DNA of 64,000 bases from assembly GCA_947454155.1 (NCBI GenBank), contig CANGIT010000008.1, positions 1 through 64,000 on the forward strand, read 5' to 3'. The notes under the pieces are model-generated. The model searched no databases, was not told the origin of the DNA, and was given only the letters and a program-made list of their open reading frames with translations. The translations under genes and the position numbers were made by a program. Positions 1-64,000 of this stretch are shown here, in pieces (the stretch's first letter is position 1; the number at the start of each line of letters is the position of its first letter). This DNA comes from Chitinophagaceae bacterium (GTDB taxonomy: Bacteria > Bacteroidota > Bacteroidia > Chitinophagales > Chitinophagaceae).

Positions 1-11
1 AAAGAAATCAG

Positions 12-140
12 CTGTCCGAAAACGGAATTTCCATAAAAATGTGTACTATTGTTCATATAGTTCAGTTGTGCAAAACCAAACTATATCTTTTGGGCCATAT
101 TTTAATTAATATGGCTCAATTTTTATTTTTTATCGGACAG
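12..140. repeat. 8-bp perfect inverted repeat flanking a ~113-bp AT-rich segment
   Basis: CTGTCCGA at 12-19 is matched by TCGGACAG at 133-140. Inside lies a second palindrome around 94-113 (GCCATATT...AATATGGC). A short TCCG-AAAA-CGGA dyad overlaps the left arm. The segment contains no convincing gene. It could be a regulatory dyad, the end of a mobile element cut off by the window edge, or a small non-autonomous element; the sequence alone does not decide. Confidence 0.4.
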
Positions 141-203
141 TAGTGATTTTTAATAGTTAATTAATCACAATTTTCTAATCACAAATCCAAAATCAAAAAT
201 TTT

Positions 204-280
204 CAAATCCCCAATCCCCAATCCCCAATCCCCAATCCTAAATCCTAAATCACACATCACACATCACACATCACACATCA
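204..280. repeat. Low-complexity short tandem repeats
   Basis: CCCCAAT-type heptamers (about four copies) run into CACACAT-type heptamers (about four copies), ending just before the stop codon of the M1 peptidase gene. It resembles the CA-rich heptamer tracts in many other spacers of this window and has no coding potential of its own. Confidence 0.7.
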
Positions 281-283
281 TGT

Positions 284-2344
284 CTAGTGTCTCACCACAA
301 TCTTTCTGGTCTCTTTCAGCATTCCGTTTTCGGTGATTTGCAAAACATACGTACCAGCCGGCCATTCTTCCACATTGATTTTTTCGACTGAATTTTTTGG
401 AGCGGACTGGTGTATTGTTTTTCCAGTCATGTCGCTGAAAACAAAACGAGTGGCTGTTTTCCAACTATCACTGATGATCAATAATTCATTGCTTACCGGA
501 TTGGGAAATACTTTGATTTCAGTTGGTTGAGTAACGGCATAGTCATATTGTCCTCTGGCTAAAGGAGTCGTAGATTTTGTGAGTGTACCCGTAGCCATCG
601 TCACATTGTCGGGATCGAAGCTAACTGCTGTAGGAGCAGAGCCCAGGCTAAAGGTAGCTATTCGTCCGGCGAATCCGTTGCTGATACCATTGCCTGCCAC
701 AAAGATGGAATCGCCACGGTCGTATAAAATCAGGTTGGTGGTGGTGGTACCTGTAACTCTCAAATACACCGGCATGGGGAAATGGGTGACAGAGGTACCG
801 GTGGTTCTGGTTTGATTCAATTTGACAGTAATGTTGTTACCGGAGGTGTACCAATTGACTGTATAGCTTGGCGTTCCAAAACCATAGATCCAGGCATTGA
901 AAAAAGGAGCAAGACTAGCTCCGAATTGAGCTTCCATGTGTCTTTGCAAATCTGCGGTTGATGCCGATTTGTAGGCCAGTGTGGAATCGTTGAGATAATT
1001 TTTACAGGCCTGGAAAAACTTGGTGTCGCCTAATAAAGTTCTTAGCATGCTCACCACCATGCCGCCTCTTTCATAAATGGCATTGTCGTTATTGGTAGTC
1101 CAGATGGTATTGGAAGTACTGGCGTCTGTGATGTAGATGGGTGTAGTGGAAGTGGCTCTGGCCGTACTTTTCATGCCGGAGCGAATCGTAGCCGCAGTGC
1201 CTATTCCTGTAACCAATTCGGCGGCCACAGCCTCATTGTAACGGGCGAATCCTTCATTGAGCCAGATGTCGTTCCAGGTAGCACAGGTTACTTTGTCGCC
1301 AAACCATTGATGTGCCAGCTCGTGGGCAATGACGCTGCTGCTGGACATGGCCGAGCTGCCCATGCCCGAAAAAGTCTGATGCTCCATGCCGCCACCAAAG
1401 CCAAACTCGTAATAACCATGTTTTTCGTTTTTGAAAGGGTAGTCGCCATATTTGTTGCTGAAGGCGGTAAGCTCGTCCCTGCTTTTATCCAGTGCCGTTA
1501 GTATGGTATTCAGCGTTGTGGAAGTTTTTCCGGCAAATAAATCATATTCAACCGGTACACTGGTGCCATTGATGGTTACGGGCGTGCGGTAATACTTCGC
1601 ATATTTGGCTACGGCAATGGAAACAAGATAAGAGGCAATGGGGTAACGATGTTTGAATTTCAACACCCGGTTGGTGCCGGAAACGGTGGAGTCAATGATT
1701 TTTCCATTGGCGGCCGCCCAAAATGTACTGGGCACACTGAGGTTGATATCGATGGAGTCAATCTTGTCGCGCATATCGTGTTTGCAGGGCCACCAGTCAC
1801 GATCTTCATAAGATTCCGACAAGGTGTATACATAGTTGTTGGTACCGCTGCCGGCTTTCTGATAGCCTAAAGTTTGTCCGCTGGCCGCCGGTGAAATGCC
1901 TTTATAAAAAATGGCCAGTGAGTCTTTGGTACCGATGTTGGCGATGGGCGCAGGAAAATTGAGTTGTAGAATTTGTGGGGTGTTCCATACAATTGCACTC
2001 GCCGCCAGTTTTACCTTATGATAGACTACAGAATCTATCGTGTAAACATTGTTGAAATCAAAAGTGATAGCACTTACGTTGGATGCAGTCGTCAGAAAAT
2101 AGGTAGTGACATTTCCCCTGAGATATTTTACAGGAGCAGTTGTTGATGGTGAGTCGGGGTGTACCCTCCAGGTACAGCGATGGTAGATCACGTTGATGTT
2201 GGTGCCTTGACCGAAGGATTCCAACGCAGGCATGTTTTTATGTTGCGGGTGATAATAAGCGGTATTGGATTGAGAGTAGCTTTTCAAATTACATCCAAAC
2301 AAAATAACGAGGATTAAAAGAAAAGGGTAAACTGATTTTTTCAT
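284..2344 (-). CDS. Secreted M1 family metallopeptidase with T9SS type A sorting domain
   Basis: Zinc aminopeptidase of the M1 (gluzincin) family, 686 residues. The zinc site HELAH is at residues 341-345, with the third ligand Glu in WLNEGF near 364. The exopeptidase motif is GGMEH at 318-322, in place of GAMEN. The start at 2344 was chosen because it gives a clean signal peptide (MKKSVYPFLL..., hydrophobic to about residue 18, probable cleavage after SYSQ); the open frame runs 66 codons further upstream without signal-like sequence. A Cys in LFGC makes a lipoprotein alternative possible. The last ~80 residues (from PTEIKVFPNP) form a typical Por secretion C-terminal domain, ending in TRKIVVRH, so the protein should be exported by type IX secretion to the cell surface or medium. 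The substrate is unknown. Confidence 0.88.
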   Translation of the reverse strand: MKKSVYPFLLILVILFGCNLKSYSQSNTAYYHPQHKNMPALESFGQGTNINVIYHRCTWRVHPDSPSTTAPVKYLRGNVTTYFLTTASNVSAITFDFNNVYTIDSVVYHKVKLAASAIVWNTPQILQLNFPAPIANIGTKDSLAIFYKGISPAASGQTLGYQKAGSGTNNYVYTLSESYEDRDWWPCKHDMRDKIDSIDINLSVPSTFWAAANGKIIDSTVSGTNRVLKFKHRYPIASYLVSIAVAKYAKYYRTPVTINGTSVPVEYDLFAGKTSTTLNTILTALDKSRDELTAFSNKYGDYPFKNEKHGYYEFGFGGGMEHQTFSGMGSSAMSSSSVIAHELAHQWFGDKVTCATWNDIWLNEGFARYNEAVAAELVTGIGTAATIRSGMKSTARATSTTPIYITDASTSNTIWTTNNDNAIYERGGMVVSMLRTLLGDTKFFQACKNYLNDSTLAYKSASTADLQRHMEAQFGASLAPFFNAWIYGFGTPSYTVNWYTSGNNITVKLNQTRTTGTSVTHFPMPVYLRVTGTTTTNLILYDRGDSIFVAGNGISNGFAGRIATFSLGSAPTAVSFDPDNVTMATGTLTKSTTPLARGQYDYAVTQPTEIKVFPNPVSNELLIISDSWKTATRFVFSDMTGKTIHQSAPKNSVEKINVEEWPAGTYVLQITENGMLKETRKIVVRH

Positions 2345-2582
2345 CTTTTTGATTTTGAGATCACAAAGATGCAACCTAAAAATTTTACTGCAATGGTTAA
2401 AATCACTCGGAGTGGATGTATTTTCCTCAGGAACTTGGGTGTAGAAGATGTTGTGGCTGACGAGTAATCTGTAAAATGCATTTTCAAGTTTAAATCCAGT
2501 ATAAGCATCCCCAATCACAAATCCCCGATCACAAATCCCCAACTAATTGAACAATCTCTATCTTTATTGATAAAATTGCAGC

Positions 2583-3188
2583 ATGACAAAAAACTATCTC
2601 GCCCTGGGCGATAGCTATACCATTGGAGAGCAGGTGCCTTTATTTGAAAGCTTTCCTTATCAGGTTATTCAATTGCTTCGTAAAAAATATCCCGAGGGAA
2701 ATTGGCAGCCGCCTGAAATTGTGGCTAAAACCGGATGGACTACCGACGAACTGCTTCAGCAAATTCATCAAACTCAATTATTGACATCATACGACATCGT
2801 TAGTTTGTTGATTGGGGTCAACAATCAATACCGAGGCAGATTGGTGGATAATTACAGGGAAGAATATGCTGTATTGCTGCAAAAAGCTATCGAATTTGCC
2901 GGTAGTGATGTGAAGAAAGTAGTGGTGCTTAGCATTCCCGATTGGGGAACCATGCCGTTCGCCGAGGGGCGCGACCGAATTCAGATTGCTGCAGCAATTG
3001 ACCAGTATAATTCAGCTTGTAGGGAGATTACTGAAGCGAATGGTGTATGTTTTATTGATATTACAATCTCGCAAAGAGCAGACGCGGCGGATTTAACGTT
3101 TGTAGCTGCTGACGGATTGCATCCTTCCGGTAAAGAGTATGAGAAGTGGGCAGATTCCCTGGTTCGCAAAGCGTTTTTAAATTTCTAA
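2583..3188 (+). CDS. SGNH/GDSL-family hydrolase
   Basis: A 201-residue esterase/lipase-type hydrolase of the SGNH fold. Block I is GDSYTIGE near residues 8-15 with the nucleophile Ser. The block III Asn lies in LLIGVNNQ, and block V is DGLHPS near the C-terminus with the catalytic Asp and His. No signal peptide is visible, so it is probably cytoplasmic. It stands alone and diverges from the M1 peptidase gene upstream. The natural ester substrate cannot be inferred. Confidence 0.85.
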   Translation: MTKNYLALGDSYTIGEQVPLFESFPYQVIQLLRKKYPEGNWQPPEIVAKTGWTTDELLQQIHQTQLLTSYDIVSLLIGVNNQYRGRLVDNYREEYAVLLQKAIEFAGSDVKKVVVLSIPDWGTMPFAEGRDRIQIAAAIDQYNSACREITEANGVCFIDITISQRADAADLTFVAADGLHPSGKEYEKWADSLVRKAFLNF

Positions 3189-3319
3189 TTTGTTGTTTGT
3201 GGTTTTGAAAATTTATCTATTTCTGAATCGTTGTATAATGAATGTACTTGTCACTTCAATTACACATTACTGGTGAATCATCATCAATCAAATCCGTAAA
3301 TAAATGAAACCACGAAAAA

Positions 3320-3868
3320 TTATTGCTGTTCGTTCTTTCTGAAAATCTTGGTAATCACTTGCAACTGTTCGTCGTTAAGGTGTGAGGTGCCTTTTAGCAT
3401 TTTGCAGAATGTAGCCACCTCTTCGGCCGAAGCGGGGCAACCCATATTCTGACCGATTTCTCTCATTTTCTCGCCTTTGTTTCTGATGTAGCTGTCGGCA
3501 ATTAGCTCTCCCTGGTCATCCACCACAACAAAATAAGGAAGTCCTGCTTTTTCGCCATTGTATTTCATCAGATAATCCTGGGCGCCTTTGTTTTCGAGGT
3601 TTTGGTTTTTCGCATTTTCATTCACATCCAGATGCACAATGATGTAGTTGTCTTCAAACAATTTTTTACAAGAAGGATTGTTGATGGAGGCATCCATTTT
3701 TTTGCACCATGAACACCAGCTTGCATGAAAAATGATCAGCACTTTCTTTTGTTGTGCAGCAGCTGTCTTATAGGCGGCAGAAAGAAGTTTGTCGGCTGAT
3801 GGTGTCTGAGCAAAAGAGATATTGATCAAGGCGATGGCCAAAGTGAGGAGCAGTATTGATTTCTTCAT
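3320..3868 (-). CDS. Exported thioredoxin-like protein
   Basis: 182 residues with an N-terminal signal peptide (MKKSILLLTLAIALINISFAQ region). The thioredoxin fold carries a redox-active pair in WCSWCKK (Cys52 and Cys55). It resembles the thioredoxin_7/DUF255-like proteins of Bacteroidota, which act in the periplasm as disulfide reductases or isomerases. A cis-Pro is plausible in AGLPYFVVVD. The ~65-residue tail (MGCPASAEEVATF...) contains one extra Cys. No partner gene is adjacent. Confidence 0.8.
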   Translation of the reverse strand: MKKSILLLTLAIALINISFAQTPSADKLLSAAYKTAAAQQKKVLIIFHASWCSWCKKMDASINNPSCKKLFEDNYIIVHLDVNENAKNQNLENKGAQDYLMKYNGEKAGLPYFVVVDDQGELIADSYIRNKGEKMREIGQNMGCPASAEEVATFCKMLKGTSHLNDEQLQVITKIFRKNEQQ

Positions 3869-4052
3869 GAGATGATTTTTTGAGAGGGTTAAATTAGGGA
3901 ATTTTTACGAAAAAGTGGGAAAAGTATGCAAGATGGGTAAGTGATGTAGGTTTGGTTGGATTTGTAGGTTGACCACATTAAGTTATCACCAACAAATGAA
4001 TAATAATAAACTCCAATCTCTAATTACAAATTCCCAATCACAAATAAAAAAA

Positions 4053-4862
4053 TCAAACACCCAAACATCCCTTCATCTCTTCTTGATAAGACCTGGCTAC
4101 TTCCGCGGCCTTATCAGTAAAGTCGGGGCCGTTTCCGGCATAAATGATCGCGCGTGAAGCGTTGATCAAGAGGCCACAATCTTTGTTCATGCCATATTGG
4201 GCTACCTCTTCCAAGCTGCCACCCTGTGCACCTACTCCCGGAACGAGCAGGAAATGATCGGGTATGATTTTACGGATATTTTCCAGTTCGGAGGCCTGCG
4301 TGGCACCCACCACAAACATCAGTTGTTCGCTGCTGCCCCACGAACTGATGGTTTCCAATACTTGTTCGTACAAATGACGGCCATTGCTAAGCTTCAGCAT
4401 TTCAAAATCAAAAGCACCTTTGTTGCTGGTGAGTCCCAATACGATGGTCCATTTGTTCTTGTAAGATAAAAACGGAGCGATGCTGTCTTCGCCCATATAA
4501 GGGGCTACGGTGACCGCATCAAATTTCATTCTTTCAAAAAACGCTTTGGCATAATAGTTTGAAGTGTTGCCGATATCGGCTCTTTTGGCATCGGCGATTT
4601 TTAGATGGGTATCCGGAATGTAGTCGCAGGTTTCTTCCAATGCATCCCAGCCGCGTGCACCCAATGCCTCATAAAATGCGGTGTTGATTTTATAGGAAAC
4701 ACAATGGTCTTTGGTGGCATCAATGATTTGTTTGTTGAACTCCACGATGCCATTAGGACGGCTCTGCAAATGAGCGGGTATTTTTTCGAGGTCGGTATCG
4801 AGGCCTACACAGAGAAAGCTTTGTTTTAATCGTATCTGTTCAACTAATTCAGTTCGGTTCAT
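4053..4862 (-). CDS. pyrF: Orotidine 5'-phosphate decarboxylase
   Basis: Converts OMP to UMP in the last step of de novo pyrimidine synthesis. The protein is 269 residues, the length of the longer (type 2) bacterial enzymes. The catalytic signature DAKRADIGNT lies at residues 91-100, with Lys93 as the proton donor; a phosphate-binding segment LLVPGVGAQGG is near residue 205. It starts one nucleotide after the kmo stop codon, so it is almost certainly translated from the kmo mRNA. That ties a pyrimidine gene to the tryptophan degradation cluster; whether the link is functional or accidental is unknown. Confidence 0.92.
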   Translation of the reverse strand: MNRTELVEQIRLKQSFLCVGLDTDLEKIPAHLQSRPNGIVEFNKQIIDATKDHCVSYKINTAFYEALGARGWDALEETCDYIPDTHLKIADAKRADIGNTSNYYAKAFFERMKFDAVTVAPYMGEDSIAPFLSYKNKWTIVLGLTSNKGAFDFEMLKLSNGRHLYEQVLETISSWGSSEQLMFVVGATQASELENIRKIIPDHFLLVPGVGAQGGSLEEVAQYGMNKDCGLLINASRAIIYAGNGPDFTDKAAEVARSYQEEMKGCLGV

Positions 4863-4863
4863 T

Positions 4864-6216
4864 TTATGGCAATTGTTTTATTTTTTCAAGCATGAGATTT
4901 TCTATCATTTCACTGTTCCAAAGTTCTGTGATATCCGGGGTTTGCATCACCTCATCCATGATGGCTTGCTGGGCATTGCCGCGTTGCAGTGCTTCGCTGT
5001 ATCTTACTTTCGGGCTAAAGGTAACCAGACTATAAGCGGGCGTCCATTTATCGGGATGCTTGGAACTGAAATGGGCTTCAATTTTTTTCTGTAACAAGAA
5101 AACAGAATCGGCTACTTTATCGCGCATCTCCACAAAATTGTTCAAAGCCAGGGTGGCAATGGCATCGCCATCAGGTTTGCGCAACGCTTGGTACTCTTCA
5201 AAAATATTTTTCCATTGGTGATCATGTTTGGTGATGAGGCTGTTCAAAACGGAACAGTCTTCAAACCCGCAATTCATGCCTTGTCCGAAGAAAGGAACAA
5301 TGGCATGCGCCGCATCTCCGATCAATCCAAAGAAATCTCCACGTATCCAGGGGAAGCATCTAACGGTTACAAGAGAGGAAGTGGGATTTTCGGACCATTC
5401 TTTTTCAAAATCTTTCATCAACAAAGAAGCGTCAGAAAATTTTTCATTGAATAACATTCTTGCTTTTTCGGTGGTATCCAGCGAGGTAAATGAGGTTTCA
5501 CCTTCAAAGGGGAAAAACAAAGTACAGGTGAACGTGCCGTCGATATTGGGAAGCGCAATCAGCATGTAATTGCCTCTGGGCCAGATGTGCAGCGCGTTTT
5601 TCTCCATTTGAAAACTGCCATCTGCGGCAGGGGGTATGCTGAGTTCCTTGTATCCGAAGTCGATGTAGTATTGCTGATATTGAAATCTGTCGTGTTGAAG
5701 ATGATGAGAGAGACGGGCGGCGGAGAAGGCACCATCACTGCCAAAAATCAGGTCTTGTTGGGTCGTATGTTTTTCTTCTTTTGTCGTGTTGAAGAAACTG
5801 ATGTTTTTAGTTTTCCAGTCGATGTTGTCGCAACGCTCATTGAAAAACAAATTTGCGCCTTCAGTTTCCGCCAGCGTCATCAAAGTCTTATTGAGTTCGC
5901 CACGGGATACGGAATTGATATATTGACCATCCTTGCCATAAGCCTGATAGGCGGTGGTGCCATCCACGTTATGGATGTAACGGCCATGCATGGGGATACA
6001 AATCTTTTTGATTTCCTCCATTAATCCTACTTCTTCAAGTGCTTTTATGCCTCTGTCGCTTAAGGCCAGGTTGATAGATCTGCCCGCACTCATTTTCTCT
6101 TTTCGTATGTCTGCCCTGCGTTCGTAAACATTCACTTCGTAGCCTTGTTTCCGGAGATATACTGCCAATAGGGATCCTACGAGTCCAGCGCCGATGATGG
6201 TGGTTTGTTTAGACAT
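4864..6216 (-). CDS. kmo: Kynurenine 3-monooxygenase
   Basis: FAD- and NADPH-dependent hydroxylation of L-kynurenine to 3-hydroxykynurenine. From the chosen start (MSKQTTIIGAG) the protein is 450 residues. The Rossmann FAD motif GAGLVG is at residues 9-14, and the second FAD motif GDAAHAIVPFFGQGMNCGFEDC lies about residue 310. The open frame extends 59 codons upstream, but those codons fall in an inverted-repeat spacer and precede the FAD motif where the family normally begins. It lies between kynU and pyrF on the same strand, 1 nt from pyrF. C-terminal hydrophobic segments seen in eukaryotic membrane forms are not evident. Confidence 0.93.
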   Translation of the reverse strand: MSKQTTIIGAGLVGSLLAVYLRKQGYEVNVYERRADIRKEKMSAGRSINLALSDRGIKALEEVGLMEEIKKICIPMHGRYIHNVDGTTAYQAYGKDGQYINSVSRGELNKTLMTLAETEGANLFFNERCDNIDWKTKNISFFNTTKEEKHTTQQDLIFGSDGAFSAARLSHHLQHDRFQYQQYYIDFGYKELSIPPAADGSFQMEKNALHIWPRGNYMLIALPNIDGTFTCTLFFPFEGETSFTSLDTTEKARMLFNEKFSDASLLMKDFEKEWSENPTSSLVTVRCFPWIRGDFFGLIGDAAHAIVPFFGQGMNCGFEDCSVLNSLITKHDHQWKNIFEEYQALRKPDGDAIATLALNNFVEMRDKVADSVFLLQKKIEAHFSSKHPDKWTPAYSLVTFSPKVRYSEALQRGNAQQAIMDEVMQTPDITELWNSEMIENLMLEKIKQLP

Positions 6217-6245
6217 GGAATTATTAATTTCAATAGTTTTAGTGT

Positions 6246-6331
6246 TAGGTAAGTTTAGTAGGTTTTGTGGGTTTGGATTGTTTCGTATCATTTTTATTAT
6301 CAACTTACCAAACCCACCCAACCTATTAAAC
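6246..6331. repeat. Imperfect inverted repeat in the kynU-kmo spacer
   Basis: The left arm at 6253-6276 (GTTTAGTAGGTT...GGGTTTGG) pairs with the right arm at 6308-6331 at 21 of 24 positions, around a ~31-nt loop. It lies between the kynU stop and the kmo start. It could fold as a long RNA hairpin in the polycistronic message, affecting stability or kynU/kmo ratio, or be a dispersed repeat. Similar arms occur in the spacers at 7.64-7.79 kb and 10.36-10.50 kb. Confidence 0.7.
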
Positions 6332-6340
6332 ATGATTTGT

Positions 6341-7621
6341 TCACCCCAACAGATAATGCTGCAATATCTTTCCGAAATTGAACACATCTTCAAAGGTATT
6401 GTACAAAGGCACAGGTGCCACGCGAATCACATTCGGTTCTCTCCAATCGGCGATGACACCATTTTGAATGAGACTTTCAAATACCTTCTTGCCATCTTTC
6501 AGCATCAGCATTGACACCTGACAACCTCTTTCATTTTCATTTTCGGGCGTCAGCACTTCAATAAATTTCTGTGATGTGGTGTGATTGATTTCATGGAGAA
6601 TATGCAAAAGATATCCGCTCAGTAATTTGCCTTTGGCCACAAGATTGTGCATGCCGGCCTCTTGAAATATTTCCAACGAGGCTTTGTGGGCAGCCATGCT
6701 CAGTACGGGCGCGTTGCTCAGCTGCCAGCCCTCTGCAGTAGGTATCGGTAAGAAATCCTTTTCCATTTTGAATCGGTTTTCCTTGTCGTGCCCCCACCAG
6801 CCGGCCAATCTCATCATCGAAGAATCGGTAATGTGACGTTGATGTATAAACGCACCCGAAACACCTCCGGGTCCACTGTTGAGATATTTGTAAGAACACC
6901 AGCAAGCGAAATCCACTTGCCAGTCGTGCAATTCCAATTGCACATTGCCAGCAGCATGTGCCAGGTCGAAGCCACAATAGGCGCCTACTTCATGTGCCAC
7001 TTTGCAAATCTGTTGCATGTCGAACACTTGTCCGCTGTAATAGTTAACACCGCCAATCATCACCAAGGCTACTTCATCCCCATGTTTACGGATGGTATCC
7101 AAAATGGCTTCATTGTCGATATAGGAAGTGCCTTCCAATGGTTCCACTTCGATGATCGCCGTATCGGGGTCAAACCCATGCAATCTTACCTGTGATTGCA
7201 AAGCATACTGGTCGGATGGAAACGCTTTGGCCTCGCAGATGATTTTATAACGTTGTGGCGTAGGGCGGTAAAAACTGATCATCAGCAAATGCAGATTCAC
7301 GGTCAATTGATTCATTACCACCAGTTCTTCGGGCATGGCGCCTACCAGCGGGCTCAGCATGTCAGGAAAAATCTCATGATAACTCAGCCAGGGGTTGCGG
7401 GCATGAAAATGTCCTTCCACACCATAATTGGCCCAGTCTTCGAGTTCATCCAGCACATGATCTTGGGTGGATTTGGGTTGTAATCCGAGCGAATTGCCGG
7501 TGAGATAAATACTGTCTTTCCCATTGATTTGAGGGATATAGAAGCGGTCTCTGAAATGATGCAGTTGATCCTGCTGGTCCTGTTGTTGGGCAAATTCGAG
7601 CGTATTGGAGAAGGTGGTCAT
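6341..7621 (-). CDS. kynU: Kynureninase
   Basis: PLP-dependent cleavage of 3-hydroxykynurenine (or kynurenine) to 3-hydroxyanthranilate (or anthranilate) and alanine. The protein is 426 residues, the family length. The PLP lysine lies in CSYKYLNSGPGG (Lys245). The cofactor-binding Asp and His lie in FDLAHAAGN near 219-226, and the substrate-pocket segment TGNSLGLQPK is at 41-50. It is the gene before kmo on the same strand. The start ATG at 7621 gives the usual N-terminus. Confidence 0.94.
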   Translation of the reverse strand: MTTFSNTLEFAQQQDQQDQLHHFRDRFYIPQINGKDSIYLTGNSLGLQPKSTQDHVLDELEDWANYGVEGHFHARNPWLSYHEIFPDMLSPLVGAMPEELVVMNQLTVNLHLLMISFYRPTPQRYKIICEAKAFPSDQYALQSQVRLHGFDPDTAIIEVEPLEGTSYIDNEAILDTIRKHGDEVALVMIGGVNYYSGQVFDMQQICKVAHEVGAYCGFDLAHAAGNVQLELHDWQVDFACWCSYKYLNSGPGGVSGAFIHQRHITDSSMMRLAGWWGHDKENRFKMEKDFLPIPTAEGWQLSNAPVLSMAAHKASLEIFQEAGMHNLVAKGKLLSGYLLHILHEINHTTSQKFIEVLTPENENERGCQVSMLMLKDGKKVFESLIQNGVIADWREPNVIRVAPVPLYNTFEDVFNFGKILQHYLLG

Positions 7622-7638
7622 GTTGGCAAGTTAATTAT

Positions 7639-7794
7639 GTTTAGTATGTTAAGTGAGTTTGGTAGGTTTTGCAAGCTTACATGAGTTTGTATAATGTATT
7701 GCTTTGGGCGGTTTAGAAATTTAAGTATGTTGTTGGCTTTCGATTTAGAACATACTCAACAATTAAGCAACTAAACATACCCAACTTACTAAAC
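7639..7794. repeat. Inverted-repeat spacer between the RidA fusion gene and kynU
   Basis: The left part (TGTTTAGTATGTTAAGTGAG at about 7638) and the right part (ACTAAACA at about 7787) pair at roughly 19 of 25 positions. A second weaker pair involves AACATACTCAACAATTAAGC. The words overlap those of the kynU-kmo spacer repeat. No coding capacity is seen. Confidence 0.5.
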
Positions 7795-7812
7795 AGACCA
7801 AAGGTTAAATAT

Positions 7813-8682
7813 CTACTCTATCATCGCTATCACTTTCAACTCAATCGCAATCGGTGTCGGCAAACTTTTTACTTCCACTGTGGTTCGGCAAGCTTCCACG
7901 CTGGCAAAATATTCACCATAGATTTTGTTATAGACGGGAAAATCGGCTTTCATATTGGTGAGAAACACTGTGACGTCTATCATTTGGTCCCAGCTGCTGC
8001 CACTGGCTTCCAACACGGCTTTCACATTGGCGAATACCGAATGGCATTCCGCTTCGATGTCATACTTCACAATATTTCCTTTCTCGTCGAGTTCAAGTCC
8101 TGGTATGCTGTTGTCTTTGGCGCTTCGGCTACCTATGCCTGATAGAAACAAGAGGTTTCCCACTTTACGGGCATGAGGATAGGCGCCGAGGGGGGCGGCG
8201 GCGGTAGATGTGTTTATGATTTGTCGTTTGTGGTTTGTTGTTTGTTGTTTGGCAGCTTCGCTTGTTTGTTGTTTGTTGTTTGTTGTCTCTCTGTTCATAA
8301 ACTTTAACCCTTTATAGTTAGAATAATTCAAGTAGTTGATAAATGCGGCAGTTTTATTATTTAATTTTTCTGTCTCTGCTATCAGACTACAAAATTTAGT
8401 TTCATTAAAATATTTTTTATCAAAACCTTGTGTCAATTGTGATTTTAACTCATTGACTGATCCTCTTGAAACACTTAAAAACTGAATAAATTCTAATCTG
8501 CCTGATCTTCCAAATCCTTCAGCTATGTTTTTCATCACTGATTCAGAAGATCTCATCATCTGATCTTTCAAACCAAAATCTCTTTTCAATTCAGATGTTT
8601 TTGTTAACTCGATTATTTCTTTGTTTATTTCTCTAGCTATTTGCCAAATTTCCAGGTCTTCAAATCTTCTGATAGTTGCCAT
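7813..8682 (-). CDS. Four-helix-bundle (S23/IVP) protein fused to RidA-family 2-aminomuconate deaminase
   Basis: A single 289-codon frame without internal stop. Residues 1-128 match the four-helix-bundle family known from 23S rRNA intervening sequences (FEDLEIWQIAR, MRSSESVMKNIAEGFGR, FLSVSRGSVNEL). Residues ~130-155 are a Q/N/T-rich linker encoded by CAAACAAC-type repeat DNA. Residues ~157-289 are a RidA/YjgF enamine deaminase (APLGAYPHARKV, LFLSGIG, catalytic Arg266 in CRTTVEVKSLP). In the kynurenine meta-cleavage route this position is filled by 2-aminomuconate deaminase, and the neighbours (dehydrogenase upstream, kynU downstream) fit. The N-terminal part is markedly AT-rich compared with the RidA part. 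Met129 (8298) could be an independent RidA start. Confidence 0.8.
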   Translation of the reverse strand: MATIRRFEDLEIWQIAREINKEIIELTKTSELKRDFGLKDQMMRSSESVMKNIAEGFGRSGRLEFIQFLSVSRGSVNELKSQLTQGFDKKYFNETKFCSLIAETEKLNNKTAAFINYLNYSNYKGLKFMNRETTNNKQQTSEAAKQQTTNHKRQIINTSTAAAPLGAYPHARKVGNLLFLSGIGSRSAKDNSIPGLELDEKGNIVKYDIEAECHSVFANVKAVLEASGSSWDQMIDVTVFLTNMKADFPVYNKIYGEYFASVEACRTTVEVKSLPTPIAIELKVIAMIE

Positions 8683-8782
8683 CTTTTTTACTTGTATGGT
8701 TGAAAGGGTAGATTGAAATTATTTTGAAATAATATAATGGCAATGAAAAAGAACTGAAGAAAATTCAGAATTCATATAATAA

Positions 8783-8868
8783 GAACACCAAACACCAAAC
8801 CACCAAACACCAAACCACCAAACCACCAAACCACAAACATCAAACCACAAACTACAAACATCAAACAA
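8783..8868. repeat. CA-rich tandem tract (CCAAACACCAAAC-type)
   Basis: Repeated ACCAAACACCAAACC and ACAAACATCAAAC words fill the spacer between the dehydrogenase stop and the four-helix-bundle/RidA start. The tract reaches into the last codons of the dehydrogenase (C-terminus ...CVVV), so repeat growth touches coding sequence. No gene or hairpin is obvious on this strand. Confidence 0.7.
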
Positions 8869-10318
8869 CTACACAAACATTCTTCGCTTCCGTAAAAAAC
8901 CGCATCGCTTCCCATCCGCCTTCTCTGCCTACACCGCTGTTTTTGGTGCCGCCAAACGGAGTGCGTAAATCACGAACCAGCCAGCAGTTGATCCAAACAA
9001 TGCCACATTGTAAATTGCCGGCCAAACGATGTGCCTTTGTAACGTCTTGTGTCCAAATGGTAGCGGACAATCCATAAGAAGAGGCATTGGCCAAAGTCAA
9101 AGCTTCTTCATATGTTTCAAAAGGCTGCAATGTAACAACAGGACCGAAAATCTCTTCGGTATTGGTTATACATTGGGGACCGAGTCCTTCAATGACGGTG
9201 GGTGCAATGAAGAAGCCATCCTTACATCTTCCTTCGGGCTGAAAGGCATTTCCGCCGCATAAAATTGTTCCGCCTTCCTTCCTGGCCAGTTCTATGCAGC
9301 CCATCACTTTATCGTAATGCAATTTGCTGACCACGGCACCTTGTTTTGAGGAATCTTCCAGTGGGTCACCGACTTTCAGTTGTTGAACACGGGTTACAAA
9401 TTCGGTTTTGAATTTTTCGTAGACAGAGGCCTCAATCAAAATGCGACTGCCACACAAACAGATCTGGCCTTGGTTGGCGAATGATGAGCGTAAAGTGGTT
9501 CTCATCATCTTTTCCCAGTCGCAATCGGCGAAGATGATGTTGGGATTTTTACCCCCCAATTCCAATGATAGTTTTTTAAACATGGGAGCAGCTATCGAAG
9601 CAATTCTTTCACCCGCTCTGGTACTGCCGGTAAAGGAAATCGCTTTGATGTCGGGATGCTTCACGATGGCTTCTCCACAATGTGGCCCATCGCCATGTAC
9701 GATATTTAAAACCCCTTGTGGCAAGCCGGCGTGTTGACAGATTTTTGCCAGTAGGTAAGCACTAACGGGTGTTACTTCCGATGGCTTGGCAATGACACAG
9801 TTGCCTGCAGCCAAGGCGGGTGCTATCTTCCAGGTGAAAAGATATATAGGTAAATTCCAGGGAGAGATACAGCCTACAATGCCAATGGGCTGACGCAGTG
9901 TGTAGTTGATGCCGCTGCCGTCCATGGTATGGGATTCGGCCGCGAAATGCATAGCAGCCGTGGCGAAGAAGCGAAAATTGGAAGAGGCTCTTGGAATATC
10001 CACTTCTTGGCTCAGCCATAGCGGCTTTCCGTTGTCGTTAGTTTCGGCCAAAGCCAGAACATCTAACTGCTCATCAATCAGCTGAGCGATGTTATTCAGG
10101 ATTTGAAATCTTTTCTCTGCTGGTGTTTTCGACCAGGCCGGAAACGCTTTTTCTGCAGCGGTAACCGCAGCCTGGATATCTTTTTCGTTGCTATGTGGAA
10201 TTGCTCCGTAAACCTTTCCTGTGGCGGGTTCGATATTGTCGATATATTGTCCGCCTAATGGAGGCTGGAACTTGCCATCAATGTAATTTTCGAGCTGAAA
10301 TGGGATGCTTAAGTCCAT
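8861..10318 (-). CDS. 2-aminomuconic 6-semialdehyde dehydrogenase
   Basis: NAD-dependent aldehyde dehydrogenase, 485 residues, oxidising 2-aminomuconic (or 2-hydroxymuconic) semialdehyde to the acid. The catalytic Glu254 is in LELGGKNPN and the nucleophile Cys287 in NQGQICLCGSR, a sequence characteristic of the AMSDH/HMSDH branch. The NAD motif FTGSTRAGE is near 229-237. Its product is the substrate of the RidA-type deaminase encoded immediately downstream. The start at 10318 (MDLSIPFQLENYIDGKF) matches the usual N-terminus. The neighbouring haaO gene diverges from it. Confidence 0.9.
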   Translation of the reverse strand: MDLSIPFQLENYIDGKFQPPLGGQYIDNIEPATGKVYGAIPHSNEKDIQAAVTAAEKAFPAWSKTPAEKRFQILNNIAQLIDEQLDVLALAETNDNGKPLWLSQEVDIPRASSNFRFFATAAMHFAAESHTMDGSGINYTLRQPIGIVGCISPWNLPIYLFTWKIAPALAAGNCVIAKPSEVTPVSAYLLAKICQHAGLPQGVLNIVHGDGPHCGEAIVKHPDIKAISFTGSTRAGERIASIAAPMFKKLSLELGGKNPNIIFADCDWEKMMRTTLRSSFANQGQICLCGSRILIEASVYEKFKTEFVTRVQQLKVGDPLEDSSKQGAVVSKLHYDKVMGCIELARKEGGTILCGGNAFQPEGRCKDGFFIAPTVIEGLGPQCITNTEEIFGPVVTLQPFETYEEALTLANASSYGLSATIWTQDVTKAHRLAGNLQCGIVWINCWLVRDLRTPFGGTKNSGVGREGGWEAMRFFTEAKNVCVVV

Positions 10319-10356
10319 GCGATAAAGGTAGGGAAATCTTGGGTGCGTTTTGACGA

Positions 10357-10502
10357 TAAATTTGGTAGGTTTAGTATGTTTGGCAGGTTTGAAACTGATG
10401 CTTTTTTTGAATTTGATGAATATAGTTTGTTTCTTTTTTTACTTTAATCAATAAACTTTTCAAATCAACCCAACCTAGTAAACCTAGTAAACCTAGCATA
10501 AC
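10357..10502. repeat. Inverted-repeat spacer between the dehydrogenase and haaO
   Basis: The left words TTTGGTAGGTTTAGTATGTT (about 10358) and the right words AACCTAGTAAACCTAGTAAA (about 10473) are imperfect reverse complements, and TTTGAAA pairs with TTTCAAA. This is the divergent promoter region of the two arms of the kynurenine cluster, so the repeat may overlay the promoters. No clean TAnnTTTG box was found in front of haaO. Confidence 0.5.
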
Positions 10503-10562
10503 CTTTTTTCTACCGTAGACTATTTACATAAAAATTCCTACCTTCCAACCCAAAAAAATCAT

Positions 10563-11087
10563 ATGGCAGTTGCAGCTCCCTTCAACCTGAAAAAATGGAT
10601 AGATGACCACCGCGATTTGCTCAAACCTCCTGTGGGCAATCAATGTGTCTATAAAGACGCTGAAAATTTCATCGTCATGGTTGTGGGTGGACCCAATTCC
10701 CGGAAGGATTATCATTACAATGAAAGCGAAGAATTGTTTTATCAGATTGAGGGCGACATTGTGGTCAAAATCATCGATGAAGGTCAGCCTAAAGACATCC
10801 ATATCAAAGAAGGTGACATGTTTTTACTGCCGGCTAAAACACCACATTCACCACAAAGAGGTCCGAATACGGTTGGTCTGGTCATTGAAAAAGTAAGGGC
10901 TACAGAAGAAGACGGGTTCCTGTGGTATTGTGAAAACTGCGGCAACAAACTGTATGAAGAATATCTGCATGTCACCGACATAGTTAAACAATTGCCTCCG
11001 GTGATGGAAGGTTTCTATACGGATGAGCATAAACGCACCTGTTCGAAATGCGGATCGGTGATGGCGGCGCCGGTGAGAAAAGGATAG
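10563..11087 (+). CDS. haaO: 3-hydroxyanthranilate 3,4-dioxygenase
   Basis: Non-haem Fe(II) ring-cleaving dioxygenase that turns 3-hydroxyanthranilate into 2-amino-3-carboxymuconate semialdehyde. 174 residues in a single cupin domain. The catalytic iron ligands His51, Glu57 and His95 are at the positions known for the bacterial enzyme. A C-terminal rubredoxin-like second iron site is intact (Cys123, Cys126, Cys160, Cys163). It is the first gene of the plus-strand arm and is followed by the decarboxylase that consumes its product. Confidence 0.95.
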   Translation: MAVAAPFNLKKWIDDHRDLLKPPVGNQCVYKDAENFIVMVVGGPNSRKDYHYNESEELFYQIEGDIVVKIIDEGQPKDIHIKEGDMFLLPAKTPHSPQRGPNTVGLVIEKVRATEEDGFLWYCENCGNKLYEEYLHVTDIVKQLPPVMEGFYTDEHKRTCSKCGSVMAAPVRKG

Positions 11088-11172
11088 TTTGTTTGTTGTT
11101 TATTGTTTATTGTTACGCATTGCGATTATTCTCCAAACAACAAACAACAAACAACAAACAACAAACAACAAA
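11086..11172. repeat. Long A/C versus T/G inverted repeat between haaO and ACMSD
   Basis: The haaO stop codon runs into a TTTGTTTGTTGTTTATTG arm (11088-11114), followed by a ~20-nt spacer and a CAAACAACAAACAACAAAC arm (11134-11172). The transcript could form a long hairpin of A-U and G-U/G-C pairs just upstream of the decarboxylase start codon. The right arm is made of the same CAAACAA words as the linker of the four-helix-bundle/RidA fusion. Confidence 0.7.
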
Positions 11173-11183
11173 AAAATCATTTC

Positions 11184-12176
11184 TTGAAACTCGACATTCA
11201 CACCCATATCATGCCGGATAAAATGCCCAACTGGGTGGCCAAATTCGGTTATGGCGAATTCATCCATTTGGAACATCGCAACTGCAAGGCCTGCATGATG
11301 AAAGGAGATAAGCTGTTTCGGGAAGTGGAGGACAATTGTTTCAGTGCGGAGGAGCGATTGAAAGACATGTTGGACACTAACGTCGACGTGCAGGTGCTTT
11401 CCACCATTCCGGTTCTTTTCAATTATTGGGCAAAGCCGTCCGACGGATTGGAGACTTCCCGTTTTTTTAATGACCATATTGCTGAAACTGTTTCACATGA
11501 CGCCCGACATTTCATTGGACTTGGCACTGTGCCTTTGCAGGATGTGGATCTGGCCATTGCTGAAATGGAACGCTGTATGCAAGAGTTGAAAATGCCCGGG
11601 TTGGAAATAGGCAGCAACATCAACGGGAGAAATCTGGGCGATGAATCTTTTCATCCTTTCTATAAAAGAGCGGAAGAACTCGGTTGTGCCTTGTTTGTTC
11701 ATCCCTGGGAAATGATGGGAGAGGAGCAAATGCAAAAATATTGGTTGCCCTGGCTGGTGGGCATGCCTGCTGAAACTTCACGTGCCATTTGTTCGCTGAT
11801 ATTTTCGGGAGTATTTGAAAAATTCCCCAAACTAAGAGTGGCTTTTGCCCATGGAGGCGGTTCATTTCCCCTGACAATCGGCAGAATTGAACATGGTTTC
11901 CATGTGCGTCCCGATTTAGTGGCCATTGATAATCCTGTCCATCCTCGTGATTATATCGGACGCTTCTGGATTGATAGTCTGGTGCATGACGAAAAGGCGA
12001 TGCAGTATATTGTTGAGCTGATGGGCGAAGACAAGATTTGTATGGGCAGCGATTATCCGTTCCCGCTAGGTGAACATCGCCCCGGAAGTTTGATCGAAGC
12101 CATGAATTTCAGTCAACAACAAAAAGAAAAACTGTTGTATAAAAACGGAATGGAATGGTTGGGTTTGAAAATGTAG
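11184..12176 (+). CDS. 2-amino-3-carboxymuconate-6-semialdehyde decarboxylase (ACMSD)
   Basis: Zinc amidohydrolase-fold decarboxylase converting ACMS to 2-aminomuconic semialdehyde, the committed step away from quinolinate and NAD. From the TTG at 11184 the protein is 330 residues and begins LKLDIHTH, aligning with the MKIDIHSH start of animal ACMSD. The metal ligands are the HTH pair (residues 6 and 8), His in FVHPWEMMG and Asp in MGSDYPFPLG; AFAHGGGSFP holds the catalytic His. The frame is open back to another TTG at 11103, but that stretch is translated repeat DNA. Non-ATG initiation just behind a strong hairpin suggests low or controlled translation. Confidence 0.93.
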   Translation: MKLDIHTHIMPDKMPNWVAKFGYGEFIHLEHRNCKACMMKGDKLFREVEDNCFSAEERLKDMLDTNVDVQVLSTIPVLFNYWAKPSDGLETSRFFNDHIAETVSHDARHFIGLGTVPLQDVDLAIAEMERCMQELKMPGLEIGSNINGRNLGDESFHPFYKRAEELGCALFVHPWEMMGEEQMQKYWLPWLVGMPAETSRAICSLIFSGVFEKFPKLRVAFAHGGGSFPLTIGRIEHGFHVRPDLVAIDNPVHPRDYIGRFWIDSLVHDEKAMQYIVELMGEDKICMGSDYPFPLGEHRPGSLIEAMNFSQQQKEKLLYKNGMEWLGLKM

Positions 12177-12195
12177 AAAGCATATGTTTATATTT

Positions 12196-12311
12196 CCAGT
12201 ACCCAGTATCCAGTACCCAGTATCCAGTACCCAGTATCCAGTATCCAGTATCCAGTATCCAGTATCCAGTACCCAGTATCCAGTACCCAGTATCAAGTAT
12301 CCATTATCCAG
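12196..12311. repeat. Heptamer tandem array (CCAGTAC/CCAGTAT)
   Basis: About sixteen 7-nt units, mostly alternating CCAGTAC and CCAGTAT, degrading at the right end (CAAGTAT, CCATTAT). The array fills the convergent space between the ACMSD and mrp genes. There are no unique spacers, so it is not a CRISPR array. It is open in several frames on both strands, producing meaningless repetitive open frames. Confidence 0.9.
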
Positions 12312-12317
12312 CAATCC

Positions 12318-13382
12318 CTATTTCCCCGCATTACTCACCGCAATGGCTCTCACTGTGTTTCCGGCAAATTCCAGAAAGGCATTTTTCGACGTCTCCTCAA
12401 GGCCTATCATGGCAGGAACGCCTTCGTCGCCACCTTCTCTGATGGATTGAACCAAAGGAATTTGACCCAGCAATGGAATGTCGAATTCTTCTGCGAGATT
12501 CTTTCCTCCATTTTTTCCAAAGATGTAATATTTATTGTCGGGCAATTCAGCTGGTGTGAAGTAACTCATGTTTTCCACCAGTCCCAATACAGGTACTTTC
12601 AATTGTGCTTGTCCAAACATGGCAACACCTTTTTTGGCGTCTGCGATGGCCACCAGTTGCGGGGTGGTGACCACCACAACTCCGGTAACCGGTACAGATT
12701 GCAAAATCGTAAGGTGAATATCTCCGGTGCCGGGAGGCATATCAATCACCAGGTAGTCGAGTTCACCCCATTCCACATCGGTAACAAACTGACGGATGGC
12801 GCTGCTGACCATCGGGCCTCTCCAGATGACGGCTTGCTTCTCATCAATCAGTAATCCAATGCTCATCACTTTGATACCATGCTTTTCAATGGGCTGAATC
12901 ATGCCTTTTCCGTTCACTTCACGCATCAAGGGTCTTTCGCCTCTGATGCCGAACATGATGTGCTGACTGGGTCCGTAAATGTCGGCGTCCATCAAACCCA
13001 CTTTGGCACCGCTTTCTCCCAAAGCCAGGGCTAGATTGGCTGCGATAGTGCTTTTGCCAACACCTCCCTTGCCGCTTACTACAGCAATGATATTTTTTAC
13101 CCCACCCAACACAGTGCCAGGATCGAGGCGGTTGGTGCTGGTATTGCTGGTGAAGTTGACGGTCACTTCCGCGCTGGGATTCACCATCAGTTTGATCGCG
13201 TTGACACAGGCATTTTTCATCATCTCCTTCATCGGGCACGCCGGTGTGGTGAGTACCAATGTAAAAGAGACGGCATTGCCTTCGATGACAATGTCTTTGA
13301 TCATGTTCAAGGTGACCAGGTCTTTGCCCAAATCGGGTTCCTGAACGTTGCTCAATGCCTGAAGTATGGATTCGGTAGTCAT
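12318..13382 (-). CDS. Mrp/ApbC-type iron-sulfur carrier ATPase
   Basis: 354 residues, predicted to carry and transfer Fe-S clusters. Residues 1-80 form a MIP18/DUF59-like domain (LSNVQEPDLGKDLVTL, TTPACPMK). The P-loop domain begins near 97 with the deviant Walker A motif SGKGGVGKST (103-112). DYLVIDMPPGTGD is the Walker B region. The C-terminal CxxC pair that binds the bridging cluster in many Mrp proteins is not present after ENMSYFT; the sequence reads PAELPDNKYYIFGK instead, a variant I recall from other Bacteroidota. It stands alone, with a TAATTTTG box 37 nt upstream. Confidence 0.9.
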   Translation of the reverse strand: MTTESILQALSNVQEPDLGKDLVTLNMIKDIVIEGNAVSFTLVLTTPACPMKEMMKNACVNAIKLMVNPSAEVTVNFTSNTSTNRLDPGTVLGGVKNIIAVVSGKGGVGKSTIAANLALALGESGAKVGLMDADIYGPSQHIMFGIRGERPLMREVNGKGMIQPIEKHGIKVMSIGLLIDEKQAVIWRGPMVSSAIRQFVTDVEWGELDYLVIDMPPGTGDIHLTILQSVPVTGVVVVTTPQLVAIADAKKGVAMFGQAQLKVPVLGLVENMSYFTPAELPDNKYYIFGKNGGKNLAEEFDIPLLGQIPLVQSIREGGDEGVPAMIGLEETSKNAFLEFAGNTVRAIAVSNAGK

Positions 13383-13418
13383 GATTTCAATGTTTTGTTA
13401 AATGAAGCCGGCGCGGCG

Positions 13419-13426
13419 CAAAATTA
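13419..13426 (-). promoter_or_regulatory. Bacteroidota -7 promoter box of mrp
   Basis: TAATTTTG on the minus strand fits the TAnnTTTG consensus, 37 nt before the mrp ATG. No clear TTTG at the -33 spacing was found. Confidence 0.4.
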
Positions 13427-13529
13427 ATCAATGAGCGCCGTTCTTTGAATAATAAATCGCGAAAATAAACCGCATAGTTATTTTTTGTACTATTGCAGTA
13501 TTGCTTTTGCTGAAAATACTTGACGCATA

Positions 13530-14171
13530 ATGACCAAAACAATCAGGCTTATCATTTTCCTTTTGTTGATTACTCCTGTTGCCGCCCATGCACAGTTTGA
13601 GACTTTCAAAGACTCAGTTGTACAGTTGTACGGACTGGTGATGACGGCCGATAGTCTCAAAGGCCTGCCTGCGGTAAGTATCATGGTCAAAGGCCAGAAT
13701 CGTGGTACCATTTCCAACGATCAGGGTGTTTTTAGTATTGTTGTCCTGAAGGGAGACAAGGTAGAATTCAGCAGTGTTGGCTTCAAGTCGAAAATCATTG
13801 AAGTGCCCAGAGACATTCAGGGTAATCAATACAGCATGATACAGCTGATGGTCAACGATACTGTCTATCTGCCCGCCACCATTATCAAGCAGAGACCCAC
13901 ACGCGAACAGTTCGAACGAGATTTTGTCAATACCAAGGTGCCCGATGACGATCTTGAAATAGCCCGTCAAAACAACAACGTCGCTACCCGAAGATTGCTG
14001 ATGACTTCGGTACCGGCAGACGGCAGTGAGGCTACATCGCAGTTCTTGCGTCAACGCACACAGAAAATGTATTATTCCGGACAAGTACCACCGATGAATA
14101 TTTTCAACCCCTTTGCGTGGAATGAATTTATCAAAGCCTGGAAGAGGGGAGATTACAAGAAGAAGAATTAG
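13530..14171 (+). CDS. Exported protein with carboxypeptidase-like regulatory domain
   Basis: 213 residues. The signal peptide covers about residues 1-22 (hydrophobic LIIFLLLITP, cleavage after AHAQ). Residues ~35-100 form a CarboxypepD-regulatory-like beta sandwich (YGLVMTADSLKGLPAVSIMV, GTISNDQGVFSIVV, VEFSSVGFKSK), the domain found at the N-terminus of SusC-like receptors but here alone. The tail is basic and polar (RPTREQFERDF...). Probably a periplasmic or outer-membrane-associated protein of unknown role. It lies upstream of aroK. Confidence 0.75.
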   Translation: MTKTIRLIIFLLLITPVAAHAQFETFKDSVVQLYGLVMTADSLKGLPAVSIMVKGQNRGTISNDQGVFSIVVLKGDKVEFSSVGFKSKIIEVPRDIQGNQYSMIQLMVNDTVYLPATIIKQRPTREQFERDFVNTKVPDDDLEIARQNNNVATRRLLMTSVPADGSEATSQFLRQRTQKMYYSGQVPPMNIFNPFAWNEFIKAWKRGDYKKKN

Positions 14172-14278
14172 AGCGTTGCGGTATACAGAGTTACTGAGTT
14201 TCAGGTAAACAGTTGGATCATCACCAAATTTCCACATCACCATATTATCAAATCATCCCTTCATTCAATCATTCTCCC

Positions 14279-14791
14279 ATGCGCATTTTTCTCACCGGTT
14301 TTATGGGCTCAGGAAAATCTTACTGGGGAAAGAAATGGTCGAAGGTCGCTCAACTTTTTTTCTACGATCTGGATGCGATGATTGAAGAAAGAGAAGGTCT
14401 TTCGGTTGATCAGATTTTCAGTAAAAAAGGTGAGGATTATTTCAGAAAAGCCGAGTCGGATTGCATCGACACGTTCAATCATATCGACAACTGTATCATA
14501 TCCTGCGGTGGTGGTACTCCTTGTTTCGATAACAACATGCAAAAAATGAATGAACTCGGCTGTACAGTTTATCTGAAAGCCACGCCCAAACAGCTTTTCG
14601 ACAATTTGCTGCCAGAGTTGGAAAAAAGACCGTTACTGAAAAAAATAAATCCGGCCGAAATACTTTACTTCATAGAAAACAAACTGGCCGAAAGAACTTC
14701 ATTTTACGAGCAGGCGCAATTGACCATGGATGTAAAAGGGCTCAATGAAGACAGCGTGCTGCAAATTCTTCAACATATCAAACATCAATAG
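14279..14791 (+). CDS. aroK: Shikimate kinase
   Basis: ATP-dependent phosphorylation of shikimate in the aromatic amino acid pathway. 170 residues, the family size. Walker A GFMGSGKS is at residues 7-14. The shikimate-binding Asp is in YDLDAMIEE (Asp32), the FRKAESD motif is near 58, and the SCGGGTP loop is near 76. The ATG at 14279 places the P-loop at the usual distance from the N-terminus; the 22 codons open upstream are spacer. It is followed 9 nt later by a DUF423 protein. Confidence 0.92.
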   Translation: MRIFLTGFMGSGKSYWGKKWSKVAQLFFYDLDAMIEEREGLSVDQIFSKKGEDYFRKAESDCIDTFNHIDNCIISCGGGTPCFDNNMQKMNELGCTVYLKATPKQLFDNLLPELEKRPLLKKINPAEILYFIENKLAERTSFYEQAQLTMDVKGLNEDSVLQILQHIKHQ

Positions 14792-14800
14792 ATATTAAAC

Positions 14801-15196
14801 ATGCACAAAGGGTTTTTACAAACAGCCTTCATCATGGGCGCATTGTCGGTAATCATCGGAGCCATGGGGGCTCATGCCGTTAAAAAAATTGTAGATGAGC
14901 AGGCCTTGCAAATATTTGAAACCGCTGCACGTTATCAGATGTATCACAGTTTTGCATTGCTGGTTGTGGCCTTCCTTTACAAGGAAGTGAAAAACAAGTC
15001 TGTACTTTGGGCAGGCAGATGTTTCCTATTGGGTATTTTGCTTTTCAGTGGCTCTCTCTATTCACTTACCTTTCTTCTTCCTGAAGGACGTAAACTGGGC
15101 ATGATCACTCCAATTGGCGGTCTGTTTTTTATCGCAGGATGGCTCCTGCTTTTCTATGCTTCCCGAAAAATAAATGCTTCAACACCGGTAAACTGA
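14801..15196 (+). CDS. DUF423 family membrane protein
   Basis: 131 residues with about four hydrophobic segments. The family signature is visible (GAMGAHAVKKIVDEQALQIFETA region followed by RYQMYHSFALL). Small inner-membrane proteins of this family (YgdD in Escherichia coli) have no established function. The gene begins 9 nt after aroK and is probably cotranscribed with it. The C-terminus is rich in small polar residues. Confidence 0.85.
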   Translation: MHKGFLQTAFIMGALSVIIGAMGAHAVKKIVDEQALQIFETAARYQMYHSFALLVVAFLYKEVKNKSVLWAGRCFLLGILLFSGSLYSLTFLLPEGRKLGMITPIGGLFFIAGWLLLFYASRKINASTPVN

Positions 15197-15203
15197 CAAA
15201 CAG

Positions 15204-15230
15204 TTTGCTGACGTGTATTTTATATCTTTG
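15204..15230 (+). promoter_or_regulatory. Putative ftsK promoter with very short leader
   Basis: TTTG (15204-15207) and TATCTTTG (15223-15230) resemble the Bacteroidota -33 and -7 elements, though the 15-nt spacing is shorter than usual. The ftsK ATG follows only 5 nt after the -7 box, so a transcript started here would be leaderless or nearly so. Confidence 0.45.
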
Positions 15231-15235
15231 TAACA

Positions 15236-17671
15236 ATGGCAAAAAAAGACAAAGCAAAACAATCTGCCTCATCCGAAGGCCTCTTAGAAGACAAAATTGA
15301 GAAAGTAACTTTCCGGCAATTATTGAAAGATGAAAGAACACACAAGATCATCGGCAGCATACTGATTTTCGTTGCGCTGATGCTATTTGTCTCTTTCACT
15401 TCTTATCTTTTTACATGGGATGAAGATCAGGACAAGGTGTTACAGGAAGGAAGTAAACTTTTTTGGGGCACAGATACGGAAGTCAGCAATTTATTAGGCA
15501 CATTGGGTGCTTTCACCTCACATGTATTTATCTACAGCGGTTTTGGTATCGCTTCATTTCTGATTTGTTCATTCTTTTTTGTTTTGGGCGTGAATTTGTT
15601 TTTCAGCAAAAAAGTTTTTTCTATACTGAGGAATGTCAGATACCTCATCATCGGTGTGCCTTTGATCAGCACGGCCGCTGCTGTTTTCATGGGTGCCAAC
15701 GCTTTCCCTTGGGGAGGCGCAGTGGGCAACATGTGTAAGGATTGGTTGTTTCATGTCACGGGTCCCATTGGCGCTTATGGTATTGTCATCATCGGCTTTT
15801 TGTCTTATGTCATCTGGAGATTCAATCCTGCTTTCGGTAAAATGTTGTCGGGTAAAAAGATAGATACAGCTGATGTTGCTTTGGATGAAGAAACGTTGAA
15901 AGATGAAGAAGAAACAAAGCCACTACCCAGGAAAAAGACCGAAAAGAAAAAAGAAGAAGAAGCTGTTTTGCTGATTGAAAAAAACAGGGAAGAAGAGGAC
16001 GATTTCATAGAAGCAGAACCTGAACCGGAGCTGGTGCCGGAGAAGAAAAGTCAGGAGGTGAAGCCCTTGGTGCCCATTGTAGACAATACCGGATTGGAAC
16101 TGGAAATCAAATCGGCAGATGAGCCCTTGAAGCCCGAAGAGAAAACTCCTGAATCGGTAAAGTCGAAGCCCTATGATCCCATTCTCGACTTGCGCGATTA
16201 TAAATTCCCCACGCTCGACCTGCTTGAAAATCATGGCAGCGAAAAGATTGTTCAGGATCCGCAAGAGCTGGAAAACAACAAGATCCAGATCATCAACACC
16301 CTTAAGAATTACGACATTTCCATACAAAAGATTTCGGCTACGGTGGGTCCCACGGTTACACTATACGAAATTATTCCTGCTGCGGGTGTTCGTATTTCCA
16401 GGATTAAAAATCTGGAAGATGATATCGCGCTGAGTTTGGCGGCTTTAGGTATCCGTATCATTGCTCCCATCCCTGGAAAAGGTACCATCGGCATTGAAGT
16501 GCCCAACGCCAAGAAAACGATTGTGAGCATGAAGACGCTCCTTTCCGCAGAAAAATTCACTAAAAACAATTTCTCTTTACCCATAGCCATCGGTAAGAAA
16601 ATCGATAACGAAAACTTCATCGTCGATCTGGCCAGCATGCCTCACTTATTGATGGCTGGTGCCACTGGTCAAGGTAAATCTGTAGGGTTGAATGCCATTC
16701 TTGTTTCACTGCTCTACAGCAAACATCCCTCACAATTGAAATTTGTGTTGGTCGATCCGAAGAAAGTGGAACTGAGCATTTACAAAACTATTGAGAAACA
16801 TTTTCTGGCCAAGTTGCCGGGTGAAGAAGATGCCATCATCACCGATACTAAAAAAGTGGTTCATACCTTGAATGCACTTTGTATTGAAATGGACAACCGT
16901 TACGATTTGCTCAAAGAAGCAGGTTGCCGCAATATCAGGGAATACAACGAAAAGTTCGCCAAGCGCGTGCTGAATCCCGAAAAAGGACATCAGTTCCTGC
17001 CTTTTATTGTATTGGTGGTGGATGAGTTTGCCGATCTGATTATGACGGCCGGTAAGGAAGTGGAGATGCCTATAGCTCGATTGGCGCAGCTCGCTCGTGC
17101 GGTGGGTATCCATCTGATTATCGCTACACAACGTCCTTCCGTCAACATCATCACTGGTACCATCAAAGCCAATTTCCCTGCTCGTATAGCCTTTAAGGTG
17201 AGTAGCAAGGTGGACAGTCGTACGATCCTCGATGCTGGTGGTGCTGATCAGCTGATTGGTAAAGGCGATATGTTGGTGAATTATAATGGTGAGGTGGTGC
17301 GTTTGCAATGCGCTTTCGTAGATACGCCTGAAGTGGACAAGATCGTTGGTTTCATATCGGAACAGCGCGGCTATCCGCAGGCGTTTCTGTTACCAGAATA
17401 TATAGATGAGAAAGATAATGAAGGAAGAGATTTTGATGTGAACGATAAGGATTCCTTGTTTGAAGATGCCGCACGATTGATTGTCAGCAGCCAAACCGGA
17501 AGCACATCTTTACTGCAACGCAGAATGAAACTTGGTTACAACAGAGCCGGACGTTTGATGGATCAGCTGGAAGCTGCTGGAGTAGTTGGCGCCAGCCAGG
17601 GCAGTAAGGTCAGAGATGTATTAATTAAAACAGACGCCGATTTGCAGGAGTTGTTGAATGGGATGGGGTAG
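15236..17671 (+). CDS. ftsK: DNA translocase FtsK/SpoIIIE
   Basis: Septal DNA pump needed for chromosome segregation at division; 811 residues. The N-terminal ~195 residues hold four membrane helices. An acidic, lysine/glutamate-rich linker (about 205-320) follows. The motor has a Walker A motif in GATGQGKSVG (about 474-483) and a Walker B region FIVLVVDEFADL. The last ~65 residues form the winged-helix gamma domain (ARLIVSSQTGSTSLLQRR, GRLMDQLEAAGVVG) that reads the orienting KOPS sequence in better-studied members. It is downstream of aroK and the DUF423 gene with its own putative promoter. Confidence 0.94.
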   Translation: MAKKDKAKQSASSEGLLEDKIEKVTFRQLLKDERTHKIIGSILIFVALMLFVSFTSYLFTWDEDQDKVLQEGSKLFWGTDTEVSNLLGTLGAFTSHVFIYSGFGIASFLICSFFFVLGVNLFFSKKVFSILRNVRYLIIGVPLISTAAAVFMGANAFPWGGAVGNMCKDWLFHVTGPIGAYGIVIIGFLSYVIWRFNPAFGKMLSGKKIDTADVALDEETLKDEEETKPLPRKKTEKKKEEEAVLLIEKNREEEDDFIEAEPEPELVPEKKSQEVKPLVPIVDNTGLELEIKSADEPLKPEEKTPESVKSKPYDPILDLRDYKFPTLDLLENHGSEKIVQDPQELENNKIQIINTLKNYDISIQKISATVGPTVTLYEIIPAAGVRISRIKNLEDDIALSLAALGIRIIAPIPGKGTIGIEVPNAKKTIVSMKTLLSAEKFTKNNFSLPIAIGKKIDNENFIVDLASMPHLLMAGATGQGKSVGLNAILVSLLYSKHPSQLKFVLVDPKKVELSIYKTIEKHFLAKLPGEEDAIITDTKKVVHTLNALCIEMDNRYDLLKEAGCRNIREYNEKFAKRVLNPEKGHQFLPFIVLVVDEFADLIMTAGKEVEMPIARLAQLARAVGIHLIIATQRPSVNIITGTIKANFPARIAFKVSSKVDSRTILDAGGADQLIGKGDMLVNYNGEVVRLQCAFVDTPEVDKIVGFISEQRGYPQAFLLPEYIDEKDNEGRDFDVNDKDSLFEDAARLIVSSQTGSTSLLQRRMKLGYNRAGRLMDQLEAAGVVGASQGSKVRDVLIKTDADLQELLNGMG

Positions 17672-17844
17672 AGGGGGAGGTGAAATGTAAAATATCGAAT
17701 GTAGAATGTAGAAGTAGGTATGTAAAATATAGAATGTAAAAGCAGGATTGCAAAAGATACCTTTTATGATTGATTAAAAACTGAATCTTTGTAATTCTAA
17801 TCAAAAATCAAGCATCACAAACCACAAATCACCCAACAATAATC
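17672..17844. repeat. Short direct repeats upstream of pth
   Basis: Two imperfect copies of a ~28-nt word (TGTAAAATATCGAATGTA and TGTAAAATATAGAATGTA) lie at about 17692-17755. A CA-rich tract (CATCACAAACCACAAATCAC) runs to the pth start. No gene and no convincing terminator hairpin for ftsK were seen. Confidence 0.6.
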
Positions 17845-18423
17845 TTGAACAAATTCCTCATAGTCGGATTGGGAAATATTGGTGAAGAGTATGCCAATAC
17901 ACGCCACAACATCGGTTTTGATGTGGTGAATGCTTTTGTGCAGAAACATGGAGGAACCTTTAAAGTAGACCGTCTGGCTTATATGGCAGAAGTGAAATGG
18001 AAAGGAAAAACTTTTGTGTGTATTTGTCCTACCACCTATATGAACCTCAGCGGAAGGGCCTTTAAATACTGGCAGGAAAAAGAAAAAGTAGCTGTAGAAA
18101 ATACTCTCACCATCGTAGATGACTTGGCCTTACCCCTTGATAAAATCAGGATAAGAAAATCGGGGACGCATGCCGGTCATAACGGATTGCGAGACATCCA
18201 AAATATTTTAGGCACCGATGAATACCCCAAACTTCGTTTTGGCATCGGCAACCAGTTTGCCAAAGGGATGCAGGTGGAATTTGTGTTGGGAAAATGGAAA
18301 AAAGAGGAGATTCCGGTGGTTCAGTTCAAGATAGACCGCTCGGTGGAGATCATCGAAAGTTTTGCCGGTATCGGAATCGACCGTACCATGACCAATTACA
18401 ACCATCTAAGTTTCAAACCATAA
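17845..18423 (+). CDS. pth: Peptidyl-tRNA hydrolase
   Basis: Recycles tRNAs from prematurely released peptidyl-tRNA. 192 residues. The N-terminus MNKFLIVGLGN, the catalytic His21 in NTRHNIGFD, the substrate Asn in TYMNLSG and the segment SGTHAGHNGLRDI are all in place. The only start that fits the family N-terminus is the TTG at 17845. Non-ATG initiation may keep synthesis low. The downstream spacer to the FAH-family gene is 85 nt. Confidence 0.93.
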   Translation: MNKFLIVGLGNIGEEYANTRHNIGFDVVNAFVQKHGGTFKVDRLAYMAEVKWKGKTFVCICPTTYMNLSGRAFKYWQEKEKVAVENTLTIVDDLALPLDKIRIRKSGTHAGHNGLRDIQNILGTDEYPKLRFGIGNQFAKGMQVEFVLGKWKKEEIPVVQFKIDRSVEIIESFAGIGIDRTMTNYNHLSFKP

Positions 18424-18508
18424 TAATAATTAAAAAGGTTGATTTTTTTTGGGTGGGATTCTTTATTTTCGTAGCCATTATAATCTCCAACCCCACCAAA
18501 ACCAACTG

Positions 18509-19120
18509 ATGAAGATAATTTGTATTGGAAGAAACTATGTGGACCATGCTAAAGAACTGGGAAATGACATCCCCGATGAACCGGTGATCTTCATGAAGCC
18601 TAAAAGCGCACTCATACAACCTCACACACCTTTTTATTATCCCGAGTTTACCAATGAATTACATTATGAATGCGAACTGGTGCTGAGAATCAGTAAAAAC
18701 GGAAAATACATCCAGGAAAAACACGCTTCCAATTATTACAATGCCATCACGGTAGGTATCGATTTCACGGCACGAGATATTCAACAAGATTTAAAACAAA
18801 AAGGACTTCCCTGGGAAAAGGCCAAAGCTTTTGACAATTCTGCTGCAGTAGGAAAATTTGTAGACATCGCCCCCGGCTTCGATAAAAAGAACGTCAACTT
18901 CAACTTTTTAAAAAACGGCGAAGAAGTACAGCGCGGAAATTCCGGACAAATGCTGTTCAGTTTCGATAAGTTGATTGCCAATATTTCCAATTATTTTTCT
19001 ATCAACATCGGCGATTTGATATTCACCGGTACGCCCGCCGGAGTGGGAGAATGCGTGGTGGGTGACGAACTGGAAGCTTTTCTGGAAGGCCAGAGTTTAT
19101 TGAAGTTGGAAGTGAAGTAA
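18509..19120 (+). CDS. Fumarylacetoacetate hydrolase family protein
   Basis: 203 residues with the FAH/MhpD-type fold. The N-terminus MKIICIGRNYVDHAKELGND and the metal-binding acidic residues in YECELVLRIS and GIDFTARDIQ are visible, as is the FTGTPAGVGE signature near the C-terminus. Relatives act as acylpyruvate hydrolases, oxaloacetate decarboxylases or 2-hydroxymuconate-pathway decarboxylases/hydratases. A role in handling 4-oxalocrotonate from tryptophan is possible but not supported by close linkage. The ATG at 18509 was chosen over the longer open frame. Confidence 0.85.
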   Translation: MKIICIGRNYVDHAKELGNDIPDEPVIFMKPKSALIQPHTPFYYPEFTNELHYECELVLRISKNGKYIQEKHASNYYNAITVGIDFTARDIQQDLKQKGLPWEKAKAFDNSAAVGKFVDIAPGFDKKNVNFNFLKNGEEVQRGNSGQMLFSFDKLIANISNYFSINIGDLIFTGTPAGVGECVVGDELEAFLEGQSLLKLEVK

Positions 19121-19258
19121 TTTGGTAATTTGAAAATCTGTTGATTGGGTGATGTAAAGCGTTCTAATAAGCTTTGTGTTCAAGAGTTGATTGAACATCC
19201 TGAACCTTATAATCCCGCAAACTTGTAAACCTGTAAACCAGCGTTTACTTTCTTCGCT

Positions 19259-19639
19259 CTAATTCCTGTAAAACTCTGCCAGTGCTCCAAAATAATTTTC
19301 GCTCCATCCTGCGGTGATGTTTTCATAATCCTCCTCCGGAATATTGCTGTGACGCAGTTCTACAGAAGTTTTGTTTTTGTCGGCATGAAGGATGATGGTG
19401 ACGATGGAGGCTTCTTCCTGCTCACCGAAATACCATTCCTGTACAATTTTTTTATGAGGGATGAAATTGACGTTCAGACCGCAGATGCTGTCGCTAAAAA
19501 GTGAAAACTCAGTTCCTTCCACCGGCTCCATAATAGCAGGCTCGCCCGACCATAACTGAATGGTGGCGGCATTGGTGAGTGCGTTGTACAAAGTTTCGGG
19601 GTCGGCGTCGATGGTGTAATATTTTTTAAAGTCTTTCAT
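19259..19639 (-). CDS. SRPBCC (START/Bet v1-like) domain protein
   Basis: 126 residues forming one AHSA1-like hot-dog/helix-grip domain: YTIDADPETLYNALTN at the N-terminus, LWSGEPAIMEP, and IVTIILHADKNKTSVELRHSNIP followed by the C-terminal helix GWSENYFGALAEFY. These proteins bind hydrophobic ligands or interact with Hsp90-type chaperones, but no ligand can be predicted. The gene is monocistronic, between two plus-strand genes. Confidence 0.8.
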   Translation of the reverse strand: MKDFKKYYTIDADPETLYNALTNAATIQLWSGEPAIMEPVEGTEFSLFSDSICGLNVNFIPHKKIVQEWYFGEQEEASIVTIILHADKNKTSVELRHSNIPEEDYENITAGWSENYFGALAEFYRN

Positions 19640-19760
19640 GATGATTTGAATGATGTTTTAATTTTCAATGCTGAAAACTGATGGCGCAAAGCTATTTAAA
19701 CTGACTCGAAAGCAAATCAATTCTTTTGTCTTTCAAGATTAACAACAAGAGAAAAGGTAA

Positions 19761-19928
19761 AATTGTAAATTTGATGATCCTGAATTTTTCACAGCGACTC
19801 AATATATACAATTCAGTAATGCCGAATATTCAATCCATGAAATAGCTATAAGAGTTGGCTCATGCCAAACGAAAATGAAAATAAAAGCTATAACATGTGG
19901 ACAAAATAAAATAATAACATACACATGA
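19761..19928 (+). pseudogene. Possible remnant of an AraC-type HTH coding sequence
   Basis: One frame is open for 55 codons without a start codon. It encodes YIQFSNAEYSIHEIAIRVGS, which resembles the first helix-turn-helix of AraC-family regulators (typical pattern YSIxEIAxxVGF). The expected second helix (SYFSRxFK) is absent, and the frame dies after a lysine-rich tail. If real, it is a decayed fragment. The match is only ~15 residues long and may be chance. Confidence 0.25.
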
Positions 19929-20590
19929 AATCAATTTTCATCTCCCTGCTTGGCTGCTTATTGTTTTCAACATATGCTCAAGCACAATATCAATCTTACA
20001 AATTAGGGGTGCGTGGTGATACCATCAATATTGTAAACAAAGACGGACAAAAGATAGGCCGATGGGTGGAAGAGGTGCCTGAAAGAAGAGGTGAGCCCGG
20101 TTATACCGAAGAAGGTTTTTATAAAAAAGGATTGAAAGACAGCATCTGGCGACGTTATACATCACAGGGCGACTTACTGGCCTTTGAAAGGTACATCAGC
20201 GGCGGAAAAACCGGCATTCAAACATACTATACATTTCTGGGTGACCTTGAACATGAAGAAAGCTGGAAAGGTTACGACCCCGACCATCCCTACGACACCA
20301 TTCCTATTTACGGAACCGGAAGCGGTGAAGTTGTTGATTATAAAATTGTGAAGGCCGAACCATACAGTGTAAAAGACGGTGAGTGGCGTTACTATGAAGA
20401 AGGAACCGGCAGATTGATCAGAAAAGAGCAATGGAGCAACAACAATCTCGTAGACCCTAATGCGCCTAAAAAAAATCTGGCCAAAACACCCTATGTTAAA
20501 CCCGAAAAAATCGATAAGCCTGCCGAAATGCAAGAGTGGGACCGCAAACACCGCGGCAAGAAATACGTGGACGGTAAAACAGGATTGTAG
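19925..20590 (+). CDS. Exported MORN-like repeat protein of unknown function
   Basis: 221 residues with a signal peptide (about 1-20, cleavage near AQAQ). The mature part has repeated aromatic/Gly-rich units of the kind seen in MORN/YwqK-like proteins (EGFYKKGLKDSIWRRY, FERYISGGKTGIQTYY, KDGEWRYYEEGTGRLIRKEQW). These usually form elongated beta-hairpin arrays. The C-terminal 50 residues are basic and polar. Function is unknown. The three-times-repeated block at 20.6-20.9 kb follows directly. Confidence 0.7.
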   Translation: MKSIFISLLGCLLFSTYAQAQYQSYKLGVRGDTINIVNKDGQKIGRWVEEVPERRGEPGYTEEGFYKKGLKDSIWRRYTSQGDLLAFERYISGGKTGIQTYYTFLGDLEHEESWKGYDPDHPYDTIPIYGTGSGEVVDYKIVKAEPYSVKDGEWRYYEEGTGRLIRKEQWSNNNLVDPNAPKKNLAKTPYVKPEKIDKPAEMQEWDRKHRGKKYVDGKTGL

Positions 20591-20640
20591 ATATTAAGTA
20601 TTTAGTGAGACGGATAGAACAATATAACCCAATGAAATGG

Positions 20641-20892
20641 GTGGTTCGATCATTATTTATCCGCCTTATACCATTTAAATGGTGGAAGGAAAAATTTTTG
20701 CTGAAAACCTCACTCTTTTCCGTTGTAATAACCGCAACGTCCTATCAGTGGTTAGATCATTAGTCATCCACCTTGCACCATTTAAATGGTGGAATTTTAG
20801 ATTTTGGTTGAAAACCTCATTTTATGCTGTTGTTATCACCGCTACCTTCTGATAGTAATACGCATAATTACTCCTCGCACCATTTAAATGGT
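20641..20892. repeat. ~105-bp imperfect tandem repeats, each with the palindrome ACCATTTAAATGGT
   Basis: Two full units (about 20641-20747 and 20748-20849) and a partial third share GTGGTT.GATCATTA, the palindrome ACCATTTAAATGGT (20670-20683, 20777-20790, 20879-20892; periods 107 and 102), TTGAAAACCTCA and ACCGC. After the third palindrome comes a degenerate half copy (AAACCATTTAGATCC). No open frame spans the block. It occupies most of the 392-nt convergent gap between the MORN-like protein and the M1 peptidase. It may be a REP-like or terminator-associated repeat; no REP-associated transposase gene is nearby. Confidence 0.85.
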
Positions 20893-20982
20893 TTAAACCA
20901 TTTAGATCCATTATTTAAACAATGTATCTGTTATACACCTAACAATAACTCTCCAGATAAATGTCGAAGCCTGAAATAAAAA

Positions 20983-23364
20983 TCACTTCATTTCCCTTTG
21001 CATAGGGTTGCTGCCACCAGTATTGTTTCTTCTGTTTCTGCCTTGCTCTGATTTATTGAGGAAAAGCTTGAATTTACCTGGTTCTGTATTAGCCACCGGC
21101 CATGTATTGTTTTTCTCGTCGATATCCGCGGTTTCTCTGTAAGGGTCTAATTTTATGGAAACCACTTCTTTCGTTTTCAAAAATGTTTTAACCACTTTGT
21201 TTTCATTTTTTCTCCACACGTTCACGCCTACACGATTCACCTCCTTAGTACCGTCTTTGAATGTAAATTCTATGATGAGCGGCATCACAAGCCCACCTTT
21301 GTTGCTGAAAGTCAGTTCATATAATCTGGTGTCTCCGGCAATCTGCTGTATCTGTTCTGCGTTGTATTCGCTGGAAGTGCTGGCAGGCACTGTGATGGAA
21401 TAAGAAGCAGTATCAACGTTAACCAGGCCGCGGTCGTATTTCCAGTAAAAATCGCGCAAACTCGTATCTGCATCCACAGCAAACACGATGTTCTTGTCTT
21501 CGCGGTTTCTGATTTTTGAAATATCGTCATAACTGTTCAGCATGGGTTTGCTTACTTTCTGTGTGACTGTTTTCTCTTCAGTGGTTTTGGCTTCCTGAGC
21601 TTCAGGATTGACTACCGACCATTTTACTGTATCCAGTGAAATGTCTACAGGGTCAGTGTTGTAGAACCAGCCTCTCCAGAACCAGTCGAGGTCTTCGGCG
21701 CTCGCATCTTCCATGGTTCTGAAAAAGTCGGCAGGCGTGGGATGTTTGAAAGCCCATCTTCTGCAATATTCACGAAAAGCATAGTCGAAATTTTCTCTGC
21801 CCATGATGGATTCCCTGAGGATATTCAATCCGGTGGCGGGTTTGGAGTAGGCGTTAGGGCCAAACTGTGCGATATTCTCGCTGTTGGTCATGATAGGTTC
21901 CAGCTGGTCTTTTGGAAGTTTCATGTAATCGGTGATCTTGTAAGCGGGGCCTTTGCTTACAGGATATTTATTGTCCCAGAGCTCTTCGGTAAGATATTCC
22001 ACGAAAGAATTAAGGCCTTCATCCATCCAGGTCCATTGTCTTTCATCGCTGTTGATGATCATCGGGAAAAAGTTGTGTCCTACCTCATGAATCACCACGC
22101 CCAGCATGCCATTCTTGGTGCCTTCGCTGTAAGTACCGTCTTTTTCGCAGCGCCCGAAGTTGAAGCAAATCATCGGGTATTCCATGCCGTTAGAGGCTTC
22201 GATGCTCTGAGCCACAGGATAAGGATAGGGTATGGTGAAATGTGAATAGGTTTTGATGGTGTGGGCCACGGCCTTGGTGCTGAATTTGCGATACAACGGG
22301 TAAGCTTCTTTGCCATAGGCACTCATGCACATCACTTTCTTGCCTTCAACTTTAACAGGCATGGCATCCCAAACGAATTTACGGCTGCTGCCCCAGGCAA
22401 AGTCACGCACGTTTTCCGCTTTGAATATCCAGGTGTTCTTTTTGGTGCTTTTTTGTTTTTCCCGCGCAGTGGCTTCAGCCAGGGTCACTACTTCGGTCAC
22501 GTCTTTGGCTGTTTGTGCAGACTGCCATCTTTTGAATTGGTCGGCACTGAGTACCTGCTGGTAGTTTTGTCCTTGTCCGGTGGCCATTATCACATGGTCG
22601 GCCGGAACGGTCATGGCTACCTGAAAATTACCAAACACCAGGGCGAATTCTCCGGAGCCCACAAATTGATGGTTTTGCCATCCCTGAAAATCACTGTATA
22701 CACAAAGGCGAGGATACCATTGGGTCATGGTGAAAATGCAATTGTCTTCTTCGGGAAAATATTCGTAGCCGCCTCTGCCGCCAAATTTCATTCTGTCGGC
22801 GATGAAATAATTCCAGGCCACATTGAAAGTTATTTTTTCTCCATGTTTTAAAGGCACAGGCAAATCCACACGCATCATGGTTTTGTTGATGGTGTAGCTT
22901 AATGGTTTGCCGGTAATATCGGTAACGGCTACAATGTTACTGCCATATTCTTTGTCAGTTTTGCCTTGCATGCGGTTGATGTCCGATTCGCTCATTTGCA
23001 AGGGGAGTGAATTGCTGTTTTCGTAACCCGAATTGTTTTTCTTGCTGTGTTCGTTTTCATCCAGTTGCATCCAGATATAGGTGAGCACATCGGGTGAGTT
23101 ATTGAAATAGGTGACGGTTTCCTTTCCAGTCAATTTTCTACTGATTTCATCAAGCTCACAGCTGATGTTGTAATCGCAGCGTTGTTGCCAGTAATCAGAA
23201 CCGGGTGCGCCACTGGCGGTGCGGTAACTGTTGGGGGTAGGCAAAATGGTGCCGAGTTGCTCAAAACGGTTGCCATGGTTACTGCCAGGATTGTTGCGGA
23301 TGTCTTGAGCCTGAAGCTGCCACAAAATCAAAGTGATCAGCGAAAGGAGAAATATTTTTTTCAT
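20983..23364 (-). CDS. M1 family metallopeptidase (large, exported)
   Basis: 793 residues with a signal peptide (MKKIFLLSLITLILWQLQAQ). The zinc motif is HEVGHNFFP, the exopeptidase motif is GMEYPM, and the third zinc ligand Glu lies in MDEGLNSFVEYL. The C-terminal 250 residues hold a beta-sandwich and a basic tail (RRNNTGGSNPMQREMK), not a T9SS domain, so the protein is probably periplasmic or outer-membrane bound. It follows the HupE-like gene on the same strand by 48 nt, suggesting one transcript. The HupE/DUF6702/M1 neighbourhood recurs in Bacteroidota from what I recall, but no joint function is established. Confidence 0.88.
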   Translation of the reverse strand: MKKIFLLSLITLILWQLQAQDIRNNPGSNHGNRFEQLGTILPTPNSYRTASGAPGSDYWQQRCDYNISCELDEISRKLTGKETVTYFNNSPDVLTYIWMQLDENEHSKKNNSGYENSNSLPLQMSESDINRMQGKTDKEYGSNIVAVTDITGKPLSYTINKTMMRVDLPVPLKHGEKITFNVAWNYFIADRMKFGGRGGYEYFPEEDNCIFTMTQWYPRLCVYSDFQGWQNHQFVGSGEFALVFGNFQVAMTVPADHVIMATGQGQNYQQVLSADQFKRWQSAQTAKDVTEVVTLAEATAREKQKSTKKNTWIFKAENVRDFAWGSSRKFVWDAMPVKVEGKKVMCMSAYGKEAYPLYRKFSTKAVAHTIKTYSHFTIPYPYPVAQSIEASNGMEYPMICFNFGRCEKDGTYSEGTKNGMLGVVIHEVGHNFFPMIINSDERQWTWMDEGLNSFVEYLTEELWDNKYPVSKGPAYKITDYMKLPKDQLEPIMTNSENIAQFGPNAYSKPATGLNILRESIMGRENFDYAFREYCRRWAFKHPTPADFFRTMEDASAEDLDWFWRGWFYNTDPVDISLDTVKWSVVNPEAQEAKTTEEKTVTQKVSKPMLNSYDDISKIRNREDKNIVFAVDADTSLRDFYWKYDRGLVNVDTASYSITVPASTSSEYNAEQIQQIAGDTRLYELTFSNKGGLVMPLIIEFTFKDGTKEVNRVGVNVWRKNENKVVKTFLKTKEVVSIKLDPYRETADIDEKNNTWPVANTEPGKFKLFLNKSEQGRNRRNNTGGSNPMQREMK

Positions 23365-23412
23365 GATGATGGGAATGAGGACGTAAAAGTATTGAAAAGC
23401 AATGGAAATTGA

Positions 23413-23991
23413 TCAAAAGGGCCGACGTTGCAAGCACATGATGAGGGCGCCTATGCCGGTGATGACAGATAGCAGAATTGTCCAGTAATTTTGCTTGATT
23501 TTTAGCAGGCGTAGTAAAAGATAATCTCGAAAGATAAGTGAAAGCACCACCACAATTTGGGCGACTTCTATACCTACGTTGAAACTCAGCAAGGGAACGG
23601 CAAGGGAACCTTCGTCAGCCATCATGAAACGGATGGCGCTGGCGAATCCCATGCCATGGATTAACCCGAAGATCAGGGCCATCAGATAATTGAGTTCGAA
23701 TTTTTGATCACCGGGTTCTTTTTTTATGATATTGTAGATGGATGTCAACACGATGGTAAAAGGTATTAAAAACTCAACCCATCTGGCATTGAAGTGGATG
23801 ATATTACTGAGGCTCAGTGCCAACGTGAGTGAATGGCCAATTGTAAATGCGGTAATCAAAATCAGCACCTGTTTCCATTGCCGGTATGCATACAATGCCA
23901 TCAGGGCCTGTAGAAACAAAAGGTGGTCCAATGCTTCCAGGCTCATGATATGGCCCCAGCCCAACTGAAAAAATAGGGAGATATCTTCCAC
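23413..23991 (-). CDS. HupE/UreJ-like membrane protein
   Basis: 192 residues with about six hydrophobic segments. The HupE/UreJ_2 features are present: HIMSLEALDHLLFL near the N-terminus, AFTIGHSLTLALS, and FGLIHGMGFASAI. Conserved His and Asp residues inside the helices suggest metal or small-solute passage; some family members carry nickel or cobalt. It is upstream of and probably cotranscribed with the M1 peptidase gene. It diverges from the DUF6702-like gene across only 40 nt. Confidence 0.82.
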   Translation of the reverse strand: MEDISLFFQLGWGHIMSLEALDHLLFLQALMALYAYRQWKQVLILITAFTIGHSLTLALSLSNIIHFNARWVEFLIPFTIVLTSIYNIIKKEPGDQKFELNYLMALIFGLIHGMGFASAIRFMMADEGSLAVPLLSFNVGIEVAQIVVVLSLIFRDYLLLRLLKIKQNYWTILLSVITGIGALIMCLQRRPF

Positions 23992-24031
23992 GCCGATTCT
24001 TTTGCTGAAAGCTAATGATTATTTTTGGATC

Positions 24032-24565
24032 ATGCATTTTTCGAAAAACTTCAAAAAGGCTAAAGCCTCATTTCAATTCCTTGTTGTTAGTCTGTTGCTG
24101 GTCTTGCTATTCAGCGGCTCCACCTTGCATCCTATTTTTGTGAGTGTTACAGAAATTGAACACAATGCCAAGGAAGCGAGGTTGGAGATCAGTTGCCGGA
24201 TTTTTACCAATGATTTTGAAACATCACTTAGTCAATCCAGACGCCTGAAGCTTGATATTTTACATCCTGCTGATAAGGCCGCCGTTGATCAACTGATTCA
24301 GCAATACCTGATCCGCCATCTGGTGATAGCGGTGAATGGCAAGCTTATCAACCCGGAATATTTGGGCTATGAGCAAGATGAGGAAGCCATCCGAATTTAT
24401 TTGATGGCCAAAGGAATGCCGGTGGTAAAATCAATAAAATTGAAGGATGATATTCTTTATGAATACAGCAAATCACAAATGAGCATCATTCATGTAACGG
24501 TGAATGGTGAACGAAAAAGCACAAGACTCAATAACCCCGATGATGAGGCGGTATTCAATTACTGA
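24032..24565 (+). CDS. DUF6702-like exported/anchored protein
   Basis: 177 residues. A hydrophobic N-terminal stretch (SFQFLVVSLLLVLLFSGS) serves as signal or anchor. HPIFVSVTEIEHNAKEARLEISCRIF begins a beta-rich domain characteristic of a Bacteroidota family (DUF6702) found beside HupE-like genes. The start at ATG 24032 is preferred over an upstream TTG at 24002. The last 7 nt overlap the 3' end of the convergent CorC-like gene. Function is unknown; it may assist the membrane protein or peptidase next door. Confidence 0.7.
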   Translation: MHFSKNFKKAKASFQFLVVSLLLVLLFSGSTLHPIFVSVTEIEHNAKEARLEISCRIFTNDFETSLSQSRRLKLDILHPADKAAVDQLIQQYLIRHLVIAVNGKLINPEYLGYEQDEEAIRIYLMAKGMPVVKSIKLKDDILYEYSKSQMSIIHVTVNGERKSTRLNNPDDEAVFNY

Positions 24566-25860
24566 TCTTCTTCCAGCTCTTCTTTGAGCTCTTCCGAAAT
24601 CTTCACCAGGATCTTGTCGATGCGCTGACCATCCATATCGATGACTTCAAAGTGAAAGTCTTTCCAGGCAAAGGTTTCGCCGGTAGCGGGAATATGTTCC
24701 AGCTGATGCAGTACAAAACCGGCAAGGGTATCAAATTCATGTTCTCCCTCATTCATCCAGTCGGCCCTGTCGAAGTAGCTGAGAAAATCATAGAATTGGA
24801 TGAGGGCATCGATCAGATAACTACCATCTTCTCTTTTCACGATTTCATATTCTTCTTGTCCTGCCTGAGGCACATCGCCTACGATGGCTTCCATGATGTC
24901 GTTGAGGGTGATCATGCCTTCCAGTGTGCCATATTCGTTCACGATGAAGCAGGTGTGGATTTTAGAAGTTTTTATTTTTTCCAATAGCTGATAGGCCGTA
25001 TTGTTTTCCGGAACAAAAAGTGCAGGTTTCACCAATTGGCTGATAACTGTTTCCGGAGAGGCTTTCAGCAGGTCTTTCACATACACCAGGCCTTTGATCT
25101 CATCCACCAATCCTTCGCAAACCGGATAAGTGCTGAACACAATTTCATTCAGTTTTTCTTTTACCTGTTGCACCGTCAGCTTTTCATCCAACCATACAAT
25201 TTCTGTACGATGAGTCATCAATGAAGTGATGTTGCGGTCGCCCAGATGGAATACTCTTTCGATAATTTCTTTTTCATCTTCATCAATCGATCCGCTTTCG
25301 CTGCCCTCGGTAATCATGGCTTTGATCTCTTCTTCCGTAACGGCAGCGTCTGTACGCTTTTTGATGTTCAGCATCTTGAAAATGATGTTGGTGATGCCCG
25401 ACAACAACCATACAAAAGGATAGACGATGGTGGAGATCAGGTGCATTGGGCCTGCGGTGATGCGGGCTATCTTCTCGGCTTGTATCAAGGCGAGTTTTTT
25501 CGGCATCAATTCGCCAAAAATGACGGAAATGAATGTCACAGCTACTACCACGAGCGTCGTGGCGATGGTACCTGCATAAGGTTTGAAAAATTCCACTTGC
25601 TGCACATAAGGTTCCAGCTCCTTGCCAAATTTTTCGCCGGAATAAACACCCGTCAGGATGGCGATGAGCGTCATGCCTATTTGCGCGGTGCTCAGAAAAC
25701 GTTCAGGATTTTCAATCAGATGAAGGGCCATCTTCGCTTTTTCATCTCCCTTGTTGGCCATGGATTCCAGTCGGGATTTTCTGGCACTGATAAGGGCAAT
25801 CTCACTAACCACAAATAAGGCGTTGAGGAAAATGAGTAAAAGCACAATGATAATTTCCAT
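24559..25860 (-). CDS. CNNM/CorC-type membrane protein (DUF21-CBS-CorC)
   Basis: 433 residues. Residues 1-185 hold the DUF21 membrane domain with about four helices. A CBS pair is near 205-330 (LMTHRTEIVWLDEKLTV; HTCFIVNEYGTLEGMITLNDIMEAIVGD). The C-terminal CorC_HlyC domain is near 345-425 (GSYLIDALIQFYDF, DTLAGFVLHQL, HFEVIDMDGQRIDKILV). Members are linked to Mg2+/Co2+ efflux; the old name hemolysin C is misleading. It ends convergently over the DUF6702 gene. Confidence 0.9.
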   Translation of the reverse strand: MEIIIVLLLIFLNALFVVSEIALISARKSRLESMANKGDEKAKMALHLIENPERFLSTAQIGMTLIAILTGVYSGEKFGKELEPYVQQVEFFKPYAGTIATTLVVVAVTFISVIFGELMPKKLALIQAEKIARITAGPMHLISTIVYPFVWLLSGITNIIFKMLNIKKRTDAAVTEEEIKAMITEGSESGSIDEDEKEIIERVFHLGDRNITSLMTHRTEIVWLDEKLTVQQVKEKLNEIVFSTYPVCEGLVDEIKGLVYVKDLLKASPETVISQLVKPALFVPENNTAYQLLEKIKTSKIHTCFIVNEYGTLEGMITLNDIMEAIVGDVPQAGQEEYEIVKREDGSYLIDALIQFYDFLSYFDRADWMNEGEHEFDTLAGFVLHQLEHIPATGETFAWKDFHFEVIDMDGQRIDKILVKISEELKEELEEDQ

Positions 25861-25973
25861 ATGAGAATGGTCTCGTGAAAAATAACCGCAGATAGTTACG
25901 GTTTTAATCCTGCAAGGGTTATTGTTTAACCCACAGTATTACAAATATAAGCGATGAATCGGTTTTATGGTGA

Positions 25974-27629
25974 TTATCTTATTTTCAACAAAACGAGATG
26001 GTTGAGCAAATCTTCTCTTTTTTTGGGGTTGAGAAATTCGATCGATAGGCGGGTGATGGGATAGTCCACAGTTTCATGCAGTTGTTCGAATGAAACACCG
26101 GCTGCTTTGATGTTGTTTAGCTGCTCTTTGTTGCAAATCAGGTAGTCACCCTGCCTGTATTGTTGCAAGCTGTCTTTAAACGGCAAAATGCCATTACTGT
26201 AGAAATCTACACTTCGCCAAAGCTGGTATTGGTAGATGCCTGTTTGGGTTGGCGGAATATGATTTTCTTTCATCCACCTGCCCATGTTGCTGCCTCCCTG
26301 GAATTTCAGCAAAGAAGGATAAAAAAAGGTGTTGATGAATAAGTTCAATCCGATGATGGTGTATATCGACAAGATGAGCAAGGATTGTGCAGGTTGTTTG
26401 ATTTTAAAATAAAGAATGATAAGTGCAATCAATCCGACCAAGGCGGCCCAACTCCACATTTTATTCAGTTCGGGAAAGGGAATAAAAAGCAATAGGAACA
26501 AGGCCACCCATAAAAGCAGATAGATGACGAAATGAAATGTCAGTAAGGGTTTTAGCCAACGTTGATATTTTCCTTCCATCAAGTCTTCAAAAAACCCGGA
26601 TGTGATGATGGCGGCCAAAGGGAAGGCTACGAAGATGTAATGGGGCAGCTGATATTTACTCAATCCCAAGGAAAGATAAGTGAGTAGGAATCCCATAGCG
26701 CTGATCACTTCCTGATGCGAATCAATTTTAAAACGCGAAGTCGTCAGTTTTTTTATTTCAAGGAACAAGGCGATCAGAAAGCAAATGATCCAGGGCAAAA
26801 AAGACCAGAGCATGTTTTGCAGCAGGAAAAAAATATTGGCATTGTTGTTCCAGGTCGATTCACCAGTGATGCGCCCGAAGCTTTGTGTCCAGTAAAAAAA
26901 ACGAAGTCCGGATACGCCCTGTGCATTGTTGACGATTTTTTCGGGATGAAGGTCGAATTGCTGATAGAGTCCCCAGCTCATGGGCAGGAGCAGTAGGCCT
27001 ATCCACAACAAAGCGAGCAGATGTTGCCATTGAAACAATGCTTTGAGCTCTCTTTGCATCATCAGCTGCGAACCCAGGGCAAATGCAGGTACCAACAGTG
27101 CAATCGGGCCCTTGGTCATCATGCCCAAGGCAATGCCGGCCGCGCCTGTAAGTAAGTGTATTAACTGTTGCTGTCTGAACCATAGCGTCAGTTGCCAGAT
27201 GCTGAAAATGACCCAGCCCATTAGAACAGTATCTGTTCTTACATCATGATTCATCAGGATGAATCCTTGAGAACAACCGAGTATCCAAGCGGCCAAACGG
27301 GCACGTTGTGGCGAATAGTAAAGCAAACTCAGGCGGTAGGTGGAGAAAACGGCAACTCCCGCCATCAACAATGACGGTAAACTGTAGCCGAAATTTCCCA
27401 CGCCCAACAATTTCATGCTGATGGCGCTGACCCAAAACAAAAAGGGCGGTTTGTCGAGGTAATCTTTTCCCGCATCAAAAACCTGTAAATAATGTCCTGA
27501 GTTCAGCATTTCACGGCTGATGGATGCGTATTGCGCGGCATCAATGTCCATCACATCTATCCAGATGCCGGTGATGATCACCACCAGCAGACCCACAAAA
27601 GCCAGCCATTGTTGTTTATTCGTCATCAT
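25974..27629 (-). CDS. ArnT/PMT-like membrane glycosyltransferase (GT39/GT83 type)
   Basis: 551 residues with about a dozen membrane helices. The first luminal loop has the acidic pattern WIDVMDIDAAQYASISREM, typical of C-type glycosyltransferases that take sugar from a polyprenyl phosphate. A DKPPFLFWVSA segment follows, as in ArnT and PMT relatives. The start ATG at 27629 overlaps the PAP2 stop codon by 4 nt (ATGA), indicating translational coupling; the frame is open 15 codons further. Likely acts in the inner membrane on the periplasmic side, on lipid A or another surface acceptor. Confidence 0.85.
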   Translation of the reverse strand: MMTNKQQWLAFVGLLVVIITGIWIDVMDIDAAQYASISREMLNSGHYLQVFDAGKDYLDKPPFLFWVSAISMKLLGVGNFGYSLPSLLMAGVAVFSTYRLSLLYYSPQRARLAAWILGCSQGFILMNHDVRTDTVLMGWVIFSIWQLTLWFRQQQLIHLLTGAAGIALGMMTKGPIALLVPAFALGSQLMMQRELKALFQWQHLLALLWIGLLLLPMSWGLYQQFDLHPEKIVNNAQGVSGLRFFYWTQSFGRITGESTWNNNANIFFLLQNMLWSFLPWIICFLIALFLEIKKLTTSRFKIDSHQEVISAMGFLLTYLSLGLSKYQLPHYIFVAFPLAAIITSGFFEDLMEGKYQRWLKPLLTFHFVIYLLLWVALFLLLFIPFPELNKMWSWAALVGLIALIILYFKIKQPAQSLLILSIYTIIGLNLFINTFFYPSLLKFQGGSNMGRWMKENHIPPTQTGIYQYQLWRSVDFYSNGILPFKDSLQQYRQGDYLICNKEQLNNIKAAGVSFEQLHETVDYPITRLSIEFLNPKKREDLLNHLVLLKIR

Positions 27630-28195
27630 GAAAGTCCGCCTGTTTTTTGGTGAAACAATTTTGAAGTCATCCATCCGATAGACATTCCCAGCAATGCGCC
27701 ACCCAATACGTCAAAGGGAAAGTGAACGCCTACATACACCTGTGCATAGGATACCAAAGCGGCCCATCCAAAAAAGAGCCCGGCTTTGTTGCCTATCCAA
27801 GGTTTCAGCGTGAGGGAAAAAAACATCGCCATACCAAAATGATTGGCGGCATGAGAAGAGGTGAAGCTTCCGTTTTGTCCGCAGTGGTCGGCGAGCAACC
27901 GAATCCGGTTCATCAGTTCGGGGTCATTGCAAGGGCGCAAGCGGCCAATCAAAGGCTTGAAGATTCTGCTGCTGATGGAATCGGTAAGGGTGACGGTGAT
28001 GGCAGCGGATAGTATCCAGTAGAAAGCTTTCCGTGGAAAATTCATGATCACCAGTACCAGCATGAAAAGATAAAACGGTACCCAGAAAAGCGGATCTCTT
28101 ACAAAGGGCATGATGCCGTCAAATACATGAAATGTCCACCGCTGGTTGATTTGGTTGAACAGCCACTTGTCGAATTGAACTATTGTTTTCATCAT
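27626..28195 (-). CDS. PAP2 superfamily phosphatase
   Basis: 189 residues with about five membrane helices. The PAP2 motifs are KPLIGRLRP (motif 1), FTSSHAANHF (motif 2) and YVGVHFPFDVLGG (motif 3); the usual Arg before motif 3 is replaced (SYAQVYVGVH). Such enzymes remove phosphate from lipids such as undecaprenyl pyrophosphate or lipid A. The 4-nt overlap with the ArnT-like gene suggests that both modify the same lipid-linked substrate. Confidence 0.87.
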   Translation of the reverse strand: MMKTIVQFDKWLFNQINQRWTFHVFDGIMPFVRDPLFWVPFYLFMLVLVIMNFPRKAFYWILSAAITVTLTDSISSRIFKPLIGRLRPCNDPELMNRIRLLADHCGQNGSFTSSHAANHFGMAMFFSLTLKPWIGNKAGLFFGWAALVSYAQVYVGVHFPFDVLGGALLGMSIGWMTSKLFHQKTGGLS

Positions 28196-28404
28196 TTTTT
28201 TGCTGATGGACCTGCTTGTTGTATTCGTTTTACACGTTTAGTGCGCCATTGTTTGCGTGCCAAGAATATTATCGGGCGCTCGTGCTAACGAATCTGCGTT
28301 TATCTTCTTTACTTTGCAGTGCTTTGCCGGAAGGTCCGAAGAAAAATTAAAGTTATATTTTTTTAACGGCCCTCTGTTTTTTTGCATTCAATATTTTATT
28401 CTTG

Positions 28405-29121
28405 ATGAAGAAGTTATCCATTGTCATGCCTGCCTATAACGAGGCCCGAACCATCCATCTCACGCTTCAAAAAGTGGTGGCGGTGGAGTTGCAATTCGGA
28501 TTTTCGAAAGAAATCGTCATTGTCAATGATTGTTCTACCGACGACACCGAAGGTGCAGTAAAAAAGTTCATGCAGGAACATCCCGAGGCGGAAATCAGTT
28601 ATTTTAAACATCCTGTCAATCAGGGCAAAGGGGCTGCCTTGCACACCGGTATCAAAGAAGCGAAAGGGTCTCACATCATCATACAGGATGCCGATCTGGA
28701 GTATGATCCGGCAGAGTTCAACATCTTGCTGGCACCCATTGCCAATGGAAGCGCTGATGTGGTGTATGGCAGTCGTTTCATTGGCGGCAAACCACACCGC
28801 ATTCTTTTCTTTTGGCATACCATCGGCAACCGGTTGCTCACTTTTTGTTCCAACATGTTTTCCAACCTTAATCTTACCGATATGGAAACCTGTTACAAGC
28901 TTTTCAGCGCCGAAGTGGTACAGGGGCTCACATTGAAGGAGAAACGATTTGGTTTTGAACCAGAAGTGACCCAGAAAATAGCCAGGATCAAAGGACTTCG
29001 GATTTACGAGGTGGGTATTTCCTATTACGGCAGAACTTATGAAGAAGGAAAGAAAATTGGCTGGAAAGACGGCTTCAGGGCACTGTATTGCATCCTCAAA
29101 TATGGACTCTTCGGCATGTAG
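28405..29121 (+). CDS. Family 2 glycosyltransferase (dolichol-phosphate mannose synthase-like)
   Basis: 238 residues with a single GT-A domain: SIVMPAYNEARTI at the N-terminus, IVNDCSTDD, the DxD-type QDADLEYDP, and GSRFIGGKPH. The end, ISYYGRTYEEGKKIGWKDG, is typical of polyprenyl-phosphate hexose synthases. No C-terminal membrane helices are seen. It diverges from the PAP2-ArnT pair and could make the polyprenyl-phosphate sugar that the ArnT-like enzyme uses. The ATG at 28405 is preferred to the TTG one codon earlier. Confidence 0.88.
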   Translation: MKKLSIVMPAYNEARTIHLTLQKVVAVELQFGFSKEIVIVNDCSTDDTEGAVKKFMQEHPEAEISYFKHPVNQGKGAALHTGIKEAKGSHIIIQDADLEYDPAEFNILLAPIANGSADVVYGSRFIGGKPHRILFFWHTIGNRLLTFCSNMFSNLNLTDMETCYKLFSAEVVQGLTLKEKRFGFEPEVTQKIARIKGLRIYEVGISYYGRTYEEGKKIGWKDGFRALYCILKYGLFGM

Positions 29122-29124
29122 GTT

Positions 29125-29862
29125 TTATTTTTTCTCCGCACAAATAATCATACGCGGACTGTTGATCGGATCAAAAGGCTCCAGTTCGTAATTGCCCCAT
29201 ACGGTAGAGATTTCCATTCCACATTCGGCCATAAAACGGCTGAAATCATTCAAATCCAATCGGCTAACTTTTTCAATGAAATGCAGCTCTTCAGAAAGGG
29301 ATGGATCCTGGATGGTGATGGATTTGTAAAAAAATGAAGCATCGGCATGTCTGCTGATGTGAAAGCTGATGCCATCAATGATTTTATTTTCCAGCGGAAT
29401 CAGATTCGAAAGCGTGTAATCGGGATTGAGATAATCGATCACCAGTCTGCCGTTTTTTTTCAAACCCGCTGTGATGGCTCGCATGGCTTGTTGATTTTCG
29501 CGATGCGAATCAAAATAACCAAAGCTGGTAAAGAAATTGAAGACCAGGTCATAATAATTGATGCGAAAGGGCATGCGCATATCATGCTTGTAAAAATGTA
29601 AATTCTCTTTTTCCTGTTCCAAGGCCTCTTCAATACTGGCTTCACTCAGGTCGATACCAGTGACATCAAATCCTTTTATGGCCAATTGTAATGCATGTCT
29701 TCCTTTGCCGCAAGCCACATCCAATATTGTCGAACAGGATGGCGGTTTCAAATGGTCTATCAAACGCTGGATAAATGCCGAAGCTTCGGCTTCATTGCGA
29801 TGGCCGTAAAGTGTATGATAATAGTCGGTGTTGAACCAGCTTTCAAACCATTTCTCTGTCAT
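29125..29862 (-). CDS. Class I SAM-dependent methyltransferase
   Basis: 245 residues. Motif I is ILDVACGKGRHAL, followed by GFDVTGIDLSEASIEEA; DLVFNFFTSFGYF is the post-II region. The start at 29862 (MTEKWFESWFNTDYYHTLYG) gives the N-terminus common to this Bacteroidota methyltransferase group. The gene ends 4 nt after the convergent glycosyltransferase and lies next to glmM. The substrate is unknown. Confidence 0.85.
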   Translation of the reverse strand: MTEKWFESWFNTDYYHTLYGHRNEAEASAFIQRLIDHLKPPSCSTILDVACGKGRHALQLAIKGFDVTGIDLSEASIEEALEQEKENLHFYKHDMRMPFRINYYDLVFNFFTSFGYFDSHRENQQAMRAITAGLKKNGRLVIDYLNPDYTLSNLIPLENKIIDGISFHISRHADASFFYKSITIQDPSLSEELHFIEKVSRLDLNDFSRFMAECGMEISTVWGNYELEPFDPINSPRMIICAEKK

Positions 29863-29952
29863 CGGGTAAAGATAAGTGATGTGGCATGATTTTACCACAA
29901 AAAGGAGGCCGCTGATAGTTGTCATTTTACACCATTACTCAAAACTCTTTGC

Positions 29953-29960
29953 TATATTTG
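29953..29960 (+). promoter_or_regulatory. -7 promoter box of the phosphosugar mutase gene
   Basis: TATATTTG fits TAnnTTTG and lies 19 nt before the chosen ATG. No TTTG at the expected upstream distance was recognised. Confidence 0.4.
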
Positions 29961-29979
29961 TCGTCCAAATTTGCAGTAC

Positions 29980-31377
29980 ATGTCATTGATTAAAAGTATA
30001 TCAGGAATCAGAGGAACCATCGGTGGAAAAACGGCCGTAAATCTTACACCTGTTGATGTGGTGAAATTTACGGCGGCTTATGGTACCTGGCTGCTGGGTG
30101 AGAACAAAAAGAAAAATTCAAATCATAAGAAAGTGGTGGTGGGAAGAGATGGAAGAATCAGTGGTCAGATGGTCAAAGACCTGGTGAATGCCACGCTTTC
30201 AGGATTAGGGATAGATGTGATCGATTTGGACCTCAGCACAACGCCAACCGTTGAAATGGCAGTAGGATTTCTCAAGGCCGATGGCGGCATCATCCTTACC
30301 GCCAGTCATAATCCTAAAGAATGGAACGCGTTGAAATTGTTGAACGACAAAGGAGAATTTATCAGTGGTGAAGAAGGTAAGAAAATATTGGAGCTGGCCG
30401 AGAAAGAAGCTTTTCACTTTGCCGATGTGGATGCTTTAGGAAAAGTAGCGGCAAACCATCAGATGCTGGATGCGCACATTGAAGCCATACTTGCCAATAG
30501 TCTGGTGGATAAAAAAGCGATTGCCGCTGCTGGATTCAGCGTAGTGATTGATGCCGTAAACAGCACAGGCGCCACTGCTGTACCTGCTTTGCTGAAAGCC
30601 CTGGGTGTCGAAGAAATCAAAGTTATTAATGAAGAAGTGACAGGCCATTTTGCCCATAATCCAGAGCCCTTGCCCGAACATCTGACAGAATTGAGCCGTC
30701 AGGTGGTGGCACAAAAGGCCCATCTGGGCATTGCTGTGGATCCCGATGTAGACAGACTTTGCTTTGTTTGCGAAGATGGCAGCATGTTTGGTGAAGAATA
30801 TACCCTGGTGGCCGTGGCCGATTATGTGCTGAGCAAAAAACCTGGCAATACGGTCAGCAACATGTCGTCGACCCGCGCATTGAAAGACATCACCATGAAG
30901 CATGGCGGTGTTTATCATGCCAGTGCAGTAGGAGAAGTGAATGTGGTGAACCGCATGAAAACTGTTGATGCGGTGATTGGCGGGGAAGGCAATGGAGGTA
31001 TCATTGTTCCTGAATTGCATTTTGGCAGAGACGCATTGGCCGGTATCGCGCTTTTTCTTTCTCACCTCGCCTTAAGTAAAAAGAGCACCAAGCAATTGCG
31101 CAATACTTATCCCAACTATTTTATCAGCAAGAACAAGATCACACTCGAAAACAACATCGATGTTTCTTCTGTTTTTGAAAAGATCAAATCGAAATATAAA
31201 TCCCACCCCGTGAACACAGAAGACGGACTCAAAATCGAGTTCGACAATGACTGGGTTCATCTTCGTACCAGCAACACCGAACCCATCATCCGTATTTATG
31301 CAGAAAGTAATTTCGAAACAACTGCCGACAATATTGCGATGCGCCTGATCAGAGATATTCAGGAGTCCATTATTTAG
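29980..31377 (+). CDS. glmM: Phosphoglucosamine mutase / phosphohexomutase
   Basis: 465 residues of the alpha-D-phosphohexomutase family. The phosphoserine loop is TASHNPKEWN (Ser109), the metal site is VDPDVDRL, and the sugar-binding loop is GEGNGG. RTSNTEPIIRIYAE is the phosphate-binding end. In Bacteroidota this type is usually assigned to GlmM (glucosamine-6-P to glucosamine-1-P for cell wall precursors), but mannose or glucose phosphates cannot be excluded by sequence alone. The start was set at ATG 29980, not the TTG at 29971. Confidence 0.87.
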   Translation: MSLIKSISGIRGTIGGKTAVNLTPVDVVKFTAAYGTWLLGENKKKNSNHKKVVVGRDGRISGQMVKDLVNATLSGLGIDVIDLDLSTTPTVEMAVGFLKADGGIILTASHNPKEWNALKLLNDKGEFISGEEGKKILELAEKEAFHFADVDALGKVAANHQMLDAHIEAILANSLVDKKAIAAAGFSVVIDAVNSTGATAVPALLKALGVEEIKVINEEVTGHFAHNPEPLPEHLTELSRQVVAQKAHLGIAVDPDVDRLCFVCEDGSMFGEEYTLVAVADYVLSKKPGNTVSNMSSTRALKDITMKHGGVYHASAVGEVNVVNRMKTVDAVIGGEGNGGIIVPELHFGRDALAGIALFLSHLALSKKSTKQLRNTYPNYFISKNKITLENNIDVSSVFEKIKSKYKSHPVNTEDGLKIEFDNDWVHLRTSNTEPIIRIYAESNFETTADNIAMRLIRDIQESII

Positions 31378-31543
31378 GGGTTCAAACTATTATTGTATGA
31401 GCGGTATGACTGCTGCGAATTCGTCATTGACGGATTCGCTGGTAATTCCTGAGGGTGCTTTGATCATAGATCACATCGGTGGAGTAGTGCCGGCGCATCA
31501 TAATGCTTCAGATAAAAAATCCAACCATAAACCTATTGATCCC

Positions 31544-32671
31544 ATGAACCGCATTTACCTCGACAATGCGGCCACCACCGCACTAGATGAATCGGTGTTG
31601 CAGGCCATGATTCCTTATCTCACCCAGAAATTTGGCAATCCTTCATCCATTTACTCTTACGGAAGAGAAAGCAGGATGGCCATTGAAACCGCTCGCAAAT
31701 CGGTAGCCAAGGCCCTCAATGCACATCCTTCCGAAATATTTTTCACCAGTGGTGGTACAGAAAGCAACAACACAGCTTTGCAGGCTTCCGTTCGTGATCT
31801 GGGCTGTAAAAGAATCATCAGCTCGCTCATCGAACACCATGCCGTTACCCACACGGTGGAGCATCTGCAAAAACAAGGATGGATTGAAGCGGAATATGTA
31901 CGATTGTTGCCTAACGGTCATGCAGACCTGCATCATCTTGAAGCATTACTTGCGGGGTCAGACAAAAAAACATTGGTCTCATTGATGCATGCCAATAATG
32001 AAATTGGCAATCTCCTCAATATTGAAGCTGTAGGGGAACTCTGCAAAAAATACAATGCTATTTTCCATAGCGATACGGTTCAAACAGTGGGGCATTATCC
32101 CATCGACCTTAAAAAAATTCATGTGCATTTCATTACCGGTGCCGGCCATAAGTTTCATGGCCCTAAAGGAACCGGAATATTGTACATCAATGAGAATATT
32201 CGCATCCGGCCATTTATTTTTGGCGGAGGTCAGGAACGCAACATGCGTGCCGGTACCGAAAATCTTTATGGCATTGTTGGATTTGCGAAAGCGTTGGAAA
32301 TGGCCATGGCCAATTATGAAACCGACAGCCTTTATATCGCTTCATTGAAGTCGTATATGAAAGAACAACTGATGGCCCAGATACCAGGCGTTGGTTTTAA
32401 TGGGGATACCGATGGACAATCGCTTTATACAGTACTCAGTGTGGCGTTTCCCAAAAATGAAAAATCGGAGATGCTGTTGTTCAATCTCGACATTGCCAAT
32501 GTTTGTGCCAGCGGAGGCAGTGCCTGCTCTTCCGGTGCCGATCAGGGCAGTCATGTTATCGCCGCCGTTAGTCCGGGCGCCGATCAGATTACGGTTAGAT
32601 TCAGTTTCTCGAAATACAACACAAAAGAAGAGATCGACAAAGTGATGGAGATATTGAAAGAGATGTTTTAA
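31544..32671 (+). CDS. Cysteine desulfurase (IscS/NifS type)
   Basis: 375 residues. MNRIYLDNAATTALD opens the family sequence. The PLP lysine is in AGHKFHGPKGTG, and the active-site cysteine loop is CASGGSACSSG. It supplies sulfur for Fe-S clusters or tRNA thiolation. The frame is open 49 codons upstream to 31397 with no recognisable domain, so ATG 31544 was chosen. It lies between glmM and tryptophan dioxygenase; hscA, another assembly factor, is 24 kb away. Confidence 0.9.
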   Translation: MNRIYLDNAATTALDESVLQAMIPYLTQKFGNPSSIYSYGRESRMAIETARKSVAKALNAHPSEIFFTSGGTESNNTALQASVRDLGCKRIISSLIEHHAVTHTVEHLQKQGWIEAEYVRLLPNGHADLHHLEALLAGSDKKTLVSLMHANNEIGNLLNIEAVGELCKKYNAIFHSDTVQTVGHYPIDLKKIHVHFITGAGHKFHGPKGTGILYINENIRIRPFIFGGGQERNMRAGTENLYGIVGFAKALEMAMANYETDSLYIASLKSYMKEQLMAQIPGVGFNGDTDGQSLYTVLSVAFPKNEKSEMLLFNLDIANVCASGGSACSSGADQGSHVIAAVSPGADQITVRFSFSKYNTKEEIDKVMEILKEMF

Positions 32672-32769
32672 TTCACCCGGAAAACGGAAAAAAGGTTGAA
32701 GCGTTGCAAATCATAAAATTGAGTTCAATTCAAATCAGCCCCAATTACACGACCCACAAATTAGCTTCA

Positions 32770-33801
32770 ATGCATAAGCCCCAATACTACAGCGAATATC
32801 TCGAACTGGATAAGATCATCAACGCCCAGCATCCGGTAAGTTTCGAGCCCGGTCATCAACCGGCTCATGATGAAATGCTGTTTATTGTCATTCACCAAGC
32901 CTATGAACTATGGTTTAAGCAGATTCTGTTTGAATTGGGCACGGTGCTGGATATCTTGGGTAAGCCTGTCAACGACAATTCACCCGAGTTGCAACTGGTG
33001 GTGCATCGTGTACAACGCGTCAACACCATCCTGCGTGTGCTGGTGCATCAGGTAGACATTCTGGAAACCATGCCAGCCATGGATTTTCTTGATTTTAGAG
33101 ACATGCTACGTCCGGCTTCCGGTTTTCAAAGCTGGCAGTTCAAAGTGATAGAAGCCAAGCTGGGATTGAAGTTTGGTCATCGTCACGGACAGGATTATTA
33201 TTTGTCGCAGCTCAACGCTACAGACCTGGCCAACATTAAAGAAGCGGAGCAAGGCCCTTCGTTGCTGCCGTTGCTCAACAATTGGCTGGAACGTATGCCT
33301 TTTCTCAACGATAAAACCTTGTGGAAAGGATTCGATGCCACATGTGATGATTCTTTCTGGGATGCCTATGAGAAAAAATACAAAGAAAGTTTAAGTGAAT
33401 CAGAACAAGCCAATGCCGAAGGTTTCAATTATGTATTTCATGGCGCATCAGCAGAAGGGGCACAAAGGGGCTTGAGCCCTGCCGCCTGTCGTTCTGCCTT
33501 GTTCATCATGTTGTACAGAGGCTATCCTTTGCTCGAGCTTCCTTTTCAATTCTTGGATGCTTTGCTCGAAATGGACAATCAGCTGGGCAACTGGCGTTTC
33601 CGTCATTTGAACATGGTACGCCGGATGATCGGTACGCGTGTAGGCACCGGCGGTAGTACAGGTGCCGGTTATTTGCAAGGTGCCCTGGAAAAACATTATA
33701 TCTTCAAGGAAATCTCCCAGCTCACCAGCTTCCTCATCGACAGAAGAAAATTGCCTGTATTGCCTGAAGCCGTGGTGGAATTGCTAGGATATAAAAAGTA
33801 G
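32770..33801 (+). CDS. kynA: Tryptophan 2,3-dioxygenase
   Basis: Haem dioxygenase making N-formylkynurenine from L-tryptophan, the entry step of the kynurenine pathway. From ATG 32770 the protein is 343 residues. YYSEYLELDKI, DEMLFIVIHQAYELWFKQ and the C-terminal GTGGSTGAGYL are present. The haem-ligand His aligns with His279 in WRFRHLNMV, 14 residues before the conserved Thr, the spacing of the human enzyme. It lies apart from the rest of the pathway genes at 4-12 kb. No kynurenine formamidase gene was recognised in the window. Confidence 0.94.
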   Translation: MHKPQYYSEYLELDKIINAQHPVSFEPGHQPAHDEMLFIVIHQAYELWFKQILFELGTVLDILGKPVNDNSPELQLVVHRVQRVNTILRVLVHQVDILETMPAMDFLDFRDMLRPASGFQSWQFKVIEAKLGLKFGHRHGQDYYLSQLNATDLANIKEAEQGPSLLPLLNNWLERMPFLNDKTLWKGFDATCDDSFWDAYEKKYKESLSESEQANAEGFNYVFHGASAEGAQRGLSPAACRSALFIMLYRGYPLLELPFQFLDALLEMDNQLGNWRFRHLNMVRRMIGTRVGTGGSTGAGYLQGALEKHYIFKEISQLTSFLIDRRKLPVLPEAVVELLGYKK

Positions 33802-33872
33802 CAAAGTTGTCGTTGTATTGGGCTGTTCAAATCGTTGTTGTAATTCAATATTCAGTGCTTTATCGATAGCTA

Positions 33873-35879
33873 TTATCTTATCAGTACACTGCTCCCTTTT
33901 TGGAAAATCTTCTTTCCCGTGTCGCCATCTATATAGGAAAGTATCCACACGTAGGTGGCCGGATCCGCCGGCTTGGATTTATATTTCCCGTCCCATTTCC
34001 GGGTCCAGTCTTCTGTATAAAATACTCTTTCGCCAAAACGGTTATAAACACTGAATTGCAATTGTTTGGCCTTATAGGCATTGAGCGGGTAGAGGTAATC
34101 GTTCAGTCCGTCGCTATTGGGGGTGAATGCCGAAGGTACTGCGATGTAACAATTCCATACCACCGTTGAATAGGCTATGGCTGTGTCGCTGCATCCTAAA
34201 TTGTCGGTGACAATCAGTTGAACCGGCACCGTGTAATTGTTTTGCAAAGGAAGATATTGTTGAGCGGGAGGCTGTGGTCCGTTGTAAACATTGCCATTAC
34301 CGAAATCCCATTGCCATTGCCGAATATGGCCAATGCTGGTATCCAGAAAAATGGCGTTGTCGCCCGGACAGATAAATTGCATGCTCTCAAATCCAGCCTT
34401 GATGTAATTGTCGAGATTGATTGTCGCATAGGCGGTGTCGTTACAGAATCCGTTGCTTACAATCAACCGTGTAGGTTGTTCACCGAAAATCTGGTACAGC
34501 ACCACGGGGTTTTGAGAAGTGCTGGGGTTGGGAATGCCGAAAGTCCAAAGCCAGGTATTTACACCGTTTTGTCCGTTATGAAAATAATTCACTTGGTCTA
34601 CATCACAGCCATATTGCACATTATAAGCGAAATCGGCGTTGACCGTATCCTTTATTGTAAAAGTTATCGTTTCGTCCACAGGGGTCACTTGTCCGCATTC
34701 GTCTATAATCGTATTGCCGTCGATTCCGGAAATCAACCGAATGGTGAAGGTGCCTGCACGATAGAGTGGTGATGAAAGTTGAAGTGTGATGGTAGAGGTT
34801 ACACCATTGTTGCAATTGCCTGTAGCTGAGGTGATACTTACGGGATATGTGCCTGTGATTTGAAAGTCGCTGCCATTGGCCGAAATGGAGCTGCATTTGA
34901 TGTTTCTGCGAAATACCAGCTCCAGCGTTTGAGGTGCACATGTTGGTGGGGTCAGACTATCGAGCGGCGTTGGGGCAATCGGATAAATGGTGAAGGGAAT
35001 GCTTTCACCAACAGGAATTTCTCTGTCGCAGTAATCCAGCAAAGTATTGCCATCACTGCCACTGCCGATGACGATAGAATAATTGCCCGGGGAAAGCGGA
35101 CCGTTCAGCATCAGTTTGATGGAGTCGGTATCAAATCCTGTGGTACAACCATAGCCGGTAGCCGAGATTACATTTCTAACGGCAGGGGATACACTGAATT
35201 CGGAGCCATTTGCACTGAGACTGTTGCACTTCATTTTTTTGTTGAGCACTACAGTAAGGATGGTGCCATCACAAAATGCAGATACGGATTGCAGATGAGG
35301 TTCTGTAGGATCGGTAATCACTCCCGAACCGCCGCCAAAAGATAAGGAATAGCCGCTTTGGGAATCTGTAAAATGGCTCACCAGCAGCAGGTAGTTATGT
35401 CCTTGAATGATAGTGGGCATCGAGCTGAACAGTGGAACGCCAGGGCCTTCGCAACGGACCAAAGAGGTGCCGGCAGCGGAAGCGCCGGTGATGCCAAATT
35501 CTGCACTCCAGTTACAAGCTACAAACAACGACAAATCGTTATAAACATCCCCAGGATTTCTATTGGTCACATCAAAAAGTTGCCAGTCGTAGTCGTCTCC
35601 CATATTGTTGGGAGTGATGGCAAAGCCCAAGGTTCCTGATTGAAAACACGTGAATTTATACCAGTAGGGGTTTTTGTCGGTGAAGGGGGTAACGCCCGAA
35701 CATCTGGAGGGAACCTGACGGTTGCCGCAGATATTGACCGAGCTCTGTGCAAAAACGGAAGTGCCACAAACGGGAAAAGCCGTTTCGGGATTTTGTCCCA
35801 ACGTTGTACAGGTTTGTGACTGCACCTGTTGCAGTGCAAACATCAAAGTCAATAACAATATATAATTTCTCACGCGCAT
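33873..35879 (-). CDS. Surface protein with PKD domain and gliding-type (type B) T9SS C-terminal domain
   Basis: 668 residues. There is a signal peptide (YILLLTLMFALQQVQSQ). Two repeated beta domains of ~100 residues follow (each with CNSLSANGSEF or CSSISANGSDF and an IVIGSGSDGNT or RLISGIDGNT end). A PKD-like domain contains WQWDFGNGN. The C-terminus begins VPSAFTPNSDGLND and ends KIFQKGSSVLIR, the type B sorting domain first seen in gliding adhesins. Probably exported by type IX secretion and held at the cell surface. Function is unknown beyond adhesion-like architecture. Confidence 0.88.
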   Translation of the reverse strand: MRVRNYILLLTLMFALQQVQSQTCTTLGQNPETAFPVCGTSVFAQSSVNICGNRQVPSRCSGVTPFTDKNPYWYKFTCFQSGTLGFAITPNNMGDDYDWQLFDVTNRNPGDVYNDLSLFVACNWSAEFGITGASAAGTSLVRCEGPGVPLFSSMPTIIQGHNYLLLVSHFTDSQSGYSLSFGGGSGVITDPTEPHLQSVSAFCDGTILTVVLNKKMKCNSLSANGSEFSVSPAVRNVISATGYGCTTGFDTDSIKLMLNGPLSPGNYSIVIGSGSDGNTLLDYCDREIPVGESIPFTIYPIAPTPLDSLTPPTCAPQTLELVFRRNIKCSSISANGSDFQITGTYPVSITSATGNCNNGVTSTITLQLSSPLYRAGTFTIRLISGIDGNTIIDECGQVTPVDETITFTIKDTVNADFAYNVQYGCDVDQVNYFHNGQNGVNTWLWTFGIPNPSTSQNPVVLYQIFGEQPTRLIVSNGFCNDTAYATINLDNYIKAGFESMQFICPGDNAIFLDTSIGHIRQWQWDFGNGNVYNGPQPPAQQYLPLQNNYTVPVQLIVTDNLGCSDTAIAYSTVVWNCYIAVPSAFTPNSDGLNDYLYPLNAYKAKQLQFSVYNRFGERVFYTEDWTRKWDGKYKSKPADPATYVWILSYIDGDTGKKIFQKGSSVLIR

Positions 35880-35886
35880 GTCCGCG

Positions 35887-35894
35887 CAAAAATA
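35887..35894 (-). promoter_or_regulatory. -7 promoter box of the gliding-type surface protein gene
   Basis: TATTTTTG on the minus strand ends 7 nt before the ATG at 35879, implying a very short or absent 5' leader. Confidence 0.4.
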
Positions 35895-35972
35895 AGGCTT
35901 ATGCTTTTTATCGTTTGGCCTAATTTGTTAAAGAAGCTTTTAAATCTATTTCCCTAAAGTGATTGACGGTCC

Positions 35973-38579
35973 TTACCCGAGTTTCGACTTGATCTCCTGC
36001 AGCTTGAGCAATGCTTCTACCGGCGTTAGCCTGTTGATATCTGTGTCTTCCAGCAGATGGCGGATGTTTTCAAAGGTCACCGAGTGGGCATCAAAAATGC
36101 TGAGTTGCACTTTCGGGCCTGCAATTTCTTTGACGGATTTTTCGAGTGATGAAGCCGTATTTGAATTGTCGCGGGTTTGCTCAAGTTGCTGTAAGATTTC
36201 ATTGGCCCTGTTGATCAGTGCGGGGGGCATGCCGGCCATCCGAGCCACATGAATACCGAAGCTGTGTGTGCTTCCGCCTGCCGCCAATTTGCGGAGAAAA
36301 ATCACTTTATTGCCCACTTCTTTGTTGGTGATATGGAAATTCTTGATGCGCGCAAACCTGTTTTCCAGCTCATTGAGCTCGTGATAATGCGTGGCGAAAA
36401 GTGTTTTGGGTTGAAATGGCGATTCGTGCAAGAATTCTGCAATGCTCCAGGCGATGGAAATGCCATCATAGGTGGAAGTACCTCTGCCGATCTCATCGAG
36501 CAAAATCAAACTTCTGGAGGTGAGATTGTTGATGATGCTGGCGGTTTCATTCATTTCCACCATGAAGGTGCTTTCGCCTCCGCTCAGGTTGTCGGATGCG
36601 CCTACACGGGTGAATATCTTATCGGTGATGGGTATGCGCGCTTCTTTGGCAGGAACGAAACTGCCCATGTGGGCCAGTAGGGTGATCAGTGCGGTTTGGC
36701 GAAGTATGGCGCTCTTACCACTCATGTTCGGTCCGGTGAGGATGATGATCTGTTGCTGGTTGTCGTCTAAGGTGATGTCGTTGGTGATATAACTTTCGCC
36801 AACAGGTAGGTTTCTTTCAATCACCGGATGGCGGCTGTCTTTCAACAACAACTCCTTGCCTTCATGCAACGTAGGTTTGTGATAATCGAAATGAACGGCA
36901 TTGTTGGCAAAGCAACTCAGCACATCAAGCACCGCCATGATATGCCCGTTGACCTGCATGGGAGAGATATAATCCTGCAATTCATTCAGCAGGTCGTTGA
37001 AAAGCTGTTGCTCGATCTGGATGATTTTTTCTTCGGCACCCAGAATCTTTTCCTCATACACTTTCAGTTCGGGTGTGATGTACCTTTCGGCATTGGCCAG
37101 TGTCTGTTTACGGATCCATGTTTCAGGAACTTTGGATTTGTGCAAATTGGTGACTTCCAGATAATACCCAAATACATTGTTGAAGCTGATTTTGAGCGAG
37201 GAGATACCGGTGTTTTGAATCTCTTGCTGCTGCAATTCAATCAGGTAGTTTTTGCCGCCGCTGGAGATGTTTCTCAGCTCATCGAGTTCGGCATGAACGC
37301 CTGTGCCGATCATACCGCCTTTATTGGTTTGTGCAGGTGGATTTTCTGCCATTTGCTGGACGATTTTATCCAATATGTAACTGCATGGGTTGAGGGCATC
37401 GCCCAGTCGTTTGAAATATGTATTATCAGCAGTGGTACAAATTTGTTTCAGGTGCTCGGCTTGCTGTAGCCCTTTGGCTACCTGTAACACTTCGCGCGGA
37501 TTGATTTTTTTGAGCGGCACTTTGGCGGCCAGTCTCTCTACATCGCCGGCTAGTTTGATATGCTGAAGGATGGTCGTTCTGTTGTCCGCGTCACCCATCA
37601 GTGCTTCTACCGCATCCAGTCTTTCCTGGATCAGGGTTCTGTCATTGAGCGGCATCAGCATCCATCTTTTCAGCAGGCGGGCGCCCATGGGGGAGATGGT
37701 TTGGTTGATGGTTTTAAAAAGCGTTTGTGCCTGTTCGTTATGCGAAATCAGCTCCAGGTTGCGTATGGTGAAACGGTCCATCCACAAATGTTCATCGCGA
37801 TTGATGCGCTGCAATGAAGTGATGTGCTGCAGGTGCGGATGTTCGGTGTCTTTGAGGTAATGCAAAATGGCGCCAGCGGCGATGATGCCGGAGGAGAGGT
37901 CTTCCACGCCAAATCCTTTCAAGCTATGGGTGCCAAAATGTTTCAGCAGATTTTCGGTGGCATAGGCATCGGTGAATATCCATTCGTCGAGCAGATAGGT
38001 GAAGAAGTTGCTGCCGAAATTCTCTTTGAAATATTTCTGCTGGTTGCGCTGAAAAACGACTTCAGCGGGTTGCAGGCTTTGTAACAATTTATCGATGTAT
38101 TCTTTGTCGCCTTCCGCCATGAAAAATTCACCGGTGGAAATATCCAGAAAGGCAATGCCGTTTTTGTTATTGTCGAAATGGAGGGACGCCAGAAAGTTGT
38201 TGCTGTTGTGTTCGAGCAATTTGTCGTTTACCGCCACGCCGGGTGTCACCAGTTCGGTAACGCCTCTTTTTACAATGCCTTTGGCAGCTTTGGGATCTTC
38301 CAACTGGTCGCAGATGGCCACACGATAGCCGGCTTTCACCAGCTTATGCAAGTAAGTGTCTAGGGCATGATGCGGAAATCCGGCCAACTCAAGTGATGAG
38401 GAATTGCCATTGTTTCTCTTGGTAAGGGTGATGCCCAGCACGGCAGCTGCGTTGATGGCATCCTGCCCGAATGTTTCGTAAAAATCACCCACCCTGAACA
38501 ATAAGATCGCATCAGGATATTTTGCTTTAATAGCGTTGTGTTGCTGCATCAGCGGCGTTTCTCCGGAAGATTTGGCCAT
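35973..38579 (-). CDS. mutS: DNA mismatch repair protein MutS
   Basis: 868 residues. The mismatch-binding N-terminus has FRVGDFYETFG with the stacking Phe and the Glu. The ABC ATPase has Walker A TGPNMSGKSA, the signature ASDNLSGGESTF, Walker B ILLDEIGRGTSTYDG and the switch ATHYHEL. Start at 38579 (MAKSSGETPLMQQ) as in relatives. It acts with MutL (not in the window) in post-replication repair. A -7 box lies 6 nt upstream. Confidence 0.96.
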   Translation of the reverse strand: MAKSSGETPLMQQHNAIKAKYPDAILLFRVGDFYETFGQDAINAAAVLGITLTKRNNGNSSSLELAGFPHHALDTYLHKLVKAGYRVAICDQLEDPKAAKGIVKRGVTELVTPGVAVNDKLLEHNSNNFLASLHFDNNKNGIAFLDISTGEFFMAEGDKEYIDKLLQSLQPAEVVFQRNQQKYFKENFGSNFFTYLLDEWIFTDAYATENLLKHFGTHSLKGFGVEDLSSGIIAAGAILHYLKDTEHPHLQHITSLQRINRDEHLWMDRFTIRNLELISHNEQAQTLFKTINQTISPMGARLLKRWMLMPLNDRTLIQERLDAVEALMGDADNRTTILQHIKLAGDVERLAAKVPLKKINPREVLQVAKGLQQAEHLKQICTTADNTYFKRLGDALNPCSYILDKIVQQMAENPPAQTNKGGMIGTGVHAELDELRNISSGGKNYLIELQQQEIQNTGISSLKISFNNVFGYYLEVTNLHKSKVPETWIRKQTLANAERYITPELKVYEEKILGAEEKIIQIEQQLFNDLLNELQDYISPMQVNGHIMAVLDVLSCFANNAVHFDYHKPTLHEGKELLLKDSRHPVIERNLPVGESYITNDITLDDNQQQIIILTGPNMSGKSAILRQTALITLLAHMGSFVPAKEARIPITDKIFTRVGASDNLSGGESTFMVEMNETASIINNLTSRSLILLDEIGRGTSTYDGISIAWSIAEFLHESPFQPKTLFATHYHELNELENRFARIKNFHITNKEVGNKVIFLRKLAAGGSTHSFGIHVARMAGMPPALINRANEILQQLEQTRDNSNTASSLEKSVKEIAGPKVQLSIFDAHSVTFENIRHLLEDTDINRLTPVEALLKLQEIKSKLG

Positions 38580-38585
38580 AGCCGA

Positions 38586-38593
38586 CAAATTTA
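38586..38593 (-). promoter_or_regulatory. -7 promoter box of mutS
   Basis: TAAATTTG on the minus strand fits TAnnTTTG and ends 6 nt before the mutS ATG at 38579, which would give an almost leaderless transcript. Confidence 0.4.
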
Positions 38594-38745
38594 GGAAAAG
38601 GATTGATAAATTGATGGGCTAATGTAAATACGGAAAAGGGCCCGAGATGCCCATCAGCTGAATTCACAAATGTTATTTCTTTTACATCTTTTAAACTAAT
38701 GCTAAACTCAATTGAAGCCATGGTTATCCTTAACCTTACAACCTT

Positions 38746-38753
38746 TATCTTTG
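38746..38753 (+). promoter_or_regulatory. -7 promoter box of the lolA-like gene
   Basis: TATCTTTG ends 7 nt before the ATG at 38761. The partner TTTG box is not clear. Confidence 0.45.
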
Positions 38754-38760
38754 CGCCGAA

Positions 38761-39435
38761 ATGAAAATATTATCCATGAAAAAGATTTTTTCTGTTTTGT
38801 TTGTTGTTATGGTCATTTTTTGTGCTTCTGCTCAACCTCCCAAAGGAATGGGCCAAAGCGATCCTGAAGCCAAAAAGATTTTGGATGCGGTTAGTGCCAA
38901 ATTCAAAAGCTATAAGACGGTTCAGGCCAGCTTCCAATTGAAGATGGAAAATGCCACCGGAAAGAGCTTAGGTAATAAATCCGGAACTGTTTATATGAAG
39001 GGCACCAAATACAGGGTGAGTTTAACCGGCCAGGAAATGTTTTGTGATGGCGCCAATATCTGGAGTTACGAAAAAGCAGCCAATGAAGTGACCATCAGCA
39101 AAGTGGATCCTTCCGCCAATTCCATCACTCCGCAAAAACTCTTTACCAATTTCTACGACAAGGATTTTCTTTATAAACTCAATGGCATCGTGAAAGAAGG
39201 GGGTAAAAATGCACAGGAAATAGAACTCACACCTATCGACAAGTCAAAGCCTTTTTTCAAGGTGTTGCTGCATATCGAAAAAGGCGCCATCATGTCCACC
39301 AAAGTGATGGAGAAAAATGGCAACAAGTTTGTATATAGTGTGAGCAATATGAAGACAGGCGCTGCAATCACCGATGATACTTTCGTATTCGACACCAAGA
39401 AATTCCCCGGGGTTGAAGTGGTCGATTTAAGATGA
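38761..39435 (+). CDS. LolA-like periplasmic lipoprotein carrier
   Basis: 224 residues with a signal peptide (FSVLFVVMVIFCASAQ). The LolA/LolB-type half-barrel shows ILDAVSAKFKSYKTVQASFQL, YMKGTKYRVSL, MFCDGANIWSYEKAANEVTI and the C-terminal DDTFVFDTKKFPGVEVVDLR. It probably ferries lipoproteins or lipids from inner to outer membrane. Two starts are possible (38761 and 38776); both leave the signal peptide intact. A promoter box just upstream supports its own transcription. Confidence 0.85.
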   Translation: MKILSMKKIFSVLFVVMVIFCASAQPPKGMGQSDPEAKKILDAVSAKFKSYKTVQASFQLKMENATGKSLGNKSGTVYMKGTKYRVSLTGQEMFCDGANIWSYEKAANEVTISKVDPSANSITPQKLFTNFYDKDFLYKLNGIVKEGGKNAQEIELTPIDKSKPFFKVLLHIEKGAIMSTKVMEKNGNKFVYSVSNMKTGAAITDDTFVFDTKKFPGVEVVDLR

Positions 39436-39569
39436 TATTTAGTCGGGGATGATGATTTTTTATGTCTTGTTTAAGATTATGAGTAGAATCATAAAAAATC
39501 ATATTTTCAAATTCTCCATTTGCTAATTAATTCATCTTTAGGCAACCATTTATTGTGTTAATTGCAATT

Positions 39570-39947
39570 ATGGTAAAGCATAAGCAAATTGAAGAGCACC
39601 TGGGGCACAAAATCAGAAGGATAAGAGCTTTGAAGGGCATGAACCAGGAAGAGTTGGCCTTTAAAATTGGCAAGACCCGGTCACTGATTTCTCACTTGGA
39701 GCGCACGGGAAGTGTAAATAAATATACATTAAGGGAAATTGCCGAAGCCTTGGGGGTGGAAGTGGAAACCATTGAAAAATCAACTTACGATACCGTGTTT
39801 CCGGTGCAGGTCAACAAATCAAAAGAGTTGGATAAGAAAGACCTTTGCAAGGAAGTCATTGAAAGTCAAAAATCAGAGATTGGCTATTTGAAGCAAACCA
39901 TCGACCATCAGTGGCAATTGTTGCACGAACTGGCCAGGAGAAAATAA
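39570..39947 (+). CDS. XRE-family helix-turn-helix regulator with coiled-coil tail
   Basis: 125 residues. Residues 8-65 form a Cro/CI-type helix-turn-helix (KIRRIRALKGMNQEELAFKI, TRSLISHLERTG, LREIAEALGV). The C-terminal third (KDLCKEVIESQKSEIGYLKQTI) looks like a coiled coil for dimerisation. No target or partner is evident; it is a single gene between lolA and ubiX. Start at ATG 39570. Confidence 0.85.
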   Translation: MVKHKQIEEHLGHKIRRIRALKGMNQEELAFKIGKTRSLISHLERTGSVNKYTLREIAEALGVEVETIEKSTYDTVFPVQVNKSKELDKKDLCKEVIESQKSEIGYLKQTIDHQWQLLHELARRK

Positions 39948-40022
39948 AGCTGAAGCATTTTCGATCTTTATGACCACTTCCTTTTCCTCTCCTCATCTAT
40001 CACCATCAGGCTATCTATTAGT

Positions 40023-40583
40023 CTATTCTTTTCCCCAGCTAAAGCTATCCGTTTGGAGTCCTGCTAGATGGATAACCCGATCCACTACCGTAGCCGCCAC
40101 CTGCTCAATTGTTTGTGGACGGCTGTAGAATGAAGGTGTGGCCGGACAAACGATGCCGCCTGCAAGGGTGATGGTCTCCATGTTTTTAATATGAATAAGA
40201 TTGTAAGGCGTTTCTCTCGCCACCAGAATCAGTTTTTTCCTTTCCTTTAGCATCACATCTGCAGCGCGGGTGATGAGGTCGTCGGACACGCCAGAGGCTA
40301 TGCGCCCTAAAGTGCCCATCGAGCAGGGAATCGCAATCATGCAATCGTATTGGCCCGAACCCGAGGCGAAAGGGGCATGGAAATCCTGACGGCCATAATA
40401 TTTCACCGGAAGATTTTCATAGCTTTTGTCATCAAGCTCGGTTGCCCAAACGGTTTTGGCGTTTTCGGTCATGAGCAACGACAATTCGCCAATCTGATCG
40501 TTCATGCGAATTAATTTCTCGATCAGAATTTTGGCATAAATTGAGCCGCTGGCTCCTGTTACAGCAACAACTATCTTTTGCAT
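40023..40583 (-). CDS. ubiX: UbiX-type flavin prenyltransferase
   Basis: 186 residues. KIVVAVTGASGSIYAKILIEKL is the flavin-binding N-terminus, PCSMGTLGRIASGVSDDLITRAADVMLKE the central signature, and RKLILVARETPYNLIHIKNM the prenyl-donor site. It makes prenyl-FMN for UbiD-type decarboxylases. The UbiD partner is not in this window. Start at ATG 40583 (MQKIVV) rather than the longer frame. Confidence 0.92.
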   Translation of the reverse strand: MQKIVVAVTGASGSIYAKILIEKLIRMNDQIGELSLLMTENAKTVWATELDDKSYENLPVKYYGRQDFHAPFASGSGQYDCMIAIPCSMGTLGRIASGVSDDLITRAADVMLKERKKLILVARETPYNLIHIKNMETITLAGGIVCPATPSFYSRPQTIEQVAATVVDRVIHLAGLQTDSFSWGKE

Positions 40584-40727
40584 CAATAAAGTTTGGTGTG
40601 ATAGAATAGATAACAAAAATAAAGCGGAAAGGTTTATGCCGGCTGGTGGTTATACATCCCCAACAAACTTAATTCTTCAAGCCGTATACACAAAACCTGT
40701 AAACCCGAAAACCTGTAAACTTGCATC

Positions 40728-42062
40728 ATGCTTCGACGTTCCTTAAACCTGTTTCAATCCACCACGCTCAACATGATCGACATGGTGGGCATAGGGCCGT
40801 TTGTCACCTTGCCGATTGTTATCGGTTATGTGGGCGGAATGTTTCTGTATGCCTGGTTGGCAGGAGCATTGCTGTCGCTGGTGGATGCCATGATCTGGAG
40901 TGAGCTGGGAGCCGCTTATCCTTTGGCGGGAGGAAGTTTTAATTTTCTTAGCGAGGCATATGGAAAGGAAAAAACAGCCGGCAAGCTGATGAGTTTTTTA
41001 TATGTATGGCAAACCATCATTCAGGCGCCCTTAGTGGCGGCTTCTGCGGCGATTGGTTTTGCCACCTACTTCCTTTATCTGGAACCGGGCATGCATGTAT
41101 GGCAGCAAAAAATGGTATCTGGCGCAGTGATCCTACTCATCACATTTTTACTTTACCGAAAAATTGAAAGCATCGGTAAAATAGGCGTGATGCTATGGGT
41201 GGGCGTGATTGCCACCTTGGGCTGGATCATTTTTGGCGGAATTGCTCATGGACAAATACTCCAACCGTTACAATCCATCAATGCCTCATTCAGCCTGAAT
41301 GTATTGGTATCTTTTGCATTTGGTCAAGCTTGTGTGAAAACCATTTATTCTTATCTAGGTTATTACAATGTTTGTCATTTGGGTGGAGAGATTGCGAATC
41401 CTCAAAAAAACATTCCCCGCAGCATGTTTATTTCTGTTATCGGGATTGCCGTACTTTATCTGCTGATGAATCTGAGTGTGACCAGCGTGATTCCCTGGAC
41501 GGAAATAAAAATGTGGCAGGACAGTGGTCGAGAGCCGTTTGTCATCAGTATTTTTTTTGAAAGATTGTATGGAAAGACGGCCGCCACTGTGGCTACAGTC
41601 ATGATTTTGTGGGTGGCACTGGCCTCTTTGTTTGCGGTGCTGTTGGGTTATTCCAGGGTGCCCTATGCCGCAGCAGTGAATGGTGCTTTCATTAAGGCAT
41701 TCGGAAAATTGCATCCCACTAAAAACTTCCCCTATGTATCATTGTTGGTTTTATGCGGTATCGCTTTTGTGTTCAGTTTACTCTTCAAGATGAAGGAAGT
41801 GATCAGCGCCATACTGGCCATGCGCATCATGGTGCAGTTTATAGGACAGGCGATTGGAGTGGTGATGTTGCGAAAAAGAAAAGGCAATGTATCATCATTG
41901 CCCTTTAAAATGCCTTTATATCCTTTGCCGGTGATCCTGGCGATTGTTATGTGGATGCTGGTATTCCTTTCTACCGGTCTGCCCATCATCATCACCTTTT
42001 TGGTTGTGGCAGGAACAGGCGTAATTGTTTATTTTGTGAGAGAAAAAGTAAAAGTTCGATAG
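40728..42062 (+). CDS. APC-superfamily amino acid permease
   Basis: 444 residues with about twelve membrane helices. The N-terminus has STTLNMIDMVGIGPFVTLPIV with the Gly-rich unwound helix of the LeuT/APC fold, then GAAYPLAGGSFNFLSEAYG. It probably imports an amino acid by proton or cation coupling. The neighbours (ubiX; the alpha-oxoamine synthase) do not reveal the substrate; tryptophan is a tempting idea given the degradation pathway but is unsupported. Confidence 0.85.
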   Translation: MLRRSLNLFQSTTLNMIDMVGIGPFVTLPIVIGYVGGMFLYAWLAGALLSLVDAMIWSELGAAYPLAGGSFNFLSEAYGKEKTAGKLMSFLYVWQTIIQAPLVAASAAIGFATYFLYLEPGMHVWQQKMVSGAVILLITFLLYRKIESIGKIGVMLWVGVIATLGWIIFGGIAHGQILQPLQSINASFSLNVLVSFAFGQACVKTIYSYLGYYNVCHLGGEIANPQKNIPRSMFISVIGIAVLYLLMNLSVTSVIPWTEIKMWQDSGREPFVISIFFERLYGKTAATVATVMILWVALASLFAVLLGYSRVPYAAAVNGAFIKAFGKLHPTKNFPYVSLLVLCGIAFVFSLLFKMKEVISAILAMRIMVQFIGQAIGVVMLRKRKGNVSSLPFKMPLYPLPVILAIVMWMLVFLSTGLPIIITFLVVAGTGVIVYFVREKVKVR

Positions 42063-42120
42063 GATTTGTTCAAAAGGTTGCGTGTCTACATGCCGGCAGG
42101 AGTTGGATACGTTCAAATGA

Positions 42121-42220
42121 TGGAGTAAAGAAACTACTTAAAACCCTTTGAACAAATCAAACTTATTGAACAAGTCAAAATCATTGAAAACATTGAACTC
42201 ATTGAACAAGATGAACTATT
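42121..42220. repeat. ATTGAACAA-type short repeats in a convergent spacer
   Basis: Words TTGAACAAATCAAA, TTGAACAAGTCAAA, TTGAACTCATTGAACAAGATGAACTATTGAA recur in the gap between the permease and the alpha-oxoamine synthase. The tract is A-rich on the plus strand, with no coding sequence and no strong hairpin. Confidence 0.6.
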
Positions 42221-42227
42221 GAACCGC

Positions 42228-43481
42228 TTACATCTTCTCTGCCATATCCGGAATCTGCGCGGCCTTGTACATTCCCGCATCCAATTTCTTCTTGGTTTCT
42301 TCGAATGCTTTCAAAGTGTTGTCAACATCTTCAAAACTATGAGCCGCTGTGGGTATCAAACGGTAAATGATATCACCTTTTGGAATTACAGGATAGACGA
42401 CGATACTGCAGAAAATATGATAATTCTCTCTGAGGTCCATCACCATCTGTGTAGCTTCGGGCACATCACCTTTCATGTAGATAGGGGTTACCGGTGAATT
42501 GGTGTTGCCGATGTCGAAGCCTCTTTCTTTCAATCCGTTTTGAAGGCGCGCCACATTGTCCCAAAGTTGTTTACGCAGTTCGGGCATGTTGATGGTCATT
42601 TCCATTCTTTTGAGCATGCCTTCCACAATGAGCAGTGGCAAGCTTTTGGCGAAAATCTGTGAGCGTGTATTGTAACGCAGGTATTTGATCACAGCTTTGG
42701 GACCGCTGATGAATGCACCGATGCTGCCCATGCTTTTCACGAAAGTAGAAAAATACAGATCGATGCCGGCCTGACAACCCTGGGCTTCATCCGCACCGGC
42801 TCCTGTTGGGCCCATGTAGCCGAAACCGTGAGCATCGTCAATCAAAATCCTGAATTCATATTTTTCCTTCAAAGCGACAATTTCTTTCAAAATGCCCTGT
42901 TCGCCATCCATGCCGAAAACACCTTCGGTGATGACCAGAATGCCGCCACCTTGTTTGTTGGCCAGTTCTGTGGCTCTTTGCAGTTGTTTTTCGCAATCTG
43001 AGATGTCGTTGTGTTTGAAAGCATAACGATGGCCCATATGCAATCGAACGCCATCCACAATGCAAGCATGTGCTTCCGCATCGTACACAATCACGTCTCT
43101 TCTGTTTACCAGCGCATCGATACAGCTCATGATACCCTGATAGCCGAAATTGAGCAACATGGTGTCTTCTCTGCTTACAAACTGACTGATGACCCTTTCC
43201 AATTCCTCATGCTGGGTGGTGTTGCCACTCATCATTCGGGCGCCCATCGGGTTGCCCATGCCATATTTGGCGGCAGCTTCGGCATCTACTTTTCTTACTT
43301 CGGGATGGTTGACCAAACCCAGATAATTGTTCAAACTCCAGACAATCATATCCTTTCCACGAAAGGACATATGAGGTCCCAACTCGCCTTCCAGTTTAGG
43401 AAATGCGAAATATCCATGGGCTCTGTCCATATGCTGACCAATAGGTCCACCGTCTTTTACGAGTTTCTCAAATACATCCAT
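42228..43481 (-). CDS. Alpha-oxoamine synthase (serine palmitoyltransferase / cysteate acyltransferase-like)
   Basis: 417 residues of PLP-dependent fold type I. The sequence has VWSLNNYLGLVNHP, ARMMSGNTTQHEELE, the pyridine-binding IDDAHGFGYMG, the PLP lysine in FVKSMGSIGAF, and the late PVIPKGDIIYRLIPTAAHS. This branch includes serine palmitoyltransferase and, in sulfonolipid-making Bacteroidota such as Chitinophaga, cysteate fatty acyltransferase; 2-amino-3-ketobutyrate CoA ligase is a further alternative. The start at 43481 (MDVFEKLVKDGGP) was chosen because the 82 upstream codons cover the divergent promoter region. Confidence 0.82.
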   Translation of the reverse strand: MDVFEKLVKDGGPIGQHMDRAHGYFAFPKLEGELGPHMSFRGKDMIVWSLNNYLGLVNHPEVRKVDAEAAAKYGMGNPMGARMMSGNTTQHEELERVISQFVSREDTMLLNFGYQGIMSCIDALVNRRDVIVYDAEAHACIVDGVRLHMGHRYAFKHNDISDCEKQLQRATELANKQGGGILVITEGVFGMDGEQGILKEIVALKEKYEFRILIDDAHGFGYMGPTGAGADEAQGCQAGIDLYFSTFVKSMGSIGAFISGPKAVIKYLRYNTRSQIFAKSLPLLIVEGMLKRMEMTINMPELRKQLWDNVARLQNGLKERGFDIGNTNSPVTPIYMKGDVPEATQMVMDLRENYHIFCSIVVYPVIPKGDIIYRLIPTAAHSFEDVDNTLKAFEETKKKLDAGMYKAAQIPDMAEKM

Positions 43482-43518
43482 TGAAGTAAATTTTTGGGTG
43501 AGTCGTTTTAATTTGCCG

Positions 43519-43526
43519 CAAAAATA
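43519..43526 (-). promoter_or_regulatory. -7 promoter box of the alpha-oxoamine synthase
   Basis: TATTTTTG on the minus strand lies 37 nt upstream of the ATG at 43481, in the divergent region shared with pafA. Confidence 0.4.
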
Positions 43527-43574
43527 AGCCTTTGCCTTTAATTGCAGACACCTGAGTAAGAGAAAACCGTTTCG

Positions 43575-43603
43575 TTGCGGGCTCGATTTTGGAGTTATCT
43601 TTG
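43575..43603 (+). promoter_or_regulatory. pafA promoter
   Basis: TTG (43575-43577) and TATCTTTG (43596-43603), separated by 18 nt, fit the Bacteroidota -33/-7 pattern. The ATG at 43621 follows 17 nt later. Confidence 0.55.
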
Positions 43604-43620
43604 CGCAAAACAAATTGCAT

Positions 43621-45273
43621 ATGAACAAGAGGTCTATTGTTTTTATCGCCATTCTTTCTGCATTTTCTTTCGCATCCTTTGCACAAAAAAAGCCGGTCGA
43701 AAAAAAAGAGCATGCCGTACAACCCAAGCTGGTTGTGGGTTTGGTTGTAGATCAGATGCGATGGGATTATCTCTATAAATACAAGCGTCTTTACGGCTCC
43801 GGTGGCTTCAGGAGATTGCTGGGTGAAGGCTTCAGTTGCGATAATGCAATGATCTCTCATCTGCCCACGTATACCGCTGTAGGTCATACAGGCATTTATA
43901 CAGGTTCGTTGCCGGCGATACATGGAATTGTAGGCAACAACTGGTACGACAGAGCAACCGACAAGCTGGTGTATTGTACCGATGATGCAGCAGTAACTGG
44001 CATAGGAAGCGACAATGAATCGGGAAAAATGAGTCCAAGAAACATGCTGACCACCACCATCGGCGATCAGCTTCGTTTGAGTAATAATTTCAAAAGCAAA
44101 GTGATTGGCATCTCATTGAAAGACAGAGGAGCCATACTGCCTGCCGGACATACCGCCAATGCCGCCTATTGGTTTGATGACAAAGAAGGCATCATGATCA
44201 GCAGCAGTTTTTATATGAACAACTTGCCCAACTGGGTGAAGGAGTTTAATGGTCAAAAACTACCGGACCAGTACATGTCCAGGGATTGGAACACTATCTT
44301 ACCTGAAGATCTCTACGATCTCAGTACTTTGGATGAGGAACCATTTGAAGGCAATATTCCAGGCATCAAAACCGATACCTTCCCTTATCACCTCAAAAAC
44401 ATCACCGAAAAAAAATACCGCGCCTTCCGGTTTACACCTTTCGGTAACACTTACACGCTGCAATTTGCTGCAGCGGCCATCGACAAGGAAAAACTCGGAG
44501 CCAATGGCGTCACCGATTTTCTGGCTGTAAGCCTTTCTTCCACAGACTATATTGGACATACATTTGGTCCCAATGCGGTTGAAATCGAAGACACTTATCT
44601 CCGCCTCGACCGTGACATTGAATCGTTTTTAAAAATGCTGGATGAAAAAATAGGCAAGGGCAATTATCTGTTTTTCCTTACTGCCGATCATGGTGTGGCA
44701 CACAATCCGGAGTACATGGCGCAAAAGAAAATCCCTTCGGGTCATTATGAACCCAAAGATCTGATGAAGGAATTGAATGATAGCTTGTCAGCTTTAAGTG
44801 TTTATGCATCCAAAATCGACCATATCGAAAATTCTCAGCTCTATGTAGGCAAACATGCTACAAACAATGCCGTCTCGGGCAGCACAAACGACTTTTCCGA
44901 TAATCTTGTCCGTTTGCTCGAACAAAAAAGCTACATTTCTCATGCGGTTGATCTGCAACATATAGAAGAGGCTTCATTGCCTGCAATCATCATCACCATG
45001 CTTAAAAACAGTTACTATCCCAAACGCAGTGGCGATTTTCAATACATACCCAACCCGGCCTGGCTCGAAGGCAGTGGTAAAGGAACCACACACGGTTTAT
45101 GGAATCCTTACGATGCCCATATACCACTGGTGTTTTTCGGTACAGGCATCAAACAGGGCCGCACGTATCGTGAGGTGCACATGAGCGACATCGCTCCAAC
45201 GCTGGCCGCCATGCTCGATATTCAAATGCCCAATGGATGCGTAGGTGAAGTGATTGCGGAGTTAGTGAAGTAA
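43621..45273 (+). CDS. pafA: PafA-type alkaline phosphatase
   Basis: 550 residues with a signal peptide (SIVFIAILSAFSFASFAQ). The metal-binding Asp is in GLVVDQMRWDY. The nucleophile Thr lies in LPTYTAVGHTGIYTGSLP, as in the Ca/Zn-activated PafA enzymes of Flavobacteriia. FFLTADHGVAH and the C-terminal GTTHGLWNPYDAHIPLVFFG supply the remaining ligands. It is a periplasmic, broad phosphomonoesterase that releases phosphate from organic sources. Start at ATG 43621, after a promoter. Confidence 0.93.
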   Translation: MNKRSIVFIAILSAFSFASFAQKKPVEKKEHAVQPKLVVGLVVDQMRWDYLYKYKRLYGSGGFRRLLGEGFSCDNAMISHLPTYTAVGHTGIYTGSLPAIHGIVGNNWYDRATDKLVYCTDDAAVTGIGSDNESGKMSPRNMLTTTIGDQLRLSNNFKSKVIGISLKDRGAILPAGHTANAAYWFDDKEGIMISSSFYMNNLPNWVKEFNGQKLPDQYMSRDWNTILPEDLYDLSTLDEEPFEGNIPGIKTDTFPYHLKNITEKKYRAFRFTPFGNTYTLQFAAAAIDKEKLGANGVTDFLAVSLSSTDYIGHTFGPNAVEIEDTYLRLDRDIESFLKMLDEKIGKGNYLFFLTADHGVAHNPEYMAQKKIPSGHYEPKDLMKELNDSLSALSVYASKIDHIENSQLYVGKHATNNAVSGSTNDFSDNLVRLLEQKSYISHAVDLQHIEEASLPAIIITMLKNSYYPKRSGDFQYIPNPAWLEGSGKGTTHGLWNPYDAHIPLVFFGTGIKQGRTYREVHMSDIAPTLAAMLDIQMPNGCVGEVIAELVK

Positions 45274-45458
45274 AATGATGATTTGGTGATATAATAATAG
45301 ATGGTGTAATGTGCTTGTTAGATAGCATGGAGTTTTGATGAGTTTTTTTAAATTATATTGATTGAATGGCTGGTAGTTGAGGTGCAATTCAAATCAAAAT
45401 ATTACATCAAAGAAGTTATCAGCAAAAGCGGAATAGTCAAGTTAAGCGCAATAAACGC

Positions 45459-45488
45459 AAAATCCCCCCGAGAACTCGGGGGGATTTT
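45459..45488 (-). terminator. Rho-independent terminator of tRNA-Gln
   Basis: A near-perfect palindrome: AAAATCCCCCC pairs with GGGGGGATTTT around GAGAACTC. It lies 5 nt downstream of the tRNA 3' end on the minus strand. It is symmetrical, so it may also stop plus-strand transcripts coming from pafA. Confidence 0.8.
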
Positions 45489-45493
45489 GTTTG

Positions 45494-45564
45494 TTGGGTT
45501 ACCAGGATTCGAACCTAGACAGACAGAATCAAAATCTGTAGTGCTACCGTTACACCATAACCCA
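45494..45564 (-). tRNA. tRNA-Gln (anticodon TTG)
   Basis: 71 nt. The acceptor stem TGGGTTA pairs with TAACCCA. The D arm has GTGTAACGGTAGCAC. The anticodon stem ACAGA/TCTGT encloses the loop TTTTGAT with anticodon TTG, and the T arm contains GGTTCGAATCC. The CCA end is not encoded. It stands alone with its own consensus promoter and a strong terminator. Confidence 0.95.
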
Positions 45565-45589
45565 ATCACTTTCCCAAAATTTGGGATGG

Positions 45590-45620
45590 CAAAAATAAGG
45601 GTTTATCATTTGCACACAAA
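45590..45620 (-). promoter_or_regulatory. Consensus Bacteroidota promoter of tRNA-Gln
   Basis: TTTG (45617-45620) and TATTTTTG (45590-45597) are separated by exactly 19 nt on the minus strand, matching TTTG-N19-TAnnTTTG. The mature tRNA begins 25 nt further on. A CCCAAAATTTGGG dyad (45573-45585) lies between. Confidence 0.8.
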
Positions 45621-45802
45621 TATTTTGCTGTAATTTTTTATCCATGGTCAGGAATACAGAAGATGAAGTGCATAGATTCCTGAGCATATCGCTACTTCTT
45701 GCGCTTTGAAGATGGCAGAAATCTTGGGCCGAATATGTTAAAGTATCAAATCAATAAAGATAAAAGCCCAAATTTGCGCAGGCCAAAACCATCCATCTAC
45801 TG

Positions 45803-47977
45803 ATGAAAAAGATATTATTTGCATTTTTTTTGATGTGCTGTTTCGGCAGCCGGGCGCAGCAATCATCCCTCATAAAAATTATTGCTGAAGAATCGGGAGA
45901 AAATATTCCTTTCGCCGCAGTGCAATGGGCGAGCAACAGTGGAGTTTTTGCAGATACTGCTGGCATGGCCAAACTCAATTTGCAGGGTACACATCGGCTA
46001 ATCGTTTCTTCTGTGGGTTATTTGATTGATACTGTTCAATTGCAATTTCCATTGAGCGGTGTGTTTGTGTTGAAAATGAAAAAGGCAATCGAGCTGCAAA
46101 CCGTTTACGATGCGGTCATAGTTCATTCTTTGCGCTCCAACCAACGCATAGAATATGCGCCCATCAAAGTAGAGGTGCTCGACCAGGAAGAACTGAATGA
46201 AGAAAGCACCATCAAACCATCGGGCATCGGCAGTTTGATTGGCGATATCAGCGGTATTCAGATTCAGCAAACCAGTGCCGTGAGCGGCGACGCCAATGTG
46301 CGTATTCAGGGACTTGAGGGCAGATATACGCAAATTCTCCGGGACGGACTTCCCCTATATGATGGCTTCAGTGGTGGTTTTGGCATCCTCAGTATTCCAC
46401 CCCTCGACCTCAAACAGATTGAACTGGTCAAAGGATCGGCCTCCACCTTATACGGCGGCGGTGCCATTGGCGGATTGGTGAACCTCATTTCCAAAGAGCC
46501 AAAAATGAAAAGAGAAGCGGTGGTCACGCTCAATCAAACCACACTGAATGAGTCTAACGTGAATGCCTATCTGTCGCAGCGGAAAAAAAAGGCGGGCTAC
46601 ACCCTCTATAGTGGCTTTACCCGCCAGCAGGAAAAGGATGTGGATGGCGACGGGCTTTCGGATGTGTCGCGTGTTCGTTCATTTGTCTTCCATCCAAAAA
46701 TATTTTTATACCCTGACAGTAAAACATCCATCAGTGCCGGCTACACGCTTACCACCGAAGACAGGAGCGGGGGCGACATGCAGGTACTCAGGCAGCAACA
46801 AGATAATGTGCATCAATATATAGAGGCCAATAGCATCATTCGGCACAGCGCAGCCTTCAGTGTCGAAAGAAAGATAAAAGAAAGATATCGCTTCACTTTC
46901 CGTTCTTCTTACAGCAATTTTACCAGAGGCAGTTACGGATCCGAAACTCATTTTTACGGAAGACAGCAGGATCAATACCACGAATTGTATTTCGCCAGGG
47001 AGGCAAGATTTAAAAAAGGGGGCAGTTGGGTGGCCGGACTTAATTTCACCGCCAAACAATTCGATATCCTGAAAGAAAGCGCACCGGTGTTGCTGACCAA
47101 CACAAAGCAGCATACGATGGGCGTTTTTGCCTTGTACAATTACAATTTCAATGAACGCAATACGCTGGAAGCCGGTTTGAGAAATGACCTGCATGGCAAT
47201 TATGGCAATTTCCTTTTACCGCACCTCGCCTGGGTACGCGCTTTGGGAAAATCATTTGGATGCAGACTGGGCTTGGGAGCCAGTTATAAGACGCCGGATG
47301 CTTTGGCACCGCAACTTACAACAACACCCTTAGAGAAAATAAGACCCATAGATGCCACTGTTCATGCCGAACGTGCCATGGGATATAATGCTGAAATCAA
47401 CTACAAGAAAAAATGGGATGAAGAAAATGACCTGTTCATCAACCAATCATTTTTTTTGACGCAGATCGAACATCCACTCGTAGCCACTTATATGACCAAT
47501 GGTGAAATAGACTTTCGCAATGCCGCCAAACCCTTGCTGAGTAAAGGTTTTGATACTTATGTGCGGCTTCATATGGATGAACTTGAACTCTATACGGGAT
47601 TCACTTACACCTCAACCTTAAGGACTTACTTAAACTCAAATCAATTTATGCCTTATACCCCAAAATACAGGGCGGCGTTCACCGCAGTGAAAGAGTGGGA
47701 CGAGAAATTCAGGATTGGACTTGAAGGCTCTTACAATGGATTTCAATACCGTGAGAATAACACAAAGACGCCCGATTATTTCTTCATGGCGGCCATGGCT
47801 TCTGTAGCCCTCAATAAACATTTTCTGTTGGTACTCAACGGCGAAAATCTTCTCGATTATCGTCAAAGCAAAGTGGAAAAGCTCTACACGGGAAGCATCA
47901 CCCATCCGCAGTTTAATACACTTTGGGCTCCCATCGATGGCAGAGTGATTAATTTATGTTTGAAATGGAAACTGTGA
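45803..47977 (+). CDS. TonB-dependent outer membrane receptor
   Basis: 724 residues with a signal peptide (KKILFAFFLMCCFGSRAQ). Residues ~22-95 form a carboxypeptidase-like regulatory domain (IPFAAVQWASNSGVFADTAG). The plug lies near 110-225 (VEVLDQEELNEES, ISGIQIQQTSAVSGDANVRIQG, LVKGSASTLYGGGAIGG). The remainder is a 22-strand-type barrel. The plug resembles siderophore, cobalamin or metal receptors more than SusC (shorter, no SusD partner beside it). The ligand is unknown and no riboswitch was recognised upstream. Confidence 0.88.
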   Translation: MKKILFAFFLMCCFGSRAQQSSLIKIIAEESGENIPFAAVQWASNSGVFADTAGMAKLNLQGTHRLIVSSVGYLIDTVQLQFPLSGVFVLKMKKAIELQTVYDAVIVHSLRSNQRIEYAPIKVEVLDQEELNEESTIKPSGIGSLIGDISGIQIQQTSAVSGDANVRIQGLEGRYTQILRDGLPLYDGFSGGFGILSIPPLDLKQIELVKGSASTLYGGGAIGGLVNLISKEPKMKREAVVTLNQTTLNESNVNAYLSQRKKKAGYTLYSGFTRQQEKDVDGDGLSDVSRVRSFVFHPKIFLYPDSKTSISAGYTLTTEDRSGGDMQVLRQQQDNVHQYIEANSIIRHSAAFSVERKIKERYRFTFRSSYSNFTRGSYGSETHFYGRQQDQYHELYFAREARFKKGGSWVAGLNFTAKQFDILKESAPVLLTNTKQHTMGVFALYNYNFNERNTLEAGLRNDLHGNYGNFLLPHLAWVRALGKSFGCRLGLGASYKTPDALAPQLTTTPLEKIRPIDATVHAERAMGYNAEINYKKKWDEENDLFINQSFFLTQIEHPLVATYMTNGEIDFRNAAKPLLSKGFDTYVRLHMDELELYTGFTYTSTLRTYLNSNQFMPYTPKYRAAFTAVKEWDEKFRIGLEGSYNGFQYRENNTKTPDYFFMAAMASVALNKHFLLVLNGENLLDYRQSKVEKLYTGSITHPQFNTLWAPIDGRVINLCLKWKL

Positions 47978-48039
47978 CAATTAGTTAAAATGCTAGTGTG
48001 GTAATGTGGTAATGAGATGATTTGAAAATTTGATGAATG

Positions 48040-48073
48040 ACAAACCACAAACCACAAACCACAAACCACAAAC
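48040..48073. repeat. ACAAACC heptamer repeats
   Basis: About five copies of CACAAAC/ACAAACC lie between the TonB receptor and tyrS, ending just before the tyrS stop codon. This is the same class of CA-rich tract as at 8.8, 11.1 and 17.8 kb. Confidence 0.7.
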
Positions 48074-48081
48074 GTTAATCG

Positions 48082-49362
48082 TTATTCAACCTCTACCAGA
48101 TAATAATTTTTCTTACCCACTTGCACCAAAATGAATTTGTTGTGTAATAATTTATCGCTGTTGATGATGCTTTGCGGGTCGGTGAGTTTTTCGCGGTTGA
48201 TGCTCACACCACCGTTTTGAATCATTTTTCGGGCAGCACCTTTGCTGTCAAAAATATTGTTTTCGGAGAGAAAGCTGAGAGCATCGGTGCCTTCGTTTAT
48301 TTTAGCAATTGGATAATTCGTTCTTACGATACCTTCAATACTTTCCAGATCTGCTATACTCAATGCACTGGCGGGTGCTTTGGTATTGGCGAACAGTTTC
48401 TGCGTGGTTTCAATGGCTTTGTCGAGTTCTTCTTGTCCATGTACAAAACGTGTGAGCTCTTCGGCCAGTCGTTTCTGTAAGATACGTTCGGAAGGTTGAA
48501 GGTGATGTTGCGCTGTCAGCTCATGAATTGTAGTTTCATCCAGGAAAGTAAAAATTTTTATCCATCCTTCTGCATCCGCATCCGTAGCGTTGAGCCAGAA
48601 CTGATAGAACTGATAAGGAGAGGTCCTTTGAGGGTCGAGCCAGATGTTTCCCTTTTCTGTTTTGCCGAATTTTCCGCCATCCGATTTCTTGATGAGCGGA
48701 CAGGTAAAGGCAAAGGCCTCGCCACCATTTTTTCTTCTGATCAGTTCGGTACCGGTAACGATATTTCCCCATTGGTCGCTGCCTCCCATTTGCAGTTTGC
48801 AGTTCATGTTGTTGTAGAGCCAATAGAAATCGTAGCCCTGCACCAGCTGATAAGTGAATTCGGTGAATGACATACCGTTTTCTCCTTCCAGTCTTTTCTT
48901 CACACTGTCTTTGGCCATCATGTAATTGACGGTGATATGCTTTCCGGCATCTCTGATGAAGTCGAGAAAACTGATGTTTTTAAACCAATCGAAATTGTTC
49001 ACCAGTTCGGCGGCATTGGGCAAAATTTTATCGAAATTGAGGAATTGCTCTAGCTGAGATCTTACACCAATCACATTTTTATTGAGCTCTTCGATACTGA
49101 GCATGTTGCGTTCTTCACTTTTACCGCTCGGATCACCCACCATGCCTGTGGCTCCGCCCACCAGGGCTACCGGTTTATGTCCGGCTTTTTGCAAATGCAC
49201 CAATAGCAATATAGGCACAAGACTGCCGATATGTAAACTGTCTGCAGTAGGATCAAAACCCACATAAGCGGTGGTCATTTCCTTGTTCAATTGTTCCTCG
49301 GTTCCGGGCATGATGTCCTGAATCATTCCTCTCCATTGCAATTCTTTGATCAGTGGGTTCAT
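48082..49362 (-). CDS. tyrS: Tyrosyl-tRNA synthetase
   Basis: 426 residues, class I. Tyrosine- and ATP-binding residues are seen in YVGFDPTADSLHIGSLVP (HIGH-type motif HIGS) and GGATGMVGDPSGKSEER; the KMSKS equivalent is KFGKT. An S4 RNA-binding domain forms the last ~65 residues (GAARKMIQNGGVSINREKL). Start at ATG 49362 (MNPLIKELQWRGM); the 46 codons further upstream are spacer. A -7 box lies 23 nt upstream. Confidence 0.95.
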   Translation of the reverse strand: MNPLIKELQWRGMIQDIMPGTEEQLNKEMTTAYVGFDPTADSLHIGSLVPILLLVHLQKAGHKPVALVGGATGMVGDPSGKSEERNMLSIEELNKNVIGVRSQLEQFLNFDKILPNAAELVNNFDWFKNISFLDFIRDAGKHITVNYMMAKDSVKKRLEGENGMSFTEFTYQLVQGYDFYWLYNNMNCKLQMGGSDQWGNIVTGTELIRRKNGGEAFAFTCPLIKKSDGGKFGKTEKGNIWLDPQRTSPYQFYQFWLNATDADAEGWIKIFTFLDETTIHELTAQHHLQPSERILQKRLAEELTRFVHGQEELDKAIETTQKLFANTKAPASALSIADLESIEGIVRTNYPIAKINEGTDALSFLSENNIFDSKGAARKMIQNGGVSINREKLTDPQSIINSDKLLHNKFILVQVGKKNYYLVEVE

Positions 49363-49385
49363 GGTATAGTATAAAGTGTGAAGCG

Positions 49386-49393
49386 CAAATGTA
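49386..49393 (-). promoter_or_regulatory. -7 promoter box of tyrS
   Basis: TACATTTG on the minus strand fits TAnnTTTG and lies 23 nt before the tyrS ATG. Confidence 0.35.
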
Positions 49394-49608
49394 AAAAAAT
49401 ATAAATGAAATGAGGGGAGGAGCCAAGGCGTATACAATAGAATCCATCGGCCAACTGCTGAAATTCTTTTCTGCCAGCAGTCAGGGCTGAATCTTCTCAA
49501 ACTGATGAAACCTTGGAAACCCGTCCTGAATTCCCCAACTAATCTTTATTTATCCCTTTACACAGAAACAATTTCGCCGTAAATTTGAAACCAGCCAAAG
49601 AATACCAT

Positions 49609-50781
49609 ATGCTCCCAAAAAAGCCGAAAGGTCAGCGCATTCATATAAAGAATGACGCTGTCCGAATTTTTTCTCGCTTGTACCCAAGATCTATCATCTT
49701 ACTGATCTTCTTTTCTTTGATGCTAATCAACAGTTTCGCCCAATTCCGAAAATATTCTAATGAATTTTTGAACATCGGTGCGGGGGCGAGAGGTTTGGCC
49801 ATGGGCAATGCGCAGGTGGCGGCAGTGAATGATGTGTCGGCCGGCTACTGGAATCCATCGCGCTTGCTGGAAGTAAAAGACCATCCTCAATTGTCGCTGA
49901 TGCATGCCGATTATTTTGCCGGCATCGCCAAATACGATTATGCAGCCATCGCTTTACCTGTAGACAACAACAAACGCACGCTCGGATTTTCGATGCTTCG
50001 TTTTGCCGTGGATGACATTCCCAACACATTATTTTTGGTAGAGCCCGATGGCAGTATCAATTACAACAACATCCAGACTTTTTCCTCGGCCGATTATGCT
50101 TTTCTTTTTTCTTATGCCCAAACATTTAAAAAAATAAAAGGGTATCAGGTTGATCTGGGTGGCAACGCCAAAATCATTTACAGAAAAGTGGGTTCTTTCG
50201 CTCATGCCCTGGGCTTTGGTATCGACGCTTCGGCCAGCATCAACGGAAAAAATTGGAGAGCCTCTGTGGTGGCCCGAGACATCACCACTACGTTCAACGC
50301 CTGGTCCTTCAAATTCACCGACCGCGAAAAACAAGCGCTCTACCTCACTAAAAACGACATCCCGGTCAATTCCACAGAGATGACCGCTCCAAGGTTGATT
50401 TTCGGCGGAGCCTATAACTACGATATCAACAAGGATTTCAACGTGATGGGAGAGGCTGATCTGGATTTCACCTTTGATGGCAAACGAAACACACTCATCA
50501 GCAGTGCCATCAGCATCGATCCGCATCTCGGCGTTGAAGCCGGCTACCTCAAACAGTTTTTTGTGCGCGCAGGAGTTACCAACTTTCAGCGCGCGTTGGC
50601 CGATGCCGATACGCTCAACCAGCGCCGTGTATGGATTTTTCAACCCTGTATCGGTGCCGGTTTCAAATACAAGAATGTGACCATCGATTATGCGTTCACC
50701 AATCTGGCCAATCAGGAAAATCCTTTGTATACCCATATTTTCTCCTTGAAACTGAACCTTATCAAAAGAAAAGAAAACTGA
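49609..50781 (+). CDS. PorV2-like outer membrane barrel protein (type IX sorting accessory)
   Basis: 390 residues. A basic leader is followed by a hydrophobic segment (SIILLIFFSLMLINSFAQ). The sequence FLNIGAGARGLAMGNAQVAAVNDVSAGYWNP is the hallmark of the PorV/PorQ barrel family (FadL-like fold). Its stop codon overlaps the start of the following PorU2-like protease by one nucleotide (TGATG), so the two are coupled. In the main T9SS, PorV carries cargo to the PorU sortase; this pair looks like a parallel set (names PorV2 and PorU2 are used in NCBI annotation as I recall). ATG 49609 is chosen over the TTG at 49585. Confidence 0.82.
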   Translation: MLPKKPKGQRIHIKNDAVRIFSRLYPRSIILLIFFSLMLINSFAQFRKYSNEFLNIGAGARGLAMGNAQVAAVNDVSAGYWNPSRLLEVKDHPQLSLMHADYFAGIAKYDYAAIALPVDNNKRTLGFSMLRFAVDDIPNTLFLVEPDGSINYNNIQTFSSADYAFLFSYAQTFKKIKGYQVDLGGNAKIIYRKVGSFAHALGFGIDASASINGKNWRASVVARDITTTFNAWSFKFTDREKQALYLTKNDIPVNSTEMTAPRLIFGGAYNYDINKDFNVMGEADLDFTFDGKRNTLISSAISIDPHLGVEAGYLKQFFVRAGVTNFQRALADADTLNQRRVWIFQPCIGAGFKYKNVTIDYAFTNLANQENPLYTHIFSLKLNLIKRKEN

Positions 50782-53700
50782 TGCCCATGCAACTGTCTAC
50801 GATAAAAAAATGGTTGATTGTCTTGTTGCTCTTTATGGGCTATCAATCTAATGCCCAATTCAACAACAGCTGGATCGACTATTCCAAAACCTATTATAAA
50901 TTCAGGCTGGCTAAGGATACGCTTTGCCGAATTCCGCAGGCTGTGCTGCAATCTGCAGGTTTGGGCAATGTGAATGCCGATGATTTTCAGCTTTGGCGCA
51001 ACGGACAGGAAGTTCGTTTGTATACTTCCGTTAGTCATGCCGTTTTAGGTGCTTCCGATTATATCGAATTCTGGGGAGAGATGAATGATGGCAAGCCCGA
51101 CAAGACACTTTACCGTCAGGCCGATTTTCAGCTGGCCGACCGCTACAGCCTTGAAACGGATACGGTCGCTTATTTTCTTACCGTCAACACATCGGGCAAC
51201 AATCTTCGTTTTCTGAATGCGACCAACACGGCACCCAGCAATGCCACTCCAGATGCCTATTACCTGCGAGAACTGAATTATTATTTCAACAATCAGATCA
51301 ACAGGGGTGAGGCCAAGCCGGTAGGGGAATATGTTTACTCTTCATCTTACGATCCGGCCGAAGGCTGGTCGAGCAATTTCATCCAGCCTTGTTGCGATTT
51401 GCTGAAAGAGTTTGCTGGCCTGAATACCTACACCGGCGGTCCGGTCAATAATTTTTCTCTCCGCATCAATGCAGCGGGAGCGGCCCCCAACAACCGCGAC
51501 CTGATTGTAAAGCTGGGTCAAACAGAAATCACCGCCGCCCCTTATGGCAGTCCGGTCAATCTCCCTTATTTCGATTATACCAGATCCAGTTTCAATAACC
51601 TTCCACTTTCGCTGATTCCTGCCAACAACAATTTGCAGGTTTTTGTCAATGGCAATTCCACCAATACTTTCGACAGGATGGTGGTGGCCAGCATCGGCAT
51701 CACCTATCCGGCCGCTTTCAATTTCAACAACAGCCGTTTTTTCAATTTCGCACTTGAGCCATCTGCCACAGGCAATTACCTGGTGATCGACAATTTCAAT
51801 TATGGAACTGCAGCACCGGTTTTATACGACCTGACCAATGGTCTTAGGTATCTGGGCGAAATCAATTCCACGCCCGGCAAAGTAAAGTTTGTGCTGCCAT
51901 CTTCTGCAACACAACGCAAATTCATGTTACTGAATCAAGAGAACAGTTATGCGGTGAACGCTTTGCAGCAAAGGAATTTTGTCGATTATCATGTGGCCGC
52001 CCAGCAGGGGAATTATTTGATCATCAGTCATCCGCGTTTATGGGATGATGGCAATGGCAACAACTATGTGGAACAATATCGTGCTTACAGAAGTTCGATA
52101 GCAGGCGGTGGCTATCAGGCAAAAGTATACGACATCAATGAACTGACCGATCAGTTTGGTTTTGGCATCAAGCATCATCCTGCTGCGGTAAGAGATTTTG
52201 TACGTTTTGCTGAAAGTAATTTTACCACCAATCCCGATTATGTTTTCATCATCGGCAGAGGCGTCAATTATGCCGAGCAGCGTCAGAACGAATCCAATCC
52301 GGTTGCCGATCAGCTGAATCTGGTGACCACCTTTGGCTGGCCCGCTTCGGATGTGTTGCTCGTTTCTGAGCCAGGCATCACACAACCGGTGATTCCTGTA
52401 GGTCGACTAGCGGCCATCACCCCGCTGGAAGTGGCCAATTATCTAGCCAAAATGCAGGAGTATGAAAACACACAACAAACACCTTCGCCTTTGATTGACC
52501 AGAAAGCCTGGATGAAAAACATCATCCATGTGGTGGGAGGCAAGGACAGCACAGAAAACCAGACCTTCAAAAGCTACATGAACGGTTACAAGGTGACTGC
52601 AGAGGATACACTTTTTGGCGGTCATGTGGAAACGTTTACCAAAACATCCACCGGTGCCATACAGCAGGCAAGCAGCGACAGGATCGAGCAGCTCTTCAAT
52701 GAAGGACTGGGCTTCGTGGGGTATTTCGGCCATTCTTCCGCCAACACTTTCGAGTTCAACCTCAGCAATCCCGATATTTATCAAAACGCCGGAAAATATC
52801 CCTTCTTTAATGTCAGCGGCTGCAGTGCCGGTAATTACTACATTTTCGACCCGCTGCGCCTGAATGGCAATCTCACTTTATCGGAAAAATATGTGTTGGC
52901 CCACGAAAGAGGCAGCATCGGCTTTTTAGCCGACACACATTTTGGCATCCCGCCCTTCCTCAATTTTTACAATACGGCCTTGTATACGAACTTTTCCAAA
53001 ACGATGTATGGCAACACCATCGGCAATCAGATCAAAAGTCTTACGGCTTCCCTGGGTGGCTCCAATGCCGGTCTTGATTTCTTTACCCGCATACATCTCG
53101 AAGAAATCAATCTGCATGGCGATCCTGCACTCAAGATCAACACATTTGGAAAACCTGATTATGTGATTGAAGATCCGCAGGTGAAAATCACGCCCAACAT
53201 CATCTCTGTGGCCGACAATGATTTCAATGTCAAAATAAAAATGCTCAACATCGGCAAGGCCATCGGCGATTCCATGGTGGTAACGGTGAAGCGTAAACTC
53301 CCTAATGATACCATCAGGGTGCTGTATAATCAAACCATCGCTACCATCAAAAGTGTTGATTCCATTGAGCTTACTGTGCCCATCAATCCCAATACCGACA
53401 AAGGCTTGAATCAGCTGGTCATCGCGCTGGATGCCACTTCCCGAATTGATGAGCTTTATGAAACCAACAACACGCTGACCAAAGATTTTTACATTTTTGA
53501 AGACGAATTGCGACCTGTTTACCCTTATCATTTTGCCATCGTCAACAGACCCGATATCAAGTTTGAGGCCAGTACAGCCAATCCCCTCAGCGGCATACGC
53601 GACTACACCCTGGAGCTGGATACCACAGAACTGTTCAACTCCTCTTTCAAAAAAACTTATAACCAAAGCGGACCGGGTGGATTGGTGGAGTTCACCCCTA

Positions 53701-55871
53701 CGGGACTTACCCTTACCGATAGTACGGTCTATTACTGGAGAGTGGCCATGGTGCCCCGCAACGGCGCCCAGCTGATCTGGAATTCCTCTTCCTTTATCTA
53801 TCTGCCCTCAAGTTCGGCAGGCTTCAATCAATCGCATTATTTCCAGCACCTGAAATCAACATTCAGCGACATCGAATTGGCCGCCGACAGAAATTGGCAT
53901 TTCCGCCAGGAGCCTAAAAATCTGATCATCAGAACCGGTCTTTATCCTTATTTCGATTATGACCGTATCAATGTCAATCTCGATTTCAACGAGTTGGAAT
54001 TGTATGGCTGCGTTTACAACGCTTTACAGTTTTATGTATTCGACACCGCCACGCTCATGCCCTGGAGAAACTACAACGTGTCGGCCTCCAACGGCCGTTT
54101 TGGAAGTTACAGGGTATGCCGAAACACGGGAATCCAGGATACGGCCAGAAGGTTTTTTGAATTCCCTTACAACAATCCGGTTTATCGGAAAAATGCAATG
54201 GATTTCATTGATTCCATTCCGGATGGCATGTATGTAGCCATCACCAATCTGGGCAATAAACTATCCAACAACTCTTTCATCAATCAGTGGATGAACGACA
54301 CGCTTTCACTCGGATCCGGCCGTTCGCTTTACCATAAACTCAAATCCATCGGATTTACACAAATCGACAGTTTCAACCGCAATCTTCCTTTCCTTTATTT
54401 CTTCCGAAAGGGCAGAGCCGATTATGCGGCTACGCAAGTGATGGGGCCCGAAGACTCATCTTATGTTGACGAAACCTTCAATCTGCCTACCATCAGTTCG
54501 CAAGGAACAATCGCCTCGCCGGTGTTTGGCCCGGCAAGAAGCTGGACTTCGCTGCATTGGAGAGGAGGTTCCGCAGATCCTACACCGGCTGATACAGTCA
54601 AGGTAAATGTGTTGGGGGTTCGCGCCAATGGAACCATAGATCCTTTGGCCACCCTTTATCCCGCACAGGATACTTCACTCAGTTTCGTTGATGCGGCTGT
54701 ATATCCATACATCAAATTAAATGTTCAGTCTAAGGATGAACGTTATCTTACACCCGACCAGCTCCGTTATTTGAGAATCAATGCGGTATTGGTTCCTGAG
54801 GGCGCTGTGGCGCCTGGTGTGCTGTTCAGTGCTGCAGATACGGTAGAGCAGGGGCAACCCCTCGATTTCAAACTGGCGTTCAAAAACATCAGCGATGTGG
54901 CCTTCGATAGTCTCATCAAAGTGAAATTCATTGTAACCGACCAACAGAACGTGACCCATGAAATCGATATCCCCAAGCGCAAGGCTTTGACTACAGGAGA
55001 TACGCTCAACGTCACCTATGCGTTGGATACACGCGGACTTGTTGGTATCAATACTTTGTTTGTGGAATTCAACCCCGACAACGACCAGCCTGAGCAATAT
55101 CATTTCAACAATATTCTTTACAAGACTTTCTATGTGCGTGCCGACAAATATCATCCTTTGCTCGATGTCACTTTTGATGGGGTGCATATTCTCAACAAGG
55201 ATATCGTTTCTTCAAAACCACAGGTGATGATCAAGCTGAAAGATGAAAGTCGTTTCCTGGCGCTCAACGATACTTCGCTGATCAGCCTGCAGGTGAGATA
55301 TCCCGACCAATCTTTACACACGTACCATTTTGGCGACACCCTGAGGTTTCACCCTGCCGATTTAAGTACAGGCGAAAATGCCGCCAGTCTTGAGTTTATG
55401 CCCTATTTCCCCGAAGACGGAGAATATGAACTGATTGTTACCGGAAAAGATGTGGTGGGCAACAAGGCCGGAGAGCTCGACTATCATGTGATGTTCAGTG
55501 TCATCAACAAACCGATGATATCCAACATGCTCAATTACCCTAATCCATTCACCACTTCCACCGCATTCGTATTTACGGTAACTGGAAGCCAGGTGCCTCA
55601 GAACATCAGGATTCAGATTCTAACGGTGACGGGTAAGGTGGTACGTGAAATTACCAAGGATGAGTTGGGGCCGATTCATATCGGGCGCAATATCACCGAG
55701 TACAAATGGGATGGCACCGACCGTTTTGGCGACAGACTGGCCAATGGTGTGTATCTCTACCGGGTACTCACCAACCTCAATGGCCGCAGTTTGGATAAAT
55801 TCACTTCAGATGGAGAACAGACCGATAAATTCTTCAACAAAGGATATGGAAAAATGTACTTGATGCGCTAA
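50781..55871 (+). CDS. PorU2-like C25 (gingipain-family) sortase protease
   Basis: 1696 residues with a signal peptide (WLIVLLLFMGYQSNAQ). A beta-rich propeptide-like N-terminus (to about 400) precedes the C25 caspase-like domain (about 410-820), which contains VFIIGRGVNYAEQ, the catalytic His in VGYFGHSSANTFEF and the catalytic Cys in FNVSGCSAGNYY. Several Ig-like or CARDB-like domains follow. A FlgD/T9SS-like C-terminus has NYPNPFTTSTAFVF, YKWDGTDRFGD and LANGVYLYRV. The one-nucleotide overlap with porV2 predicts a complex at the outer membrane. Whether it cleaves sorting domains or another substrate is not known from sequence. Confidence 0.82.
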   Translation: MPMQLSTIKKWLIVLLLFMGYQSNAQFNNSWIDYSKTYYKFRLAKDTLCRIPQAVLQSAGLGNVNADDFQLWRNGQEVRLYTSVSHAVLGASDYIEFWGEMNDGKPDKTLYRQADFQLADRYSLETDTVAYFLTVNTSGNNLRFLNATNTAPSNATPDAYYLRELNYYFNNQINRGEAKPVGEYVYSSSYDPAEGWSSNFIQPCCDLLKEFAGLNTYTGGPVNNFSLRINAAGAAPNNRDLIVKLGQTEITAAPYGSPVNLPYFDYTRSSFNNLPLSLIPANNNLQVFVNGNSTNTFDRMVVASIGITYPAAFNFNNSRFFNFALEPSATGNYLVIDNFNYGTAAPVLYDLTNGLRYLGEINSTPGKVKFVLPSSATQRKFMLLNQENSYAVNALQQRNFVDYHVAAQQGNYLIISHPRLWDDGNGNNYVEQYRAYRSSIAGGGYQAKVYDINELTDQFGFGIKHHPAAVRDFVRFAESNFTTNPDYVFIIGRGVNYAEQRQNESNPVADQLNLVTTFGWPASDVLLVSEPGITQPVIPVGRLAAITPLEVANYLAKMQEYENTQQTPSPLIDQKAWMKNIIHVVGGKDSTENQTFKSYMNGYKVTAEDTLFGGHVETFTKTSTGAIQQASSDRIEQLFNEGLGFVGYFGHSSANTFEFNLSNPDIYQNAGKYPFFNVSGCSAGNYYIFDPLRLNGNLTLSEKYVLAHERGSIGFLADTHFGIPPFLNFYNTALYTNFSKTMYGNTIGNQIKSLTASLGGSNAGLDFFTRIHLEEINLHGDPALKINTFGKPDYVIEDPQVKITPNIISVADNDFNVKIKMLNIGKAIGDSMVVTVKRKLPNDTIRVLYNQTIATIKSVDSIELTVPINPNTDKGLNQLVIALDATSRIDELYETNNTLTKDFYIFEDELRPVYPYHFAIVNRPDIKFEASTANPLSGIRDYTLELDTTELFNSSFKKTYNQSGPGGLVEFTPTGLTLTDSTVYYWRVAMVPRNGAQLIWNSSSFIYLPSSSAGFNQSHYFQHLKSTFSDIELAADRNWHFRQEPKNLIIRTGLYPYFDYDRINVNLDFNELELYGCVYNALQFYVFDTATLMPWRNYNVSASNGRFGSYRVCRNTGIQDTARRFFEFPYNNPVYRKNAMDFIDSIPDGMYVAITNLGNKLSNNSFINQWMNDTLSLGSGRSLYHKLKSIGFTQIDSFNRNLPFLYFFRKGRADYAATQVMGPEDSSYVDETFNLPTISSQGTIASPVFGPARSWTSLHWRGGSADPTPADTVKVNVLGVRANGTIDPLATLYPAQDTSLSFVDAAVYPYIKLNVQSKDERYLTPDQLRYLRINAVLVPEGAVAPGVLFSAADTVEQGQPLDFKLAFKNISDVAFDSLIKVKFIVTDQQNVTHEIDIPKRKALTTGDTLNVTYALDTRGLVGINTLFVEFNPDNDQPEQYHFNNILYKTFYVRADKYHPLLDVTFDGVHILNKDIVSSKPQVMIKLKDESRFLALNDTSLISLQVRYPDQSLHTYHFGDTLRFHPADLSTGENAASLEFMPYFPEDGEYELIVTGKDVVGNKAGELDYHVMFSVINKPMISNMLNYPNPFTTSTAFVFTVTGSQVPQNIRIQILTVTGKVVREITKDELGPIHIGRNITEYKWDGTDRFGDRLANGVYLYRVLTNLNGRSLDKFTSDGEQTDKFFNKGYGKMYLMR

Positions 55872-56043
55872 CCGCGATTGCATTTGTACAGAAATCAGGA
55901 TCGGCTAATTTTTTTTGACTGGTTGATGATGGGTGGCCCTGCAACAAAGTAATGCTGCAGTTAGATTATTGACGAAATAAGAAATAATTCATTGTAAACA
56001 GCACACGCTCTTTTGCAGCGATGCAATCCCTATGTTTTCTGAT

Positions 56044-56051
56044 TACCTTTG
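56044..56051 (+). promoter_or_regulatory. -7 promoter box of hscA
   Basis: TACCTTTG fits TAnnTTTG and lies 22 nt before the ATG at 56074. A TTTG at 56012-56015 is too far away (28 nt) to be a normal -33 partner. Confidence 0.35.
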
Positions 56052-56073
56052 CGGTTCTTAATAAAACACAGAC

Positions 56074-57936
56074 ATGGCAACCATTGGCATCAACATCGCA
56101 ACAGGAAGTTTACAGAAAGAAGAAATGATTGTGGGCATAGATTTGGGTACAACCAATAGCCTGATTGCAGTGATTCATCCCGAAACACTGCAGCCGGTAG
56201 CGTTGAGGGAACACAATGCCACGGCTTTGGTGCCATCAGTGATTTATTTTGACGAAGCCGGCAACGTGGTGGTGGGGGAAGAAGCGAAAAAGCACTTGCT
56301 CACTCATCCCGAACGCACTATTTTTTCGGCCAAGCGTTTGATGGGAAAAAGCTACAACGACATCAAGGACAATGCCTCCTTCTTTTCTTATCAGGTGATT
56401 GACGACGATACCGAATCGCTGGTGAAAGTTCGCATGGATGATCAATTTTACTCTCCGGTGGAATTGTCTTCCTTGATTTTGAAAGAGCTGAAAAAAAGGG
56501 CGGAGCATATCCTCAAGACGCCAGTCAATAAGGCGGTAATTACAGTGCCGGCCTATTTCAACGATGCCCAACGTCAGGCGACGAGAGATGCTGGAAAGCT
56601 GGCGGGGCTCGATGTGTTAAGAATCATCAACGAGCCTACAGCGGCGAGTCTCGCTTATGGCATGGGAAAATCAGGAACTCAAAACGGACCCGAAACCATC
56701 GCTGTATACGATCTGGGTGGTGGTACTTTCGACATCTCGATACTCCAAATTGAAAATGGCGTATTTGAAGTGTTGTCTACTAACGGTGATACCTACCTGG
56801 GCGGCGACGATCTCGACAAGGCCATCATCACGCATTGGTTACAGCAGCTGGGATGGAATCAATCCGACATCAAAGCGGATCCGGTCTTGATGCAAACCAT
56901 CCGACTGAAGGCGGAAACGGCGAAAAAGTATTTATCGCAAGCGGATGTATTTGAAGACAAGCTGGGCGATCATACCATTGTATTATCGAAAGCGGAATTT
57001 GAAACCCTGATTGAACCCATCATTGCGCGCACCATATCCTGTTGCGAGAAAGCCATTAAAGATGCCGGATTGAAGGTGACGCAAATTAATACAGTCGTGA
57101 TGGTAGGGGGCAGTACTCGTGTGCCTTATGTCAAAAACTGTGTCAGAGACTTTTTTGAACAGCCTGTTAATGATGCCATCAACCCCGATGAAGTAGTGTC
57201 CTTGGGCGCAGCCATACAGGCGGATATTCTGGCTGGGAAAAATACCGAAATGCTGCTGTTGGATATCACGCCATTGAGCATGGGTATTGAAACTGCAGGA
57301 GGATTGATGGATGTATTGATTCCACGCAATTCCAAAATTCCTTCTCGTGCCGGACGGCAATATACCACACAAGTAGATGGACAATCTTCCATGCGCATCA
57401 GCGTATTCCAGGGCGAACGCGATCTGGTCAAAGACAATCGCAAGCTCGCTGAATTCAGTTTGAAAAACATTCCCGCCATGCCTGCAGGGTTACCCAAGGT
57501 GGAAGTAGGTTTTATGATCAATGCCGATGGTATACTTAAAGTGTCGGCGAAGGAGCTGAGAAGCGGAGTGTCGCAGGAAGTGGAAGTGAAACCGCAATAC
57601 GGACTTACGGATGCTGATGTGGAAAGGATGCTGATGGACTCCATCACACATGCCCAATCCGATATCGCTTTAAGAGCGCTCACAGAAGCCAGAACAGAGG
57701 CGGAGCAACTCCTCAAAACCACCGAGAAATTTCTTCAGCAACATGCGTCTTCACTTACACAAGAAGAGTTGTTGCAAACCGCTACAGCTATGCAAGCGCT
57801 TCAGTTGTCTATCACGATGGACGATAAGAATCTCATCCAGCAAAAGCATGAAGAACTGAATGACGTTTCTCGTCCTTATGCCGAAAGAATCATGGATGAG
57901 GCGGTAGCCAAGGCTATGAAGGGGAAGAACGTCTGA
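56074..57936 (+). CDS. hscA: Hsp70-type Fe-S assembly chaperone HscA
   Basis: 620 residues, the length of HscA rather than DnaK (~640). The ~20-residue leader before [10 protein letters not shown] is an HscA feature. The ATPase domain shows [11 protein letters not shown] and [14 protein letters not shown]. The substrate-binding domain begins near 395 ([17 protein letters not shown]). The C-terminus is short, without the EEVD-like end of DnaK. With a J-protein HscB it would remodel IscU; neither HscB nor IscU is in this window. Its last 23 nt overlap the convergent YfhO-like gene. Confidence 0.88.
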
Positions 57937-60001
57937 AGTAAACAATAAGAATATATAGAGTACAAATTAATAGAACTAGTTTACTAATATCGTATGCATG
58001 ACTTATTGAATTTGTATTAATCTGAAAACTGACATAGTTTTTTCCTTTAGGTAAATAAGTTGCATTAAAAGCATTTTTATATTTAATTATTTGATTTGGC
58101 TGACTATTTAACGAACAAGTCCATAATGGGTAAATGTTTTGTTGGAAAATTAATGTATCGTCTTCGTTCGTTTCCAAAAATAACTCAACGGAATTTACTT
58201 TGTAGTTAAGGATCTTTATTTTATTAATATTTGTTTCTTTTAATAGAAATAAATATGGTTTATTTGAAAAAAATGAAATTGAATCTTTGAAAATATTTTT
58301 AGTTGTATTTAATTCTATTGGGTAGAAATGATAGTACTTTGAACCAATTTGTTTATTATAAAAATTCCAACTTCCGATTGGACTTTCATCAAAATATGAT
58401 TCATTATTTGATTTGTCTATATTTAATAAAAAAGGGTTGGGTATACCCTCTGGTGATTTAGAAATTATATAATTAATGTCTCCTACAGACAATTTCCCAA
58501 CGCCAGTAAATGGAATATTAAGCAGTGTAGCAAGAATTAATTCAGCAAATGTAATCTGGATTAATTTTTTAAAATTTCTGGTTATTAAACTGATTTTTAT
58601 TTTCTTGATAAAATAGATCTGAATTATACTTTGAAATATAAGGATGTCAAAAAAACTGATATTAGATATAATTAGTTTCAAAATGGAAGATTTATCCATT
58701 TTGGATGAGTTTAAAAAAACAGAAAATAATATACTTTTTTGAGTTAAAATAATTCCTAAAACTCCAATTCCAATAAATAATCGAAGAAAATATTTAATTA
58801 GTTTATAGCTTTTTTCATACGCCTCTGAAAACTCTTTCTTCTCTGTGATAAAGCTGTTCAAACCATAGGCAGAGAAAAGCAACAGGCAAAAAAGACTGAA
58901 AATGATAAACTCGCCTGGCATTCTCACATAACCCATCAAGGGTAAAACATAATAGTTGAGATAATGAAAAGGCCCGCCTAATGAAATAAGGAAAAAGAAG
59001 ATGCCCGCACCCAACAGAAATTTCTGGTGAAGGTTTTTTTCCGAACGAAGGGCGATGATCAAAAAGAACAGCAGCAACAGCCCCATGTACATGTTGCGCA
59101 TGGAAATATCGGTGAGGAAAAATCCACTGCCTTTTACAGTCGCCAGCGGTATCAATAAGGAGGTAAGGGATTGAATGCTAAAGGCATTGGTAAATGTGGA
59201 TACGGTGGCGAGTTTGTTGCCTCTGGTCATATTGGGAATGATGTCGGAATAGCCCACTATCATACCGTAGCATAGCAATAACAATGGAATTAACACCCAA
59301 AGGTGTTTACGCAAAAATGAGTTCATGCGGAATGCTTTTTCGGCTTCATTCTTTTTTTGGAAGAAGGTCATCAAGGCATAGCCAATAAAAAAGTAAATTC
59401 CGCCGATGATGAGTCCGGGGTGAGCGGAGGAAAGAAAAAGGTAAAAAATGATGGCGGTTTGCAAGGCGTTTTTCAAACTAAAACGATCAATTAGCATGTG
59501 GTAGCCCCAGATGCACCAAGGCAGAAAGGCGGCGCCGCTGATCCAGTTGAAATGCTGGAGATGTCCAATCATATAGCCCGAACACAGATAAGCGGCCCCA
59601 GTGATATAGGAAACGGATTTGGTGAATTTGTACGTTCGGCAAAGCTGATACATTCCTATGCCGGCCAAGAAAAGATACAGCATCAGCTCGGCTGTAAACG
59701 TGTAGGCATTGTATTTGAAGGTGTATGCGATGATCCAGGTAATCGGACTCCAGAAACCACTGTTCATATCACCGTATTGGGGAATACCAAAATTGATGTA
59801 GGGATTCCACCAGGGAAAATTATTGCTGTTGACCGCTTCACTGATGAAAAATTTTGCAGGAAAATATCCTCTGAACGCGTCATTCTTTATAAAAAATTGG
59901 AAGCTGGTCATGGGCAGATAGGCCACAAACATCAACCCGATGAAAACGGCTATCGTTTTAAAACTCACTTTTCTTGATCTCGATTTTCTCTTACTTTGCA
60001 T
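57914..60001 (-). CDS. YfhO-family multi-helix membrane protein (GT-C-type glycosyltransferase candidate)
   Basis: 695 residues with about twelve or more membrane helices. The first loop has [42 protein letters not shown], matching the YfhO/GT-C pattern with acidic and aromatic residues in a periplasmic loop. In Firmicutes, YfhO adds a sugar from a polyprenyl-phosphate carrier to lipoteichoic acid, with a CsbB-type GT2. Here a GT2 with two C-terminal helices is encoded 0.7 kb away. The C-terminal half (57.95-58.85 kb) is conspicuously AT-rich compared with the N-terminal half. The stop codon lies inside the 3' end of hscA. Confidence 0.78.
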
Positions 60002-60024
60002 TACTTAAAAAGTTGTTTGGTAGA

Positions 60025-60720
60025 ATGGGAAAGCGAAAATACGATGATTTTAATGTACATGCCGACGATTATCGGAAGGTTCATTCCGAAAATATCAGCA
60101 TCACCGGTGCCGACAGTTTTTATTTCGCTCGTCAAAAAGCACAAAGAATTGCAGGAATTGAAAAGACCCAGCAATTGCAGATGCTTGATTGGGGTTGCGG
60201 TGATGGGGTACTGAGCAGTTATCTGGAAAAACTATTTCCAACTGCTACAATTTATGGCGCCGATGTTTCTGTACAAAGTATCGCTAAGGCAAAATCATTG
60301 CCAACGACCGTGAATTTCATTCATCTGCAGGATGATCATCTTTCTTTCGACGACAACCATTTCGATGTGGTAGTGGTAGCCGCTGTTTTGCATCATATCG
60401 ATTTCTCACACCACGAAAAATGGTTACAGGAGATTTATCGTGTGATGAAACCTGGAGGACGTGTATATGTATTTGAACACAATCCATTTAATCCTGCTAC
60501 ACGCTATATTGTTCAAACCTGTATTTTTGACCAAGATGCCCGGCTGCTTAAGCCTTCATATGCGCGTCAATTGTTCATGCGTTCAGGATTCAAAAAAGTT
60601 CAAATACAACACACCTTGTTTTTCCCTCGGTTGTTCTTGAAAGAAATGTTTGATTTTTTGGAAAAAGGACTTTGGTGGCTGCCACTGGGGGGTCAATATA
60701 TGCTTACTGCAAAGAAGTAG
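60025..60720 (+). CDS. Class I SAM-dependent methyltransferase
   Basis: 231 residues. Motif I is MLDWGCGDGVLSSYLEKLFP, followed by YGADVSVQSI, the acidic motif HFDVVVVAAVLHHIDF and IYRVMKPGGRVYVFEHNPFNP. This is the UbiE/methyltransf_11 pattern. It starts 23 nt from the divergent YfhO-like gene and overlaps the end of the convergent GT2 by 17 nt. It probably methylates a sugar or lipid in the same surface pathway, by context only. ATG 60025 was chosen. Confidence 0.85.
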   Translation: MGKRKYDDFNVHADDYRKVHSENISITGADSFYFARQKAQRIAGIEKTQQLQMLDWGCGDGVLSSYLEKLFPTATIYGADVSVQSIAKAKSLPTTVNFIHLQDDHLSFDDNHFDVVVVAAVLHHIDFSHHEKWLQEIYRVMKPGGRVYVFEHNPFNPATRYIVQTCIFDQDARLLKPSYARQLFMRSGFKKVQIQHTLFFPRLFLKEMFDFLEKGLWWLPLGGQYMLTAKK

Positions 60721-61648
60721 GGGTAGTATTCGTTTTTTTTACCACATACAATTGTCGGTTTCTGACCTTATCGTTGATGCGGCTGATGTATTCGCCAATG
60801 ATGCCGATGCTGAGTAATTGAATACCTCCTAAAAATAATATCGTTACCATTAATGAGGCCCAACCTGTAATCGTTTGTCCCAGCAGATACTTCGCTACCA
60901 GCACATAAATGATCAGAACAAATGAAAGCAGAGAAACCACGATGCCACTGTAGCTCGCAAACTTCAGGGGGAAGTCGGAGAATCCGGTGATGCCGTCGAA
61001 GGCGAAACGGAACATTCTCGAATAGCTGAAACCGGTAGTGCCGTTCTTTCTTTTTTCGCGATCAAAACTCATGGCCGATTCGCGAAAACCCAGCCAAGCC
61101 ATCTGCCCCCGAAGGAACTTCGAATGATCTTGCATTTTCATCAATTCGTCGGCCACTTGCCGGTTGAAAATTCTGAAATCTCCGGTGTCAACCGGTATGC
61201 TGAAACGGGTAATGCGATTGAGTATTCTGTAAAATAAATTGGCAGTTGTTTTTTTGAGTGCAGACTCTCCGGATCTTGAGTTTCTTTTGGCATACACCAC
61301 ATCGTATCCTTTCTGAAGCTGGTGATAAAGTTTCGGAATCAATTCGGGCGGATCTTGTAAGTCGCCATCCATCAAAATGAGGTGTTGGCCTTGGGCAGCA
61401 CTGATACCTGCGAATAATGCCAGCTGATGGCCGAAGTTTCGGGTGAAGCTGATGAACCTGATGTTCTCATGGGTGGCTGCCAGTTTCTCTATCACCAACA
61501 GGGTATTGTCTTTACTGCCATCATCCACCAGCAATAATTCGAAACGTAATTGCATGCTGTTCATAATGGCAAGCGTTCTTTGGCAAAATTCCATCACGTT
61601 TTCTTCTTCATTATAAAAAGGGGCGATGACGGAAATTTCGATGGACAT
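60704..61648 (-). CDS. Polyprenyl-phosphate glycosyltransferase, family 2 (CsbB/GtrB-like)
   Basis: 314 residues. The GT-A domain shows SVIAPFYNEEENV, LLVDDGSKDNT, LMDGDLQDPPE (DxD) and KRNSRSGESALKK. Two C-terminal membrane helices follow (IVVSLLSFVLIIYVLVAKYL and the helix containing GIQLLSIGIIGEYISR), the layout of CsbB, GtrB and ArnC. These load a sugar onto undecaprenyl phosphate at the cytoplasmic face. The product would be used by a GT-C enzyme, here plausibly the YfhO-like protein. Start ATG at 61648. Confidence 0.9.
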   Translation of the reverse strand: MSIEISVIAPFYNEEENVMEFCQRTLAIMNSMQLRFELLLVDDGSKDNTLLVIEKLAATHENIRFISFTRNFGHQLALFAGISAAQGQHLILMDGDLQDPPELIPKLYHQLQKGYDVVYAKRNSRSGESALKKTTANLFYRILNRITRFSIPVDTGDFRIFNRQVADELMKMQDHSKFLRGQMAWLGFRESAMSFDREKRKNGTTGFSYSRMFRFAFDGITGFSDFPLKFASYSGIVVSLLSFVLIIYVLVAKYLLGQTITGWASLMVTILFLGGIQLLSIGIIGEYISRINDKVRNRQLYVVKKTNTTPTSLQ

Positions 61649-61679
61649 ACTAAATCTGTTGAGGGTTGAAGATAATGAA

Positions 61680-62273
61680 TCAAATGGCTTTGAGCTGTAA
61701 ATGGCGAAGGATATATTTTCCCAGGATATCAAATTCAATGTTCACCGAACTGCCTTTTACAATCGTATGGATGGTAGTGTGTTGATAGGTATAAGGGATG
61801 ATGGCTACACGAAAAGAAGTGGAAGTGACATCAAACACCGTAAGACTCGTACCATTGATGGCGATGGACCCTTTTTCAATCACCAAGGAAGCAAATTCAG
61901 AAGGGATGCTGAAACAGTATTCCCAGCTTCCGTTTTTGGTTATGGCTTCGATGCACGAGGCTGTGGTGTCCACATGGCCCTGCACCCAGTGTCCGTCAAT
62001 TCTTCCGTTCAGGGGCAGACATCTTTCCAGGTTGACAGCAGTGCCATTTGTCCAGCTGCTGAGATTTGTTTTTTGAAGCGTTTCGGAGATGGCTGTTACC
62101 GTATGGGTTTGCCCGCTGATACTTTCAATGGTCAGGCAAACACCATTGTGACTTAAACTCTGGTCTATTTTCAATTCGTGTGAAATAGGGGAGGTGATGT
62201 CAAAACTGGTGTTGGTGCCCGATTGACGGATGCCGGAAATGTGTCCGATGCTTTCTATGATTCCTGTAAACAT
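61680..62273 (-). CDS. ribE: Riboflavin synthase alpha subunit
   Basis: 197 residues made of two similar barrel halves. It begins MFTGIIESIGHI, the invariant start of the family. CLTIESI and CLPLNGRIDGHWVQGHVDTTA hold the lumazine-binding residues, and IAINGTSLTVFDV starts the second half's conserved block. It dismutates two 6,7-dimethyl-8-ribityllumazine molecules to riboflavin. No FMN riboswitch was recognised upstream. It ends 31 nt before the GT2 start on the same strand and may be cotranscribed. Confidence 0.94.
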   Translation of the reverse strand: MFTGIIESIGHISGIRQSGTNTSFDITSPISHELKIDQSLSHNGVCLTIESISGQTHTVTAISETLQKTNLSSWTNGTAVNLERCLPLNGRIDGHWVQGHVDTTASCIEAITKNGSWEYCFSIPSEFASLVIEKGSIAINGTSLTVFDVTSTSFRVAIIPYTYQHTTIHTIVKGSSVNIEFDILGKYILRHLQLKAI

Positions 62274-62301
62274 GGTTCAAATTTCGGATTTTACCGAGAT
62301 A

Positions 62302-62332
62302 TTTGTTCATTTCAATAATTCTTCTATCTTTG
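62302..62332 (+). promoter_or_regulatory. Consensus promoter of rpsU
   Basis: TTTG (62302-62305), 19 nt, TATCTTTG (62325-62332): a textbook Bacteroidota promoter. Transcription should begin near 62338, giving a ~60-nt leader before the ATG at 62400. Confidence 0.8.
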
Positions 62333-62382
62333 CGACCCGCTTCGAAAAGGTTTGGCAGGCAAGCCGGCGGATATTATTCACC

Positions 62383-62390
62383 AAAGGAGG
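62383..62390 (+). promoter_or_regulatory. Perfect Shine-Dalgarno of rpsU
   Basis: AAAGGAGG ends 9 nt before the ATG. Bacteroidota genes generally lack Shine-Dalgarno sequences because the 16S rRNA tail is occluded by proteins including bS21 itself; rpsU is the known exception, fitting autoregulation by free ribosomes lacking bS21. No other gene in this window has a comparable site. Confidence 0.85.
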
Positions 62391-62399
62391 TATATTAAC

Positions 62400-62594
62400 A
62401 TGTTGATCATTGATTCAAAAGACTGCGAAAACATTGACAAGGCGCTGAAAAAGTACAAGAAGAAATTCGAAAAAAGCCGCGTTTTGCTTCAGCTCAGAGA
62501 AAGACAATCTTACACCAAACCATCTGTAAGACGTCGTACTGAAGTGCTTAAAGCAGTATACAAGCAACAGCTCGCAGCAGGCAAATTAGATTAA
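62400..62594 (+). CDS. rpsU: 30S ribosomal protein bS21
   Basis: 64 residues, basic: MLIIDSKDCENIDKALKKYK, KKFEKSRVLLQLRERQSY, TKPSVRRRTEVLKAVYKQQ. Sits near the anti-Shine-Dalgarno on the 30S platform. It has its own consensus promoter, a perfect Shine-Dalgarno and a downstream terminator, so it is a tightly bounded unit. The frame is open 16 codons upstream, but that would run through the Shine-Dalgarno; ATG 62400 is clear. Confidence 0.96.
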   Translation: MLIIDSKDCENIDKALKKYKKKFEKSRVLLQLRERQSYTKPSVRRRTEVLKAVYKQQLAAGKLD

Positions 62595-62624
62595 TCCTTC
62601 AGGATTTCCTGACTGAATATGATT

Positions 62625-62667
62625 ACCGGTTACCATCGTTTCATTAACTTTGGTCACCGGTTTTTTT
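62625..62667 (+). terminator. Rho-independent terminator between rpsU and xerC
   Basis: ACCGGTTACC (62625-62634) pairs with GGTCACCGGT (62652-62661) at 9 of 10 positions, followed by seven Ts (62661-62667). The xerC ATG begins at the next base. Confidence 0.8.
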
Positions 62668-63567
62668 ATGCCCCAATCATCCACACCAATAGCATCTTTT
62701 CTCGATTATCTGAAATTTCAGAAGCGATATTCCCGTCATACCCTTATTTCTTATGAAAATGATTTGAAAGGATTTTACGATTTCATATCAGTTCAGTATG
62801 AAGAGACTTCCATCACCAATGTAAAGTCCACTTATGTCAGAAGCTGGCTGGCCGAATTAAAGTCAAAAGACCATAACGCCAAGACCATCAACCGGAAAAT
62901 TTCTACGCTAAAAACATTCTTCAAATACCTGCTGAAGCAGGGATTGGTTACAACAAGCCCGATGGCCACCATCGTTTCACCCAAGCAAAGTAAAAGGTTG
63001 CCACAGTTTGTCGATAAAAGAGATATGGATACGCTTTTCGCCCATATGGAATATGCTCCCGGCTGGAAGGGTAGGACAGAAAAGCTGGTGATGTTGATTT
63101 TGTACAATACAGGAATACGTCAGGCCGAATTGTTAGGGTTGAAAGAAAGTAACATCGATACCGGCCGATCTCAGCTCAAAGTGTTAGGGAAAGGGGGAAA
63201 AGAACGAATAATTCCTATCAGTAATGACCTTAATCAAGCTATAGCCGATTATATCAAAGATAAACACGGTAGCTTGATAAGTCCCAACAAAGAGGTTTTG
63301 CTGGTAAGAGAAAATGGACAGAAACTTTATCCCAAATGGGTTTACAATACAGTCAATACTTATTTAACGCTGGTCACTACGCTGGATAAGAAAAGTCCCC
63401 ATATTTTACGCCATACTTTTGCCACACACCTCACCAATAATGGCGCCGAACTCAATGCGGTAAAAGAGTTGCTGGGACACAGCAGCCTAGCCGCCACGCA
63501 GATTTACACCCACAACACAATAGAAAAGCTAAAAGACATTTACAAAAAGGCACATCCCAAGGCCTGA
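62668..63567 (+). CDS. Tyrosine recombinase XerC/XerD type
   Basis: 299 residues. The N-terminal SAM-like DNA-binding domain has FLDYLKFQKRYSRHTLISYENDL. The catalytic residues are Arg151 (NTGIRQAEL), Lys175 (LGKGGKER), His245 and Arg248 (HILRHTFATHL), His271 (LLGHSSLAATQ) and Tyr280 (IYTH), all intact. It resolves chromosome dimers at dif, probably in concert with FtsK. It starts right after the U-tract of the rpsU terminator, so its expression must come from read-through or an unseen promoter. Located upstream of hpf, as is common in Bacteroidota. Confidence 0.92.
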   Translation: MPQSSTPIASFLDYLKFQKRYSRHTLISYENDLKGFYDFISVQYEETSITNVKSTYVRSWLAELKSKDHNAKTINRKISTLKTFFKYLLKQGLVTTSPMATIVSPKQSKRLPQFVDKRDMDTLFAHMEYAPGWKGRTEKLVMLILYNTGIRQAELLGLKESNIDTGRSQLKVLGKGGKERIIPISNDLNQAIADYIKDKHGSLISPNKEVLLVRENGQKLYPKWVYNTVNTYLTLVTTLDKKSPHILRHTFATHLTNNGAELNAVKELLGHSSLAATQIYTHNTIEKLKDIYKKAHPKA

Positions 63568-63713
63568 TGCTTGAAATAAATTTTTGCCAATTTGCATAAT
63601 TATTTTTTTGCCGCGACGTTTATAATCGTAACTTAATGGGGAAATAAGAATTCTGAGGTCCTAACCTATGAAATCGAGTACCTGACATTCCTAAAAATCA
63701 AAAAAATTATTTT

Positions 63714-64000
63714 ATGAACGTAAACATTCAAACAGTGCATTTCGACGCAGATGGTAAATTAAAATCTCACATCGAAAAAAAAATAGGTAAACTAGGTCAG
63801 TTTCACGACCGTATTACGAATGTGGAGGTTTATTTGAAATTGGACAATATTGTACACAACATAAAAGATAAGATAGTAGAAATTAAAGTGGCGATTCCCA
63901 GGCACGAATTCTTTGTAAAGCGCTCCTGCAAATCATTTGAAGAGAGTTTCGACGATGCGATGAGTGCATTGGTGATGCAAATCAAAAGAAAGAAAGAAAG
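63714..64000 (+). CDS. Ribosome hibernation promoting factor (HPF/RaiA), truncated by the window end
   Basis: 95 codons are visible; the gene continues past the window. MNVNIQTVHFDADGKLKSHI, KLGQFHDRITNVEVYLKLDN and EIKVAIPRHEFFVKRSCKSFEESFDDAM match the short HPF/YfiA family, with the basic RNA-binding segment at the end. It binds the 30S decoding site and stops translation in stationary phase. It begins 146 nt after xerC. Confidence 0.9.
   Translation, partial: MNVNIQTVHFDADGKLKSHIEKKIGKLGQFHDRITNVEVYLKLDNIVHNIKDKIVEIKVAIPRHEFFVKRSCKSFEESFDDAMSALVMQIKRKKE

Follow-up and report, generated by a model that had tools for sequence, protein, structure and literature searches.

What is a four-helix-bundle gene doing at the front of a deaminase of tryptophan breakdown? 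In the 64,000-nucleotide stretch analysed here (the window; positions 1 to 64,000 of contig CANGIT010000008.1 of a Chitinophagaceae bacterium, assembly GCA_947454155.1), the open reading frame at 7813-8682 on the minus strand was described by the initial annotation as an in-frame fusion of an S23/IVP bundle protein with the RidA deaminase of the kynurenine pathway. It was proposed that the junction is intergenic repeat DNA that became coding, that the AT-rich bundle part was acquired, that such genes may insert at intergenic repeats, and that a bundle domain may have been placed on an otherwise trimeric enzyme. The observation is correct. Its interpretation, however, is only partly supported by our data, because the repeats do not look like a pre-existing landing site but stand in inverted orientation on both sides of many S23 genes and seem to travel with them.

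The fused S23-deaminase reading frame

We first asked whether the frame is indeed continuous. The ORF comprises 289 codons, begins with ATG and contains no internal stop. Profile searches assigned residues 8-110 to Pfam PF05635 (23S_rRNA_IVP; 103.6 bits, cut-off 33.8) and residues 160-287 to PF01042 (83.7 bits, cut-off 27.3), while TIGR02436 was matched with 94.5 bits (cut-off 24). The best solved relative of the C-terminal part is the 2-aminomuconate deaminase AmnE (6izh; E 6e-23), which is also the best fold match; in the Foldseek search, in which the bundle was not queried separately, the 50 rows shown are RidA-fold matches. Residues R266 and E281, which have a catalytic role in this family, are invariant in 14 fused proteins, so that deaminase activity is inferred from sequence and context. 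The gene lies between kynureninase and an aldehyde dehydrogenase (ALDH) gene (8861-10318, minus strand; PF00171, with 2-hydroxymuconic semialdehyde dehydrogenase as the best NCBIfam match, below its cut-off), with 3-hydroxyanthranilate dioxygenase beyond.

The S23 part (8308-8682, minus strand, residues 1-125) has a GC content of 29.6% (GC3 24), the linker (8224-8307, minus strand, about residues 126-153) 35.6%, and the RidA part with its stop codon (7813-8223, minus strand) 47.8% (GC3 53.7), which upholds the composition claim. In an AlphaFold2 model (pTM 0.47, from a 14-row alignment) four long helices are predicted at residues 11-29, 36-58, 62-88 and 94-120, with pLDDT values of 81-95 in 10-residue blocks after the first, followed by a stretch with values below 50 (residues 125-167) and a RidA fold with block values of 61-83. 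The bundle ends near residue 120-125 and the linker runs to about residue 153. An in-frame ATG at codon 129 (8296-8298, minus strand) is a possible internal start for RidA alone, and is present in 9 of 9 intact members of the two S23 subclades of genomes G000 and G030 (G-numbers denote genomes and L-numbers individual loci).

Recurrence and mosaic divergence of the fusion

To determine whether the fusion is an assembly or sequencing error, we searched 93 genomes of the genus and found a match at E<=1e-40 in 54. Of these 54 loci, 15 carry the fusion as one open frame of at least 250 aa, three (G095, G012 and G068) carry a broken or remnant S23 in which the linker is nevertheless open, and 36 have RidA alone with no S23 hit upstream. 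We counted G006 as fused although its RidA end is broken beside an unknown base, and G095 has a stop inside S23. A search of 294 genomes of the family added two fusions in another genus (G640 and G445), and named MAG records two more (L063 and L065), giving 19 in all. The named records with the fusion are Chitinophagaceae, Bacteroidetes and Bacteroidota MAGs, whereas RidA-only matches include Ferruginibacter and Terrimonas. Linkers vary from 45 to 159 nt (15-53 codons), yet all 19 are open in the coding frame, while frame 1 holds stops in 17 and frame 2 in 16. The latter result also ruled out the idea that A/C-rich arms are free of stops in every frame, which is true only of pure A/C units. 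Although the named fused records are MAGs, an error that joined two genes is contradicted by these data. The initial annotation had named as evidence against it relatives in which the two are always separate genes with a stop codon here, a condition that fails because the fusion recurs in 19 genomes; one genome of another genus, G611, does carry a separate S23 gene with a stop before RidA at this site, but of a different S23 lineage, and with GTTAATC-type repeats on both sides as judged by eye. This fits repeated insertion, but it also means that the site itself may attract insertions.

The S23 parts of all 19 fusions form one clade (95/86) apart from 38 free-standing S23 genes and from the S23 of G611; before the last four were added, 15 of 15 grouped at 97/87. 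Loci L004, L005 and L151 were dropped from these trees, as were S23 matches covering under 80 model positions, among them L006, from the S23 set, whereas the identical L088 and L118 were both kept. A tree of RidA alone was too short to resolve. On a tree of ALDH plus RidA the fused state needs 12 changes at best, at least 6 of them forced by well-supported branches, but this tree cannot tell loss from transfer, five of its rows have under half the columns and its bootstrap had not settled. Fusion is not scattered over S23 genes at random: in the incomplete listing for the genus every S23 hit with an open frame over 200 aa was a RidA fusion, and the incomplete listing for the phylum shows one other long frame, of 230 aa, at G175 (contig C4, 2034662) in another class, which is maybe a different fusion. 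A search of plasmids with the fused protein returned no record covering 80% of it. A second S23 match lies directly beyond the fused gene of G006 (contig C27, 3231-3542; L012), on a short contig with unknown bases.

Synonymous divergence is mosaic in 6 of 15 pairs. For G008-G079 it is 0.24 in ALDH, 0.01 in S23 and 0.20 in RidA, and for G011-G108 0.37, 0.04 and 0.60, with similar patterns in G100-G011, G100-G108 and G030-G011. In contrast, G030 and G095 are close in RidA (0.23) but differ in S23 (0.73). Fisher tests on rounded counts gave p values of 2e-7, 5e-15 and 6e-10 for G008-G079, G011-G108 and G030-G095, respectively; most other pairs are near saturation in all parts. Strong synonymous constraint as the cause of the low S23 divergence was rejected, because other pairs reach 0.65-0.79. 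In G011-G108 near-identity runs from the end of ALDH to the end of S23 and then falls to about 80-87%, as in a gene-conversion tract. The S23 segment is thus exchanged partly on its own.

These data also bear on the possibility that S23 was recruited for a host function, for example to cluster the deaminase, in which case the patchy pattern would reflect an ancestral fusion plus many losses. The S23 part is under purifying selection (dN/dS 0.05-0.15 in 11 of 12 pairs, 0.54 in the near-identical G008-G079; RidA 0.01-0.06 in 8 pairs) and the fusion is kept even in G064, where the composition has equalised (S23 42.4% and RidA 43.2% GC). Moreover, 8 of 19 fused loci have no ATG between S23 residue 110 and RidA, and five of these (G002, G008, G006, G445 and L063) have no ATG, GTG or TTG, so that the deaminase there is inferred most likely to exist only as fusion protein. 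S23p of Xanthomonas is reported to be a homopentamer (PMC4990558). RidA proteins are trimers, and S23 pentamers tethered to them by a flexible linker could give large assemblies or cages, which remains an idea, as does any effect on the deaminase trimer. However, 36 of 54 loci do without the S23 part, three carry it broken or as a remnant, it is exchanged independently of its enzyme in some pairs, and the linker evolves much more freely (dN/dS 0.18-0.96 in the 11 of 12 pairs where it could be computed). We therefore consider an adaptive domain fusion unlikely.

Inverted heptad arms around S23 genes

To gain insight into the origin of the linker we examined the repeats at its junction. The CAAACAA-type repeats noted at about residues 130-155 by the initial annotation are one half of an inverted pair. 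Upstream of S23 stands an array of GTTTGGT-type 7-bp repeats (8783-8872, minus strand), which overlaps the end of the ALDH gene, and downstream stands its complement, an array of AACAAAC-type repeats (8220-8289, minus strand) inside the coding sequence, which is now the linker; the borders of both were read by eye. The inverted score of the window locus is 67, against at most 28 in 40 shuffles, and in its RNA the arms are predicted to pair into one long stem enclosing the S23 ORF (-163.8 kcal/mol, z -4.9, 0 of 20 shuffles as good). The leader also contains a small hairpin-like motif, CTGAATTTTCTTCAG (8754-8768, minus strand), seen by eye in several congeners (G000, G106, G095 and G011, with variants in G030, G100 and G108). 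Inverted scores beat the shuffles in 11 of 15 fused loci, but not in G006, G098, G079 and G064.

Free-standing S23 genes are framed alike. In the genus and relatives 29 of 41 reached an inverted score of >=30, compared to 13 of 281 control genes (Fisher p 7e-22), while direct repeats reached this score in only 2 of 41. The threshold was set after the scores of the fused loci had been seen, L088 and L118 both count among the 41, some S23 starts were taken as the first M or the profile start so that arm distances are approximate, and seven of the 13 control hits have the length of kynureninase (424-426 aa), the gene beside this very locus. Among 30 phylum loci, taken from the best hits, 12 reached the threshold compared to 1 of 64 controls; thus 12 of 41 and 18 of 30 S23 genes, respectively, fall below it. 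Period 7 was the best repeat period on both sides in 17 of 40 S23 genes of the genus and relatives (L088 left out), 11 of 15 fused loci, 3 of 30 phylum loci and 7 of 296 controls. The heptads differ between loci, and arrays downstream alone are common in controls (43 of 296), so arms are not unique to S23.

A tblastn search of plasmids with an S23 query hit 45 records, mostly of cyanobacteria. Of 12 loci that we chose from this list, not at random, 11 have inverted arms better than all 200 shuffles (scores 29-63); Anabaena sp. 90 (L207) does not, and Pseudanabaena (L206) scores higher as a direct (132) than as an inverted repeat (50). None of 64 control genes, which come from two of these plasmids and were scored with wider flanks, reached 29. 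The cassettes lie inside gene clusters, between nrdB and nrdA, between cas6 and cas4, between cas10 and cmr3, and beside conjugation genes; L206, L207 and L212 lie within CRISPR-Cas operons (cas6/cas4 and cas10/cmr3). In 9 of 12 loci S23 points the same way as its neighbours, whereas in L202, L203 and L209 it points against both and therefore does not always ride on its neighbours' transcript.

One insertion is clean. The cassette of Trichormus variabilis plasmid C (L210) and of Scytonema NIES-4073 (L218) is missing from plasmids of Nostoc linckia NIES-25 and Tolypothrix PCC 7601 (L216 and L217) with 98% identical flanks; four further records show the same 1698-base spacing in the search listing. 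The filled site is 428 bp longer, holds only S23 and the arms, and repeats TAAT (or GTAAT) on both sides, while the empty site has it once. Nostoc C052 keeps what looks like a decayed remnant. In contrast, five other filled loci (L202, L204, L208, L211 and L212) compared with S23-less relatives show presence/absence with altered borders and no clear duplication, and no clean empty site was found at the RidA locus itself. S23 is the only annotated CDS in the inserted stretch of L210, and no recombinase or reverse transcriptase lies in the cassette.

Our preferred explanation, to which we assign a probability of about 0.8, is that the S23 half of the gene is a former free-standing cassette, a short mobile element of one S23 ORF between inverted arrays of 7-bp repeats. 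In this view it entered the spacer between the ALDH and deaminase genes, the S23 frame came to run through the downstream arm, whose repeats became a disordered linker, and this single fused lineage was then passed between Chitinophagaceae, with the S23 segment exchanged partly independently of its flanks, and was broken or lost several times. The product would most likely be one ~32 kDa fusion protein, and in some lineages RidA alone could also be made from an internal ATG. Our data demonstrate the fusion, its recurrence, the single S23 clade, the excess of inverted heptad arms over controls, the mosaic divergence in some pairs and, for a related cassette on a cyanobacterial plasmid, one clean empty and filled site with a short target duplication. 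That the RidA locus arose by the same kind of insertion, that the arms act in RNA or DNA during movement, that the full-length protein is translated and that it is an active deaminase are inferences, and neither how the cassette moves nor that S23 drives it follows from these data.

There are two further alternatives. The arms might be only RNA-processing, terminator or slippage-prone structures, with the gene spreading by ordinary homologous recombination through its flanks, consistent with the G011-G108 tract and with the abundance of heptad arrays in intergenic DNA. This does not explain the insertion of arms plus ORF with a 4-5 bp duplication in 98% identical flanks, nor do the three loci in which S23 points against both neighbours favour it, and we regard it as improbable. 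It is more plausible, though still less likely than not, that the cassette is moved in trans by a transposase or reverse transcriptase elsewhere in the cell, with S23 as cargo as in MITE-type elements. In support of this, the cassette holds only S23, heptad arrays and hairpins without S23 exist, and the S23p borne by the Coxiella intervening sequence is reported as probably not made in vivo (PMC4990558). Repeat hairpins without S23 stand at L222 and in the spacer of G102 (L050), sites where relatives carry the cassette, and a CAGTATC array without S23 lies at window positions 12184-12310. The same heptad frames the S23 gene on contig C23 of this genome (L003, inverted score 141); a 3-unit pattern gives 42 partly overlapping hits in this genome and any hit in only 13 of 93 genomes of the genus, its own included. 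Against the passenger model, the S23 ORF recurs between such arms in Bacteroidota and cyanobacteria and is under purifying selection at RidA.

Relation to rRNA intervening sequences and heptamer repeats

The closest described systems are the intervening sequences of 23S rRNA that carry an S23p/IVP ORF, as in Coxiella and Leptospira. They share an S23-family ORF inside a stem of inverted ends, a similar size (428 nt in Coxiella), a GC content lower than that of the genome, tandem heptamers just before the S23p ORF and a scattered distribution (PMC4990558). The present cassettes differ in lying between or fused to protein-coding genes, and an Rfam search of window positions 4000-14000 returned no match at gathering score; their arms are longer 7-bp arrays with different heptads at different loci, and S23 can point against its neighbours. 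The Coxiella sequence is cut by RNase III, which for the cassettes described here could be suggested only by analogy. The function and origin of rRNA intervening sequences were called unclear in 2016, over 25 years after their discovery, with a mobile-element origin proposed but not shown, and the authors find that the Coxiella S23p is probably not made in vivo and consider that the RNA matters more (PMC4990558), which speaks against a driving role of the protein there.

Free-standing four-helix-bundle S23 genes (PF05635, TIGR02436) have the same family assignment and, in many loci, the same inverted frame, but are separate genes with their own stop, whereas the 2-aminomuconate deaminase AmnE shares domain, fold and operon context but not the N-terminal bundle and linker. 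Avd of diversity-generating retroelements is a relative of the bundle. Intergenic heptamer repeats of Bacteroidetes, Cyanobacteria and Beggiatoaceae are likewise strain-specific 7-bp units with suspected horizontal spread, but were described mostly as direct repeats near start codons for which "no mechanism is evident", and the term S23 does not occur in the main text of that paper (PMC4679880). MITE and REPIN elements are short, have inverted ends and many copies and lack an internal transposase; here a conserved ORF sits inside and the arms are tandem heptads. Within the open-access literature searched, we found no paper that links S23 genes to inverted heptad arms outside rRNA. A one-gene S23 cassette among protein genes, with a clean empty site, joins the question of the intervening sequences to that of the heptamer repeats and makes both testable in cultured cyanobacteria, and the RidA fusion shows such a cassette becoming part of an enzyme. 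A further possibility, which we regard as less likely than not and which the Coxiella data weaken, is that S23 with its arms is a widespread class of very small (about 0.4-0.6 kb) one-gene mobile elements, of which the rRNA intervening sequences would be one branch and the heptamer arrays of these genomes the debris. The S23 protein would then help its own spread, perhaps by binding the arm RNA, and at RidA the element would have made itself hard to delete, because in part of the fused lineages the deaminase has no ATG of its own.

Repeat-like DNA also occurs elsewhere near the locus. Inverted, repeat-like DNA with no evident gene inside lies between kynureninase and the fused gene (7640-7800), and by eye is possibly an empty cassette. 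An AACAAAC array without S23 at 11103-11170 lies in frame at the start of the amidohydrolase (ACMSD-like) ORF 11103-12176, so that its listed N-terminus is repeat-coded and the true start may be further in. Finally, the KMO-like ORF at 4864-6393, whose best NCBIfam hit is VioC, below its cut-off, has a long leader before MSKQTTIIG that reads through intergenic DNA.
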